Part shown: positions 1 through 64,000 of the stretch, piece after piece
How positions within the stretch are numbered: position 1 is the stretch's first letter
Layout of the letters: each line of letters starts with the position of its first letter
NCBI GenBank assembly: GCA_905147135.1
Contig: LR990051.1
Location: 15,405,115-15,469,114 of the forward strand
DNA: 64,000 bases
Direction: 5' to 3'
Source of the DNA: Blastobasis lacticolella
Taxonomy: Eukaryota; Arthropoda; Insecta; Lepidoptera; Blastobasidae
Made by a program: the position numbers and the translations under genes
Notes under the pieces: generated by a model
Database searches by the model: none
Told to the model about the DNA's origin: nothing
Seen by the model: only the letters and a program-made list of their open reading frames with translations

Positions 1-1
1 A

Positions 2-1024
2 GATATAAAACTGTTAAAGGAAAATGAAAACCATTTACTGAAGCTGTGGAAAAATCAAACTTCTATTATTGAATCAGGGGGTCTAAAAAGGCCACATTAG
101 CGTTTCATATTATGATTCATATTTGACTGTCACAAACTTATCTGATCAGGTGGCCAGTACTGGAACTAAGTGACGCCATTTTGAATTTTCATGTCAATGT
201 CAACAACAGCGACGCTGCAGATGAGTTTGTGACGAATTAATATGAATTATATTATGAAACGCTAATGTGGCCTTTTTAGACCCCCAGAATACAATCTACT
301 AAAACGAGTTGAAGTCTCTATGGAAAACCAATGCCAATTACTTAATTTTCATTTAAATACCATAGAAAAAGCCACGGACACCATAAAATCCGAAATCAAA
401 AATGTTGAGAACACCAATGAGCTGTTAATATTATCCATCATGGCAGATAACATCCTTACAAACCTCAAGACTCTTCAGGAAACCTTAGTAGAAACCATTA
501 CCAACGTTTACTATGGAAAATTGAACATTCACCTTTTGCGACCAGATCAACTGCGAAAAGAACTCAGCGTCATATCCGGACAACTAACGAAGGAATTAAC
601 TTTACCAATTGAAAACATACAATTGGATTTATCCAAAATGTATCATTTGTTACGAGTGAGAGCAAGAATTACCAAGGAACATTTCCTATTCGAAATAAAA
701 ATTCCATTAGTAAGCAGAGACCAATACGATATTTATAAAATAATACCAGTTCCACAGCAAGTCAACAATACCATGGTCACCCTACTACCAATTGCTACCT
801 ATGTAGCTTTAAATATCAACAAGGATCAATTCATACCACTGTCAATATCTGATCTACAGAATTGTGTCCAATACGATATTACTACGCGTCTTTGCCCCCT
901 CCAGAAGCCTCTCTATCAGATAAGATCTGATGAGAGTTGGTGTCTCAAAGATGAAATTAAGCACCACTGCAAGATCAACACAGAATCCTGTAAAACTACT
1001 TGGTCTCCATTAAGTAGTACATAA
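2..1024 (+). pseudogene. env: Errantivirus-type env fragment (baculovirus F-like), interrupted by a MITE
   Basis: An open frame enters from the left edge, is interrupted at 75-286 by a MITE, and resumes to a stop at 1022-1024. The readable part is an ectodomain stretch rich in helix-forming residues, followed by a region with the LRPDQL and IKIPL type motifs seen in Env proteins of insect errantiviruses, which are related to the baculovirus F protein family. Such a protein would mediate membrane fusion in an intact element. Here the N-terminus lies outside the window, and the C-terminal third with the membrane anchor is missing from this strand. A matching C-terminal piece lies at 1342-1890 on the minus strand, so the element was rearranged. 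The family call rests on motif memory, not on an alignment. This is an old broken copy and is not expected to be functional. Confidence 0.7.
75..286. mobile_element. MITE inserted in the env fragment
   Basis: The ends are inverted repeats: GGGGGTCTAAAAAGGCCACA near 77 is matched in reverse complement up to 285, and pairing continues for about 45 bp. GAAT occurs just before (71-74) and just after (287-290) the element, which fits a 4-bp target duplication. Collapsing one GAAT keeps the env frame open, so this is an insertion into a formerly continuous frame. It is non-coding. The core, from about 150 to 235, recurs at 48.8 and 49.6 kb. Confidence 0.8.
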
Positions 1025-1341
1025 AGATGTACGGTTTATGGTGGCCGTACAGTCTGTAGATGTGGTGATCTTGGTAGCTTGGGGTTGGTAGTAATAATAC
1101 ACCGTAGTTTGAACACTGACTGATTTACTGGTTGTTTGTTGGAGATGTACACCTTTTGGTGTGTAGTGGACAACTGCCTTAACAATACGTAATCTAGCTT
1201 ATAAATAGAATAAAATGTAGCGCTGACTCGGCAGCGCGCCGAATGCACGGTTTGCACCGTACATGCTCCCGAGGCGAGAGAAGAGATGATGATGATGATA
1301 ATATACAGAATATAAAATATACCTATTATACAAACAAGTTA
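1025..1341 (-). repeat. Possible errantivirus 3' region / LTR remnant (minus strand)
   Basis: On the minus strand this segment directly follows the stop codon of the env C-terminal piece, the place where an errantivirus 3' LTR would lie. It has an AT-rich start, a short ATG/ATC run near 1285-1297, and a TATTTATAAG promoter-like motif near 1197-1206. No second LTR is available for comparison, so the boundaries are unknown and the LTR call is inference. Confidence 0.35.
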
Positions 1342-1890
1342 CTAAGAATTAATTATGCTAAAACGATATGGAGCAGGAGTTGCAGCGCTATGATGAGCTC
1401 GTTCGATGGATGGTTCTCTATCGTGATTATTTCTTCTTTCGCCACAAGATGGTCTGCTCCTGTTTGTTAGGTTGTCTTCGTTCGATTGATTATGACACAT
1501 GGCATGGGGCGGCTTTGTGTCTTGAGTGCGCTGGACTCTGCGCGCACGGTACCGTCGGACGAGGTAGGTGGCTCCTGTGGCTACAGCAGCAGTTAGCAGC
1601 GCGTAGATGATGAAGTAATGGTGGACATCATGGTAGGATATTTCTGTGGTGATGGTAGACTCCTTCTTCATTTGCTGTATTTGTTGTTCGATGTTGTCCA
1701 GGTATTTTCTTTTGTCAGAGAATTCATTGCTCATATTTGACATACTTGGTATGGATATGTTGATCACATTATTAATCTGTGGTATATCTATATTTAAAAT
1801 GTCTGCTCGAATGGTTAAGTCATGATTTCGAAGTTTGTGTGAAAATAGTGTAAAGTCTTCGCATTTGATTATGCAATCAAATATATACAA
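1342..1890 (-). pseudogene. env: Errantivirus env C-terminal fragment with membrane anchor, inverted
   Basis: This minus-strand frame starts with a cysteine-containing CIIKCEDFTLFSH motif typical of the distal Env ectodomain of insect errantiviruses. A polar, helix-prone stretch follows. Next is a hydrophobic segment of about 20 residues beginning YFIIYALL, a likely transmembrane anchor, and then a basic RRYRARR cytosolic start and a polar tail. It complements the plus-strand env fragment ending at 1024 but lies in the opposite orientation. A local inversion, or two copies inserted head to head, would explain this. It has no start of its own and no support as an independent gene. Confidence 0.65.
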
Positions 1891-4260
1891 ATATATAATA
1901 TATACATAGAAAAAATATTTTTATAGTACGTAATTCACTTCACTCCAATGTCTTCGGAAACAAAACACTAGGTTTTCGAGCTGCGTGACGAGCCACGTTC
2001 TCCCTTCCTTGACGAGATTTATTCACATGAAGGGCTACACACGCCGCCAGTCCACCGCGCAAAGGCGAATTTCCACAAATTTTTTTGCTCACACTCGAGC
2101 ACGGAGTACAATTTCCTTTCGGGGCGCAAGTCATTAACATGTAAAAGCCTCTTTGTGAGCTGTTTACTTAATAAAAGATCGGGTATTCGGGAATAGCGTT
2201 GGCATGCATTAGCGGGCTTGCAAGTCATAGCGGGCAATCTGTCTCCTCGTCACCAAATAGACTGGGCTTCTTTTTGCCGCCCACGTTTTCATTAAGGACC
2301 TTTGTTGGCGCGTGGACTTTTAGATGGGAACTTTCTCGGGTCCTGGTTCAAATATCTACGCTTCCGCGTAATTTTGAAAAGTTGCGGGAGAAATTTATTC
2401 CGGAATCCAGTTAATGAGATCTACACCATTCAGAGACCCTCTTATTGATACCTACTCTGGAAACAAAAAAGACCCTAAATGCAATAGGTATGTTAGTTAT
2501 TATTATAATTTGGTTATGATATAAAACATAGATAATATTTTCCGATAATTGTCATGGTAATTGATCAGGGTATTTTTAAACCGTTCGCCTCGAGTCGATC
2601 GGTTTTCAATTTTGATTTTCGGCACACCGAAAATGAACGTTTTAAAATAAGTAAAATAAGCGTCATGCATGTCAAGTGTTGAATTACTTTAACTTCAGGT
2701 CATAACCTGTATCGTCACTCAGCGGGGCTATTGGCTATCTCAGTAGACAACAATTTGTCATTTTATAATTTGGCACTATTTTTTGGTATTCGCCAAAGGT
2801 ATTCGCTATGGCCAGTGGCCAACGCAAATAAATTGGACATAGAGGCACCAAATAACTTTGTACCAGATGATGCAATGTAGAATGATGAAATGTCAAATTC
2901 TGTTAGTTGTGACAATAGCTGCAGGTTAGACAGTACAGTCTATTAAAAAAGGGACATTTAGTCGACTTCACAACTTTGTCCTTTTTTGAATACATTACAG
3001 TGTTAAAAAGAATCCTCTCAAAGTGTTCGTAACACGTAACGGCTCAACCCTTCAGGTTCCATCCGAGGCGTCATGTGTGGGCCGGTGCGTCCCGAACCGT
3101 GGGGCATTACCATAATGCGCAGGCTGTTCACCGGTCGAGGAAGGTTACGTGACGAGTTTAAGCTACACAAATGCCGTTTCAATAAGCCGATGCCAAATGG
3201 CTTTTTAGAGGTGGAGCTGACTGTAATAAAGGAAGAAAAAGAAATATTTTTATAAATTATTATTTTTATTTTTAATTTATTTTATTTATTAATAATTATT
3301 TTTTGTACACCTGATATATTTGAATAATCGGATAAACACTAAACGGAAAAATCCAGAGTCTACGTTAATTGTTTTTAAATCGTTTGTTCTACAAACTAAC
3401 TTGCAAGTAATAGAACAGCAGTTCAATCCCATGGATGCTTTTATACAATTTACTTATTCAGAAATACAAATAACTTTTTACACAATTGTAATGGATGGTT
3501 GATGGAAAATGTGCTTCTATTTTAGGCGAAATGACGGCCATATGACGTCACACATCATACATGAGTACACATTAGTTCTAAAATGTGTTTCCAACAAACT
3601 TATACGAGTTTCAGGTTACCCAGCTCTACCCAACTCTCCTAAAATCAGCGACCTTGCTCACGTTAAAGAAAACTTTCACGTTTCGCGAACTTGAAAACTT
3701 TCCAAATCATAACATCGCTAAGGCAAACATATTATTCTCTTTGATAGAGATTCACTTCTGAAGTTCTATTCCCTACAGACTAAGTTGTTAAACATGAGCC
3801 CTACGCAAGGTTGAAGGGAATGTAGAGTAGATAGAGTTCTCATATTATGGAGCTTAATAGCTCTCCCAAACAGGCGTGCTAACGATATTCACAGTAAGTT
3901 CATTTTTGACGAAAACGAGTTAACTACATATTCGGAATCAGCGCGAAAAGCTCTACAATCTGATTTAACTCGTATTCTTGTAACTTATCGGGAACCCATA
4001 AATATTAGAAACCATAAAAGAAGTAAGTGCATTATTTGTCATGGGTTCCTAATTATAAAAGCAGTAAAATCACTTACGGCTACTTTTCTGGTACTGGCTT
4101 ACATTGCATTTACGTTGTTGCTAATTATATCGACAGTAAGTACTCATACTGCGGATATGATAGGCAAATGCCTGAATTTTTTAATATTGGTTGCTTAGCA
4201 TATTAGCAGCAAGGGCTCATGCGGCGAATATAATACATAAAAGGTAACACATTGGTTGTA
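1891..4260. other. Spacer without recognised genes
   Basis: The segment at 1960-2410 is noticeably more GC-rich than its surroundings but has no recognisable domain in any frame. At 2590-2625 there is a copy of the dispersed motif CGGTTTTCAATTTTGATTTT, also seen at 7.0 and 54.4 kb. Short open frames at 3073-3255, 3320-3502 and 3509-3694 carry no known signature. The rest is AT-rich. Confidence 0.5.
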
Positions 4261-4261
4261 A

Positions 4262-5060
4262 ATGTAAAAAACACAGGCGTGTTTGTTTTCCGCCAAACGG
4301 AGTCCATTCCATCTAACTACGGCTTTCCGGGATGTAGCTGTGGAAATTACCGACAATTTACAGCTCCTTGGTGTTGAGCTATCAACTAATCTTAACTTTG
4401 GACAGTACATCGAATCCAAAGCCTTAGCAGTCTCTCTCTGCAGTCTTAACTGCAGCCAAGAAACTTGGTATCCTCTCGAAAGTCGGGCGGTACTTCACTT
4501 CAAATCAGTTGCTTCAATTATATCAAGCACAAAACTGATCATGAATGGAATACTGCTGCCATCTCTGGGATGGATCAGCCAAATACCAACTGGCCGCTTT
4601 GGATTCGGTGGAAAAACGTTTAAAGAAGATAATTTGTGACCCGCAATTAATTGAGGCTAAGCTGCAGAGCCTCGAGCATCGGCGTAGGGTTGCGTGTCTG
4701 TCGGTAATTTAAAGGTTGCATTTCGGAGAGTGTGCGAAACAGTTGCACGACCTCATTCCGCCGGCCCCTTTCCGCCATCGGGAAAACGCGATCCGGGCGA
4801 GCGCTTCATCCTTATGTCGTGGATCTTCCAGCTGCCCGCACGAGCCGCTTTGGTTCAACCTTTATTATGCGAACGGGTAAGGAATGGAACGCGTTGCCTG
4901 CGAGTGTGTTCCCTGATCACTATAATCTGGACGCCTTCAAGGCAAGAGTGAATAGGCTGTTCCTTGACAGGCATGCTCCATCTTCGACCGCATCGTCACT
5001 TACTACCAGGTGAGATGGCGGTCAAATGCCTAAATAGTCTAAAAAAATAAAATAAAAAAA
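4262..5060 (+). pseudogene. LINE 3' end: reverse transcriptase C-terminal region, frameshifted
   Basis: Two frames read as the distal part of a non-LTR retrotransposon polymerase. At 4268-4425 are CLFSAKRSPFHL and LQLLGVELS type motifs, which lie after the catalytic core of insect LINE reverse transcriptases. At 4732-5013 is the tail motif TSRFGST...[14 protein letters not shown], followed by an [10 protein letters not shown] type end. Frameshifts separate the pieces, and the catalytic core and endonuclease are absent, so this is a 5'-truncated dead copy. It ends in an A-rich tail at 5041-5060, the normal 3' end of such elements. Shorter copies of the same family lie at 55.9-56.1 kb (minus) and 58.74-58.88 kb (plus). 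Confidence 0.8.
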
Positions 5061-5189
5061 TGTTGCAATTTAAACGGTTTCTTAGAGGACGCAGAAATTC
5101 AAGCGTCTTACTAATATTTATGTGTTATTACCGCAGCTGTGTGTAAGATTGCACGTGTCCTAAGTCCTGAGGGATCTTTCAGGAACTGT

Positions 5190-5490
5190 ATGATCTAGTG
5201 CTCATAGCACAATTCCGCTATCGCATTACCCGCCTGTTCTGTTGATATCCACGCGAAGTTTCGAAAGAACATTTCTCTCATACGATTCTGATATGGAATG
5301 AGCTCCCAGCCACAGTGTTTCCTTTGGACTGTGACATAGGATCGTTGAAGAGGTATATTAGAGGTCTCCTTAGAAGCGGGTAATGCATTGGGAGCGCACC
5401 ACGTGTTGCCGATGTCCAAAGGCGGCTGTGACCACTTTCCATCAGGTGGCCCGTTTGACTGTTTGTCTGCCGTGTAACATAAAAAAAAGT
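5190..5490 (+). pseudogene. Second LINE 3' end with decayed reverse transcriptase C-terminus
   Basis: The plus strand reads, with frameshifts, as another LINE polymerase tail: an arginine-phenylalanine start near 5255, a WNELP-like segment near 5300 and a CCRCPKAAVTTFHQVARLTV type end at 5400-5460. It is followed directly by an eight-A run at 5481-5488. The ending CCATCAGGTG also appears at 39.6 kb. It is a 3' fragment only, and it lies 130 bp after the A-tail of the preceding LINE fragment. Confidence 0.6.
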
Positions 5491-5492
5491 AA

Positions 5493-5668
5493 CAGAAGAC
5501 GGTCACGCGTTCAGGGGTTCCGCGTTCATGTTCTGTGTTCGAATTCGTTCTGGTTGGCCGACGCGGTCTAACCGCCACTGTGTGGGGTATATCTTTGTAA
5601 CGTCATACAAGACAACGACCGCAGAACGCGAACGCGGAACTCCTGACCGCGTGACCGCTTTCCGTCTG
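5493..5668. repeat. GC-rich foldback element
   Basis: The left arm (about 5493-5540, containing GGTCACGCG and GGGTTCCGCGTTC) pairs with the right arm (about 5605-5668, containing GAACGCGGAACTCCTGACCG) as an imperfect inverted repeat. The loop is short and non-coding. No target duplication was identified. Confidence 0.55.
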
Positions 5669-6060
5669 TAATGTCCCTAATACGAAATGTCCTCGGAACG
5701 GATATCACATGCGAAAGTACCGCGCCTGTGTGGGAACATTAACAGTCTGTGTACACTAAGTAATGTAGATTCAGTATTCAAAGGGAGTACCTGTTTACAT
5801 CGTCAAGTGAATAGGTTAATCGGTTTCAAATGTGGAGCTAATTTGCGTCGACCCCAATGTCGATGCTATAAGTAGATATCAATGTCTTCGAATTCATCAA
5901 TGGGTAATATTGAATTGATGTAATAATGTGCTAAGATATTTCATGTAATATTTCAATGTAAAAAAAGTGTAAACCAGTTGACAAATAAAATAAAATAAAC
6001 ATATTAATCGACAGGCTAGTACTACAAAATATTGATCTGCCATAAATTATACAAAATATT
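5669..6060. other. AT-rich spacer
   Basis: No domain, repeat family or RNA signature was recognised here. A short open frame at 5687-5875 has no supporting motif. Confidence 0.4.
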
Positions 6061-6063
6061 CTT

Positions 6064-6215
6064 GCTTGGCCGTGTGGTGACCGGCAGAGTAGAATAGCAC
6101 CAACCCCCTACATTCGTGGGTGTCGTACAAAGCGACTGTTTTCGAAGCAAAATATCTAAGAGTCTCCGTAGGCTGGCAAATGGGCAGCAACGTTTTTTAT
6201 CGTCTAATTTCACAT
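6064..6215 (+). mobile_element. SINE-C copy, 5' part
   Basis: It matches the 5' half of the family whose full copies lie at 31.1 and 42.5 kb, beginning TTGGCCGTGTGGTG. The GGGTGTCGTACAAAGCGACT segment and the AGTCTCCGTAGGCTGG segment are readable. The 3' half and the ATG-type tail are missing. Confidence 0.75.
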
Positions 6216-6347
6216 GAAATGTTTTTGGTGGGATTTTATAACTTATTGTAGTCTAGTACATGTGGAAAGGATTAATTTTATATTAAGAGCGTTTTCACAT
6301 AGACTGCAGTGTTGTAAGTCATAAAGCAGCAACGTGGCTTAAAATAA

Positions 6348-6593
6348 AAAATGGTGCACAAATTCACCCCCTAATCTATCTAGCTTAAACTAAGCAAAGC
6401 TTGTGCTATGGGTGCTAGATAACTGATAAACTACCGCATATATACTTTTAAATACATATCTATTATACATATAACCCCCAGACCCGTAACAGAAATAAAA
6501 AATCATAATTTAAATTTCGACTCGGCCGGGAATCGTTCCCCTGACCTCTGCGTGGCAGACCGGCAATCTAACCAACTGAACCACTCTTCGTCA
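6348..6593 (-). mobile_element. SINE-B copy, tRNA-derived, nearly full length
   Basis: The minus strand begins at 6593 with a tRNA-like head: A-box-like TGGTTCAGTTGG and B-box-like GGAACGATTCCC, typical of RNA polymerase III promoters. The body contains GTTACGGGTCTGGG, and TAGCACCCATAGCACAAGC near 6410. Related copies lie at 25.4, 38.3 and 42.2 kb. The head would not fold as a functional tRNA gene because it continues into the SINE body. Confidence 0.8.
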
Positions 6594-6975
6594 AAACATC
6601 ATGATCACACATCCCCGCAACGTACGAGCGCCGGACAAATTACTCTCTTTACTTAATAACAAATGGCGGTTAATATTTTCTTTTGTGCGCCGAAACTTTC
6701 CCCGTGTTTGTTGACATAACAAATTTGGTGATAAAGCGGCTTGTTTCCCTACGTGAGAGGTCGTGGGCAGGGTAATGACGTCATTTGTCGCGCTCACCGT
6801 TGCTAATGGCCCGGTAAATATTAACTCGGCGGAATCCAATGCAACGGCCGACGTGGGATCTTCTAATCATTGTGAGAGGACATATTTCGGCTAATGTTGC
6901 ATATGTAATAAGCAAGGGGATTATGGAGCCCCACCACTAACTTAGGGGCCTAGGCAACCTCACCTGTGTCTGTTT
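6594..6975. other. Spacer without recognised genes
   Basis: It includes an open minus-strand frame at 6591-6839 with no recognisable motif, which overlaps the SINE head at one end. Nothing else was recognised. Confidence 0.4.
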
Positions 6976-7166
6976 TTGATTTGCTCGCCTCGATTCGGTT
7001 TTGAATTTTGATTTTGGGCATGAAAATTACATACTTTTGAATAGCTCGCCTTGTTTCGTACGGTTTTCAATTTTGATTTTCGGCATGAAAAATTACTTAC
7101 TTTTGAATCGCCGGCCTCGTTTCGAACGGATTTCAATTTTGATTTTGGGCATGAAAAATTACTTAT
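6976..7166. repeat. Tandem repeat, about 65-bp unit, nearly three copies
   Basis: The unit contains a GCCTCGTTTCG-like start, then TTTTCAATTTTGATTTT and GGCATGAAAAATTAC. The GCATGA landmark falls at 7018, 7083 and 7149, giving periods of 65 and 66 bp. Frames open across it on both strands only because the unit lacks stops. Single copies of the same motif occur near 2.6 and 54.4 kb, so this is a local amplification of a dispersed repeat. Confidence 0.8.
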
Positions 7167-7595
7167 CAATAGGTATTTCCAAGAATTTTATTTTATTTGG
7201 ATGTTATTGGGACACCTATCTATAGGTCTCATTTGGATCAACCAGAATTTTTCACCATGAATAGATAAAAGTAATTAGGCAGACATACCCCCATTCAGCT
7301 TCACAAGACAGCGCCCACATAATTGCTTTCTATGGACTACTATCATAAGCGTTTTTCTTTTTGCTATAATGTGCTCCGGTTTCCGCGCAGATGTGTCTAA
7401 CGTTTTTTCCGATGGGAACGCAGCGTTATTAACGCAGGTGCGTGTAAGATTGGCCGCATGGTGTCCGGGTAATGACAACCTCATTGGCGTTAGTATAAGA
7501 CAACTAATAAATAGCGGTAGGGTCTAGGATAAGGGAAACCAGAACATTCTGTCAACTGCATCTTTAAATACTTTCAAGCAAGAAGATTATGGTAA
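7167..7595. other. Spacer without recognised genes
   Basis: No domains or repeats were identified. The minus-strand frame at 7275-7484 has no recognisable motif. Confidence 0.4.
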
Positions 7596-7599
7596 GTCC

Positions 7600-7955
7600 C
7601 GACAGTTTTGAATAAGGCCTACATATTCAGCTGTGGAATTCGGTGGTCGAGTTTTTAAGGTATTCGAATCGTAAGCGAGAACTCTTTTCTGAGTTATATG
7701 CATTAGTTGAATGATAACCGACCCTTTTACGGTGGGCGAAAACATTGTGATGAAACCTGCACATTCAGGCAACTGAATATATAACCATGATCCAATCCGG
7801 TTAGGTTCCCCTGGCAGCAGGGTCACGGAGGTCAAATAGCAGTTGCTCCACTATAATTATCTGATCAGCCAAAATCCAGGATAATAGTCAAGGCGGATCC
7901 CAGGCCCTCATACGCAAGAGCATAACCAGGACATTAAAGCCAAGATGATTTTTTT
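7600..7955 (+). mobile_element. SINE-A copy
   Basis: It is recognised by the sequence TTTTCTGAGTTATATGCATT near 7685, AAACATTGTGATGAAACCTG near 7741, the CATGATCCAATCCGGTTAGG block near 7787, and the CATTAAAGCCAAGATGATTT tail near 7935. The tRNA-like head is strongly diverged in this copy. Confidence 0.8.
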
Positions 7956-8067
7956 ATTCAGCTGTGTTACCGGCTGTTAATGAGCTTATAAGATTACATG
8001 TGTGTTACTTATAATATTACTAGCCATTCTCAGCGGATGAGAGAAAGCGCGCAGTAAGCTCAGATAT

Positions 8068-8150
8068 CTGTAAACAATGAACTTTCCCGCGGGAACCTAT
8101 TATTTTCTCGGGATAAAAAGTAGCCTGTGTTACTCAGTCATAATTAGCAT
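8068..8150 (+). repeat. Dispersed repeat fragment (CCCGCGGGAA type)
   Basis: TTCCCGCGGGAACC followed by CTCGGGATAAAAAGTAGCCT recurs in reverse orientation at 37545-37625, so it is a dispersed repeat. It supplies the start codon region of an accidental long open frame that runs to 9537. Confidence 0.55.
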
Positions 8151-8299
8151 TATATTAGGAAAAGAACTTTGTAAAAATGTAGTTTTCGAGTTTATTTATT
8201 ACAAAAAATACAAATCTTTTCTCTTTATGATGTTATATAGACTACTAGTGAGACCCGGCTCGACTTCGTTCGCGTACACCTACTTTACGTCTACCCACC

Positions 8300-8722
8300 C
8301 TTTTTTTCTTGCTTATAAACCTCTTCTGCGGTACTGTTATACAATACCTAAAAGGGCTCACATCACACCATACCTCATAGATAAGCAGATGTTAAACATG
8401 GAAAACTCGCGTATTCTCAAGTACTCCTGTTTTCTTAGCTCGCTCTTTAAAACCGAGTGTCCTATCTACTTGTTTGAAAAATTGGAGTTCAAAACCTACA
8501 ACAGCCATCTTAGAGATAGAGGCCGGTTTTTACTTCTTCGAGTACAATCTCTCGCATGCACCCGTGGTTGCTTCAAACACGCCGCAGCCAGAATCTGGAA
8601 CGACCTCCCACCTCCAGTGCGAGCAATCCCTTCCTACATTCCGCAACGAATGTGCAAAATGGCTGTTGCGAATCCATTCACGGGCTGCTGGAGTGAAGCT
8701 GGACCACGGTTTCTGGTGATGT
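8300..8722 (+). pseudogene. LINE reverse transcriptase C-terminal fragment
   Basis: The frame reads RAHITPYLIDKQML, later KTECPIYLFEKLEF, and then ARIWNDLPPPVRAIPS, typical of the post-catalytic tail of an insect non-LTR polymerase. A +1/+2 frame switch moves the ending (SLPTFRNECAKWLLRI) to the neighbouring frame, which stops near 8719. The catalytic region is absent. The fragment is open in frame with the downstream gypsy sequence, which explains the 486-codon frame at 8077-9537, but the two parts are unrelated. Confidence 0.7.
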
Positions 8723-8838
8723 TCAATTATCTAATTATTCAATTCTCTAATTCTCTTAGTAATACTGTTATACCTAAAGTTTATTTTAATTTTTTTATGC
8801 CATTTAATTTGTTATGTAATTTGTTGTATGCGTTATTA

Positions 8839-10498
8839 AAAAAAGATGTCAAGTTTACGTGGAACTCCGAGTGCCAAGAGTCTTTTAATACGATAAAGGG
8901 CTTGTTGTCCTCCAGCGTGGTGCTCGCCCACTACTCGCCGGAGCTGCCGCTCGTGCTCACCACGGACGCCAGCGCGGTGGGGGTGGGCGCGCTCGTCTCG
9001 CACATCACGCCAGAGGGGGAGAGGCCAATAGCGTATTCGTCGCGCGTACTTAACTCAGCAGAAAAGGGTTATTCGCAAATTGAACGGGAGGCTCTGTCTA
9101 TTGTGTTCGGGGTTAAAAAATTCCACCACTACTTGTATGGCCGGAAATTTCTTTTACGGACGGACCACAAACCCCTGGTAACGATTTTCGGGGATAAAGT
9201 AGGTATACCCATAATGGCAGCGAGCAGGTTGCAACGGTGGGCAGTCATGTTATCGGGATACGACTTCGATATTGAATACGTTAGGAGCAGCAAAAATGCG
9301 GCAGATGCGTTGTCGCGGCTGCCGGTGGGTAGTGTAAAACGTCTGTCATCCGAAGAAACTTACATCAATTTCGTACAGAATTTTTTACCAATTACCCACG
9401 AGACCGTCCGAAAAGAATTAGATAAAAATGAATTACTTAGGAAGGTAGTTTTGCTTATACAATCTGGCTGGCCAGAGAAGTGTCCGGATGATGATATTCA
9501 GCCATATTTTTCACGACGCCATGAGTTATATATATAATATCTATATAGATATGGGTTGTATCATGTGGGGTTATAGGTTAGTTATTCCCGATTCGTTGAG
9601 AGAAAGCTTATTACGAGAGTTACATGTCGGGCACATGGGTATTGTAAAAATGAAAAGTATCGCTCGTAGTGTCATGTGGTGGCCGGGTATCCACTCCGAC
9701 GTCGAGCAGGCGTGCAAACAGTGCGCGACGTGCGTGGCGGAAAGCGCAGCGCCCCCGCGCGCGCCTCCCCAACCGTGGCCGTATCATTCCCAACCATGGA
9801 CACGATTACACATCGATTTCCTAGGGCCGCTACAAGGGAAAACATTTTTTGTAGTAATTGATTCCACTTCAAAGTGGATAGAAGTTTTTCAAATGCATAC
9901 AACGACCGCTAACTCTGTAATTAAAATCCTACGCGAACTATTCGCGAGATTTGGCTTACCTAAGGAAGTGGTGTCCGATAATGGACCACCATTTTCCAGT
10001 AGGGAGTACTTGGAATTTATGGTAAACAATGGTATTAAAACGACGTTTGCAGCGGTGTATCATCCCTCTTCGAATGGAGCGGCAGAGGGGGCCGTTAAGA
10101 TATGCAAGCGAGCTATTAAAAAATCAATACGTGACAAATGTGATTTAGACGTAGCGTTGCAGAGCTACCTAATGGCATATCGTAACGTGGAGCACAGTAC
10201 AACAGGCGTAGCCCCAGCGGAGTTGCTGTTGCGCAGGAAGCTCCGCTCCAGGTTAGATTTGTTACAAAGCGAAGGCCAGATTCAGGACAAGGTGCGAAAT
10301 GCTCAGTCTAAACAATCGCAGCAAGCTGGAGGCGTAGATAGACAATTTAACGTTGGGGATCTTGTGTGGGTGCGTGATTTTACCGGAGGAAAAAGATGGA
10401 TAGGCGGTCAAGTAAAGCACAGGGTAGGTAGCAGGAACTATGTGTTAAGTAGAGAGTTGCTCAGACCAGTACGGAGATATTGTTTAGACATAGACTAA
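8839..10498 (+). pseudogene. pol: Ty3/gypsy pol remnant: RNase H plus integrase
   Basis: The sequence starts inside the RT-RNase H linker (VKFTWNSECQESF) at about 8848. RNase H follows with the TTDASAVGVGAL motif (aspartate), IEREALSIVFGVKKF (glutamate) and RTDHKPL (aspartate), ending NAADALSRLP. Integrase lies at about 9550-10498. It has an HHCC zinc finger (HVGHMG then CKQCATC), the DDE core (HIDFLGP, VSDNGPPF, SSNGAAEG) and a C-terminal GDLVWVRDF module. Protease, gag and most of the RT are missing. The stop at 9535-9537 separates the two domains within an AT-dinucleotide expansion. The integrase type resembles the mag / K02A2.6-like lineage. Clade assignment is inference. Confidence 0.9.
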
Positions 10499-10754
10499 AT
10501 AATACTTAAATTATGTTGTTGTTGCTACACATGAATGTTCAAATTATTAGATATGATTGTATGTACCTACTAAGTAACCTGTTTGCTGACTTAGCTAAAA
10601 CAAACTGTATTCGTCTGCTTAACTTAAGATAATGTGTATTATTCATAAAACTTAGATTGGATTACTGTAACTGTGCCTATACCTAAAATTGTTATTATAT
10701 AAGTATGCAATTGCTTATTTCCATATTAAGGGGGTTAATGGCTAAGGGTGAGGG

Positions 10755-10880
10755 TGTGATGTACGGAGGTAGGAGCATATATTTTCTTATATCATTGGAC
10801 CCAAATGCGGGTTATTCTAACAACCTTTGTTCTGCAATAAACGTGGTACAAGATAGACGTGGTCTTATTTAGCTCCCTAT
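10755..10880 (+). repeat. Possible 3' LTR of the gypsy element
   Basis: A purine-rich stretch (GGCTAAGGGTGAGGG, 10740-10754) directly precedes TGTGATGTACGGAGG, as expected for a polypurine tract next to an LTR starting TG. The sequence ATAAACGTGG near 10837 could hold a polyadenylation signal. The 5' LTR is absent, so the right boundary cannot be fixed. Confidence 0.45.
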
Positions 10881-12080
10881 TTAAAAATGTAAAAAAGGAA
10901 AAGCCTAATGGTTGCGTAATGTATAGTAGATTAAACAAAATCGTAAAATTCAATAAAAATCAAGAACGAATACTAAATCCTGTACTTATACAGGCAGTGA
11001 TGTCTTGTACTCAAACTGAATCTTTGCTCTTGTCAATGTAAGCAACGGGAACTAACATATGTCCATTGCAACCGGCTTATCCGTGTCTGGGAACGGCAAA
11101 CTGCAAGAGTGTACTTCAATGGAATCCATTCGAACTGGGAGATGGACAATCTAGTACACTCTGCGTCGGTAGAACTACTTTACGCGCTAAACTTTAGGTC
11201 CAAATTCACTTGCGATGAAGCGCATTCAATCTATTTAGAAGGACAAGTACGAGTACACTAGGTAATATAGTGACAGTTTGCTACACAAAGTATTTTTCGA
11301 TAGAAATCTAAGAACCTTGGCTAACACGTCTCATACAAATTACTTTACACAATTACGTCAAACTTGCTTTTAATTTAGGTAGGTACGATATCGACTACGT
11401 ACGGGCATCACGAGCCTTTTTACAGCGCATCTGCAAAATATGGAATGCTCCTCGAAGTGTTTCCTTTGCGATATTACTTTTCTCTTCAAAAGACATGCCT
11501 AGAGACACCTCAAGGACTGAACCGCAACCGTTCGCCTTCGTTTGCAGATGTCCTGCACGACGGTGGCTGTTTTCCACCACGTGGACCGTCCAACAGAAGC
11601 ATACCTAGGCAATAAAAAAACTTTGGCGGCATCACGCTCCTGGCGCACCGAGCACAACCGGGCTTGACGCCAGGATGAGCATCACTGGGCAGAATGAAAT
11701 GTAGTACTACCCCTTCCACTTACTTCCAGGAGCTAAAGAACTGAGAATGGGCTGTGGTGATGTGAGGGCAAGAGTAAATAAATCTTTTTTTCTGCAGATA
11801 CAGTGGTGGAGACTTTCCATTTGGTATGCATACCAGTGTCAGGAAGTCTCGCTCTTTCAAATCTAGTACGTTTGTTAGCTTAGCTAAAACATATATTTGT
11901 GGCAAACATGAAGATTGTCATTCGCGTCTTTGACAAACGAGCAGATAGCCCACCTGAAGGAAAGCGTGGACAAGTATATGTATTATTCCTCACTCCCGTC
12001 TCATCTCCCTTCTGGAAAAAATTGCGGCATCCTGCTGCGTCTCTTGAGAATGATAGTTCAGAAGTTTATCATCATGATAC
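10881..12080. other. Spacer with a possible weak LINE tail near 11.4 kb
   Basis: At about 11400-11520 the plus strand reads RICKIWNA followed by FP and a KRHA segment after frameshifts, reminiscent of a LINE polymerase tail, but too decayed to be sure. Frames at 10859-11041, 11510-11719, 11720-11905 and 11899-12181 have no domain signature. Nothing else was recognised. Confidence 0.3.
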
Positions 12081-12081
12081 T

Positions 12082-12140
12082 CATCATCTTGGTTGTATAT
12101 CCCGGTTGTACTCCGGCCCGGGGTCCGCCTCAGTTCAGAA
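12082..12140 (-). mobile_element. SINE-A 3' fragment
   Basis: CATCTTGGTTGTATATCCCG and CCGGCCCGGGGTCCGCCT match the reverse complement of the SINE-A tail region. Only about 60 bp remain. Confidence 0.55.
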
Positions 12141-12207
12141 GTTTATTGATTATTAAAACAATTTTTTTTCTTAATAGGTAAACAACACATAGTTGACATA
12201 TTGTATA

Positions 12208-12598
12208 TGTCGCAGCCGGATGGTTAAATTAGCCGGTTAATTAAACGGCTAGCTATTTGACCAATTATTTAATTGAAAATTTGCCAATTGCATGAGATTT
12301 TCAGGTAATGTTGAAAGAACAGTATTGTCCCGAGTTTACGGAGCTCCTCCATACATTGTTGCAACGCTAACCTTACCACAATAACCTCAAACAATAATAA
12401 TAGTTAACTTTAGGTTTTAATTCGATTCAGTTAATTTAATGTTGTGATAATGCATGGTGGAGCTCCGTAAAGTAGGGTAAATATCGTTCATTAGACGTTA
12501 CTTTCAAAGTTCATTAAATTGGCAAATTTTCAATTAAATTACTGCTTAGAAAGCTAGCCGTTTAATGAAACGGCTAATTTAACCATTCGGCTGCGACA
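12208..12598. mobile_element. MITE with about 80-bp terminal inverted repeats
   Basis: The left end TGTCGCAGCCGGATGGTTAA is matched in reverse complement at the right end, ending at 12598. Pairing continues through CGGCTAGCT and TTTAATTGAAAATTTGCCAA, about 80 bp per arm. TATA lies immediately outside both ends, fitting a TA or TATA target duplication. The centre is non-coding; two matching CGGAGCTCC-like segments (about 12340 and 12463) also face each other. Confidence 0.8.
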
Positions 12599-12602
12599 TA
12601 TA

Positions 12603-15339
12603 TATTACAATGCTTTAGTGATGGTATCGTTAATGTAGTTACAGTAAATTAAGATGAAATATTCCCAGTACTCGGGCGAGTCTACCGCCGAGGTAGCTTT
12701 CTGTGTCGTAAGTTATGCTGAGCATGCCTGCGGAGACTGCAGTGCGGAATTGAGCTGTATAATAGCTTCAAGGGAAACAAATGAGCTTTGGAGCTCTGGT
12801 TTATGTTATAATACACTTCATTTTAAGTGCTTTCGCTATATAATGACGATATTTCTTTTCAAGATAGACTGATTAAGTTATCATGCTTAATAACTAAAAC
12901 ACGGTTTTGTAGACAATAGGTGATAAACATCATCAATGCCACTGGCGTGGAAGGCGTGGAGAGTGGCCTAAGTGATGGTTTTTTTATGTCATATGGTAGG
13001 CAAACAGGCAAGCATGTTTGAACTATCATTATCACCGATGCACTGTTAGACTTGAGCCTTTTTATATTTTTGCAATCAGTTCAAATAAAAATTACAGTGT
13101 TGATAAAAACAAAGAAAACGCTTCTGACTTTTTTTGGTTCACGGAGGTTTTAGCTGATTTGCTTTCACCAATCATTTTAAAAGGCCAACATCTCTGCCGT
13201 ACGATGACTACTGACATACATTGGCCACCTCCATGCCTTCCACACCAGTCGACGCAGTGCTTCTTGCATGCACCGGCTTTTTCGCTATCCATCTCGTGGG
13301 GGACCGTCCCACGCAGCGATTGCTGGTCCGTGGGCGCGACTTCGAGAACTATCAGCCATCGGTTCTGCGTGTTTCGTGTCCTACTAATCACCGCTTCAGT
13401 TTTACGACTCTTGTTTACTGACCTTAGTTCTGTTACAAAAATTCTTATGATATAATTTAGAGAAACTCCGAGCATAGGAGCTTACATCGCACGCTGAGAG
13501 ATCCTGCGCTTTCCGGCTTAGTATGAAACCGTGTATATACCATCCAATCTGTTTTTCATTAAAAATAATAATATTACTCCTCTGAAATTTCCCTGTTAGA
13601 AATAATAATATTATTTCTTTAAAATTTTCCTGTGCGGTGGCGAAAATAAGTTACCGGCAACATTGTATTTTGCCCGTGATGGGGAAAATAAGCAAGCGTG
13701 TGGGAAAGCTATTGCCTGGACAATTTGCCACGAGGTTCAGCTTTATTGCTGCGACTGTACCCTATTTCCTAGTGCACATACAATCTTCAAGCGGAGTGCC
13801 TAACTCCATCACTTGCTGAACGAACCCGATTTACAAAATTGTTACTTACTTTTACTGAAAGGCTTGCCTTATGTGTTTGAATTATCTGTTCACTACTGGA
13901 TACAGATTGGTTAACACAGTGCTGTATTGTTAACCTATTTGAATATGTGTCTATACTTTGTCTGTTTTAAAATAATTCCACCATTGTACGGTAATGTGCA
14001 TGAAGTTTTAAATAAATAAATATACCGGTTCAAGCTTAGAATTATCCATACTCAGACTAGCAATACTGAAATTAAAATATGGTTATTTGTAATTGATATT
14101 TTAGCTCTCTGATTTTTAATTTTATTTATTACACCTGAAGTCAACAGCTTAGTTACAAAAATGTTAAACGAAACATCATTACTTTATCATAGGCCAATTA
14201 CAGACTTCTATTATATTACTTAAACTAGTAAACAAATAAGGGTAGGAGTAGAATAAAAGAAAACAAGTCGACGTTAATCTACCTATCCAAAGAAAATTAG
14301 AAAAAATATTATTTGCATGGAGCACAGTGTGTGATGATGTGATCTGTTAATGTGATTGTGTTGTGTTAATGATTGGTGGTGTGAGTGTGCGTGTAAAATC
14401 CTTCCGATATTATTAATTATTTATTTATTGTATTTTATTTTATTCGGGTAGTTTACAGCTATAATACTGGAAAATAGCTATTCTATGAGCCATTTACAAA
14501 CCGCCACATATGAATTTTACAAGATACTTTCCAAATCATCAATGTATTTCTTATAAGTTATAACATACTACTAATTACGAATACAATATCTTGGTTAATA
14601 TTAAAAATTAATTAAACATGAATATATTTGTCACATCACCGACATAAGTTCAAATATTAGTTTGAAATAATATAAAAACGATATACTTAACTCAAAAACA
14701 ATTAACTCAGGTTGCGAACATATTCCCAACGTTTATGTAGCTTATATAAAATTTATATTATGCCATCTAAAGGCAAAAAGAGAACTAGTGCAACTAATTT
14801 ATTAAGCTGAAAAGAAATGTTGTTTAAAGCTTTTTGTACAAAGGAAAAAGTCTCCGTTTTCTCTTGATTTTCTTTAAGCCGAGGTCGGGCAACATCTACA
14901 TTTTTTATATCTTTTAACTCAGTTTTTCTGACTGAATGCCTCTTATATACTGTAAATCGTATTCTTCTCTTTAACACAATAATTGCAATGCAAATAAAGT
15001 CTACTCGTATTGAATATTAAATTCGTATTAAATCTCCTTCGAAGAATAACATTGTGTGTTTAAGAAAGGACTAAAATTAATCCTATTAATCAGAAACAAT
15101 TATATTATAATTTTCAGTCAGTCTACAGTCTTCAGAAACATATCCTGTAGGTTCGAGTCCTGTTTGACCAAAGCTTTGTTTTAAACCCAGCCAATTTACA
15201 AGGATTAACCCGATCCCGAATCACGACTTACAGAGGATTACAAAATGTGACATTTCATAGGGCTTGATCTGATAAGAGATTAAATAGTAGAAGTGCTTTG
15301 ATAGTCTCCGACTACCTGTCTATGGAATACGGGCGTGAA
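12603..15339. other. Long AT-rich spacer without recognised genes
   Basis: Open frames at 12654-12872, 13018-13455, 13092-13475 and 14753-14977 show no recognisable domain. No repeat family was identified. A single B-box-like GGTTCGAGTCC occurs near 15151 without an A box. Confidence 0.4.
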
Positions 15340-15347
15340 TATGTATG
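15340..15347. repeat. Target-site duplication, left copy (TATGTATG)
   Basis: The 8 bp TATGTATG abut the left end of the P element and are repeated exactly at 23384-23391. Eight-base duplications are the hallmark of P-element integration. The right copy continues into a short TATG run, so some match by chance is possible. Confidence 0.85.
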
Positions 15348-15378
15348 CACAGAAATAAAACAAAAACAGAATCCATGT
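15348..15378 (+). repeat. P element left terminal inverted repeat (31 bp)
   Basis: It begins CACAGAAATAAAACAAAAAC and ends CATGT at 15378. All 31 bases are matched at the right end. It would be the transposase cleavage site. Confidence 0.92.
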
Positions 15379-15460
15379 TACCATAAAGAGATGCGGTGCA
15401 TGCAAGGTGTGTCAATCTCCTTTGTTGTACATGACATACACTCATCGGGTCTTACAACGC

Positions 15461-15470
15461 GCCGCCATTT
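15461..15470 (+). repeat. Possible subterminal inverted repeat (GCCGCCATTT)
   Basis: This 10-mer lies 113 bp from the left end and recurs in reverse complement at 23313-23322, 61 bp from the right end. Drosophila P has 11-bp subterminal inverted repeats in similar places. A 10-mer match could be chance. Confidence 0.4.
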
Positions 15471-15514
15471 CGTAGCGTTCGGACATATTTTTCCTTGACG
15501 AAAAATATTTTAAA

Positions 15515-16114
15515 ATGCCGTCATGTGTAGTGAAATCGTGTAAAAGTTACTGGAAAAAATGTAACAAGACAGGAGGAATTACCTACCACTCGTAAGTAAT
15601 TATGATTCGTGCTAGTTTTTTTATAAATGTTTTATTTACTTTGGTGCAAATTTCGAACAAAAGTACAACGATGTGGCTACCTGTTTTTCGGGAAAATTCC
15701 CAAAAAGTGGGGAATTCTTTATTAAGTTTGTGACTCAGATCAGGTTCCAAATTTTTATTACCTATCGTATCTGAAAAGAACTTGAATGATTATAACTATA
15801 GTCTACCGCGCACTGCTATGATATAAGCATAGTAGTCCTATTTTATAAATAAATAATATAACACCGCTTTCTGCGGAGCCCTTATTATTTTCGATCCCGA
15901 TTTTATTGTAACCGGGTTATATTATTTTAATAGGTTTCCTAGAAATAAAAACCGTAAAGACGATTGGATTCTAATTATACGAAACTGTAGAAGAGAAACC
16001 AATTGGAACCCATCATCTGCGAGTACCGTGTGCAGTGCACATTTTGATGACGTGGATTTTATAACAACCGCGAAGGGGCTACGATGCTTGGTTCCGTACG
16101 CCTTTCCAAAACGG
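15515..16114 (+). other. THAP domain exons (exons 1 and 2)
   Basis: Exon 1 encodes 25 codons plus two bases and ends at donor GTAAGT (15592). Exon 2 begins after AATAG at 15934 and completes the serine codon. The zinc ligands fit C-x4-C (C4, C9) and C-x2-H (C59, H62). P28, W37, F63 and P80 sit at the positions of the THAP invariant residues. The LVPYAFP end corresponds to the AVPTIF box of the family. Confidence 0.9.
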
Positions 16115-19100
16115 GTAAATTAACTGAATAGCTATTTTGTTTTTTATAATTTTATTTGTCCCCCCCTCGAATAGCAGATAAGAAAATAGGGCAGGATAGG
16201 GGTACGGCAGGGGTACGACAAGACTAAAGTAGGGGTACGGGTGGGAAACGGCAGGCGTACGGCAGGGCTACGGGAGAGGTACGGCAGGGTTACGGTAGAC
16301 CTAGGGGAGGGTTGCGAGAGGGGTACGGCACGGATTATGGGAGCACGATAAGGCTACGGTGGGGGTACGGGAGGCAAACGGCAGGCGTACGGCAAGGCTG
16401 TGGGAAAGATACGGTAGGGGTACGGCAGGCATACGGTAGGGTTACGGTAGGCCTATGGGAGGGGTACTTCAGGCATATAGGAGTGGTACGGGAGTGCTGC
16501 GGAAGGGATACAGCAGGGCCACGGTAGGGGTACGGCAGGCATACGGTGTGGTTAAGTGAAGGGTGCGGGGAGGGTACATTATGGGTACGGTAGGGATACG
16601 GGAGGGGTACGGGATGGTGACAGGAGAGATACGGGAAGGTGACAGGAGAGGTATGGGAGGGGTACGGGAGTGGTACGGGAGTGGTACGGGAGTGGTACGG
16701 GAAGGTTGTGGGAGAGGTACGGCAGGGCTACGGGAGAGATACGGCAGGGGTACGGGAGGGGTATGGTGGGGGTATGGCAAGCATACGGTATGGTTTAGTG
16801 AAGGGTATGGGGAGGGTAAGTGAGAGGTACGGTAGGGGTACGGCAAGCATACGGTAGAGGTACGGCAGGGTTACGGCAGGCATACGGTACGGGAGGGTTA
16901 CGAAAACGAATTGCACCGGACAGCTGTCTGTTATTTATTTTTAATTACACTGCCCGAAATGGTGGGATGCTCTTGTCTTATATATTTTATTGCTTACAGT
17001 TACTATTATACCCTCAAGAAACGCCAAGCACTTCCTCTATTCTACAGGTATTGAGTTTTTATTGTATTAAAATTTACGTAATAAATAAACGGGATAGTTT
17101 ATTACAATTGTAAGTAAAAAACCATTGTATGGTATGTAAAAAATTGTGTGAAACATGACTTATTTTTTTTTAGGTATCTGAACTTCTAGATGAATTTGTT
17201 TTAACTGGATATTGCCGACTATGTGCCACATCAAACTGTGAAGGCACGTTATTAAATGTTCAGAGTGACGATGTTTTGAAAGAATTAGTAGTGAATATGT
17301 TCAAAAGGCTGAATACCGATATTGACTTTAGCCATGAAAATCTTCCAACAACTATTTGCTCTGTATGTGTGAAGTCATTATACACGGCTTATGATTTCGT
17401 TGTTGGTACAGAACAGGCACAGATCACTCTAAATAAACTATTCATAGAGAAATACAAATATAAGGTGCCATTAAAATTTAATTTTGGCAACAACATGTAT
17501 AATCCGAGTTCATCTTTACAGCTGGTATGTGAACAAAAAATACACTTAACCATAATTAGTATATAATTGTAGATAAATATAATGTATTATGATGTTTTAG
17601 ACGAAGCACGAATCAGAGGCGTATGATGTTGATCCGCCTTGTTTACACGTATCAAACACTGCTACTTCTTTACAGCAGGTATGTAAACAAACAAGGAAAA
17701 CTCAAGGCTCTACTATGAGTATTATATAATTGTAAATTTTATAAATATCTTGTCATGTTTTTAGACGAACAACGTATCAGAGGCATATGTTGATCTGCCT
17801 TGTTTAAACGTGTCAAACACTGCCAGTTCTTTGCAGCAGGTATGTGAACAAACTATGCTACTTCTTTTCAACCAGTATGGTTACTTGTTTTACCAATGCC
17901 TGTTTTTCATCGTTCAATAATATTTTGACATTCTAATTTCCGTTTTAGCCATCACCAAACACTGGAGCAGCAACATCACTATATTTACATGAACTAAGCT
18001 CAACAACTCCGTTTTTGCTTGATTCACCCAGAAAACGTCGATTGAAGGACAGTCTTGAGAAGAAAAGACAGATTATTGATAGACAAAAAAAGAATTTAAA
18101 AAGATTGAATCAAAAAGTTAGACGACTCCGAAATCGAAATGAATCACTTAAGAATATTCTGAAAAACCTTAAAGAAAAAAACTTCATTACCACAGACCTA
18201 TACAACACTTTGAATGATAATATTATTGCTACCGATTTGTTTAATAACTTTAATCGAAAAAAACTTAAAAAGAATATTAGATACTCTCAATCAATAAAAA
18301 AGTTTTGCCTAACATTAAATTATTATTCGCCAAGAGCATATGAGTATGTAAGACAATCGTTTAACACTTGCTTACCCCATCGAAAAACTCTAGCGAAATG
18401 GTATGGTCATATAAAAGGTGAGCCTGGGTTTACCGAAGAGTCATTCCAAGTATTAAAAGCAAAAGCCGAAGTGAACCAACACCGACTTTTATGCTCACTT
18501 GTATTTGACGAAGTTGCCATAAGACCCCAAAAACTTTGGGACGGTAAAAAAAATATAGGCTATGTGGATATGGGGGCTGGAGTTGAAGAGGGTGCTGCCT
18601 TAGCGTCTCAAGCGCTGGTGTTCCTACTAGTTGGAATTAATCAGCATTTTAAAATACCTGTAGGATATTTTTTAAGTAACGGTGTAACAGGGGAACAGAA
18701 AACAAACTTAATAGAACTTTGTCTAATTAAATGTTTTCAATCCGGCGTCGACGTTGTTAGTTTAACATGTGATGGCCACGCCACAAATTTAACTGCGTTT
18801 GAATTACTTGGCTGTAATTTAAAACCAGAAACTTTAAAAACAACATTTAAACATCCATCCAATGACTCTGAAATTGCTTGTTTTCTTGACCCCAGTCACA
18901 TGATTAAGTTGATAAGAAATCATCTTGAATCAAAACAACAATTCATTGATTGTAACAATCAAATAATCAGATGGAACATCTTAGAAAAACTAAATAAATT
19001 TCAGGAAGAAGAAGGTTTGCATCTGGCCAACAAATTAACTAAAACTCACATAAATTTTAAAAATAAAATTATGAAAGTTAAACTTGCTACTCAAGTTTTT

Positions 19101-20348
19101 AGTACGAGTGTTGCTACTGCAATAAAAACTTGTAGAGAAGTTTTAAAATTGTCTGACTTTGAGGACTCTAAGGCCACGGAAGTTTTTATAAAAAAAATCA
19201 ATGATATGTTTGATATTTTCAACAGCAGAGGAATGCGAACTTATGATTTTAAGCAACCCATATGGTCACAAAATAAAAATAAAATTTTTGATTTTTTAAA
19301 CGAGTTAAAAGAGTACATTATGAAAATTAAAATTAAAATTACCACCAAACGAAAAGTTACTACAAATGGAAGGCCAACGCTTCTAATTACTAAGTACAAT
19401 AGGCCTATCGTGGAGACGAAATGTAAAACGGGCTTTGTTGGCACCCTAATAAATATAGAAAGTCTCCAACATCTATATGAAACACTGATAAGTAATGGAA
19501 AGTTGATATACCTACCGACTTATAAATTAAGTCAAGACCACCTTGAAATATTTTTTTCATCCATTCGTTTTCAATGTGGTAATAACGACAATCCCAATGT
19601 CAGACAATTTAAAGGGAGCTATAGAAAACTCCTGTCATATTTAGAAATTCAATGTACTTCTACAGGCAACTGTGTCCCTTTGGAAAAGGTGGCAATCTTA
19701 AATTGTACATCTAGCACTCAAATAATTAATACTACTATTCCTTATCAAAGACATGACGAAGAAGAAGATTCGTGTACTTCTTCTCTTAAATTTCTAGACA
19801 AATGTGATTTTAATTTAGGTGATTTAACAAAACAGTTGGAAGTGGAACAGTTTAATGATTGCCGGCATATTATAATTGGCTATATATCGGGCAATATAGC
19901 ATATTCGTTACACAAAAGTTTAAAATGTCATATTTGTTTAGCTAAACTAACAACCACTGAACAACAATATTTTCATAAACTGATTTTACAAAAAAACAGA
20001 GGAGGGTTGAGATTTCCATCTCAAGACTTATTTGATATTTGTTGCACTTGTGAAATTGTAATTAGAAAGTTGTCATCAGAAAATATACAAATATTTCATC
20101 AAAAGCAACATTTGTATTTGATGACAAAGATATTGCATATGTTCATTGGTAATAGAAAAACTTTTCTAAATGTAGAAAATGAACATGCCATGGCAGGAAT
20201 AGACCACAAAATAAATTTAATCAAATGTATAATTCAAAAATATTTGAACGTCAGATACCATCACATTTCCAAAATGGAAAGTATAGCACGGAATTTGCAA
20301 AACAAAAGACAAGTGTTCAAAAAGCTGACACAGCATCAGGGATTTTAG
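15515..20348 (+). CDS. THAP-ZAD-P transposase, seven exons, about 1,069 aa
   Basis: Exons: 15515-15591, 15934-16114, 17000-17047, 17174-17524, 17601-17678, 17765-17839, 17949-20348. All six introns are GT-AG, the phases fit, and the joined 3,210 nt hold no internal stop. Domains: THAP at residues 4-86; ZAD-like zinc domain at about 116-178; duplicated 25-26-residue segments at about 220-270; basic coiled coil at about 297-347; P transposase core to the end. Likely catalytic residues are D457 (LVFDE), D545 (LTCDGH) and E803 (QDHLEIFF), with the DPSH...K..RN motif of the GTP-binding insertion at 584. It would bind element ends and cut and join DNA in the nucleus. The start was chosen because MPSC opens the THAP fold. 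The stop sits on a SINE junction, so the native C-terminus may be altered. Domestication as a host gene is the alternative, but termini and target duplications favour a transposon. Confidence 0.9.
16190..16906 (+). repeat. G-rich minisatellite inside intron 2
   Basis: The sequence repeats GGGTACGGCAG-like units, with variants GGCTACGGGAGA and GGTACGGGAGT, at roughly 11-12-bp spacing for about 0.7 kb. Runs of three or four G occur about once per unit on the sense strand. It lies wholly in the intron 16115-16999. Open frames across it on both strands are low-complexity artefacts. Confidence 0.9.
17000..17047 (+). other. Exon 3, 48-nt linker exon
   Basis: Acceptor TGCTTACAG precedes 17000 and donor GTATTG follows 17047. 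It encodes 16 residues (LLLYPQETPSTSSILQ) in phase 0 on both sides, so the frame is open with or without it. It may therefore be skipped. Confidence 0.7.
17174..17524 (+). other. ZAD-like zinc domain exon (exon 4)
   Basis: The exon follows TTTTTTTTTAG and ends before GTATGTGAAC. It encodes YCRLCATSNCEG, a helix-prone middle, and LPTTICSVCVKSLYTAYDF. The cysteines give C-x2-C-x44-C-x2-C (C116, C119, C164, C167). The spacing and the LP..IC..C...L..A..F signature match the ZAD (zf-AD) domain of insect zinc-finger proteins, a treble-clef dimerisation module. No C2H2 fingers follow, unlike usual ZAD proteins. Confidence 0.8.
17525..17839 (+). repeat. Tandem intron-exon duplication (exons 5 and 6)
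   Basis: Two units of about 155 and 161 bp follow each other: 17525-17678 and 17679-17839. Each has a GTATGT(G/A)AACAAA intron start, a TTTTAG acceptor and an exon encoding TKHESEAY...TSLQQ or TNNVSEAY...SSLQQ. The exons are 78 and 75 nt, in phase 0. The start of the next intron (17840) carries the same GTATGTGAACAAA. The segments are polar with one conserved PCL and have no known fold. Confidence 0.85.
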
Positions 20349-20752
20349 CCGGTAATGCTGCGGTGAACTCCGACCCGTAAGCGAAATGTTCTGAGTTTGA
20401 TCCCCGGTGCCGCTATATTGCCCTTTTTCTGAGTTATGTACATTAGTTGAACACTAACCGACGCTCTTACGATGAGGGAAAACATTTTGAGGAAACCTGC
20501 ATATTCCTCCACTGTAATTAACTAAAATAATCATCTTTACTTTAATGTCCTGGTTGTGCTCCCGCGCACGAGAGCCCGGCTCCGCCTTGACCATGATCCA
20601 GGATTTGGCCGATCAGGTAATTACAGTGGAGCGGCTATAATCTGATCTTCACTGTAAATTACCTGATCGGCCAAATCCTGGATCATGGTCAAGGCGGAGC
20701 CGGGCTTTCGTGCGCGAGAACATTACCAATGCCAAGATGGAATGATGATTTC
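20346..20752 (+). mobile_element. SINE-A copy abutting the transposase stop, with an inverted duplicated 3' half
   Basis: The SINE head (GCCGGTAATGCTGCGG, and GTTTGATCCCCGGT near 20396) begins at the transposase stop TAG. The body is readable to about 20508. Then the 3' part appears first in reverse (about 20530-20635) and then forward (about 20645-20740), giving a long hairpin. GATTT occurs at 20341-20345 and again near 20757, a possible short target duplication. Confidence 0.75.
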
Positions 20753-20762
20753 GCTGCGGTAG

Positions 20763-21090
20763 ATGTGTGTAGTTTCACGCAGAGACCACATTCAAAACAC
20801 CCAAATTCGCGTCCACATCCATGGTATTACAGATAAGGTGCAAGAGTCTCGTCTTCGATGGTATGGCCAGGTTTCACGCAGAATGTTAATTTTCGTAGGA
20901 AGCAAATGTATGGCCATGCTACGTCCACCAGGCACTGGAACGTTAGGCCAGCCCAAGAAGCAAGGGCTTGACACATTAAGGGTGACATGAGTGCCAACAA
21001 ACTCAGTACCGAGTATGCCGAAGGCCGAGTGAAGTGGAAACTTGGGACCTTGGGCTCTACGATGCTAAGACTAACGATGATGACTAATTT
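20763..21090 (+). pseudogene. RTE-like reverse transcriptase C-terminal fragment
   Basis: Reading across frameshifts gives KVQESRLRWYGQVSRR and later MSANKLSTEYAEGRVKWKLG, a familiar end of non-LTR polymerases, finishing in an ACGATGATGACT tail. It is a short 3' fragment nested in the P element. The related minus-strand fragment at 51.65-51.83 kb has the same DMRANKL...DRAKW type ending. Confidence 0.65.
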
Positions 21091-21149
21091 AGTATAAGAA
21101 AGTTGTGTATACTCTGGACGAGATCACAGTAGTGGCACCAATTATTTCA

Positions 21150-21745
21150 TTATTAAGACTTATAAGTTGCATCGTCAGGCATTATGCACAAACATCGCTT
21201 TGGTATCACAAACATTTTTGTCAGTCGCATTTTGTTTATATGTGTTTACAAGCCGTGCTTTTATAAATATTGTGGTGTTCACAAATATTCATGTAAGTGT
21301 ATTTTTGTTGTTGTTTTCTATCAACTAACAAGCTATGTTTCATAAATATTATCTTAAACGGCCTTATAAGTTGCTTCATCAAGCATTGTGTACAAAAATC
21401 ACCTTGGTATGACAAGCATTGTTGTAAGTTGCATTTTTGTTGTTTTGTTGTAATCACAAACAAGCTACGCTTAAAATATTGTAATGTAAATATTGTCTTT
21501 AACCGCCCTAAAAGATGCTTCATCAAGTATTGTGCACAAACACAAATCGGCTTGGTATCACAAATATTTTTGTAGGTCGCGTTTTTGTTGTTGTGTTGTA
21601 AGCTTGTAAGTTTGTAACTAGTAAAAAGCTATGCTATTCCAGGTATTATGCTGCCTTAAAATTATCTTCAAGCAGTGTGCACAAACATTGCTTGGGTTGG
21701 TATCATAAACATTAATGTAAGTTACCTTTTAACAAGCTAAGTCGC
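21150..21745. repeat. Degenerate tandem repeat, about 150-200-bp units
   Basis: The block (AAGTTGC)TTCATCAAGCATTGTG, then ACAAA, TTGGTATCACAAA, then TTTTGTTGTTGT recurs starting near 21165, 21366, 21511 and 21668. Spacing varies between about 145 and 200 bp and similarity is moderate. Frames on both strands are artefacts of the repeat. It lies inside the P element, 3' of the transposase. Confidence 0.7.
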
Positions 21746-21944
21746 TTCATCCACATTTAAGGCGAGGACGGCGTTCATTTAATTGAAACGAATGATTTTT
21801 AAACGTGTAGATTGAAGCAGACTTATAATGATTCGATAGCTAAATAACTATATCAAAAGTTTCTTCGAATACTTTTTTTTAATTATGCATACATACATGA
21901 CGTTTCGCCATTTTCCTAGTACTTTAATCTACTTGTCACGGTTC

Positions 21945-22562
21945 TGACTAACCACTCTCGCTTCTTCCAGTTGCGCACTCTTCATCTTTTCGTACATGCT
22001 CGACGATTTAGGCTACTCTTTCTTTTTGTAAAATATCTCTGATTTGATCATGCTATGTACCTACTTCTCAGTATTTCCCTTCTAACGCTTCCATGCATTT
22101 CTGCCATATACCTTTATCTTTTTCTTTTTCGTCCTCTCTTCACGACCAAACCAACTTTGAATCCTCATCCACGCTAGCAAGTCAGGGAACTGCTTGAAAC
22201 ATCAACCAGTTAGTAGTCAATTACACAATTCCGTAATTTATCGCTCATTGAAACTCCTTCAATACTTCTAAACACCCTCACTTCTATTGCATTTATCCTA
22301 CTTTCGTGCTTGTTGTCTCATAGACAGTTTTCTCTTCCATACGTCAATGTTGTAACGAGCACTCCTCTGTTAAGAAGCTATATTGGGCACCCGGCTGTTC
22401 ACAAAAGTATGTAGTGCTCTTTTCACTATATTTCTGGCATTCACTCTCCTTTCGACATCACTTTCACACTTTACACCCCTTGTAAACGTTGGTCCTAAAT
22501 ATGTATAAAAACTCACCTGTTCCACTTTTCTACCTGCGATTACGATTTCACAATCAAGTTAT
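21945..22562 (-). pseudogene. RTE-like reverse transcriptase fragment, minus strand
   Basis: The reverse complement from 22562 reads CEIVIAGRKVEQV, then YLGPTFTRGVKCESDVERRVN, a motif block following the catalytic core in these polymerases, and continues with frameshifts and stops. It is a decayed nested insertion within the P element. Confidence 0.6.
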
Positions 22563-22899
22563 AACATCAACATCAACATATCCTAGAAGATTAGGGTATT
22601 TAGAAGGTAGGGTATTAGGTTTAATCGATTGTTTGATTTAAAATCTGCAATTTAACGTTTACTATCACCGAATTGATTTTTATTTAGGGGGTTACTTCAT
22701 TATAATCAAACAAAAATCTATCGAAACTAGTACGTGTTCGCATTTTCAGATCGCTCCGCGTTCAAAATGCGTAATTCATAAATATACCTTATTCTATGAG
22801 TAACACATTCCACTGTGATCTTTCGGCGCAAAACGGATTTTAATTCCGTGCCGCCCTCGCCTTAAATTTTTATACCTACTTATGAGCATTGTAGTGTAG

Positions 22900-23155
22900 C
22901 CTTAAGGCTAGTTACCCACAAGCGCGCTCCATACAAACGTAGTTTGATAATATTTTCAAAGTACACAGGTTTTTATATTTCTATAGAAATCTTGAATCTC
23001 GTGTAACTTTGAATTGATATATTTATTATACCACAAGCATCGATATTAGTTTCTGGATCACGTCTGCAAAATTTCATTGATTTTGATAGCGCAATATTGA
23101 AAATATGATCAAACTTCATTTGTATGGAGCGTACTCGGGGAGACTCCTCTTATCT
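22900..23155. repeat. Foldback repeat (GCTCCATACAAA family), inside the P element
   Basis: GCGCTCCATACAAACGTAGT near 22923 pairs with ACTTCATTTGTATGGAGCGT near 23113 as inverted arms about 36 bp long. A second member lies at 30828-31055. It is non-coding. Confidence 0.65.
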
Positions 23156-23352
23156 ACATATTTCATTACTTAAGAATTTTTAAATAAAAATTACAATCAG
23201 AAATTAATCATTTTTATTTATTTATTATTGTAAAGTTGTATTGCTAACATAATACATAAAGAGGGTAAAATGGATCATGTATATGGCAACCCTAAAATTA
23301 CGCAGACATATAAAATGGCGGCCATTTCTATGCTTCCCTCATGACTTAAGAC

Positions 23353-23383
23353 ACATGGATTCTGTTTTTGTTTTATTTCTGTG
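23353..23383 (-). repeat. P element right terminal inverted repeat (31 bp)
   Basis: It reads ACATGGATTCTG...TTTCTGTG on the plus strand, the exact reverse complement of 15348-15378. TATGTATG follows at once (23384-23391). Confidence 0.92.
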
Positions 23384-23554
23384 TATGTATGTATGTTTGT
23401 AAGTGCTTTTGACTTTGAAACTCAATATTAATGTCATCACTAGAATTTTAGCCGCAGCACGTCCCCCAGATCAAATCTACGAACGTATGTCTTGCGACTA
23501 CGGCAATCATCTGTGCAAATCTTGAAATTGATTCGATTTTAAATAAAACTAGTC

Positions 23555-23760
23555 AGTCGTGTGGTGTCTGGTAGAGCAGAAAACACCATGTTTACGAGGA
23601 AAAAAGTTTTCGTAGCCTAGAAAATAGGCTGAAGCGTTGTTATTGTTATATTTTTAACACTGCGATCTCCAACCCGCCTGCCAAGCGTGGAGATAATGGT
23701 AATAACCTCGCCATTTGTGGTAGAGGCATACAGAGGATTTTATGGGCTGTGATGATGGTA
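23555..23760 (+). mobile_element. SINE-C copy, diverged
   Basis: It starts CAGTCGTGTGGTGTCTGG and contains AACACTGCGATCTCCAACCC and GCCAAGCGTGGAGATAATGG, ending GGGCTGTGATGATGG. It is more diverged than the copies at 31.1 and 42.5 kb, and no target duplication is visible. Confidence 0.75.
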
Positions 23761-23764
23761 GTTA

Positions 23765-24155
23765 TTTTTATTTACGGCGGCAATATCAATGGAGTCTGAT
23801 TGTAATTTCAATAGACGGCTAGAAACTAGACAGTAGAATCTTCCATACCTACACATACACGTGCTTCGATACACTTTCACAGATGGTTTATAATATCAAA
23901 GAAAAGTGGCCATTATGTGATATATTATATTGTACCTATATGGTTTTGGGGTGAGGGGACCCGATTCCCACATTAATCACTCGAAGCCGTCTTCCCGCGT
24001 GGCGTCTAACACGACTCCATTTCTGGCTCATCGATTATAGAATCAATTAAGACTCTCCCAAACAGGCGCGATGTAACGTGAGCGTTTTGCTATAACGCGT
24101 TCTTAGATGCGTTTTTAACGTCCTGTAGCAACCACGTCATTTAAAAGGTATTTCT
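23765..24155. other. Spacer without recognised genes
   Basis: Nothing was recognised except CTCCCAAACAGGCG near 24056, which also occurs near 3864. Confidence 0.4.
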
Positions 24156-24157
24156 TA

Positions 24158-24480
24158 ATGTAAATCATCTTGGCGTTAATGTCCCGGATGTGGTCTCGCG
24201 CGGGATGCTGGTGTTCGCCTAGAGCCCTAGACGATCCAATACAGAGGAGTGAATGCCATTTGATCTCCGTGACTCTGCTAACAGGGGAAACTGATAAGAT
24301 TGTATCATGATTACATAATCAGTTGCCTGAATGTGCAAGTTTTTCACGATGTTTTCGCTCAGCGTAAGAGTACTACCATAACTCAGAAAAGAGTCATTGG
24401 TGCGTGGTGGCACTGGGGTTCGAACCTGGCACCTCTCGTTTACAAGTTGGACTTCTTAACCACTAGATCACCGACGCTTT
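24158..24480 (-). mobile_element. SINE-A copy, minus strand, with tRNA-like head
   Basis: The minus strand starts at about 24480 with a tRNA-like head: A-box-like TAGTGGTTAAGAAG and B-box GGTTCGAACCCC, here in reverse. The ACTCTTTTCTGAGTTATGG block and the CCAAGATGATTT tail (24165-24175) follow. No target duplication was found. Confidence 0.8.
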
Positions 24481-25414
24481 ATCGTAAAAATGTATCTCAT
24501 AGCGTATTTTTTTTAAATATATCAGTGGAAATTAGATTTACATTATGTCACACAAACTGTACATTAATTCACAATTATTCATTGGATGTAAATCTTATTA
24601 GGCATTGTAACGGTTTCTGACTGTAGAACATAGGAAGGAACGCTATTTCTGCGTTATTATCGCAGTGTTCAAGATCGCATTCGTCTTAATACAAAATGTA
24701 ATTTGAACACATATCGCTCTCGTGTGGGAAAGCCTTATCCCTGGGGCCCAATTCGAATCCTGATTTTCACCGATTGGTGATAATCTTGATGCGATAGTCG
24801 ATAGTGAGTTTTAGAATCACCAGAGTCTAATGTCGTATAGGCTGTGAGGATGCCATAGGTTATCCTATGTTATCGAGTACAGGAAAAAATCCAGTTTGTA
24901 GTGATAGTAGACGTTTAGGAGACCTTCAAATCGTTGGCGTGCCCGTGCACAGCCTGGCACAGAAAAAAAGTGACACAAAAGAGAAAATTTTATATTTTCT
25001 TTCAAAGTAACTACTACGAACGTCGCCCGACCAATAGGAGCCCTCAAAACTGTCGCACGACCATTCCTAATTAGGACAGCGCCTTGTGCTACTTATCCCG
25101 AGTGCCATACCTAGTACTGCTTTTGATGCCAGACACATTTAGAAAACTGGAATTCTAAGTGAGAAAACAGCTGGTGGTTTTGAAGTTAAACTCGCAGAGT
25201 GAACCAGTCCGTGAAAGCAGTGAATGCGTTTTGATTATGAAGTGTTTGCTGCGGCGAGGCGACCGGAAATTGGCTGGTTGGCAAGGCGTACTCCTTTTTA
25301 GAGTTCCTTACGCAACGGGTGTTACTGGGCTCCTTTATAATTTGTAACGTGACGAAGAAGTCCACGATATTGGGGAGAGGTGGTATATAAGGGACACAGT
25401 CAGGTATTATAATA
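24481..25414. other. Spacer without recognised genes
   Basis: Frames at 24300-24620, 24865-25047, 25159-25347 and 25186-25449 have no recognisable domain; the first overlaps SINE-A. Confidence 0.4.
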
Positions 25415-25652
25415 ATAATAATCGTGGACAAATTCACAGACAGCGCCATCTAGCCCCAAAGTAAGCAAAGCTTGTGTTATGAGTGCTAGATAACTGATAA
25501 ACTACTTATATACATTTAAATACATACTTACTAGACATAGAACACCCAGACCCGTAACAGAAATTAAAATTCATCATTTCTTTTTCTGCCCGGCCGGAAA
25601 TCGACCCCGGGACCTCTTGCGTGGCAGACCACTGAACCACTCAGGTCGTCAT
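25415..25652 (-). mobile_element. SINE-B copy, minus strand
   Basis: The minus strand begins with TGAGTGGTTCAGTGG and GGGGTCGATTTCC, a tRNA-derived head. The body has GTTACGGGTCTGGG and GGGGCTAGATGGCG and ends in a TTATTATTA-type tail (25415-25430). Confidence 0.8.
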
Positions 25653-25987
25653 TGAAAGGGATAAGTCAAATAATCGGTAAAAAAAGAACGTAAATCGTGG
25701 ACGTCTAAGATAATATCGTCACATTACAAGACCTTACCACTATTCTTATGTCTATGTGTCCTTGGCAGAAATTAAATATTACGTTTTCTCAATTCCACAT
25801 ACAAGTGAATTGCTGAACAAATGAAAATTATTTATTGAAAACAACAGTAACAAATCGGAAAATGATTAAAATATATCAAAATAAAAAGTAGTACAGAAAC
25901 TAAAAAGCCCTGACTGTTATTAAAAACTGAAGAGTAAATAACAAACAGATTGATGTTCGTAAATATGTAGGAATATAATGCAAATTT

Positions 25988-26112
25988 TACTTTAATTTAA
26001 ACTTGTTAGCAGGCGGGGCCCTATTTTCATATTAGTAGGTGGATATGGATACATTATTTATAGAAATTTATTAAATGGGTCCACGCCTGCTTTCAAGTTT
26101 AAATTTTATTAA
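25988..26112. repeat. Foldback element, about 32-bp arms
   Basis: ATTTAAACTTGTTAGCAGGC near 25995 pairs with GCCTGCTTTCAAGTTTAAAT ending near 26104, extending into GGGGCCCTATTT / AAATGGGTCC. It is non-coding. Confidence 0.65.
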
Positions 26113-26589
26113 ACTAACGTTAGCGCTTACTTTCGCCATTCGGCATATTTCTAGTCGGGGTTTTTAGTTTCAGTGTCACTTTTTTAATTTTTCGCTTTTT
26201 ATATTAATGAGCGGTACCATGAAAGTGTAAGTGAAGTGAAAAAGTGAGAATAGTTGCTAACTAACTTTAAATCGTTATGGATCCTAAACGGTTATTCTAA
26301 ATGAAAAATGGTAGAAAAATACTAAAGATGATTTTTTAGAACCTATTCAACGATATCTCTACATACATAGTTTGGCGACTTAATTTTTTTATTTTTTTCG
26401 TAATGGCGGCTGGTGGTGGCCATATTGTTTTTTATTAATGTGTTGTCTTCAGTGACACTCGCATGATTAAGACAAATCGATACACGTAAGAACCATCAAA
26501 ATCGGCCCACGCGATTAGTTTCTAGAGTGCCACAAAGGAACAAACATACATACAAAAAAAACATTTTTTTTTTACAAAAAAAAAAAAAT
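26113..26589. other. AT-rich spacer with A and T runs
   Basis: The stretch 26470-26588 has the AATCGGCCCACGCGATTAGT motif of a dispersed repeat and long A/T runs. No gene was recognised. Confidence 0.4.
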
Positions 26590-29139
26590 TATAATTTGTG
26601 GCGATTGGAATATTGATATTTGCAAATCTAATAGGTTAACATCCGAGTTAACTAATCTATTGAACAATTATGGTTTAGTTCCATACATAAAAACTCCTAC
26701 CCGACACACAGCATGCCTTGACCAAATAGCCAGCAACATCCGTAGTGTTAACTCTGTGGTGCATAAACTAGCTCTTTCAGATCACGAAACAGGGCAAACT
26801 ATTTCAAGCCTATTAAAAGTATGAATCAATACTATATAAAAAGACGTGACTATAGTAAGGAAAACATTGAAAAATTTAAAAGATGTATTAGTTCCCTAAC
26901 GTTCTCAGAGGTTTTATGTAAAAAGGATACAAATGAGGCCTGTAATGAGTTTCACAGCTTGATGTCATTGTTTAATAACCTTTGTTTTCCCTATATTCGT
27001 ATAAAAGTTGATAATAGATGCCGAGGTCCAAAATTCCAAAATGGCTTACGAAAGGTCTGAAACGCTCTTGTAAAATTAAAAGGGAACTTTAAAATATGTC
27101 AATTCGCCTGAAAATAAGATTCGCAACAGAGATAATTATAGGACATATACTAGGATTCTGAAAAGGTGTATATCTAAATCTCATAAATTATTAAACAAAG
27201 ATTGATTGACAATTCTAAAAATAAATGTAAAACGACATGGAATGTAATAAATGATAATGACATTGTAAATCCTAAAAATGATATTGAGATTATAACCAAA
27301 GAAGACGTACAGTATAGTGACCCAGGAGCTATTGCTGAACTTTTTAATAATTTTCATATTGACATGACAAATAATACATCTTGTAATAAATCGAATCCGT
27401 ACAATCAAAATGACATTCCCATGAATTTAAATTCTATTTATTTGACACCAACCAATGAAATTGAAGTCTTTAAAATAATAAAAAATCGAACTAACAGTAC
27501 AGCAGTTGGTTATGACGATATTAGTACAAGAATATTGAAAAGTTGTGCAGCTGCTATAAGCAGACCCCTAAGTTATATAATTAATATTTCCCTCGTGCAA
27601 GGTGTATTTCCAGAAATATTAAAAAAATCCGTTGTTAAACCTCTATATAAAAAGGATAATAAGGAGTCAATGAATAACTATCGGCCTATAACGCTCATTT
27701 TAATATTTTCTAAGATTTTCGAAAAAGTAATGCATAATCGCCTCACTCATTATCTTAATAAAAATAACCTTCTCAGTAAAAACCAGTATGGTTTCCGAAA
27801 AGGATGCTCTACTACACAAGCTTGCTTTAATCTTTTAAAGGAAGTAACAGAGAGTTTAAACAATAAAATTCCAATTGTTGCTATTTTCTTGGATATGAGT
27901 AAGCCCTTCGATTTTGTAAGTCATTCTATACTATTGTCCAAACTTTATAGACTTGGAATCAGAGGTTCTGCTCATAATTGGATAAAAAATTATCTCGAAA
28001 ATCGTACGCAATGTACAGAAATTCAGAGAATTTCAAATTTTCAACTCGAGGCTCACAGATCTCAATTCAAATTAAATTGCTGTGGAGTACCCCAGGGAAG
28101 TATCTTGGGGCCTTTACTTTTCTTATGTTACATTAACGACTTGCCAAATTGCATAGAAGAGCAATCAATATTGTTTGCAGACGATACGACATTATTAATT
28201 AAAGATGACAATATAAATAATTTTAATGATAAAATTAATAATACATTAATAAAGGTAATGGAATGGTTGGAGAAGAATAATTTAAAAATTAATATTAGCA
28301 AAACACAATTTATTCAATTTAATACACTTAAGTCTAGGGATATACCTTTTAATATTATTTATAATAATGACAAAATCGAAAACGTAAATCTAACTAAATT
28401 CTTAGGTTTTTCTATTGACAGACACTGCGATTGGAAGAGCCATATAGATAATGTTTGCTTTAGAATTAATAAATTTGTTTATGCCCTTCGTCGTCTAAGT
28501 AGGACAACTTCAAAGGAAGTTGCTCTAACTGCTTTCCACGGTTACGTGTCGTCAGTGCTCAATTATGGGCTTATGCTTTGGGGAAATTCAGTCGACATAA
28601 ATAGAGCATTTATAGCACAGAAGAAATGTCTTCGCGCTGTATGTCAATGCCCTAATGGAAACAGAGACTCATGTAAGCCTCTCTTTAAAGAAAATAAAGT
28701 GCTGACTCTGCCGTGCATGTATATTAAACAAATATGCATATTTGTTAAGGAAAATCCCGAATATTTTAAAACACACGGAGAAGTTTTGAAAAGAGCAACA
28801 AGGAACAAAAATCGAATATATTTACCGCAAATGCGTCTGAATGTTCACCGAAATAACTCCTTCTGTATGGCAATTCGTATATACAATAGTCTACCAGCGA
28901 GTATTAAGGACTGCCCGTATAATAAATTTAAAAGTACCTTAACAGGGTGGCTTCTAGACAAATGCTTTAACTCTATAAAAGAAATGTTAAATCAGTGAAG
29001 CTTTAGTACCGACTTAAAAAAGAAACTGTGTATATATTTGCATGCCATTGTTGGCTGAACATATGGTACGTGAATGTAAAAACTATCTAATTGTATAACT
29101 ATGTTCTTGCAAATAAAAATTCTGATTCTGATTCTGATA
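26590..29139 (+). mobile_element. LINE (non-LTR retrotransposon), 5'-truncated, with a long RT frame
   Basis: It starts within an endonuclease domain: CGDWNIDIC at 26597 and LALSDHETG near 26770 match the end of the APE-type fold. A frameshift near 26810 and another between 27060 and 27202 interrupt the reading frame. The 3' end is marked by a TTCTGATTCTGATTCTGAT tail at 29119-29138, a short tandem repeat tail as in several insect LINE clades. The 5' end is missing. The clade is not certain; a Jockey-like or related group is plausible. Confidence 0.85.
27202..28998 (+). pseudogene. LINE reverse transcriptase, 598-codon uninterrupted frame
   Basis: The frame covers the whole reverse transcriptase and C-terminal region. 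Readable blocks: NRTNSTAVGYDDI, the NNYRPI motif, QYGFRKGCSTTQA, the first catalytic aspartate in FLDMSKPFDFVSH (27892-27894), GVPQGSILGPLLFL, and the FADDT box (28174-28188) with both aspartates. The post-catalytic tail includes LGFSIDRHCDW and YNSLPASIKDCP. DMSKPFD differs from the usual K-A-F-D pattern (proline in place of alanine), which may weaken the enzyme. The start shown is only where the frame opens after a frameshift; the endonuclease upstream is in another frame. It would copy its own RNA at a nicked target. Confidence 0.85.
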
Positions 29140-29144
29140 CATAC

Positions 29145-29575
29145 GAGTACATAGGCTGATAAACACAATCCCCTTCTTTGCGTCGCGCAGTCGGGTAAAA
29201 ATCTGTACCGCTGAGTCGGTTTAATGAAACGATGGTAAAAGCATCGGATTGACTATCACATAAAATAAATCGGGCTCTAAAATAATAAATAGCGATATTT
29301 TTTTCACTTAATATCATCGATTGTAGCAGAAATTACGGAAATTGTGATGCCTGTTTCACATTACGCACTGAGATACCTACTTCCGTGACGTATAATCACG
29401 AAGTCAATTGGTTTTCTAATTTCACAGGCGGATAATTTTGTGAATCGCTCGGCTTTCTCCCAGAACAACTGATGGCAATACTGGTTTATTAGTGACGTAA
29501 GTACCCATATGTTTATGTAGCACAGTTTGGTGACTAAACTTGTAATGGATTCTTTATTGAATGAATATTCATAGT
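29145..29575. other. Spacer with a dispersed repeat fragment
   Basis: The stretch 29160-29215 (CCCCTTCTTTGCGTCGCGCA, then GTCGGGTAAAAATC) looks like a dispersed repeat fragment in minus orientation. The frames at 29099-29317 and 29361-29579 have no motif. Confidence 0.35.
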
Positions 29576-29576
29576 A

Positions 29577-30065
29577 CAAAACAAAGTCGCTTCCCGCCGT
29601 CTGGCTCCATGTAGAGCTCGTCTAGTCTAAAATGACGCGCCCCACTACTTAGTTAGTTGATTTCGATGTGTGAGTGCAAATATTGATAACGACACTTTAT
29701 CTGTGTGGGAGTCAATGAACGACGCGTGCTCCTACGTTTGAATTTCACCGGCAACTGAATGACCAATTACAACGGCATTTGTATATGTATTGCGTCCATA
29801 TTTTAAACTTGCTTGTGTGCGTTAATGCGATAGTGGGGCGCGTCATTTTAGATTAAACGAGCTCTACCTATGTATGTATCTATATAGGTATGCTTAGATA
29901 TTTTAAACTAAGCCACGGATTTGAATACGGTTTTCAACAATAGATAGAGCGATTAAAGGGGAAAGTTTATAAGCAAGAATAATAATAGGTAGGGGTAAAA
30001 TAGGTGTAGGGTAGGTGTACGGCGGGTGTAGGGCAGGTGTTGGGTAGGTGGAGGGTAGGTTAGAC
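29577..30065 (+). repeat. Dispersed repeat (ACAAAGTCGCTTCC family) split by a MITE
   Basis: AAAACAAAGTCGCTTCCCGC (29578) continues after the MITE as TATGCTTAGATATTTTAAAC (29889) and TTTCAACAATAGATAGAGCG, ending in a GTAGGGTAGGTGTA-rich part to 30062. Other copies lie at 47230-47400 (unsplit) and 54920-55060. It is non-coding here. Confidence 0.65.
29612..29876. mobile_element. MITE with 36-bp inverted ends
   Basis: The left arm 29612-29647 (TAGAGCTCG...GCGCCCCACTA) pairs with the right arm 29841-29876 with two mismatches. It interrupts the ACAAAGTCGCTTCC-family repeat. The centre is non-coding. Confidence 0.8.
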
Positions 30066-30067
30066 CA

Positions 30068-30165
30068 AATTGGAGCATCGGTTAGTGGCGACAATGAGAT
30101 TCGTACCCGGTATTTTTCACTTACGAGTTGAACCTCTTGACCATTAAACCACCGACGTTCTTGTG
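30068..30165 (-). mobile_element. tRNA-derived SINE head fragment
   Basis: The minus strand reads GTCGGTGGTTTAATGG (A-box-like) and CCGGGTACGAATCTC (B-box-like), similar to the SINE-A head at 24.4 kb. The body is not recognisable. Confidence 0.55.
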
Positions 30166-30827
30166 TAAGTAAAAGGTAAATAAGGCAGTGAAATATGTTC
30201 AGGGTATTTTAAAAAGTGCTGCATTTTTAATTTTCTACATTCGTCCATGTGTCAGGGGTAGGATTCGAACTTCTCAAATATGTGGTTGTCAATTTTAATT
30301 TTTTTGTGTTGGGACAGACTGAACCCTTTGCGAATGCAACTTCAATTCACATTTGGCCAGTTCTTTAGGAATAGAAACCAAAAGTATGTGTAATACTCTG
30401 GCTTCTTTTCTTAGAGTAAGTACAAGAATAAAGGCGGGATATAGTTTATTTTTATAACAATAGTAATACAGAAGCGGTCAAGTGTGCAGGATGTATTACT
30501 CACACACGCGTCCTCCCTCTACTTGGTTCGGTGAAACGAAAGACCGCCGAATTTTTTTTCTTAGGTCTATATAAGATAACAAAAGCGGCTATTCTCAGCC
30601 ATGTCCGTGAACGAAATCGTACCGAGGCCGGATTCGAGCGTCACAGGTTCATGATCGCCTGTGGATTCTATCTTATAGAATAAATAGAAAATCGTTTATT
30701 GCCTTATTATTGTATGTGTCTGAACATAAAAAATAGCTAACAATAAGCCGAATGGACTCTGGTTAAGCTTATGCTGTCTCGAGACGCTACCGTTCCCTGC
30801 AGCGCTGTTTCTCAGCCATGTCCATGC
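30166..30827. other. Spacer without recognised genes
   Basis: A possible B-box-like GGATTCGAACTTC lies near 30262 without supporting structure. Nothing else was seen. Confidence 0.35.
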
Positions 30828-31055
30828 ATCTTAAGGCTAGTGTTTGTCGAACACGCTCCACACAAAAGTAGTTCGATCATATATTCAATATCATACTATC
30901 AAAGCTTGTAGTTTGTCAAATTTTCGGTAAAATATATCGTTTCAAAGTTGCACGGGATTCAAAATTTGTATGGAAATCTTGTAGATTTCAAGTGAAAGTT
31001 TGTATGGAGCGTAAAAACGCGGGAAACACTCCTCCTATAGATTTCGTTTGTTTGA
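30828..31055. repeat. Foldback repeat, second GCTCCATACAAA copy
   Basis: AAGGCTAGTGTTTGTCGAAC and CACGCTCCACACAAAAGTAG pair with the right part containing GTTTGTATGGAGCGT (about 31001). It is related to 22900-23155. Confidence 0.6.
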
Positions 31056-31131
31056 CTCCAACAGTTGGAGTTTAACTGCATAAACCAAAAAAGTTGAAGA
31101 AAGATATTAGATCCATGTATTAGGAATGAAC

Positions 31132-31400
31132 CTTGGCCGTGTGGTGTCCGGCAGAGTAGAATAGCACCAACCCCTTACACTCATGGGTGTCGTACAAGGC
31201 GACTAATGTTTTCGAGGCAAAAGATCAAGAGTCTCCGTAGTCTGGAAAATCGGCAGCAGCATTTTCCATTGTTATATTTAAACACTGCGATTTCCAACCC
31301 GCCTGCCAAGCGTGGAGATTATGGCAATAACCTCCCCTTTCGTGGGAGAGGCCCTAAGTCCTGCAGTGGACTGTTACGGGCTGTGATGATGTGATGATGA
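31132..31400 (+). mobile_element. SINE-C full-length copy with 12-bp target duplication
   Basis: It starts CTTGGCCGTGTGGTGTCC and ends GGGCTGTGATGATGTGATGA. TTAGGAATGAAC flanks it exactly at 31120-31131 and 31401-31412, proving retroposition. It is non-coding; the frame at 31206-31394 is an artefact also seen in the 42.5-kb copy. Confidence 0.9.
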
Positions 31401-31402
31401 TT

Positions 31403-33140
31403 AGGAATGAACTTGCTGTCGTAACTCTCAGCCGACTTTATCAAACTGTTACTGTTGTTGCATTGTACGTTTATAGGTGTTGGTATGTTAGTATGATTAT
31501 TTCTAAGGTCCGAGAGTCGCTCTGACGCGGCGAACGCCAGCGATTACGTCAGACACCCTCTTTATTTTCACGCACCGTTTGCCCTTTCGTGCACTCCGCG
31601 GGATTTACAACCGAAAATATTAATCCCCTAAGACTTAATAACATGTTCGGAATCGGAAGGGAAACAAAGGGATGTTTGCCAAGCCGAAACAATAATGTTA
31701 AATATTCGCGTGCGCATGAAAGGGATTTCGCGATTTTTGGGGTCTGTGAAGAATCACTGAGAAGTAAAGTCGAAGTACTGATGGAAAAGTATTTTCGTAT
31801 TAATCCTATGCTTTTTCTACTGATCCGTTTAAAGAAAAAAATTATAGAACAGTAGAGTGTTTACGACGACTTTTTTCTGTTTAATAAGCTATATACAGTA
31901 TGGGGCCTAAAAACAAGGGCAAAAAATTAAAATATAGGCCCTTTAACTAATCAATAACTAAGTCCACGTGGTTTTAATTTTATAAAATGATAAGTAAATA
32001 TATTATGATTTTCTAACAAATTTAATCGAGCTAGCAATGTACTGCATACCTTCGTGTCCAGTCGGTATACTTGACATTGACAATACGATTGTTTACGTCG
32101 CCCCAGTGTGAAGGAAATGCCCGGTACCAAGACATCTAACAACAATTTCGCGATGACGTAATTCATTGATTATGGATTATAACTTTAAATTAATATTTCT
32201 TTCAGTTTAAGCACTTTGGAGCATTAGGATCTGGTCAAGGTAACTTCAGATATTTTGAGAAGTCTGTAAATGACAAACGAGCTTATGAGCTGACACCATA
32301 ATAAACATTGTCAAAATATGGGCTTGATTACAATGTTAAAAGCTTGAAATACTTTATAATGCCTGAACCCAGTTTATTTTTATTATGATTTCAAAAATAA
32401 ACAGTAACATTTTTATATATAGCCGGAAAATTCCTAACGAAGAGCTAAATAAAAATGTCTAAGTACCGAACATATAGCTATTTCCGTCGAGACAAAATAA
32501 ACACGGCGGCTTCTCGTAAACAGTGTCATAAAGCTAATATAACCTCCTGGGAGACGATATGAATGGCTGTCAGTTTAGCTTAGGAAGGTTAGGTTTATCT
32601 TGGGGGCAATTTGCTTAGATGTTAAAGAATTCCTTTGAGCTTAGAAGGAGAACAGGTAGTTTAGAACGTTTTTCTGTAGATGATGTCTAAAATCAATGAT
32701 TGATGTCAAAGACTGATAGGCGTACATGCATGCGTTATAAGTAATTTATTTGGAACTAAAGTGTGTGTTCTTTAAAGCTTTGGTATTCAAATTGAAAAAC
32801 AAAGAAACATTTATATTTTATGCCTGTGAAACTAGTTTTACTGGAATGATAACAAAACGTCACAAATGTTTTAATTCGGTTTTGTCTGGTGTGTAGATGG
32901 TGCGACTTATCCCTATGACCATTTTCACACACTTTTCGAGGTAGGTTAGGATGTCTAGGCATCGCGTAAACAGGAGAGAATATAGTGCAAGAAACTTGAC
33001 TGCTTGGAATGACATGAGTTTTCAAAATGGCGACACTTAGCTCCAGCTTTGGCACCGGGTCAGATAAGATATGGCACTGTATTATACAAGTACATTATAG
33101 TTTATCAAAGTTGTCTAAGCGCCTGGTTAACACTTCGCAC
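31403..33140. other. Spacer without recognised genes
   Basis: Frames at 31589-31855, 31951-32166 and 32756-33055 show no recognisable domain. No repeat family was identified. Confidence 0.4.
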
Positions 33141-33145
33141 AAATA

Positions 33146-33188
33146 AAAGGCTGGCCAATACCTTGGCCAAATGTATTGGCCAGCCTTT
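33146..33188. repeat. Perfect 15-bp hairpin with a nested GGCCAA motif
   Basis: The arms AAAGGCTGGCCAATA (33146-33160) and TATTGGCCAGCCTTT (33174-33188) are exact reverse complements around a 13-base loop. The loop itself contains TTGGCCAA. There is no T-run or gene context to call it a terminator. Confidence 0.85.
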
Positions 33189-33281
33189 ACTTGACTAAAA
33201 CTTAAAAAAGAAGAAATAAAAAACTTTTTATTTGTTTATATATATTTTTAATTTAGTATTAGCATTATTTAATTTATTTCC

Positions 33282-33805
33282 GTATGTATGTATGTATGTA
33301 ATCTCTTTATTGCATAAATTTATAACATTACAGGAAATATAAATACAGTTTATAATGCGAAGGCTTATCCCACAACGGGATTTCTTTCAGCTAACCTGTG
33401 ATAAGCTGAAAAGACCTTTGATGAGCGGTGAAGGCAATTAAGAGTATAAACAATGAACTGTAAAGAATATAACCCCATATATACATATGAGGACGTAAAT
33501 ATAGGCAGTCTATATACTAATCAAATACTAATATCAGTACATAAATTAACAATTACTAATATACATAATATAATAAATAAACCTATATAATATGACAACA
33601 GATATATAAACAAATAAAGCTCATTCATCAAGTTTTAAGAAAAAAATTCTTCACAAGATCCTTGAAGGAGCCAGGTGTGCGAGCGAGTTGAACATCTTCA
33701 GGTAGCACGTTCCACAAGCGAGTCGCATAAACCTTGAACGATCTCCCGTAACTAGCCAAATTATACGACGGAATAACCAGCTGAAGCTCTCCGTCATGTA
33801 AATAT
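33282..33805 (-). pseudogene. LINE 3' end (CR1-like), minus strand
   Basis: The minus strand from about 33780 encodes YNLASYGRSFKVYATRLWNV and LPEDVQLARTPGSFKDLVKN, ending at a stop near 33630, the C-terminus of a LINE polymerase. A 3' untranslated part follows, with ATGCAATAAAGAGATTACAT and then a tandem CATA tail (33282-33300). Truncated copies with tandem-repeat tails are typical of CR1-like LINEs. The catalytic core is missing. Confidence 0.75.
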
Positions 33806-34884
33806 TTCTTTTAAACATAATTAACCAATAAATAAGTTTGTAGTTTATTAATTTCTATATACCTATTCACTATTCCTATATTTTTGTTTACGTAACGAGC
33901 ATCCATGGGCATCCATTTCACTGTACCAGATGTGCTATTTTTCTATCTACACGTTAAGCGGCGGCTAATGAGAGCCAAATCGTCTAGAAAAATGTTGTAG
34001 GAGCCCTAACACTAAATGTGGAAAGCGTTGGTCTGGTTTTTCTATTCGACATGCGTATTTAACGATCGTTACCTCAAATCCTCGGATCACAGACTACCTC
34101 TATGTATATGTCAAAATCTTTGCCTCCGACGCTTGTGTAGGTAGGTATTGACTCGCCATAATTATAAGTCTATTTCGTATGATTTAAACGTTATGTTCTA
34201 TATAAATTGTAAAAACGCTTGTGTCGATTATGATTTATTATTAATGAATGTAAACACAGTAGGTAATCTAAAAAACTTCTCTAGTTCATATTTATCAGAA
34301 AATATACGATTACATCACGAGTCTTACTTTTATTTACTTAGGTCATTTTGTAATAATCAGAAATTACTATCTAGGTAGGTACCATTAACAGATTCATCAT
34401 CATTTTGCAATATATCAGAAATCACTACACCATTAACAGATTGGGTTTCCAGGCGCTTACGAGTTACGGACAGTGATGTATTTGACGGACTTACCGCTAA
34501 GCCAGCTTCATCACTGGCGCCGCAGTTTTCGTTAGCCTAAACATAAAGAGAAACTAGTGATTTATTGTACGTAAAAGCTGAATAACTGTATATTATGACC
34601 GATTAAAAAAATTATTTCGCCTATAAAGGCTTCATTATCAACGTATATGAGCTACATTTTTTTTAAATAATAAAGTTAGCTATTGCAGATAACCCCTTGT
34701 ATAAGAAAATGCCTATGCCGTATGTTGGAGTAATTTCCGAAACCCTGAACCGATTTCGAAAACTCTGTCACGTAACATTTTTTATCTGCACTCATTGCGT
34801 AATGTTCCAATTTCATATTCGAAAACAGTTGTTTAAGAATATGCTTTTTTCACGCCAATCTATAAAATTTTAAAATAGTTGTTT
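33806..34884. other. Spacer without recognised genes
   Basis: The frame at 34148-34378 has no recognisable motif. Near 34385-34440, CATTAACAGATT and ATCAGAAAT/CACTA repeat at short range. Nothing else was seen. Confidence 0.35.
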
Positions 34885-35007
34885 ATGCAACTGTCATATA
34901 AAAGGGGGTATTAAAACATGAGTGTCTGTTTATCATACGAGGCGTAGCCAAGTATGATAATAGTTTGACACGAGTGTTTTAATACCTAATTATATGCAGT
35001 TGCATAC
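34885..35007. repeat. Foldback element, about 55-bp arms
   Basis: GCAACTGTCATATAAAAGGG near 34887 and GGTATTAAAACATGAGTG pair with CACTCGTGTCAAAC-type sequence and TTATATGCAGTTGC on the right. The centre is CGAGGCGTAGCC. Confidence 0.7.
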
Positions 35008-35878
35008 ACTACTTTATCTACACTCATATTTTTATGTTAATATACGAGTATCGTACCTATAATTTTCTCAACTTTGCTGGAAGTAAGTTGCGAGTCAGTT
35101 CTGTTGTATCTACGCGTCGAGGATATCAAGCGGCGAGAAATTCACTTTACTACTTTCACATTTATCTATTATAATAGGAAAATTTGCTTAATATAAGAAA
35201 AAACATTTACAAACACAAATTACAACAATTAGAAGAAATATTCTGTTTAGCGGGAAAATAATGACACACAAATATAAACAGGAAAATTTAAATTTTGAAT
35301 TTGTCAAAGAAATTTAGGTATTCAGCCTACATTACGCCGTGTCTCGTGCCTTTTATAATATGACAATTGCATAAACTACTATTTCGTGTCAATAGAGAGG
35401 GACATAAATAGTCCCGTAAAATATTCGAATCCCGCGGGATAGTCGAATGATAGCAGAGTTTGGCAATGCATGCGGGTTACTTTGAAAATATTATCCACAG
35501 TGGAATTGAAGAAAAATCTGTAAAAAGAAAATTATCATTTCATTTTTTTAGATTATCATCGTTCGATAAATGTCGTAGGTAGTTAAATACTTGTAACCCG
35601 CTGTCTTGCTTGAATTGATTTTTATCCCACGGAATCCGCATACCTCCAAAAAACAAAAAAAGGATCGTGTCTTTCTCCATTGCTGCGTGTAATTACATCG
35701 TGTGAGGATTCTCGTAGGGTTCCTCCTCGCTTTGAGTTTTCCGGCTTAAAGTGTTACTGCTTTAGTTTGTTCGACTAATTGATACCTCACCTATGTACCT
35801 TAGTGGGACTCTCTAGCCTGGAGAAGCGTGGATGGCTACCGCTGATATATTGAGTTACGCATTGAAGGAGATTGAGGT
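35008..35878. other. Spacer without recognised genes
   Basis: A partial echo of the preceding foldback (TATGACAATTGCATAAACTA) lies near 35358. No gene was recognised. Confidence 0.35.
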
Positions 35879-35879
35879 G

Positions 35880-36240
35880 AGAGCCTCGGTGGCTGAGCGG
35901 TTATGGTGAACGAGGGTAAGCGAGAGGTACCGGGTTCGAATACCGCTGCGGCAATGTACCAATGACTCTTTTCTGAGTTATGTACATAAGTTAAACACTA
36001 ACCGATGCTCTTATAGTGAGGGAAAACATCAGGATGAAACCTACAAATTCAGGCATCGTGATAAAATCTTCACAGGCGACTGCATGTGTAAACATGATCC
36101 AATACGGACAGGCTCACTGGTAGCAGGGTCACGGAGGTCAGACGGCAGTCGCTCCTGTAATTACCTGATCTGGCAAATCCTTGATCATGGTCAAGGTGGA
36201 CCCTGGACACAACCGGGACATTAACGCCAAGATGATTATT
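35880..36240 (+). mobile_element. SINE-A full-length copy with a clear tRNA-like head
   Basis: The A-box-like GGTGGCTGAGCGG (35889) and B-box GGTTCGAATAC (35932) are well spaced. The body ACTCTTTTCTGAGTTATGTA, GGGAAAACATCAGGATGAAA and the CGCCAAGATGATTATT tail follow. It is the best reference for the family in this window. Confidence 0.85.
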
Positions 36241-38236
36241 ATTTTTAATTATGTGTGAGGTTATGTGTGAGGTTATTTGTGAGGTTTTAAGTAACGGCAT
36301 CGAGGAATAAATTAAATACCATGTGAAGAGTCTTCGATTCCACCTCTTTTTCCAAGCTTTTATTTAACTTGCAATGTTTTCTAACTATGTATGTTTGGAA
36401 CAAATCCTGCAAGTCCAATTTGACCCACTTCCCGGCGTTCTATTGAGCTGAAATATTGTTATAGCTATGTAGTTTGAATGATAATGCATTAATGTGGTAC
36501 CATGGAGATGGTTTGATGACGTAGTCGGAAGGTGGTCATAGAAACTATTAGATATGATAATTCTATCGTGTTTGGGCTATTTGTAATGGTATTGATGAAT
36601 ACTTTACACCTAGGTGACATTCAAGGTCTGATCATGACGATGGAAGGTGGTAATAGTACTGTATATCCTTGTGACATGCAATCAAAAGCTGTGTGATAAA
36701 TACTTTTCATTTGAGAACTTGTTATTAGGCTTATTCGTCACTTTTGAGTTATTGTAAATACACAGGACAGAAATATGAGGAGCAACAGGTTAGCGTGCTA
36801 TGGGCATATATTGCAAAGGATGAAGCAACAACAAGGAACAGGGAAGGAAGGATAATAAGGAAGATGAATGTGGATAGAAAGAAAATATTGATGGTGTGTA
36901 ATTGGCAACGTGTAGCAATAGGAGTGAGTACTGAGATGACGAATTAACGAGTAACAGGGTTAAATGAGAGAGAGATAGAGATATGTTATACCTAGTCGGA
37001 TGAGGGTAGGGAGATGATTTAATTCATTAGAATTTGATATGTTTACGTATACCCTCGCATTGTTTAGATTTAAGCTTACATATTGGGCCAGTTTCGATAA
37101 ACTATATGCTGCGAACGTTTGCTTCTCCCGACTTACTAGAATTCATTAGGGGCACATATTGCTACTTTTCCACACTACATTGTTTAAACATATAAAAAAG
37201 AGTATAAAAATGTGTCTATACATTGAATATATTAACTAACAATGATTTATGATTATGAAGAAATAGGAATAAAAGTAAGAATTTTTAAAATTGTTGTGTG
37301 TCTGTTTGTCCGTCTGTACCCCAGAGAAAAAGTAAAATTTTGCCAGTCTATAGAGCGGGCTGTGACAGTTTTTTCATACAAAAAATGCGTGCCAGGTCAG
37401 AGACAAAAAATAATGAAATCTTCTTCATTTTCTATCAGCAGCAAATAAAAAGGGCTGTCCACTCTGTCGATACTCTCTTTCGATGTATTGTTCTAAGCGA
37501 TATTATCGATATCGATGTAATTAGAATTATTCTTAATCACTTTTATTAATAGAAAGCTACATTATTTCCGAGTGACACAGGTCACTTTTATCCCGGGAAA
37601 GTTATAAGTTCCCGCGGGAATGTTGAATATTTACAGAGATCCGAACTGCGCGTTTGTGAAAGCCGCTGCCGGTTACTTATCCGTAGTAAGATACACCGCA
37701 GTTGTGGTTTTCGCCAACTATGCTGTAATTCTAGTTCAGTGATACGATGCATTTCATAATATAACAGCGCTTTTCGTCATTAAGTAGCATTCGACAGGTT
37801 TTGTCGAAAAAAAAGAATAATAAAAATCAAGTTACTTACAAATTTTAAAGCTCAACTATTATTACTTACCTACATCATTCCAATGCTGATCGATCTCCCC
37901 CAATAGTTTCACTCCTCGTGATCAATAGATATTTTTGGGTTACATCGACATTTGGAAAAAGCAGCGAACATATCACTATCACACGCCCGACTCAAATTAA
38001 TTTTACATATATTTTGGGATTTAATAGGTAATTATGATTTATCGATGTTTTAACACTATATTACAAAGCTTCTCGTAATATATAAGTGAAAAATTTACTG
38101 ACACCTCGAAATATAAAAAAAAAGCTAATAAAACAAGAATCTTTAACATATATTCAATACACACCTACACACATTCTACGAGCGATGACCAGCGACTTAT
38201 AATATATTTAAAAAGTAGCGGTCTAATGTACACACA
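36241..38236. other. Spacer with dispersed repeat fragments
   Basis: The stretch 37545-37625 is the reverse of the CCCGCGGGAA-type repeat at 8.1 kb. The frames at 36744-36947, 37242-37448 and 37298-37549 carry no known domain. Nothing else was seen. Confidence 0.4.
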
Positions 38237-38237
38237 T

Positions 38238-38418
38238 AAAATAAATAAATAAATAAATAAATATTCGTGGACAAATTCACACAGCGCCATCTAGCCCCAA
38301 ACTAAGCAAAGCTTGTGCTATGGGTGCTAGATAACTGATATACTACTTAAATTCTTTTAAATACATACTTATTATACATAGAACACCCAGACCCGTAACA
38401 GAAATTAAAATTAAACAA
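38238..38418 (-). mobile_element. SINE-B 3' part with ATTT tail, minus strand
   Basis: An AAAT tandem run (38240-38262) is followed by GTGGACAAATTCACACAGCG, then CATCTAGCCCCAAACTAAGC and CCAGACCCGTAACAG. The tRNA-like head is absent, consistent with 5' truncation. Confidence 0.8.
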
Positions 38419-39580
38419 AACAAAACATTCAACACAAATTATAAAATTATTTCACAAATAAATTGACTGATATCGTATCTAAATAGTTTATTTAGAAATT
38501 TGTGTTTGGTTTATCAGCTTGACAAGCAATTTGATTATCAAATACAATGACACGCTTTTCTATCTATGAGGGCCGCTCTACTTAACCGTGAAGGCAGCTA
38601 ACTTTCCAATATCTTTGGTCTGTACAATGTCCGTCTGCCGAATGGATTTTGATGAGGTTTTAACAGTTTGGTAGTTTGTGCTCCAACTTCAAATCTAGGC
38701 CATGTCTCATCTAATTCGGTTGGGTAGAACTAGAGATGCAGCTTGACCTCTCCGTAGTACTAGCTTTCATACATTATTCATTCATAATAGTCTCGGGAAA
38801 AAAAGATAAACTGCCCTAAAACGATTTCCACGTGGACGAAATAGCACGCAAAAGCTAGTACAGTATAAATCAGTAGCAAATCAAGTAGGTAATAACATAA
38901 AGTCCTAAACACGACAAAAATAAACAACTTGTCTAAACAGACCCGATGACTCAGAATAAATCGAGTTTAAACAACCAAATGTACAAGCAGCGGTCTAAGA
39001 GCAAATTGTTCCGACGCTGGCTGCAGCTAACAAATGTGTTTTAGAGATAGGTGGGGTAGGGATTGGTTTAAAACGTCGGGGAATGGGATTGCCGAGTGCG
39101 CGGTGAACACACGCTGACAAAGCTACGGCGAGTACTGGGAGCGCGGAAAGGTTAACAGAGCAAAAAAGGACTTTTGTTTACTACTACACGACGAATAAAG
39201 GGTTAGTGGTCATTCGTGGAAGTGAATTAGAGCGGTTTTGCATACGTCAGGTCTTTTTGCGGTTCTCCGGGCCGGTTTCCGGACCGATTGGCGGCTTGAT
39301 TTTGAATTTCAAACGCAAGCGATGAATCCATGATGCGTCTCAATTGTGAAAAGTGCTGTGAATGCGAGTTGGTCCGTGGCTTTTTTTACCATTTTATTAT
39401 CTGTATATTTCGCATGAGAACCATCTAGGAGTAACAATCAAATATCCCTCTACATGAACCATCGATAATACCATGGACGAAGGCGCATCGAAAGAAAGAT
39501 GTAGATAATTTGTATTATCCGAGGTTCTTACCGTGTACCTGTCGGTGTACCTGTACCTGTACATGTACCTGCTACTCATA
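38419..39580. other. Spacer without recognised genes
   Basis: The stretch 39000-39260 is somewhat GC-richer but non-coding. A GTACCTGT-type short repeat lies at 39533-39572. Confidence 0.35.
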
Positions 39581-39582
39581 AA

Positions 39583-39652
39583 CCATGGGCGGCGGTGATC
39601 ACTTACCATCAGGTGACTTGCTTGCTCGTATGATTCCCTCTTATATAAAAAA
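39583..39652 (+). mobile_element. LINE 3' tail fragment
   Basis: CATGGGCGGCGGTGATCACT, then ACCATCAGGTGACTTGCTTG and an A-run (39646-39652), resembles the end of the LINE copy at 5.43-5.49 kb (CCATCAGGTGGCCCGT then A8). Only the 3' tail remains. Confidence 0.5.
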
Positions 39653-40356
39653 ATTACTGGTAGTAACGGCTGGGCTAAAGATATATTATAAACTTGCGAC
39701 TTTCGTTTTCGCATGGTTTTTCTCAGCTTTTCTGTATTATAATATGCATGTATTAAACATACAAATTCTCAAACTAATGGTGCAAACTACATCAAAATCC
39801 ATTGCGTGGTTTTGTAAGAGTTTGCAGAAATATATACAGAGAGACAGACGCGATAAGCGACTTTATTTTATCGTATAAATAGATATAGAATAAGGTATAT
39901 ATGAAAACAAACCAAAAACTAAATTATTAATTAAATATGATGTGGTCGAAAATTTCACAAAATACGACGAGATACTGATAAAATATGATGAAATAACCCA
40001 GTAACATGTAAACAGTGGAGGGGATGTAATGTGTCATCCGTCGAGAAACTCATTTACTGTGTGGTATATTACGATAATAATACGCTTGTCTGCCATTTAC
40101 GCCGAGTAAATCCATTGTAAATATTCAGACGGGCTCATATGATATATTTCATCTTAACTGTGATTTTTTCATAAATGCCTTTAAAGTAGAAACCTTGTCA
40201 TCATAACTCAGTTTGAGCCTCTATCATATTATTACCATAGGAGGGTTTTAGCATAACCCTCACGCTTGACAGGCGTATTGAAGACCACAGTTAGAGATAA
40301 TGATCACAGTCTTGAAAGCACAGGGAGACCTATCTGATTTGCCTCTACATTAAGCC
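39653..40356. other. Spacer without recognised genes
   Basis: No domain, RNA or repeat signal was recognised. Confidence 0.35.
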
Positions 40357-40450
40357 CGGCTTGCACCAAATTCTCAAACGTGTTTAAGAATGACGTTTAA
40401 CGTTTTTTCAACAATCAACTAAAATGCTTTTAAGAATTTGGTGTAAGCCG
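40357..40450. repeat. Short foldback element, 21-bp arms
   Basis: CGGCTTGCACCAAATTCTCA near 40357 pairs with AAGAATTTGGTGTAAGCCG ending at 40450 with two mismatches. The total length is 94 bp. Confidence 0.7.
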
Positions 40451-40832
40451 CCGTACATGTGTGATGTATGTCATGTAACGTAATACTGTAATACGTGCAG
40501 TGTCAGGTAGCAGGAAGTTAAAAGGAGACCAAAAAAGCAGGGAGTGAGGTTCTTTACTTCCAGTCCAGAACTATATAAAGTATGCAGTAAGTTTAAAAAA
40601 ATACACAAGAAAATTGTCTAAAACACTAGTTTAAAGTTCAAACTCTAAAAATTTTTGTACACATAATAGTACTGGCAGAATCACAAGCACGTCGTGGACT
40701 TCGAAGGTAAAAGTCCAAAAAAATTACGAAGATATTCAGAGCTCATAATAGAAAAATTGAATTATGGTGTGCAAAAATTAGTTATGAAACTGGATGAGTT
40801 AAGTTTTACAGCAACACACATGTGCTTGTGAC

Positions 40833-40860
40833 TTATGACATCACTATTGTGATGTCATAA
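40833..40860. repeat. Perfect 12-bp hairpin
   Basis: TTATGACATCAC (40833-40844) and GTGATGTCATAA (40849-40860) are exact reverse complements around TATT. TGACATCA resembles a CRE/ATF-type site, but no gene neighbours it. Confidence 0.8.
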
Positions 40861-41465
40861 TAAATAATCTAAATGCTTTCCCGTTCTTTTTAGGATAACT
40901 TGAACAATACTCTTTTCTACCGAGAAATCTGACACGTCTACATTTACAGCGCCACCAAGCGAATAACATACACGTCCCCATATCGAACAGCGCCACCAAG
41001 CGGGAGAAAATTTGAGACAGACTGCCGAATTTTTTTTTGTAAATCATTTTAGAAGTATGCATTTCCTAATAAGACAAAAATAAAGTTCTGCTACAGTTAA
41101 ATAGGAATTTGTAGAAAATAGGAAGCTAAAAGGCTTTACCTACAACTAGGCAAGGAAGTACCGTTTCCGAAATACCAATATTTGCTCCCTAAAGTTTAAC
41201 ACACCGCGCCGGAAAGATACTGTTGAGTAAATTTATTGTTTGAGATACCTACGTAAACTTGGTTGATTAGTGGTTTCATAAACTTTAATTAACTTACTGA
41301 ACGGCTGTAATTACCTTCACCAAACAATTATATTATATTATATTATTATTTATATTCAGTTTTAAGACTTTCATGGTTAATCACTACATTTTCATCGCAC
41401 ATGTCATCGGGTTTATTCTGTTATCGAAGTGAGGGTAATCGTCGAATCCGAAAGAGGGTGGATAG
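40861..41465. other. Spacer without recognised genes
   Basis: CAGCGCCACCAAGCG occurs twice (about 40947 and 40987). No gene was recognised. Confidence 0.35.
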
Positions 41466-41467
41466 AT

Positions 41468-41865
41468 ATATTTGTCCTTAGCGAGCGGCCACACAGAAAA
41501 GATGCCCGGCGCCCGTTTCCTTTACTTTCATATAAAATGTTTAGAAACGTTGCGACACAAAACATACAGCAAAGACAGGGCGCGAACAGGGCGCGGACGC
41601 GTCGCAGACACGACTTAAAACATACAGAAAGGACGAGGCACGGGCGCGTCGCGGGCGAGACAGGGGGTGCGGGCGGGGCGCGGGAGCCGGGCCTCGCCCT
41701 CAGCGCTTGCTGTCCTTGTCTTGGCTAGGCTCTTGACTGGTCCACGACGACGGCGTCGTCCGTGCTCTGTTTTTTCTGTATATTTTAAGTCGCGTCCGCG
41801 TTCCGTCTGTGCCCCGTCCGCGACGTGTCTGCGTCTTTTCTGAGTGGCCGCTCGCTTAGGAGCGA
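41468..41865. mobile_element. GC-rich foldback element, about 400 bp
   Basis: The left terminus CTTAGCGAGCGGCCAC (41476-41491) pairs with GTGGCCGCTCGCTTAG (about 41844-41859), and pairing extends inward through CAGAAAAGA, GACTTAAAA and CATACAGAAA blocks. It is markedly more GC-rich than its surroundings. Overlapping open frames on both strands reflect the composition. Confidence 0.75.
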
Positions 41866-42200
41866 CTACACACAGTGGCACCAGTCTATTCGTGGCCATG
41901 AAGCATGCAACTGCGTCGAAATATCGAGGTAAAACAATACTAACCGTGGTAATAAACGATAACATGTGTGATGTAATTTTCATTTTATTTTTTATTAAAG
42001 TTTATAATACGATTACAGCAAAGATATTTATGTAAATGCATAGATTTCTTTTGATTAAATACACTATTTGAAACCAACGTCGACTTCGCAGATTTCGATA
42101 AAAACAATCAATTAGTTTGCGCAATAAATGTACAAATGCCCATATGAAAAAGGAAAAGAAAATTATTTCGAACCTAAACTAAAATTATAAACTTACTATG
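41866..42200. other. AT-rich spacer
   Basis: No recognisable feature. Confidence 0.35.
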
Positions 42201-42448
42201 TATGACGACCAGAGTGGTTTACTTGCTTAACACGCTGAGGTCAGCGGTCTCAGGCATAGGCAGAACTCTGCCACGCAGAGGTCCTGGGTTTGATTCCCGG
42301 CAAGTAGAAATTTAATTTCTATTACGGGTCTAGGTGTACAATGTAAATAGTTTATTAGTTATTTAACACTCATGACACAAGCTTTGCTTACTTTGGGGCT
42401 AGATGGCGGTGTGTGAATTTGACCAAACATATTTATTTATTTATTTAC
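42201..42448 (+). mobile_element. SINE-B full-length copy, plus strand
   Basis: The head includes AGAGTGGTTTACTTGC and GGGTTTGATTCCCGG, tRNA-like boxes. The body has ATTACGGGTCTAGG and GGGGCTAGATGGCGG, and the tail is ATTTATTTATTTATTT. Confidence 0.82.
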
Positions 42449-42466
42449 TATACTACAACTAGACTA

Positions 42467-42725
42467 TTGGCCGTGTGGTGTCCGGCAGAGTAGAATAGCA
42501 CCAATCCCTTACACTCATGGGTGTCGTATAAGGCGACTAATGATTTCGAGACAAAATATCAAAAGTCACCGTAGCCTGGAAAATGGGCAGGAGCATTTTC
42601 CATTTTTATATTTGAACACTGCGATCTCCAACCCACCTGCTAAGCGTGGAGATTATGGCAATAACCTCACCTTTCGTGGGAGAGGCCCTAAGTCCTGCAG
42701 TGGACTGTTACGGGCTGAAATGATG
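42467..42725 (+). mobile_element. SINE-C copy with 10-bp target duplication
   Basis: It starts TTGGCCGTGTGGTGTCCGG and ends GGGCTGAAATGATG. AACTAGACTA flanks it at 42457-42466 and 42726-42735. It lies 18 bp after the tail of a SINE-B copy. Confidence 0.88.
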
Positions 42726-42735
42726 AACTAGACTA

Positions 42736-43387
42736 AGTACTAAGATATATATTACACAATAGTTTATATTCCTGAATGCATCCTTTGTATCTTTGGGGAA
42801 TTTTTAAAAGTTTTCAGTAGCAACCTATAGTATGGTTGTCAATGTGTGCGTGTGTGACCGTTTACGTACAAACAGCATAGCGTGGTTTTGCGTGCGTCAG
42901 TATGTTGTTGGCAGGATTCTGTCTTTATTTCTTATTTAGTCTCAGACCTAACTTTCCCCCAGTTCGTAAACTCCCGTAAACTTTATCCAATTATACAAGA
43001 TCACAAGCCGCTTTCTTGTCAAGTAGCTTTAAATTATGGAAAGAGTTGTCGAAACCGCTTCAGTAATGTCCCAATTAGATAGGCACATACCTATTTAAAT
43101 ATTTCTATTCAACTTTCCTCGTGTCCTTTTTTATTGCTCTTAACTTTGAATTATCTAATAAAATAAAATGGAACCTATTCTGCTAACAGTACACCTTGTA
43201 CGATGGCTTTTAACTCGCATTCTGTGAAGGTTGGGAAACAATCGTAGCGAATCAAAGCATAATGTCAATACCTATTTCTTATTTTATTTTGTCAGGTTTT
43301 CCTCTCGAATTCTTTCGTACATCAACAATGTCTAACGGGTGTCATTGTAGGCGACTAGGATTTTCGTTATAAGTAAATAGACGAAAG
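42736..43387. other. Spacer without recognised genes
   Basis: No recognisable domain; the frame at 42882-43082 is unsupported. Confidence 0.35.
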
Positions 43388-43394
43388 TGTTTCT

Positions 43395-43728
43395 GCTGGT
43401 GCGTCGGTAACCGAGTGGTTACGGTATCTGACTCGTAACCGGGTTCGAATCCTCCTGCGGCCACATGGTACATGCCAATGACTTTTTTTGCGTTATGTAC
43501 ATTAGCTGATCACTAACCGAAGCTCTTATAGTAAGGGAAAACATCGTGATGAAACCTGCACATTCAGGTAACTGAATATGTAACCATGATCCAATCTGGT
43601 CAAGTTCCCCTTTCAGCAGATGGCAGTCGCTCCACTGTAATTACCTGATCTACCAAATCCTGGATCATGGTTAAGACGGACTCCGGGTCTTCTTTCATGA
43701 GAGCACAACCGGGACATTAACGCCAAGA
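43395..43728 (+). mobile_element. SINE-A full-length copy with 7-bp target duplication
   Basis: It begins GCTGGTGCGTCGGTAACCG, with A-box-like TAACCGAGTGG and B-box GGGTTCGAATCC (43440). It ends CATTAACGCCAAGA. TGTTTCT flanks it at 43388-43394 and 43729-43735. Confidence 0.85.
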
Positions 43729-43735
43729 TGTTTCT

Positions 43736-46573
43736 ATTTTACATAAATGCATAAAATGGGACTGCGGCCTGCCTGGGTGAAGATAATGGCTGTATCCTTC
43801 AACTAAGCACTTGACCAAACCCTGTCATGTTTATGATTAAACTTTTACTCGCGGTTTCAGGGATCAAAATAGCCTCAGCGTAGCGCGAAATATGCAGCGT
43901 AAATCCTCTACAAAGTTGGTCTCTACGCCTCTACGACGTAGAACCTAGTCTACACTTTGGAAGCCAGGATGCGGACCGCAGATTGAGTTCTCTAGGGAAG
44001 GATTTTGAGTATACTGAGTTGCGTCACCTAATTATGGCTAGCTGTTAGTCAATTAAGTTAAATAAATCTGCTCTAAAGATATTTCTTACCAACTTTAAGC
44101 ATTTTATTAATAAGCAGCTTTGATTTTCTAATATTTTTCCCCTCTTTGTATAAGTTTGGCTATTATGAGAATTGGCTTTCAGCCGATTTGTAGAGTCGAG
44201 TGAGAGTTTAAGTCAGTTGTCATCAAATTTTAAGCAAAAAATTATAATTGGTATGTGAATAACTACAAAACCGATTTAAAATCGAAAATGAGAAGTCGTA
44301 CTTTAAAATGAGTCGTATAAGTTTTGTCGTTTGCGATTTTATTTCGCAGTTTAAAAACCGCGTTTCCGCATTCCGTGGCCGTTGAGAACTCCTTACATTA
44401 AATCTCCGTCGTCTGAATCTGTCAAGAATATTGTCTTGAAAGTTTCATTGAAATGGAAAACATAATATACGAGATAGTTTCATTTCAATTAGTAGGATCC
44501 GGAAGGAGGGTTATTTTATTACAATGAATGTAATCTTTAATTTTACTTGTTGTGTGAAGAAAAACGTTAAAAACTCTTCGTGTTAGTTGTTCGTAGTATT
44601 TTCTTCTCTGTGATGTTTGACTCACAGCCGCCGTTTTTTGTCACATTGTCCCACTTTTTCAAGTTGTTCATCACTGCGGACCGCCGCCATACGCCGGCGT
44701 ACATACAATATACACACTCTCAATTATGTAAATATTGAAGGGTATTCCGCGAACAAACCCCCAGTCACACAACACTCTCGCTTCTACCAGCTTCTCCCTG
44801 ATTGATGTGCTCGCTACACAGATTTATTGCTAATTTTATTAAAAAATTCCACCAATCAAAATGGCGTCACTGTTCTGTGTCGGCGTCTTGTTTCCGCATT
44901 ATCTCTGCCTATTAAAAATAACAATATAAACCTTTCTCCAATTTGTTTTCGGCGCCAAGGAACAGTGTTCCGGTTTGAACGGTAAGGTGGCTAGTGTAAT
45001 TACAGCCTGAGGCTTTGATTTTAATTTTGTTAATGTTAAAGTTTGTGGCAGCTCTTTCTAGACAACATTTAGGACGATATAGATTTTTATTGTAGGCCAT
45101 AAAGTTTTACAAACAATGTATTTAAACAACAACATGCGCAACGCTGCATTCGTTTGACGTGTGACAGCGTTGCATACGTGAAAATATTTTCTCTCTACCT
45201 TAAATAACTAGATACCGAAATGTGGTACTCAACAACGCATGGCGGTCCGCCAATCTTGTTAACCGTAATCTCGTGCATGGGGTTGTTTGTCGACGGCAGC
45301 TATGTACAGTGACAGTTACATTGTCTGTCTGTGCACGTGGCATCCATGCCAATGTGCGGTTATTGGATATATTTCACGTTCATCAACCGCGAACGCAGCT
45401 GACGCCGCCGCGTTCAGAGTACAGTGCCACCAATTTAACTATGCAGTAGAGAAAAACGGAACTAAAGGAAAATGTCTCTTTGAAATGCCAATTTCTTGAC
45501 CACTAGCGATGCCATCAACTGAATAGATATGTTGGTCGCATAGTACAATTTCGAAGTGGCAATCCGTCGGGCGTCTTCGCATAGTTTTTGCGAGACGACG
45601 CTTTTTGCGACAAATCGGTAGTTATTGAAACAATGTGGAGGGAACCTGTTTTGATGGATGTTGTGCTGGGATGGTGAAATTTTTTGTGTTACACACAGTA
45701 CGCTCTCGAATTTGTCTTGAATATGTCCAGAGTCTACTTGCGAGCAGTACGTCTAATGTGTCCGTCCACTACATTGTGTAAAGGTTCTAGACACAGAACC
45801 TTGCATCCCGTTGTTTATTTATTTTTTATTTAGAGAAACATACAGTTATTAGGAATTAACAGACCTGGAGTTTCCTGAATGTTAACAAAATATATGTTTT
45901 TATACTGCGATAGCTTGGTACGATGTATCTCGTTTGTAAAATCGTAGTCTCCTTTCGAGAACACGTATATCCCAATAACCCTAAGTTCTTCGCAAATATC
46001 ACCAGCCCATAATCTACCTTGAATGTTGAACTTTCTACAATCACTTTAAAACTTAATAAAATCTGAGAAAAAGACCTGTTTGTAGAAGGTTGGGCTTGAA
46101 CCTGCGCCATCGATTTAATCTATACTAATCACTGGGCCAGCACAATTTACTAGCGGGGGCTGCGAGTAGCTGTAATTTATTTTATTTTATCTTAATGTGC
46201 GATAGCACCTTAAATGTAAATGATTAAGATTGATTTCGGTATGCCGTGTCAAACGTAAGCCAGAGCAACTGTAGTGCCCCTTAGAAAGAAGTATTTGTGT
46301 AGTAAAGTGTATTTACCGAAGAGACTGCTGGACTTCTGCGGAGAGCTGGGCGAGCTAAATTAGCATGCATAATTTAGCATTTAACTACGTACAAAGGACC
46401 AAAATTGAGTTCAAGTGCGGTAAAAGGAGCCCATTAACCTAAACCTATAGTGTATTTAAATATTTATGTTAACGAAATCGGCGGCGATACTACTTACGAT
46501 CTTATAGGCGAATACAAAATATGTCTTTATAAAATATATATGTCTTCTATAAAGTCGTCTGTATGATCTATTA
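43736..46573. other. Long spacer without recognised genes
   Basis: Frames at 44617-44805, 44912-45100, 45222-45449 and 45856-46110 lack known motifs. CAACGCTG and CAGCGTTG face each other near 45139 and 45166. No gene was recognised. Confidence 0.4.
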
Positions 46574-46766
46574 AAACTGACTTGCCTTATTTGGAGAACA
46601 AACAATGCCCAAAATCACGAATTGACGTATCAATCACGCTACGTATATTGTGTATAAATGTTGAGAATTATACAAGAAACACATATATTGTGAATTTCAA
46701 CGAATACTGCTGCACATTATCCATTTAAATACATAATTTCCTTAACCAAATAAGACAAGTCAGTTT
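46574..46766. mobile_element. Foldback/MITE, about 21-bp inverted ends
   Basis: AAACTGACTTGCCTTATTTG (46574) pairs with CCAAATAAGACAAGTCAGTTT ending at 46766 with one mismatch. Length is 193 bp and it is non-coding. Confidence 0.7.
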
Positions 46767-47229
46767 GGACAGATTATAGCTGCTTACATACACACGTACA
46801 ATAACGCCACGCCTGTAGCTCGTTGCGCAATAAAACAACCCTTTACAGATCATCCATTAAGAAACAAAACTTAGTTGAGAACTTTCAACGCGGAAATGTT
46901 TTGGTGCAAAGTGAGAGGACATGCCTTCGGGCGGCCCGCGCCGTTGCTGCAAGAGTTGATTACTTTAATTAAATTGTAAGAGACAATTAGGACCCAAATG
47001 TGTTCTGCGTTGCAGCGTTCCGACGGGAGGCTTAGGGGATCGACGAACTGTTCTACTCTGTATTGAGCATACTGACAGTAAGGTGTTCATTGTAGGTATT
47101 TTAGTATCAAATTTAGATCTATCAACCAAATTGACATGAAGAACTACTATTTTTATTGCCACGATAAAATACCGTATATCCTAATCAGTATTAATTTTGT
47201 TAATGTATATATGTTAATAATGTATACAT
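46767..47229. other. Spacer without recognised genes
   Basis: No recognisable feature. Confidence 0.35.
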
Positions 47230-47400
47230 AGTATAAAACAAAGTCGCTTCTCGACATCTGTCCCTATGTATGTTTAGATCTTTTAAACTGCGCAACGGAT
47301 TTTAATGCGATTTCCAACAATAGATATAGTGTTTTAAGAAGAAGCTTTATAAGTAAGAAAAAAAGGGTAGGTAGGGGTAATGTAGGTGTACGCTGTAACA
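47230..47400 (+). repeat. Dispersed repeat, ACAAAGTCGCTT family
   Basis: AAAACAAAGTCGCTTCTCGA, CCCTATGTATGTTTAGATCT and TTTCCAACAATAGATATAGT follow the same order as the copy at 29.6-30.06 kb, here without the MITE. It ends GGTAGGGGTAATGTAGGTGT. Confidence 0.65.
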
Positions 47401-48720
47401 TATATTTCTCGACTGAGAAATATCAGAAATATCATATTTTATTATGGTTGATTCCATTTCATTCTTTTCTTTTATTATTTTATATTCTATAACTGAAATG
47501 TTATCGAATGGATGATTCGTTTTATTACAGAATCACCAAATTGGTCTTTGGTCTTTTTATTACAGGTTCCGATGGAGTTGAATCGGAATTACGTCAATTT
47601 ATATTACTTAAATTCGTTTCAGGTTGCCTGTAATCCTTTTATTTGGGTGAAATTTAGCTTTCACCTTAATTTAATTTGTTCGTTTCTAGCGTTACCGTTT
47701 GGCTGTATGATTTTGAACCTTTCGCTGAATTTCGAAAAAAGTTATAGCTTGACAACCCCAAGCCGTTTTTTTGTTATAGGTCTTGTTGGCGAGTAGGTTA
47801 GGGCGGAGGCCGAGGAATAAAGCCCGGAGCACGCGGGTTCTCGAGCCTTTTGCCTGACCGAAGCCCCCGAAGTTACATGTGTCTAAAAAATAAATACCTA
47901 GTGAATCTCCTGAATTAGTCAGAACGACAATAATTATAGTAAATATTGTGGAAAGTGACATTGTGTCCACGTGTTGTCGGCTACGTCCTGCCTAAAAGGC
48001 GGCCACGCACATGCGACTGCGCAGCACAATTGCTAGTCTGTCGCCTTCCCAAACAAACGGGACACCGCGGTAGTTGGTGGTGAGAGTATCCTCACAGGAA
48101 TTCCCACCCGACGTAGTGTAGGAGGCACGCCTCCTACAGTCTCGCGCCCAGTTGCCTACGCACGTCGCCAGTGGCCGCGACGCGTAGGAAGCCTTGGAAC
48201 CCGCCTCCAACAGGAGGTGCTTGGTACCAGCCCATAATTGGGTAACGGCTGCAGTTTGGCTGTGGCTCACTTGCCGTCTGCTTGGAGCAGTTTTGGCCAG
48301 CTGCTTCAGGGGACGCCTCTACTAGATTTTAGTCGAGGCTCCAAAGGACAGTCAGCTGAGTTAATCTAAATATAAAATATTATAGACTTCTCGTATGCGT
48401 TATCGATCACACTTTCTATGTAACCCTTGTATTCATATATTATAAAATCTGTAATTTGATATTTTTCTAAGCCGCGATAACCTAAGGACGAGTTATGAGT
48501 ATACAAATTAATCAATAACAATAATATCGTTATATAATGTAGCTTCAAAGCAGTCAATATATCAATAAAAGATTGTAAATGTGTTAAATCGTTAAAGAAT
48601 TCTACAACAACAAAAGTGGTATAATTTTAAAGGAGGTAAAATGATAAATTTGAAGGTTGGAATTGAAGGTAGGATTTGTAATTGACGAATCCCAATTATT
48701 ACTCTTCAGAAATTTATATT
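47401..48720. other. Unrecognised stretch with a GC-rich block
   Basis: The stretch 47990-48330 is GC-rich, with AGGAGGCACGCCTCC palindromic around 48120. Frames at 47692-47970 and 47992-48270 (minus) have no recognised domain. It might be the 5' untranslated part of a retroelement, but there is no direct support. Confidence 0.3.
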
Positions 48721-48724
48721 TAAG

Positions 48725-48955
48725 GCATTATGTTACAACAATTTTGTACGCTTTTACCATGTTATATCTGGCGCCTTGGCGAGATTGATGACTGACGTCT
48801 ATTTCAGTGCTACAAACCGGTGGCCAAAACTGGAACTAAGTGTTGCCATATTGAAATGATATGTCATTGCCAACAACAGTTTGTGGTACAAGAGACTGCG
48901 CCATTATATTTAATATGGATTGGAATATGGATGGATTATATTTAAGATGTAAAAA
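48725..48955. repeat. Diverged copy of the env-resident MITE core
   Basis: GGTGGCCAAAACTGGAACTA and AGTGTTGCCATATTGAAATG, then GTCATTGCCAACAACAG, match the core of the MITE at 75-286. The inverted ends are not recognisable. Confidence 0.6.
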
Positions 48956-49554
48956 GAAACATACACGCGGAAACTCATAGTTTAGGCAAAAATCGAGATT
49001 CTTTTTAAAAAGGTTTGTATTTTTGTACTAAAAATATTAATTTATTTTTATTAATTAATTTAGACCCTCAAAGTTCAAATTTAAGTTGAAATAAATGCAC
49101 TTTAAGTAAAAGCACGCAATGTAAAGCGTGCAGGCCGGCCGGCCGCGCAGGGTCAGTGGCCACTGGTCACGGGGGCGAGCGAGAGGCTTACGCTGGACGA
49201 TGTACATTGCGCGTCGCAATTAATTATTTATTTTAGGTAGCGAAATTATGAAGTCATTTCCGCGGGTATGTTACTTGGGGAAAGTTGTTCAGTTTCATGG
49301 GTAGAATATAGGGTTTCAATTAATGCTAGCGGTCTTTTTACAGTCTGTATATCCATGAATCCATCGATGCATTACACATGGCCATTAAATGCGGGTAGAA
49401 CAGAAAAAAATACTTAATACTGTGATATGTTTAGTACAGCATAACTCTAAACGAAGTAAAATTTGGAACTGGCGCCTTACTTACTTTTGTTCAGCTCAAA
49501 AATAGCTATCCAACGACGTATTACACATAGCTATTGGAATGGTTACCACTGTCC

Positions 49555-49745
49555 ATACAAATTCTTGTACGCGTTAACAATGTTATATCTGACGGCTTGA
49601 CAAGATTGTTGACAAACCTATTTGACCCGGTGGTCAAAACCGGAACTAAGTGTTGCCGTTTTGAAATGTAATGTGAATGCCAATAACAGCGACGCTGTCA
49701 CCCGGTCAGACATGTTTGTGACACTGTAGACAGCGCAGTTTTATT
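49555..49745. repeat. Second diverged copy of the MITE core
   Basis: GGTGGTCAAAACCGGAACTA, GTGTTGCCGTTTTGAAATGT and CAATAACAGCGACGCTGTCA parallel the 75-286 core. It shares a TGTACGC...ATGTTATATCTG upstream part with the 48.7-kb copy, so these two belong to one subfamily. Confidence 0.65.
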
Positions 49746-51320
49746 TACTATGGTAACCGTCAGAGTTATTTGTTCGCTCAACCGGTTCCAGGGTATTTAT
49801 TTCTATGCTAATAAAGCAGTTCTTTCAAATTTAAACACCATCTTTCATTCCGAGCCCCTAGCTTAAGCGCGACTTCACCCACTAAAATTATAAACATTAC
49901 AACGCAAACGAAGTCGCGCCAGGTCTACTGGTGTAATATATTATGTTTTGTTATTTTGTGGTAGCTCTGGATTTGTCAAGCCGGGATGGTAAAAATACAT
50001 AGCATATATCCGTTTGATAAATAATGTGTATGCCACAAATCAACTCAAGTAATTACCTATTGTATTCTTTTAAATGTGCAATAAAGTGTTATTTATTCAT
50101 TCATTCATTTATTAAACCCTGGCTTAGTAGCATTCCCGATGATTAAAGTATTCATACAAAGAACAAAGTGCTACTTAATATCCAATAGCTTTCACTATCA
50201 ACTACGAAAGTAACATCTCAACGAGTCTACGAGCTAACGAAATTCACACTTGGCTGGTTTCCTCCATGTTTCAGACGATGCAGGAATATAAATTTGATTA
50301 TATCCCCATAAACGACAATCCTACAGACTGCGCGGCGTGAAATATGCGTCTGAGTGGCAGAGCAATGCATTTAAGTGGCAAGTGCTGGAATGCAGATGTT
50401 TTCTCACGAAAGTTTTTACTACCCGTACACTTTGTCGCGGGGTTCATAATGGAGGTGTAAATTTCTGCTTCAGACAGTTACTGTTCCTTCCACTTACATT
50501 GTAGCAGCTTATACGAAATCGTTCTGTAATAGGAGATAATCTCTAATTGATTTTTGTAGGAAATATTTATTTATTTTCCAGTTTATTGTACAAATGAAAC
50601 TAGTTTAGTTCGGATTACGTTGGTAATTAATTCAGTATCCGAGTCAAATGATTTTGGCGAGAAAAAATAAATATTTTGATACATGACGCCGATTTTCCTA
50701 TTTTTGAATTACTTACTTACTTACTGCGCTGGCTCAGCGACCAAAGTCGTATTTTTGAATCGCCCGCTTAAATTTGAAAAAAAAAAAACATTTTAGACAA
50801 GTGTTCCATTTTCAATTTTTACACCACTTAACAAGCTCAAATAACCGAGTAAGGAGTATATAATTTATTTTGGCACGACCCTCGTAGGTAGGTACTATTT
50901 TGGTTATACTGACCAACGCGTACGAACGCTCACGCCAGCTAGGCGCCGGACACCGTTGTGTACGTAACCACGTCAACGTATTATTTGCACAGTGAATCTG
51001 GGTGAGTGCAGTGTAGCCGGGTTCGGATATAGAACCTAATCAACTGAATACCGACACATCATACTAGCGTGCATATTATTTGGTCAAACTTTTTTTCGTA
51101 TAAGGTATTGCTTTTAGGTATTGTTTCGTCTAAAACGTTTCATGTAATTTTATTAAACGAATATGTTGTTCATCGAAGTACTTACTTCGTCGAATTTTGT
51201 TTCAAATTTATACTCTTTAAACAACTTAAACTTAACTTAACTTTTTTTATTTTTACTCTTTTCTTTGCTTGGTTCCGACCAAATAACGGAGAAACACATT
51301 AGCGACTAGCTCCACTAATG
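49746..51320. other. Spacer with a tiny RTE tail
   Basis: The stretch 50714-50746 holds a minus-strand CTTTGGTCGCTGAGCCAGCG with a GTAA tandem tail, the same ending as the RTE-like fragment at 57.9 kb. The frame at 51069-51302 has no motif. Nothing else was seen. Confidence 0.4.
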
Positions 51321-51324
51321 CAGT

Positions 51325-51346
51325 GCAGTGCACTGCGCGGCGCACC
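51325..51346. repeat. GC-rich palindrome-type motif
   Basis: GCAGTGCACTGCGCGGCGCA belongs to the same motif family as the palindromes at 53381 and 53481. Confidence 0.6.
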
Positions 51347-51519
51347 ACGCAGTGCCACGTCACGGTGACAACAAAGAAAACGGTGGTGTTATTCTGGTTT
51401 TTCACGTTAGGCAATGATCGCACGAGAGATTTACGAATGATTGTGAGTTAGGCAACGTTTGCACGAGAGCTTTTTCGACGCTTTTACGCGCGTTATTTTA
51501 AACGACTCGCATGATTATT

Positions 51520-51660
51520 GACCTTATGTATGGAGGTCAGTTGGCAGTCGTTCCACTGTAATTGCCTGATCTGCTAAATCTTGGATCATAGTCAAAGCGG
51601 GCCCCGGGTCCTCGCGTGCGAGAGCACAAACAGGATTTGACGCCAAGATCATCATTATCA
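51520..51660 (+). mobile_element. SINE-A 3' part
   Basis: GGAGGTCAGTTGGCAGTCGT, ATTGCCTGATCTGCTAAATC and the GACGCCAAGATCATCATT tail are readable. The head is missing. Confidence 0.75.
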
Positions 51661-51835
51661 TCGTCTTGGTGTTACATTTCGGTTGCCAGGAGTCCGCCTT
51701 CCTACTCCTCTTGGTCCACTTCGCTCGGTCTTCGGTATCCTTGGAGTTTGTTGGCACGCATGTCGTTCTTATCGACGTCTAGCCATCGCTTCGTGAGTTG
51801 AACTCTCCTTCCCGTGCCTAGCGGGCTGGCATGGT
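51655..51835 (-). pseudogene. Non-LTR polymerase C-terminal fragment, minus strand
   Basis: The minus strand reads KRWLDVDKNDMRANKL, then across a frameshift DTEDRAKWTKRSRKADSWQP and KCNTKTM, followed by an ATG/ATC-rich tail at 51650-51662. Its tail meets the SINE-A tail, tail to tail. It is related to the fragment at 20.76-21.09 kb. Confidence 0.65.
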
Positions 51836-52108
51836 CAGACATTATTGTCGCCACGTAATTTGCCGTTTAATTTCCTTACTATCATTATCCGCATCTTGTC
51901 TCTCACGTTCCGTTTAGAGTAATCTGATCGATTATAATCGTAATGTGCAGGATGTTTTTCAACAAGCTCATAAAACATTATATTGAAGTCAACATCATCA
52001 TAATGACGCCACGATGATTATTTAATTTATATTATTGTCAATGCTACATTGACATTACAATTTGTGTGCCGTTTTTGTAACCTTGATCTGGCTCGGGTTA
52101 ATATTTGA
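51836..52108. other. Spacer without recognised genes
   Basis: No recognisable feature. Confidence 0.3.
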
Positions 52109-52309
52109 TTATAACATAATGGTGACATCCTGAAAACCTGCTGAAAACGGTCCGGATACATTCCCAGGTTTACCATCAACTGGTAAGTCTATTTTTACAC
52201 CGGTATTCCATATAGGGTGCACCCAATAGTTACGTCGAGGTCGTCTACATTTTTGCATATTAACCATCTGCAGTACGGCCAACATGTCTTCATCCCCGGA
52301 AAAAGACAT
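52109..52309 (-). pseudogene. Possible PIF/Harbinger-type transposase N-terminal fragment
   Basis: The minus-strand frame opens with an acidic MSFSGDEDMLAVLQMV stretch followed by basic RRPRRNYWVHPIWN. An acidic start, then an arginine-rich segment and W-V-H-P is the usual opening of Harbinger (HARBI1-like) transposases in insects. No nuclease domain follows in the window, so at best this is a broken first exon. The resemblance is from memory and short. Confidence 0.35.
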
Positions 52310-52549
52310 AATTTTACTTTAAAATCTTTGAAAACTAATTTTTTCTTTGGATGTTTACTTCTGACAGGTGTCCATAGATTCACCATCTGTAGACCGTGGT
52401 AAGTTATTCCATATTTTAACTAAAAAGTATAACATCAGTAATAAGTATAAAGAGAGTGAATATAACTTAAATTACTCGGAAACCATTGCTCTTAGAAAAC
52501 TGGATCCTAAAAAAAAATGATAGTGCCCGTCGATATCTATAAGTATTTG

Positions 52550-52990
52550 CTGTTCTGGAACAAGCGTTTTAAGGCAAATAGTTTCAGAGTTATTACAGTT
52601 TTAAGATTGACAGCTGTCATACGGAATGTAGATCTCGACTATCATTTCTCTTCAGGAACTAGTGTTCAAGGAGCGATAGTTTCAGAGTTATTACAGTATT
52701 AAGTTTGACAGCTGTCAACCGAAATGTAGATGTCGACGAGCACTATCATTTCTCTTCAGAAACTAGTGTTCTAGAAGTGATAGTTTAAGGGTTATTACAG
52801 TATTAAGTTTGACAGCTGTCAACCGAAATGTAGATGTCGACGAGCACTATCATTTCTCTTTAGGAACTAGTATTCTAGCACCAATAGTTTCAGAGTTATT
52901 ACAGTTTTAAGTGTGACAGGTGCCATCCAAAATGTAGATTTCTACGAGTACCAGCATTTCTTTTTAGAAACTAGTGTTCTAGAACCAAAC
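52550..52990. repeat. Tandem repeat, 98-104-bp unit, four copies
   Basis: The landmark GAGTTATTACAG (GGGTTATTACAG in copy 3) starts at 52587, 52685, 52789 and 52893. Each unit also has AACTAGTGTTC, GACAGCTGTCA (GACAGGTGCCA in copy 4), AATGTAGAT and CATTTCT. Copies 2 and 3 contain the perfect palindrome TTGACAGCTGTCAA. It is non-coding. Confidence 0.88.
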
Positions 52991-53379
52991 ATGCCTTATT
53001 TATAAATCGGGATGAACTGAGAAGAAAATGACGACAGGATCACGAAAGCGTAACAACTCCGATAATGTTAAAGAATCAGAAAAAGGGGAGGGGCTTACGC
53101 ATCACCTGTCAAACTTTCTTTGACAAGGTCGGTTTCCTATTTCATTCACACGCGTTGTATCTGTACTAAAAAAGTAGACAGATATATGTGTGTCAACTGT
53201 GTCACATAAAGAGGAAAGATTCGAACTGTTGGTAAAAAGAAACAGTCAGATGTGACGTTTCATGTTGACATCTACTGACATCGCACCGCACGCTGCACGA
53301 TGGGGCCAAATTGAAAAACGTAGACAAAATTCATACAGAACTGACATTTCGGGCTTCAATTGCGGGTGTTGCCCCATCA
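52991..53379. other. Spacer without recognised genes
   Basis: No recognisable domain in any frame. Confidence 0.3.
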
Positions 53380-53380
53380 T

Positions 53381-53404
53381 GCAGTGCGCCGCGCGGCGCG
53401 CTGC
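53381..53404. repeat. 24-bp GC-rich palindrome
   Basis: GCAGTGCGCCGCGCGGCGCG followed by CTGC is self-complementary except for one mismatched pair. CATCAT/CATCG-type sequence precedes it, as at 53481. Confidence 0.8.
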
Positions 53405-53480
53405 ACAGTGGGACATTCCGCCATCTGTCAATGTACTTGCATACAAATTGCTCGGCGGGTAACAAGTTTTGCCACATCGT

Positions 53481-53504
53481 GCAGTGCACTGCGCAGCGCA
53501 CTGC
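53481..53504. repeat. 24-bp GC-rich palindrome, second copy
   Basis: GCAGTGCACTGCGCAGCGCA followed by CTGC is nearly self-complementary and begins exactly 100 bp after the previous palindrome. Confidence 0.8.
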
Positions 53505-54366
53505 ATGAGTGTGCGTTCAAGATTACACCTGCAGACGTGCAATGTGTGTGTGCTGTGTGTACACAGGATTTTAGAAACACTTTTTTGTATCAGTAAGGCG
53601 ACAAAACAGTTTATGGCATGCCTGATAATTTAATAAGCAGTCACTACAGCCTATGGACGTTTTCAATACCAGCGGCATCACCCACGCATATATAACAATG
53701 CAGCAGAAAACTCATTCCTCAGCGTGGCCGTAGCAGAAAGCTTCGCTAAAATCGTACGTGGGCCCACCTATTTTCTTACTGGGCTGAGAATAAGAATAAA
53801 AGTAGAAAATATGTTGTGTGTGATATCTTACCAGTTTGCATCTCAGTTTTCTGCTCATTCTATCAAAGTATTTAAAATAGTACACCCAAATATTAATCAA
53901 CCCTAGACGAAGCAGCTGTTGAAACAGCCATTGCAAATATTTGTCCCAACTAACTGTGTTCGCCAAACATCAAATGGGATCAGGCGAGAATTGGGAAATT
54001 TAATTGGAAATGGCTAACTTAATTTCAGCTTCATTCCGACGTGAGTTAAAATAATTCCATTTGGAATACGAATTTGTAGGATATGTATCATGTAATACGG
54101 CGGAAGTAAATAAACCAGTTGTGTCGTGGACTCTGAGCTTATTTTTTCGCACTCCCGTGATTTCTGATTATATCCTACTGAATTGATTTAAATTGCAAAG
54201 TCTCACTCGGCGCTTGCATGATTGCATTTGTTCATGAATCAGCATGTATTATCGTACGTTTCTATTTGTTTCATAAATGTTAATTAATAGAAACTAAATC
54301 AAAAACATTTCATTTGTTTGCTAAGCCACTGAGCTTTTAGCGGTTTCACTGAGAAAAAGTTATCAG
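53505..54366. other. Spacer without recognised genes
   Basis: Frames at 53360-53596, 53712-53966 and 53724-53906 are unsupported. Confidence 0.35.
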
Positions 54367-54367
54367 T

Positions 54368-54580
54368 GGCTCTATTTTTAAATCACTCGCTTCGATTCGA
54401 ACGGTTTTCAATTTTGAATTTGTAATTCTTTTTAATCACATTGGATACCCGAAACAGTACGGTTCAAAAAAATAAAAAATCAGTATCATGCACCACAATA
54501 TCAAAATTTTCATGCTGAAAACCAAAATTGGACATTGCTTGTTACGAGGCAAGCGATTTAAAATAGGGTTCTAGATCTCA
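54368..54580. repeat. Foldback element of the CGGTTTTCAATTTT family
   Basis: CTATTTTTAAATCACTCGCT near 54372 pairs with AAGCGATTTAAAATAGGG near 54551. Inside is CGGTTTTCAATTTTGAATTT, the motif tandemly repeated at 7.0 kb. This suggests that motif belongs to a foldback element. Confidence 0.6.
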
Positions 54581-55790
54581 CAAAGAGCTAAGCTACTAAG
54601 TCTACAAAGCCCTAGATTTTGATTTAGGGTAGATTTTGTCGTACTGTGTTTTACCTGTCTCTGATGACAAAACTCAAACTCCAAATTGGAATGACGATTT
54701 TTCTAAAAAAAGTCGCTTTATTTAGAAACATGTCGTGCTACAAGCGACCCTCATCAATTATTTACATTTTTATTAGGTATGTTAAGCCCCAATCTCACAC
54801 AATTCGGTAAAATATGTCAAGAAGGCTTACGCTCGTAATGCTGGGATTACATATTCGTAGTACATACCTATTCAGTTAATAATAAAATGTCAGATTGTTA
54901 AATCTATTAAATATTATACAACAAAGTCCATTCGTGCCGTCTGTAGCTCTGCTCTGTGTGCATATATCGTTTTCAACAATAGATAGAAAGGTGCAAGAGC
55001 AAGATTGATAGATAAAGAGTAGGACAACACGCGCACGAAGTCCTGGCGGTCCAGCTAGATCTAAATATACTTAGACAGGTAAGTACCTACCCGTAAGAGC
55101 GCTTACGCACTGCATAAGTACTGCATACGATCCGAATGTGAGAAAATATAGGATCTATACTCCGTTAAATTCACATTCGTATTCCAGAGGCGGTGATACC
55201 TACTGCAAAACAGAACATACATAAAATAATGTATGTTCTGTGATGACCTATGATGTCCTATGAACACGAAATATCACGGGACAACTATTTGCCGGATTAA
55301 GTATAGAAGTATCAAACTCTGGCGTGTAATGAGTAAGTTGCGTAGTTTATTGGTCAGAATATTAATGTTCAACTTCTGGCAGCATTTTCTCAAGCATTAT
55401 TGCATTATTAGCGAATAATAAATGAGCACGAAAGCGATCTAAGAACTCCCAAAATCCTTGCAATTTATTCCTGTCCCAAATCTAAAAGATTGCTTACGCG
55501 TGACACAGGTAATAAATGTCAACACGAACCCAATATCGTGTCTCGGAGAACACGGCGTTTATTGAGTTTCTTTCATCATTGCATTAAACCAGGACGCTTC
55601 GTTCAGCGTCTCAGATAAGTCAATAAGGTCTGCGAGGTCGTGTGGAGTTACACTTAATTTAGACTGCTTTTCTTGGGTACAATAAGTAAGAATAATATCC
55701 GGACTAGCTTTAACGTGTTGCGTTGTGTGTTTTCTCACTAAACGCTTAAACTGTTAAAGGTTGGGGCCAATAACATAATTAACTTTAAAT
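54581..55790. other. Spacer with one dispersed repeat
   Basis: The stretch 54920-55060 (ACAAAGTCCATTCGTGCCGT, GTTTTCAACAATAGATAGAA) is a diverged ACAAAGTCGCTT-family copy. No gene was recognised. Confidence 0.4.
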
Positions 55791-55792
55791 GG

Positions 55793-55870
55793 GCCGTGTG
55801 GTGTCCGACAGAATAGAATAGCAAACCACTTACACGCGTGGGTGTCGTACAAGGCGACTAATATTTCCAA
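55793..55870 (+). mobile_element. SINE-C 5' fragment
   Basis: GGCCGTGTGGTGTCCGACAG and GGGTGTCGTACAAGGCGACT match the family head. The rest is absent. Confidence 0.65.
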
Positions 55871-55907
55871 CCATAGTTGTTATGAACCACCGCGCTGAGC
55901 CAGAACT

Positions 55908-56100
55908 TACAATTTTTTTTTTTTATAACAAACTAGTCAGGCATTTGACCGCCATCTCACCTATTGGTAAGTGACGATGCGGCCGAAGATGAAGCATGCC
56001 CGTCTTGGAACAGCCTATTCACTCTAGCCTTAAAGGCATCCAGATTATATTGATCAGGGAACACACTCGCAGGCAAAGCGTTCCATTTATAAACTGGTGC
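55908..56100 (-). pseudogene. LINE 3' tail, minus strand
   Basis: A T-run (55913-55922, the A-tail on the minus strand) is followed by GGCATTTGACCGCCATCTCA and GGAACACACTCGCAGGCAAA. This is the reverse complement of the terminal part of the LINE at 4.26-5.06 kb, encoding the [14 protein letters not shown] tail. Confidence 0.75.
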
Positions 56101-57354
56101 GCGTGTTAAATATGTGTCTTACTGCTATAACTCGAGTAGTTTTTGTTGTTGTTTCAGTTGAATTTTCCCTTGTTATTGTCAACATAACTTCAAAACATGC
56201 ATTTCCGGCTACCATTTCCTAATTGTGTACAATGTCTAGGAAATGTCTACGTTTCCTAGGAAACGACAAACTTTGACAAATCATTATTCACGTTTCCTAA
56301 ATTGACTCGCCATTGAATACAATTACACACCTAATGTATACAATTCCTAGATATCCCACATTTCCGATAACATAAAAAAATGATATCTACAATTGTCATA
56401 CAGTTAGACAATTACTCCGCAATGCGGTTGACTCGTTAAAATTTCTCTCAGAACGAAGTTTTAACAACCGCTTTATGAGTTTGCGGCCAGCCGAAACCTT
56501 TCTGCAATTATTGGGACCTTTATACACGACTCTTTATGGAATTTGGCCCCAGCAAATACAGAGTGATTTGTATAATACTAGCAAGCTAGCAATTAAAACA
56601 AACAACTTTCGATTTCGAAGAAAGAATTTACTTCCCCATATACCTAAATCAGCTGATATAGTCCGCGAATCTTGTTTTGCGGTAGTTTATCTTCTTCTCA
56701 CTAGTTGTTGCGGTAAACCTTTGATGCGAAAAGAGGAGTCTTAGGTATATTAAGCATTATGTACCTATTTATATGTAGGTATACTACGACAAGGAGTGGC
56801 GATTGCTCCACCGACCAGACTTTTAAATATATAAAAGACTCTTAAATATACGAGTAAGCTTTAAACGGTCGCGTGTAACGCGTGATTAATACTTTATTTA
56901 TTAGTAAGTCGTTTTTAGTGTCTTGAGACATACTTCGATATCGACATCCTTCTATTTAATTCTAAGCTAGCTTAAACAAGATCCTCTTAACATTGTTAAC
57001 GTTAACTTTTAGAAACTCGAAAGATGTTTGTATTTAAAAAGACTTAGTCGAATGTGTTTCCCGGCATCGTTCGGAAGCTAATGGTTTTGAAAGCACATAG
57101 CGGGGGTCTACTTCTCAGTCTTTACGTAGGGAGAGTCTATACCCTTAAACCTTAACGACTGAGGATACTTCAGATGCGTTTACAACGGTTTGTGTTTGAT
57201 ACGCGATGTGTAGGGCGGAATGGCTTCTGAAACGATATTATTACTTTCCTTGATTGGTGGGAGTTACGGAGACCATTTGTGAAAATTGAATGTCCTCAAA
57301 TTCAATTACATTTTGCTTCGTAAAGTTTTATGCCTACGTCTGCTGTTAGAATCA
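56101..57354. other. Spacer without recognised genes
   Basis: CGTTTCCTAGGAAACG at 56249-56264 is a perfect palindrome; CTAGGAAATG and CGTTTCCTAAAT lie nearby. The frame at 56475-56744 (89 codons) has no recognised motif. Confidence 0.4.
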
Positions 57355-57445
57355 ATCTTGGAGTAAATATACTGGTTGTGCTCTCGCGCGAGGGTCCGGG
57401 GTCCGCCGTTGGCCATGATCCAGGATTTGCCAGATGATAGTAGAG
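57355..57445 (-). mobile_element. SINE-A 3' fragment, minus strand
   Basis: GGTTGTGCTCTCGCGCGAGG and GGCCATGATCCAGGATTTGC match the reverse of the SINE-A 3' end. Confidence 0.65.
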
Positions 57446-57870
57446 CCTCCTAACGTTATGAATGAGTAAATGGAAGAGACTAAACCCATTTCATGAAAAA
57501 AACAAACAAAAAGTAATTTAAAATTCGACCATAGAGTATTAGATATACCGCAATATCGGTTGAAACGCAATATTTTTAGGAATAAAAGCTGCTATAAACT
57601 GAGCACGTTAAGGCAACTGACAGCCAAGGTAGAGCTCGCAGCACTTTGTGGAACATAATTTTTTACCACACAATGTGTGTATCATAAACTAAATGTTTTA
57701 TGGTAAAAGCTTTCACACGTTTGTTTATTTATATCTGTAATCAACAATTCGGTCCTCACTTTGCAAGGTGTGTGGCATAAACGAAACATCCAATGTCTTG
57801 TAAGTTGTAGATTACACAATACACATAATATGAACTATGAAATAACTATTTTTGACGATAAGAAGTAAGT

Positions 57871-58066
57871 CGGCCGAGATGGAAGAAAACCATTCAGGAT
57901 CGACATGAATGGCGTCTTTTGGTGTCGGAGGCCAAGTCAGATCCTCTTTGGGTCGCTGAGCCAGCGCAATAAATATGTAGTGCCTCTTGTGCCATTTATT
58001 ACTTTGTCATGCACCTATGTATTTCCTGTGCACAATAAGCTGTGAAATAATTAAGTAAGTAAGAAA
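57871..58066 (+). pseudogene. RTE-like polymerase C-terminus with tandem tail
   Basis: A clean 32-codon frame reads RPRWKKTIQDRHEWRLLVSE and AKSDPLWVAEPAQ, then stops at about 57970. A short 3' region with a GTAAGTAAG tail (58054-58063) follows. It is a 5'-truncated LINE end. A smaller piece of the same ending lies at 50.71-50.75 kb. Confidence 0.65.
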
Positions 58067-58304
58067 GAAGTCGCTATCAATTAATCGCATTAATTTTAAA
58101 CTGCTGACTCAGATTAAAGGATAACAGTCTATCTTCACAAGTAAAAAGTCTATCTACAACAGTACAGTCTTTCTATAACTAGTAAATAGTAAAGTTAAAC
58201 TGTCGTTGTTTCCACTGAGACGCATGTAAAGTCGCTAATTCTTGTTGAAACAAATACGTAATTACATTAAAAGTGTGAATAGATTTTGCCCATGATTTCG
58301 TTCA

Positions 58305-58575
58305 CGCACATCATCACAGCCCATAACAGTCCACTGCAGGACTTCGGGCCTCTCCCACGAAAGGGGAGGTCATTGCCATAATCTCCACGCTTGGCAGGCG
58401 GGTTGGAGATCGCAGTGCAGTTGATGTAAATCTACCCAGAAAGATGCTGCTGCCCACCTTTCGGATTTGTCCCTTAGTCGCCTCTTACGACACCCACGGG
58501 AAGAGATGGGGTGGTGCTATTCTTTGAGGTGGCGGCACAACACACCACGGCGGCACAACACACCACGCCTCACGC
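58305..58575 (-). mobile_element. SINE-C copy, minus strand
   Basis: CATCATCACAGCCCATAACA, TCCACGCTTGGCAGGCGGGT and CGACACCCACGGGAAGAG are the reverse of the family body. The head end shows a short duplication, GGCGGCACAACACACCACG repeated in tandem (58532-58568). Confidence 0.8.
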
Positions 58576-58737
58576 GTTCACGCACGCCTGCCTTTATTAC
58601 GAGACGCCTAAACATGTGTACGCAATTTTAATAATAATATGTACCTATTCTGTATTTGAACAAACGTAATTTTTTAATAGTATCGTTGTAGCTCTAAATA
58701 AAAGAATGTATCAGGCAAAACACATGAATTTAATTAA

Positions 58738-58885
58738 AGCTATTCGCACGAGCCGCTTTGGAACAGATAAATGGAACACGTTGCCTGCGAATGTGTTCCC
58801 AATAGGCTGTTCCTAGACAGGCTGCATTGTCACTTACCACCAGGTGAGATGCCGGTCAAATGCCTGGTTAGTTACATAAAAAAAT
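58738..58885 (+). pseudogene. LINE 3' tail, internally deleted
   Basis: CGCACGAGCCGCTTTGGAAC and GGAACACGTTGCCTGCGAAT join directly to AATAGGCTGTTCCTAGACAG, skipping sequence present at 4.92 kb. It ends TGAGATGCCGGTCAAATGCC and an A-rich tail. Confidence 0.7.
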
Positions 58886-59288
58886 AGGACCCAGCACAAA
58901 CAGGACGCGCCACTGTATCTGAAGTGGCAGTAAGTTCTCGATTTCTTCAATGACGGATTCTATCTCGCTGCCTATATTGTAGGCGTAACTTCCCTCTGCG
59001 GGGTTCATCCCTTTTAAAACTCTTCTCGTTTGATCGTGGCGTAGATTGGCTTCGTTGATCCTTTTACGTAGGCCATTTCCTCTGTATTTCCTTAGCTTCA
59101 TCAGCACGTGAGAACTGAGAATCTTTTTCTTTTATCCTTTTTCGGAGTTAATTTGAGACAGTTGCACCTTGCGGCTATTTATCAGACGGGCAGTCTGCTC
59201 GTTTGTCATTGCGTAGAGTAGCCAAATATTATTATGATTCGAAAACTTTGAACTTTTTGAGGTTTGATGAAATAGTATTACTAGTAGG
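58886..59288. other. Spacer without recognised genes
   Basis: The minus-strand frame at 58868-59107 (ELRKY/RRVLKGMNP-like) has no domain I can name. Confidence 0.3.
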
Positions 59289-59290
59289 TA

Positions 59291-59486
59291 CAGTCGAGTT
59301 CATTCATATGTGAGCATTATATATACAACCAAGCCAAGGCTTCATATATAAATGTATATTGAAGGGTACATATGTATATATGTACATATGTTTGATTGAT
59401 GAATCTGCTAAGATATATAAGTGCCCTTCCATGTACTACATATATTTGAAGCCTTGGCAATGCTCACATATTAATGAACTCGACTG
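59291..59486. mobile_element. Mariner-type MITE with TA target duplication
   Basis: CAGTCGAGTTCATTCATATG at the left end and the reverse of CATATTAATGAACTCGACTG at the right end form the inverted repeats, extending inward to CCAAGGCTTCA. TA flanks both ends (59289-59290, 59487-59488). It is 196 bp and non-coding. Confidence 0.85.
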
Positions 59487-59488
59487 TA

Positions 59489-60500
59489 CACATATGTACT
59501 TACATAAAATGAATTCTCATTTCAAGAATAAATGATCATTACGTAATAAAATTAAGTTAAATGATCCTGTAGATACTTTCTTAACAAGCATTGCATCCGG
59601 TGTGAATGAGCTAGATATTGTGAGTTTCTTGTCAAAGTTCGTGAACCTTCCGGAACCGGGAGTTATTAATAACAATATCTGAAATGAAAAATATTTTTTA
59701 TAGAAAGCCTTTGATCAGTCAAGAAACAATGAAAATACCATGGAAAAAGAAAAAAAAAATACGTATATCTTTCGCAGCGGTGTTTGTTTCTTGTTTGAAA
59801 ATCATCATTATTATTATTATTTATTAGTTCATATCACAGTTTTACAGCAGTTAAATACATATAAAACATAAATACATTATGGTTAAAATGAAAATGACAA
59901 AAATTAACAAAATCAATGGTATTATTAATCCAATGGGACATTTTATCGCATTACTTTTATTACAAATAAACTAATCCTAACTTGTGCGGAACGCAAATCT
60001 ACCCACCATTATTATAAAAAAGGCTAGCATTACTATGAAAAAGCATGAAATCGACCCCTCGCAGATGGTATCATGATTATTCGTCACTATCATTAGGTAC
60101 TTTTGGTTATCATCATCATCATCCTGGCGTCAACCCCACACATCCACCGCAACATCTTCATTAACGTGACGCGCAGCTCCTGCTTTTACTGCTGTAGTAG
60201 CAATCACGCTGCCATTAGTAAGTACTTTTGCTTTCGCAAAAATAATGGAATCCGTTATACTTCCTATTGCAAAAGCATATAGAAACGATACATTTATTAA
60301 TTTAATAGGCATACAAAACAAATGACAGATATTTATTTATTTATTTATTTCACAGTTTTACAGCATATAAATTATTATTCAAAAAGGTTACATTATTAAG
60401 TTGTAATGCCAATTACAAAACTGCCAATTTACATACTATATATAAGAAGGTTACATATTATATATAACTTAAAAACTAGACCGTTCTTTCTTAATATGTA
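59489..60500. other. Spacer with a repeated LINE-UTR-like motif
   Basis: CACAGTTTTACAGCA occurs at about 59835 and 60351 next to ATTTATT runs, suggesting two copies of a dispersed 3'-UTR-type repeat. The frame at 60130-60321 (minus) has no recognised motif. Confidence 0.4.
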
Positions 60501-60506
60501 GTAATC

Positions 60507-60575
60507 ATCATTTTGGCGTAAATCCCGGTTGTGCTCTCGCGGCCCGGGGTCCGCCTTGACCATGATCCAGGATTT
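60507..60575 (-). mobile_element. SINE-A 3' fragment, minus strand
   Basis: ATCATCATTTTGGCGTAAAT, CCCGGTTGTGCTCTCGCGGC and CCATGATCCAGGATTTGGC match the reversed family end. GTACAGGATTTGGCAGTA recurs just downstream, a small local duplication. Confidence 0.65.
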
Positions 60576-61040
60576 GGCAGTACTTAGTTGGTACAGGATT
60601 TGGCAGTAATATGTACATACATACAGCTTATTAATAAATGTAAGAAGTAGATGACAGGAGTGAATGTAAATTGTGTAGAACTTGACAACCTAATTTCCTG
60701 TTAACCACAAAATCCATTTCAAATCGCCCATTAGAACAACACAAGCAATCCAAAGCATTCTATTCCCTGTTATACCTACTCTAAATAAGCGGCTTAATAG
60801 AGAAAAGCGTGTTCCACATTTGCACATAGCATTAGTTGTGGCGCACCACACGCAAGTTTTTCAATTATAACGTCCGAAGTGGCGCATTGTGTTCGCTGGA
60901 AGTAGCAGTCGCGTAGGATACTGAGCGCCGGGGTTCGGTGAAACATTAGCTCGCTACGGAAAGCTATTCAATACATTCTCCGAGAATTGTTCTGAGGGTT
61001 TACTCTCGGTTTTATAAGGATAACTTCGGTGGAATAATAA
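60576..61040. other. Spacer without recognised genes
   Basis: No recognisable feature. Confidence 0.3.
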
Positions 61041-61044
61041 TAGC

Positions 61045-61240
61045 TCGGGTCTGACTCGTAAGCGAGACGTACCGAGTTCGATCCCCTGCTGTTACGACGA
61101 GGGAAAACATCGTGAGGAAACCTAGCACATTTAGGGGACTGAATGTGTAACCATGATCCAAACTGGTCAGGTTCCCCTGTTACCAGGATCACGGAGGATG
61201 TCAGTTGCTCTTCTGTAACTGTGATTACCTGATTTCTTTC
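61045..61240 (+). mobile_element. SINE-A copy with internal deletion
   Basis: The B-box-like CGAGTTCGATCCCC (61072) runs straight into TGCTGTTACGACGAGGGAAA, lacking the roughly 60-bp TTTTCTGAGTTATG segment of full copies. The rest continues to about 61240. Confidence 0.75.
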
Positions 61241-61610
61241 GATAACTTCCGAAACCTAACGGTTCTGACCATTCTGCCAGTCACTGCCAGCAATTTTGCG
61301 CAAATCGTCGCTCCATCTAGACACTGGACGTCCCAGTACCTAGCTTTCGTTTACGTTTACCTGAAAGTACAATATCTAACCTAGTAGTAGAATCCATAGG
61401 GGCCAGAGAACACAATCTACGGACTAGCAAAATGCCACTTCAGTGTGCAAATTATCTGAGCTTTGTGCTACGTGGTACGATAGTATCGCATGCGTTATTG
61501 CAATATCCAATGCGATTTTATACACCGCTGCGATAATAAATAAACATATAAAATATAATCATTTGTTTTAGAGTTTCAACATTCATTCAATTTACACTAA
61601 ACAATAGATA
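61241..61610. other. Spacer without recognised genes
   Basis: No recognisable feature. Confidence 0.3.
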
Positions 61611-61720
61611 TACCGAGTTCGATCCCCTGCTGTTACGACGAGGGAAAACATTGTGAGGAAACCTAGTACCTTCAGGGGTCTGAATGTGTAACCATGATCC
61701 AATCCGGTCAGGTTCCCCAG
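61611..61720 (+). mobile_element. SINE-A fragment with the same internal deletion
   Basis: TACCGAGTTCGATCCCCTGC and TGTTACGACGAGGGAAAACA repeat the arrangement at 61070, including the deletion junction. It breaks off after GGTTCCCCAGTCAA. Confidence 0.7.
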
Positions 61721-62250
61721 TCAATGTTAAATAAAGCAGAATATTTTATTTCGCTTCCTCTCATTTCGCTTGATAAGCAAAATGTTTTCTTGCATGCTTA
61801 ATGATATTTACAACCACTGGTATAATTACCTGTACTGTTTACTGTCCGGTTTGTAAGCTGCAACGTATAATCAGTATAACGCAAATAAATCGAAAGTTCA
61901 CAACTCGAACTAGTAGCTAAACCAGTTCAAATTGTTGCCGTTATCTGCCTGGAGCGAGACCGGGTTCCCCAGGGGATGTAAGGCGAATGCGATTGCAGGC
62001 CAACCCTAATAATACACAATTGGATATTATACTTGACACATTCGTTACTATTTTTCCCTATGGGTCTGTGGGGAACACATAATAACGACCTGATGTACAT
62101 ACCTATAAAATAATTTACTTAAATATATGATATACTAATATCTGCGTAATATCGGTGTAATGTTAATTAATTGAGAATGTCAAAGGGTTGAGGATAATGA
62201 GATACAGACATAACAGTTGTTCCAACTGCCTGTCTGTTCAGAAATAATAA
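61721..62250. other. Spacer without recognised genes
   Basis: No recognisable feature; it directly precedes the gypsy sequence. Confidence 0.3.
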
Positions 62251-62253
62251 TAA

Positions 62254-64000
62254 TGTCTCCGAAACGCAGCCCAAACATTCCAGCGATTCGTGGACGAGCT
62301 TACCAGGGGATTAGATTTTTGTTACGCCTATCTCGACGACTTCCTCATTTTCTCTCGTGATCATGAAGAACACGAAGAACATCTACGACAAGTCTTCAGA
62401 CGATTGAGGGACTACAGTATGGTTATCAACACCGGCAAATGTATTTTTGGAGCATCTCAGGTCGACTTTCTTGGATACACCATCGATGCCTGTGGAATCA
62501 AACCGCTTGACACCAAGGTGCAAGCAATACAGAACTTCCCCACGCCCTGAACAGTGAAGGAGTTAAGAAGATTTATGGGCATGCTTAATTTCTACCGGTG
62601 GTTTATACCTAGCGCCGCCCAACAGCAGAGTTCCTTTAACTCACTATTAATCGGATAGGTAATCATCCTGTGAAGATGTCCAATGAATGTCTGGAGGCAT
62701 TCCAGGCATGCAAAGATAGCTTATGCCGAGCCACATTAATGGCTTACCCTATTTACGACTGCAAGCTATCCCTTGCGAGTGACGCTTCTGATGTGGCCGT
62801 AGGTGCGGTTTTACAGCAATACCAAAATGGTAATTAGCAACCGTTAGCCTTTTTCTCTAAGAAACTCAGTCCCGCTCAGCAAAAGTATTCACCGTACGAC
62901 AGCGAGCTTTTGGTGATTTACGAAGCAATCAAGTATTTCCGTCACATGATTGAGGCCCGTGACTTCATCATCTTCACAGACCACAAGCCGTTGACGTTCT
63001 CTTTTTACAATAGAAAAGATAAATGTTCACCCAGGCAGTACCGTTACTTGGATTTTATCGCACAGTTCTCTACAGATATCAGACATATCACGGGGAGAGA
63101 CAACGTCGTCGCGAATACCTTGTCAAGAATCGAAGAAATACATGTGTCACCGGTGGATATCATAGGTCTCGCTAAAGCACAGAATGCAGACGACGAATTG
63201 AAATAACTTCTTCAAGTAGGATCATCACTTGCATTGTCGAAAATAACAATGCCTGATGCTACAACGAAACTGTACTGTGATACCAGCACACCAATACCAA
63301 GACCGTATGTGCCGAAAACATTTTGCAAGCAGATTTTTGACCAGCTGCACTCACTAAGTCATCCCGGCGCCAATGCGTAAGCTAAGTTAATCGGAGAGCG
63401 TTTTGTATGGCCAGGCATGCGTAAAGATACCAGAAAATGGGTTCGCTCTTGCATACCATGTCAACGAGCATCACAAGACACGTTACTTCTGCAACGGGCA
63501 ACTAAGAGATACCACGAGTCAGATTTACGCATATCCATATAGATCTGATTGGCCCATTACCACTCTCCAAAGCTAACAAGTACCTACTGCTACACCATAG
63601 TGGACAGATTTACCCGTTGGCCAGAAGTGATACCAATAAAGGATGCTACCGCCGAAACCGTGGCAACTTCACTACTTAACGCATGGATTTCTTGGTTTGG
63701 ATGCCCTCAAATTATAGTCACCGAGCGTGAGAGATAGTTCGAGTCACACCTGTTTCAACACCTCGCCAAAATATCAGGTTTTCAGCACAGACGAACTATC
63801 GCCTATCACCCATCGTGTAATGGGCTCGTGGAAAGATTACACAGACAATTAAAAGCGGCCTTGATGTGCCCGAGAATTGGACATGCACGAGAATTGGACA
63901 GAGTCCCTACCATTAGTACTCTTGGGCATTCGTTGCGCCTATAAAGAAGATTTAAAAACATTCTCGGCTTAACTCGTTTATGGCGAGACGCTAAAGTTAC
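62254..64000 (+). pseudogene. pol: Ty3/gypsy pol remnant: RT, RNase H, integrase, runs off the window
   Basis: Reverse transcriptase starts at about 62254 (LRNAAQTFQRFVDEL), with the YLDD catalytic box near 62329 and VDFLGYTID. A stop near 62548 interrupts it before LRRFMGMLNFYRWFIP. RNase H follows: LASDASDVAVGAVLQQY, a stop near 62835, then YDSELLVIYEAIKYF and FTDHKPLTF, ending GRDNVVANTLSRI. The integrase zinc finger (LHSLSHPGA then CIPCQRA) and core pieces ([32 protein letters not shown]) are spread over frames with several stops. The second aspartate motif reads VTERER instead of the usual S/T-D-R/Q-G type, so it is damaged. The 5' part, LTRs and gag are not visible. It resembles the CsRn1-like group, differs from the element at 8.8-10.5 kb, and is clearly dead. 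Confidence 0.88.

What the first reader, a model, noticed from the sequence alone, without database searches (positions are those of the whole stretch)
15515..20348. THAP-ZAD-P transposase: a zinc dimerisation domain inserted into a P transposase
Seven exons with matching phases place a ZAD-like C-x2-C-x44-C-x2-C domain between the THAP DNA-binding domain and the coiled coil. In Drosophila P the THAP is followed directly by the leucine zipper. ZAD is an insect-expanded dimerisation module normally found with C2H2 fingers. Its capture would give the transposase a second dimerisation surface and could change end-synapsis or target choice. I know of no described family with this order.
Basis: partly seen in the sequence, partly recalled or inferred. 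Interest (0 to 1): 0.9.

Follow-up and report, generated by a model that had tools for sequence, protein, structure and literature searches.

The report
P transposon carrying captured zinc domain
This insect DNA carries a complete jumping gene of the P-element type whose enzyme has an extra zinc-binding pairing domain, apparently taken from a host gene and kept by natural selection, in a family with hundreds of mostly shortened copies in the genome.

Summary
Seven exons join into one open 1,069-aa frame with THAP, zf-AD (ZAD) and all P-transposase domains. The gene lies in a complete 8,036-bp P element: perfect 31-bp terminal repeats and an 8-bp target duplication.

In the same 577-Mb genome, 5 of 5 loci with exon-7 pieces at 88% identity or more have the ZAD exon upstream, each in its own 8-bp duplication. 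An older relative keeps THAP, ZAD and the start of exon 7; its ZAD evolved under purifying selection (pN/pS 0.38, one-sided p 0.0023), the rest of that exon did not. Other P loci in the genome have THAP but no detected ZAD. The nearest host ZADs belong to a ZAD-C2H2 gene cluster, grouped with the P-ZAD at 96/96 support.

Seven internally deleted copies share one junction that keeps THAP and ZAD; 1 of 5 translated has an open 186-aa THAP-ZAD frame, like Drosophila's KP repressor.

A real, once mobile, new variant of a P element. Extra dimerisation is inferred; splicing was not seen in RNA.

The parts
15340..15347 (.). 8-bp target site duplication, left copy (TATGTATG)
   Evidence: the right flank is a TATG run, so this duplication alone is less specific than those of the other copies
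15348..15378 (+). 31-bp terminal inverted repeat, left
   Evidence: 31 of 31 identical to the right end; best in 100 first-order Markov randomisations was 8 bp; 274 forward and 264 reverse matches in the genome at up to 3 mismatches, reversed-pattern control 0 and 0
15461..15470 (+). 10-bp GCCGCCATTT shared in inverted orientation with 23313-23322; possible subterminal repeat
   Evidence: Only two occurrences in the window, but 38 of 1000 shuffles reach 10 bp: weak
15515..15591 (+). exon 1, start of THAP domain
15934..16114 (+). exon 2, rest of THAP domain (residues 26-86)
   Evidence: pN/pS 0.20 against the older relative for residues 27-86
16160..16900 (.). GC-rich minisatellite of 11-bp spacing inside intron 2 (limits approximate)
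   Evidence: length differs between copies
17000..17047 (+). exon 3, 16 residues, possibly optional
   Evidence: One search gives open frames with and without it; GT-AG kept in 5 of 5 copies
17174..17524 (+). exon 4, ZAD (zf-AD at residues 115-184)
   Evidence: purifying selection
17398..17398 (+). left breakpoint of the KP-like internal deletion (joined to 22644)
   Evidence: Same junction in 7 genomic copies
17601..17678 (+). exon 5, linker; tandem duplicate of exon 6
   Evidence: 90% over 67 nt; the 3' end of exon 4 plus intron 4 looks like part of the same repeat unit
17765..17839 (+). exon 6, linker
17949..20348 (+). exon 7: predicted long helix (coiled coil), HTH, RNase H with GTP-binding insertion, C-terminal domain; catalytic D457, D545, E803
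20349..23352 (.). 3-kb non-coding 3' tail, part of the family
   Evidence: Shared with full-length copies: C9 4/3004 differences, C4 36/3002, C23 75/2988
22644..22644 (+). right breakpoint of the KP-like internal deletion
23353..23383 (-). 31-bp terminal inverted repeat, right
23384..23391 (.). 8-bp target site duplication, right copy

Best explanation
A complete P-superfamily cut-and-paste transposon whose transposase carries a ZAD captured from a host ZAD-C2H2 gene. Shown by sequence: element ends, target duplications, intact domains and catalytic residues, ZAD in each of the five closest copies, purifying selection on the ZAD, and P loci without a detected ZAD in the same genome. Inferred: a ZAD exon flanked by phase-0 introns entered the phase-0 intron that joins the THAP exon to the catalytic exon; the ZAD is spliced into the transposase and works as a second homodimerisation module next to the coiled coil, helping two or more transposases hold the element ends; internally deleted copies that keep THAP and ZAD could make a DNA-binding, dimerising but catalytically dead THAP-ZAD protein that acts as a KP-like repressor.
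Against: No RNA evidence. The fold of the ZAD was not obtained (single-sequence model pLDDT 43.8). The zf-AD score of the joined protein only just passes its cut-off (28.4 against 28). Only two lineages were available for the selection test; over the whole aligned exon it is weaker (pN/pS 0.61, p 0.031), and the older copy may be dead. Fixed differences between full and deleted copies were too few to say anything. Of 5 deletion copies translated only 1 has the open THAP-ZAD frame, so a repressor role is not shown. No ZAD-bearing relative outside this genome was found (13, 15, 24). Of four older exon-7 relics on C30 (63-86% identity), two have no listed ZAD piece nearby.
Confidence: 0.62

Rival explanations
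1. The ZAD is in the protein but serves nuclear import or localisation of the transposase rather than synapsis.
For: ZADs of Zw5, Pita and Grauzone are needed for nuclear localisation, and the arginine mutated in Zw5 is conserved in most Drosophila ZADs (81 of 93 in that paper); the residue after the first cysteine here is arginine (R117), which I take to be the same one.
Against: P transposases without a ZAD, such as Drosophila P, work in nuclei (established knowledge); nothing here separates the two roles.
Confidence: 0.2
2. The ZAD lets the transposase pair with host ZAD-C2H2 proteins of the donor cluster, steering it to their binding sites or interfering with them.
For: Nearest ZADs are host genes on C28; three of them lie in open frames of 567-591 aa, and the two of these that were scanned carry C2H2 fingers.
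Against: Identity to those ZADs is only 33-41%; the paper seen mentions, as unpublished data, that ZADs prefer to homodimerise.
Confidence: 0.1
3. The ZAD exon mainly serves short THAP-ZAD products (retained intron 4, 232 aa; deletion copies) that repress the element, not the transposase itself.
For: Retaining intron 4 ends the frame at 232 aa; a deletion subfamily keeps THAP exons and the four ZAD cysteines; precedent in KP and the 66-kDa repressor.
Against: The ZAD exon is in frame with exon 7 in the four copies with full-length exons 1-6; 4 of 5 deletion copies translated are broken.
Confidence: 0.12
4. The ZAD exon is an inert passenger in an intron and is not translated with the transposase.
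For: Exons 3-6 are phase 0-0 and could be skipped without breaking the frame; no RNA data.
Against: Purifying selection restricted to the domain; open ZAD frame and splice sites kept in 5 of 5 closest copies; a stop-free 117-codon frame has probability about 7.5e-5 at intron base composition; a Chilo suppressalis gene model joins an exon-5/6-like peptide to exon 7.
Confidence: 0.05

Closest known systems
Drosophila melanogaster P element and its 87-kDa transposase (PMC7776569, passages; structure 6p5a)
   Same: 31-bp perfect terminal repeats, 8-bp target duplication, THAP, HTH, split RNase H with GTP-binding insertion, catalytic DDE; internally deleted copies
   Different: 8,036 bp against 2.9 kb; seven exons against four ORFs; ZAD between THAP and coiled coil; 3-kb 3' tail. 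The sequences of the terminal repeats were not compared
Anopheles gambiae P elements (PMC1562414, passages)
   Same: 27-31-bp TIRs, 8-bp TSD, THAP + leucine zipper + HTH, autonomous copies with non-autonomous relatives, 4.2 to 7.5 kb
   Different: three exons (one family with an extra intron), 876-895 aa in the three intact reference elements, no ZAD mentioned in the passages seen
Zebrafish Pdre2 / THAP9 (PMC10983969, passages)
   Same: THAP9-type transposase, 8-bp TSD, TIR-bearing element, deleted relatives
   Different: 13-bp TIRs; the unique insertion described there is a predicted disordered stretch, not a ZAD
Drosophila CG6689 and CG10431 (PMC9810180, passages)
   Same: THAP and ZAD in one protein, THAP N-terminal in CG6689
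   Different: members of the ZAD-C2H2 zinc-finger family; no transposase domain mentioned in the passages seen
Drosophila KP repressor (PMC7776569, passages)
   Same: internally deleted P element with a short protein (207 aa there, an open 186-aa frame here)
   Different: the dimerisation region here would be the ZAD; repression untested

Membership tests
P-element superfamily | terminal inverted repeats (27-31 bp in the insect members read about) | tested here: met
   31 of 31; mismatches to this sequence at left + right end: C9 0+0, C23 1+0, C4 2+0; C30 left 1, right end partly decayed
P-element superfamily | 8-bp target site duplication | tested here: met
   9 of 9 copies with both ends in hand: C12, C9, C23, C4, C30, and deletion copies C1, C6, C2, C7a
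P-element superfamily | N-terminal THAP domain | tested here: met
   Pfam 43.3 bits against 23.9
P-element superfamily | HTH, RNase H split by GTP-binding insertion, catalytic D-D-E | tested here: met
P-element superfamily | leucine zipper / coiled coil | tested here: inconclusive
   A single predicted helix at exon-7 residues 27-76; heptads not scored
P-element superfamily | subterminal inverted repeats and internal THAP sites | tested here: inconclusive
   One 10-bp shared inverted motif, reached in 38 of 1000 shuffles; THAP sites not sought
ZAD (zf-AD, PF07776) | profile score over curated cut-off | tested here: met
   28.4 and 34.7 bits against 28; 0 of 9 cysteine-fixed shuffles
ZAD (zf-AD, PF07776) | four cysteines and the conserved arginine | tested here: met
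   C116, C119, C164, C167 and the CRLC motif with R117; all kept in the older relative. That R117 is the arginine of the paper is my reading
ZAD (zf-AD, PF07776) | zinc binding and dimer formation | not testable with these tools
   Single-sequence model too poor to compare folds
ZAD-C2H2 zinc-finger proteins | C2H2 fingers in the same protein | tested here: not met
   None among Pfam matches of the joined protein at E <= 1
KP-like repressor element | internal deletion with TIRs that keeps THAP plus a dimerisation region and an open frame, and represses | tested here: inconclusive
   One junction in 7 copies, both TIRs in hand for 4; open frame through the ZAD in 1 of 5 translated; repression untested

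The most novel reading that the evidence does not exclude
A P element captured the dimerisation domain of a host ZAD-C2H2 gene by exon insertion, kept it under selection, and now uses it twice: in the transposase, to set its own pairing or to meet host ZAD proteins, and in an amplified internally deleted subfamily as a THAP-ZAD repressor. Transposon and self-repressor would then share a domain taken from the host's own transcription-factor arsenal.
Probability: 0.25. Interest if true: 0.9.

Novelty: new variant of a known kind. Interest (0 to 1): 0.78.

Why it matters
Host genes that took over transposase parts are well known (recalled); I recall few cases of the reverse, a mobile element that took a host domain into its transposase, kept it under measurable purifying selection and spread with it, and did not search for such cases beyond. 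It offers a natural domain-swap experiment in one of the best studied eukaryotic transposases: what a second pairing module does to synapsis, target choice and self-repression. P loci without a detected ZAD in the same genome are a built-in control, and a candidate donor gene cluster is in hand.

Tried and rejected
Led nowhere or gave negatives: protein search with the ZAD region of the full protein, none of 505 candidates at E<=0.01, and with exon 4 alone, none of 5 candidates at E<=10; these searches need exact shared 5-mers and are weak for ZADs. PDB by sequence with exon 4 and with the ZAD alone: nothing at E<=1 and E<=10. AlphaFold2 of exon 4 from one sequence: pLDDT 43.8, unusable. Viral and prokaryotic contigs: no relatives. 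Rfam on 15000-24000: nothing at gathering scores. Fixed differences between full-length and deleted copies: ZAD 3 of 224 (1 synonymous, 2 not), exon 2 2 of 181 (both not synonymous), exon 3 2 of 48, intron 1 5 of 323; too few to use. The codon ratio over the whole of exon 4 was 0.51 by NG86 and pN/pS 0.61, p 0.031; the split of the exon was made after seeing the first of these, first at residue 75 (0.36 and 1.27), then at the Pfam boundary (0.38 and 1.63). The p-values are one-sided and uncorrected.

Rejected: chance C-x2-C pattern; independent ZAD gene lying next to a P element (ZAD 738-739 bp upstream of exon 7 in all five closest copies); single dead relic; domesticated single-copy THAP9 (TIRs, TSDs, many copies).

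In the tree of ZADs I used 16 sequences: 14 of the 24 non-P ZAD places whose stretches I fetched, ten partial or degenerate ones (L045-L054) being left out, and 2 P-ZADs; the four of the clade were fetched because they were among the best hits. About 65 of the 79 zf-AD places are not of this P family, so most host ZADs are not in the tree and the support could fall with them in. A fifth C28 ZAD (2.76 Mb) lies outside the clade.

Older exon-7 fragments on C30: ZAD pieces lie near 5909711-5910430 and upstream of 22194012; none is listed near 13389372 or 22215003.
Full report
OBSERVATION. Of the GT-AG combinations tried, one full model joins them into an open frame of 1,069 aa; leaving out the 48-nt exon 3 also leaves the frame open, so that exon is uncertain. 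Pfam finds THAP (residues 4-84), zf-AD (115-184), P-element HTH (344-421), RNase H N (428-558), GTP-binding insertion (586-707), RNase H C (795-829) and THAP9 C-terminal domain (905-1044), each above its curated cut-off; zf-AD is closest to its limit (28.4 against 28 in the joined protein, 34.7 with exon 4 alone). Nine shuffles of exon 4 with cysteines held in place gave 0 zf-AD matches.

COPIES IN THE SAME GENOME. The window is in contig C12 of a 577-Mb, 45-contig genome. The exon-7 search gave 61 matches; five loci hold pieces at 88% identity or more (C12, C9, C23, C4, and C30 at 34.44 Mb). The zf-AD profile, searched on its own, hits 738-739 bp upstream of exon 7 in all five, and the ZAD frame is open in all five. 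All five are insertions with their own perfect 8-bp duplications: TATGTATG, GCAATAGT, CCTACACC, CCTCCAAC, CCGACATG. Acceptor and donor sites are kept in all five. C12 and C9 have open frames throughout; C23 has one stop in exon 7, C4 indels and stops there, C30 deletions and insertions. The 3-kb 3' tail is shared by C12, C9, C23 and C4, so it is part of the element. The terminal repeat occurs 274 times forward and 264 times reverse with up to 3 mismatches, control 0 and 0; in the capped list, pairs are mostly about 1.4-3.5 kb apart, so most copies look non-autonomous (at two ends per copy, at least 269 copies; my arithmetic). P-type ZAD exon pieces occur at 41 loci at E below 1e-13 (my count of its rows, neighbouring rows merged). 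Older exon-7 fragments on C30 (63-86%) lie at four places; two have P-type ZAD pieces near them and two have none listed.

SELECTION ON THE ZAD. A diverged relative on C30 (2845100-2851500) keeps THAP exon 2 (81% aa), the ZAD exon (67%) and the first 72 residues of exon 7, which cover the linker and the predicted coiled coil but not the catalytic domain (64%), without stops in the aligned parts. Between it and the window, pN/pS is 0.38 for the Pfam-defined ZAD (19.0 of 163.8 non-synonymous, 15.0 of 49.2 synonymous; one-sided Fisher p 0.0023), 1.63 for the remaining 33 codons aligned, and 0.20 for THAP residues 27-86. Over all 110 aligned codons of the exon dN/dS is 0.51 and pN/pS 0.61, p 0.031. 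So the domain has been kept as protein for at least part of that time.

ORIGIN. Among the 120 listed of 203 significant protein relatives, 13 list THAP and none lists zf-AD; a relaxed scan of 27 of them found THAP in 14, and zf-AD is not among the first 25 of 58 families shown, which reach down to E 0.044. Their gene models could miss an exon. In the genome itself, of 12 other P loci examined, 8 have THAP sequence at E below 1e-3 and none a ZAD match better than E 0.085, within the 1,500 bases of flank held; none of the 79 zf-AD places lies near the full-length ones among them (L005-L008). In L006 the THAP exon is followed by one intron and then the catalytic exon, and the frames printed put that intron in phase 0. 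The ZAD exon, flanked by phase-0 introns, fits insertion into that intron. The 3' end of exon 4 with intron 4, exon 5 with intron 5 and exon 6 with the start of intron 6 look like repeats of one unit, so the linker seems to have grown by tandem duplication. The best non-P ZADs are a cluster on C28 at 1.045-1.100 Mb (five places, E 3.5e-11 to 2.3e-7, 33-41% identity, against 1.4e-4 for the best on another contig). The two scanned are ZAD-C2H2 proteins, one with zf-AD just over (29.5) and one just under (27.2) the cut-off of 28. The two P-ZADs group with four ZADs of that cluster at SH-aLRT 96, UFBoot 96 (16 sequences, most host ZADs not included). The identity says that the capture is not recent or that the true donor is lost.

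DELETION SUBFAMILY. Seven copies share the junction 17398|22644, which keeps the THAP exons, exon 3 and the four ZAD cysteines and removes exon 7. The four with both ends in the fetched stretch have TIRs with one mismatch per end and perfect, different 8-bp duplications; C18 showed only the left end, C13 only the right, C7b neither. Five were translated: C1 has an open 186-aa THAP-ZAD frame if spliced as the full element; C6, C2, C7a and C18 are broken. Drosophila's KP element makes a 207-aa repressor, and the 66-kDa repressor arises by intron retention (PMC7776569, passages). Retention of intron 4 here would give a 232-aa THAP-ZAD protein. Repression is inference.

MECHANISM. Shown: structure, past mobility, selection. 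Inferred: splicing of the ZAD into the transposase and its role. ZADs bind one zinc through four cysteines and several dimerise; they are also needed for nuclear localisation of three Drosophila proteins (PMC5081699, passages). I judge extra homodimerisation most likely, nuclear import next.

KNOWN OR NEW. In the held library, THAP and ZAD or zf-AD were found together only in PMC9810180, whose passages say that CG6689 and CG10431 are ZAD-zinc-finger genes with a THAP domain. In one search only 20 of 80 papers with two of three terms were listed, 10 of 13; one search returned one unrelated paper. Subscription papers and repeat databases were not searched, so 'undescribed' is limited to that. 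I file the element as a P element (features tested and met) and its ZAD as a real zf-AD domain; it is not a ZAD-C2H2 protein.

Noticed in passing
window 16160-16900: Intron 2 holds a long GC-rich minisatellite of 11-bp spacing whose length differs between copies.
   Followed up: partly
window 20529-20750: A 94-nt inverted repeat with 34-nt spacer (84% complementary) lies in the element's 3' tail about 180 bp after the stop codon; by eye the tail also looks like nested retroelement debris, not verified.
   Followed up: no
window 266-1021, 8074-10495, 27187-28995, 62838-63203: ORFs with Baculo_F, RNase H/integrase and reverse transcriptase matches: a retroelement-rich neighbourhood.
   Followed up: no
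G000 C28:1.045-1.100 Mb (L065-L067): Cluster of ZAD host genes, three in open frames of 567-591 aa, nearest relatives of the P-ZAD.
   Followed up: partly
L005-L008 (C22, C17, C7, C13): A second P family, 41% identical in exon 7, with THAP exons; the matched part has no stop in three of the four and one in L007, so it may also have been active recently.
   Followed up: partly
G000 C2:15218128-15221591 and 15228073-15231536: Two terminal-repeat pairs exactly 9,945 bp apart with identical spacing, suggesting a duplication that carries a non-autonomous element.
   Followed up: no
P0018 (Chilo suppressalis evm_014021): A 1,205-aa gene model with THAP and P transposase domains also lists PF25298 (Baculovirus FP protein domain 2): another possible fusion or a gene-prediction artefact.
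   Followed up: no
L033 (C10:9259300-9261300): A deletion copy of another make: whole ZAD exon at 93.6% DNA identity joined to window 17827-17866 and then 22496 onwards.
   Followed up: no
window 15461-15470 and 23313-23322: GCCGCCATTT occurs only at these two places in the window, inverted and near both ends; from recall it resembles a YY1/Pho site and lies about 45 bp upstream of the start codon at the left end.
   Followed up: no
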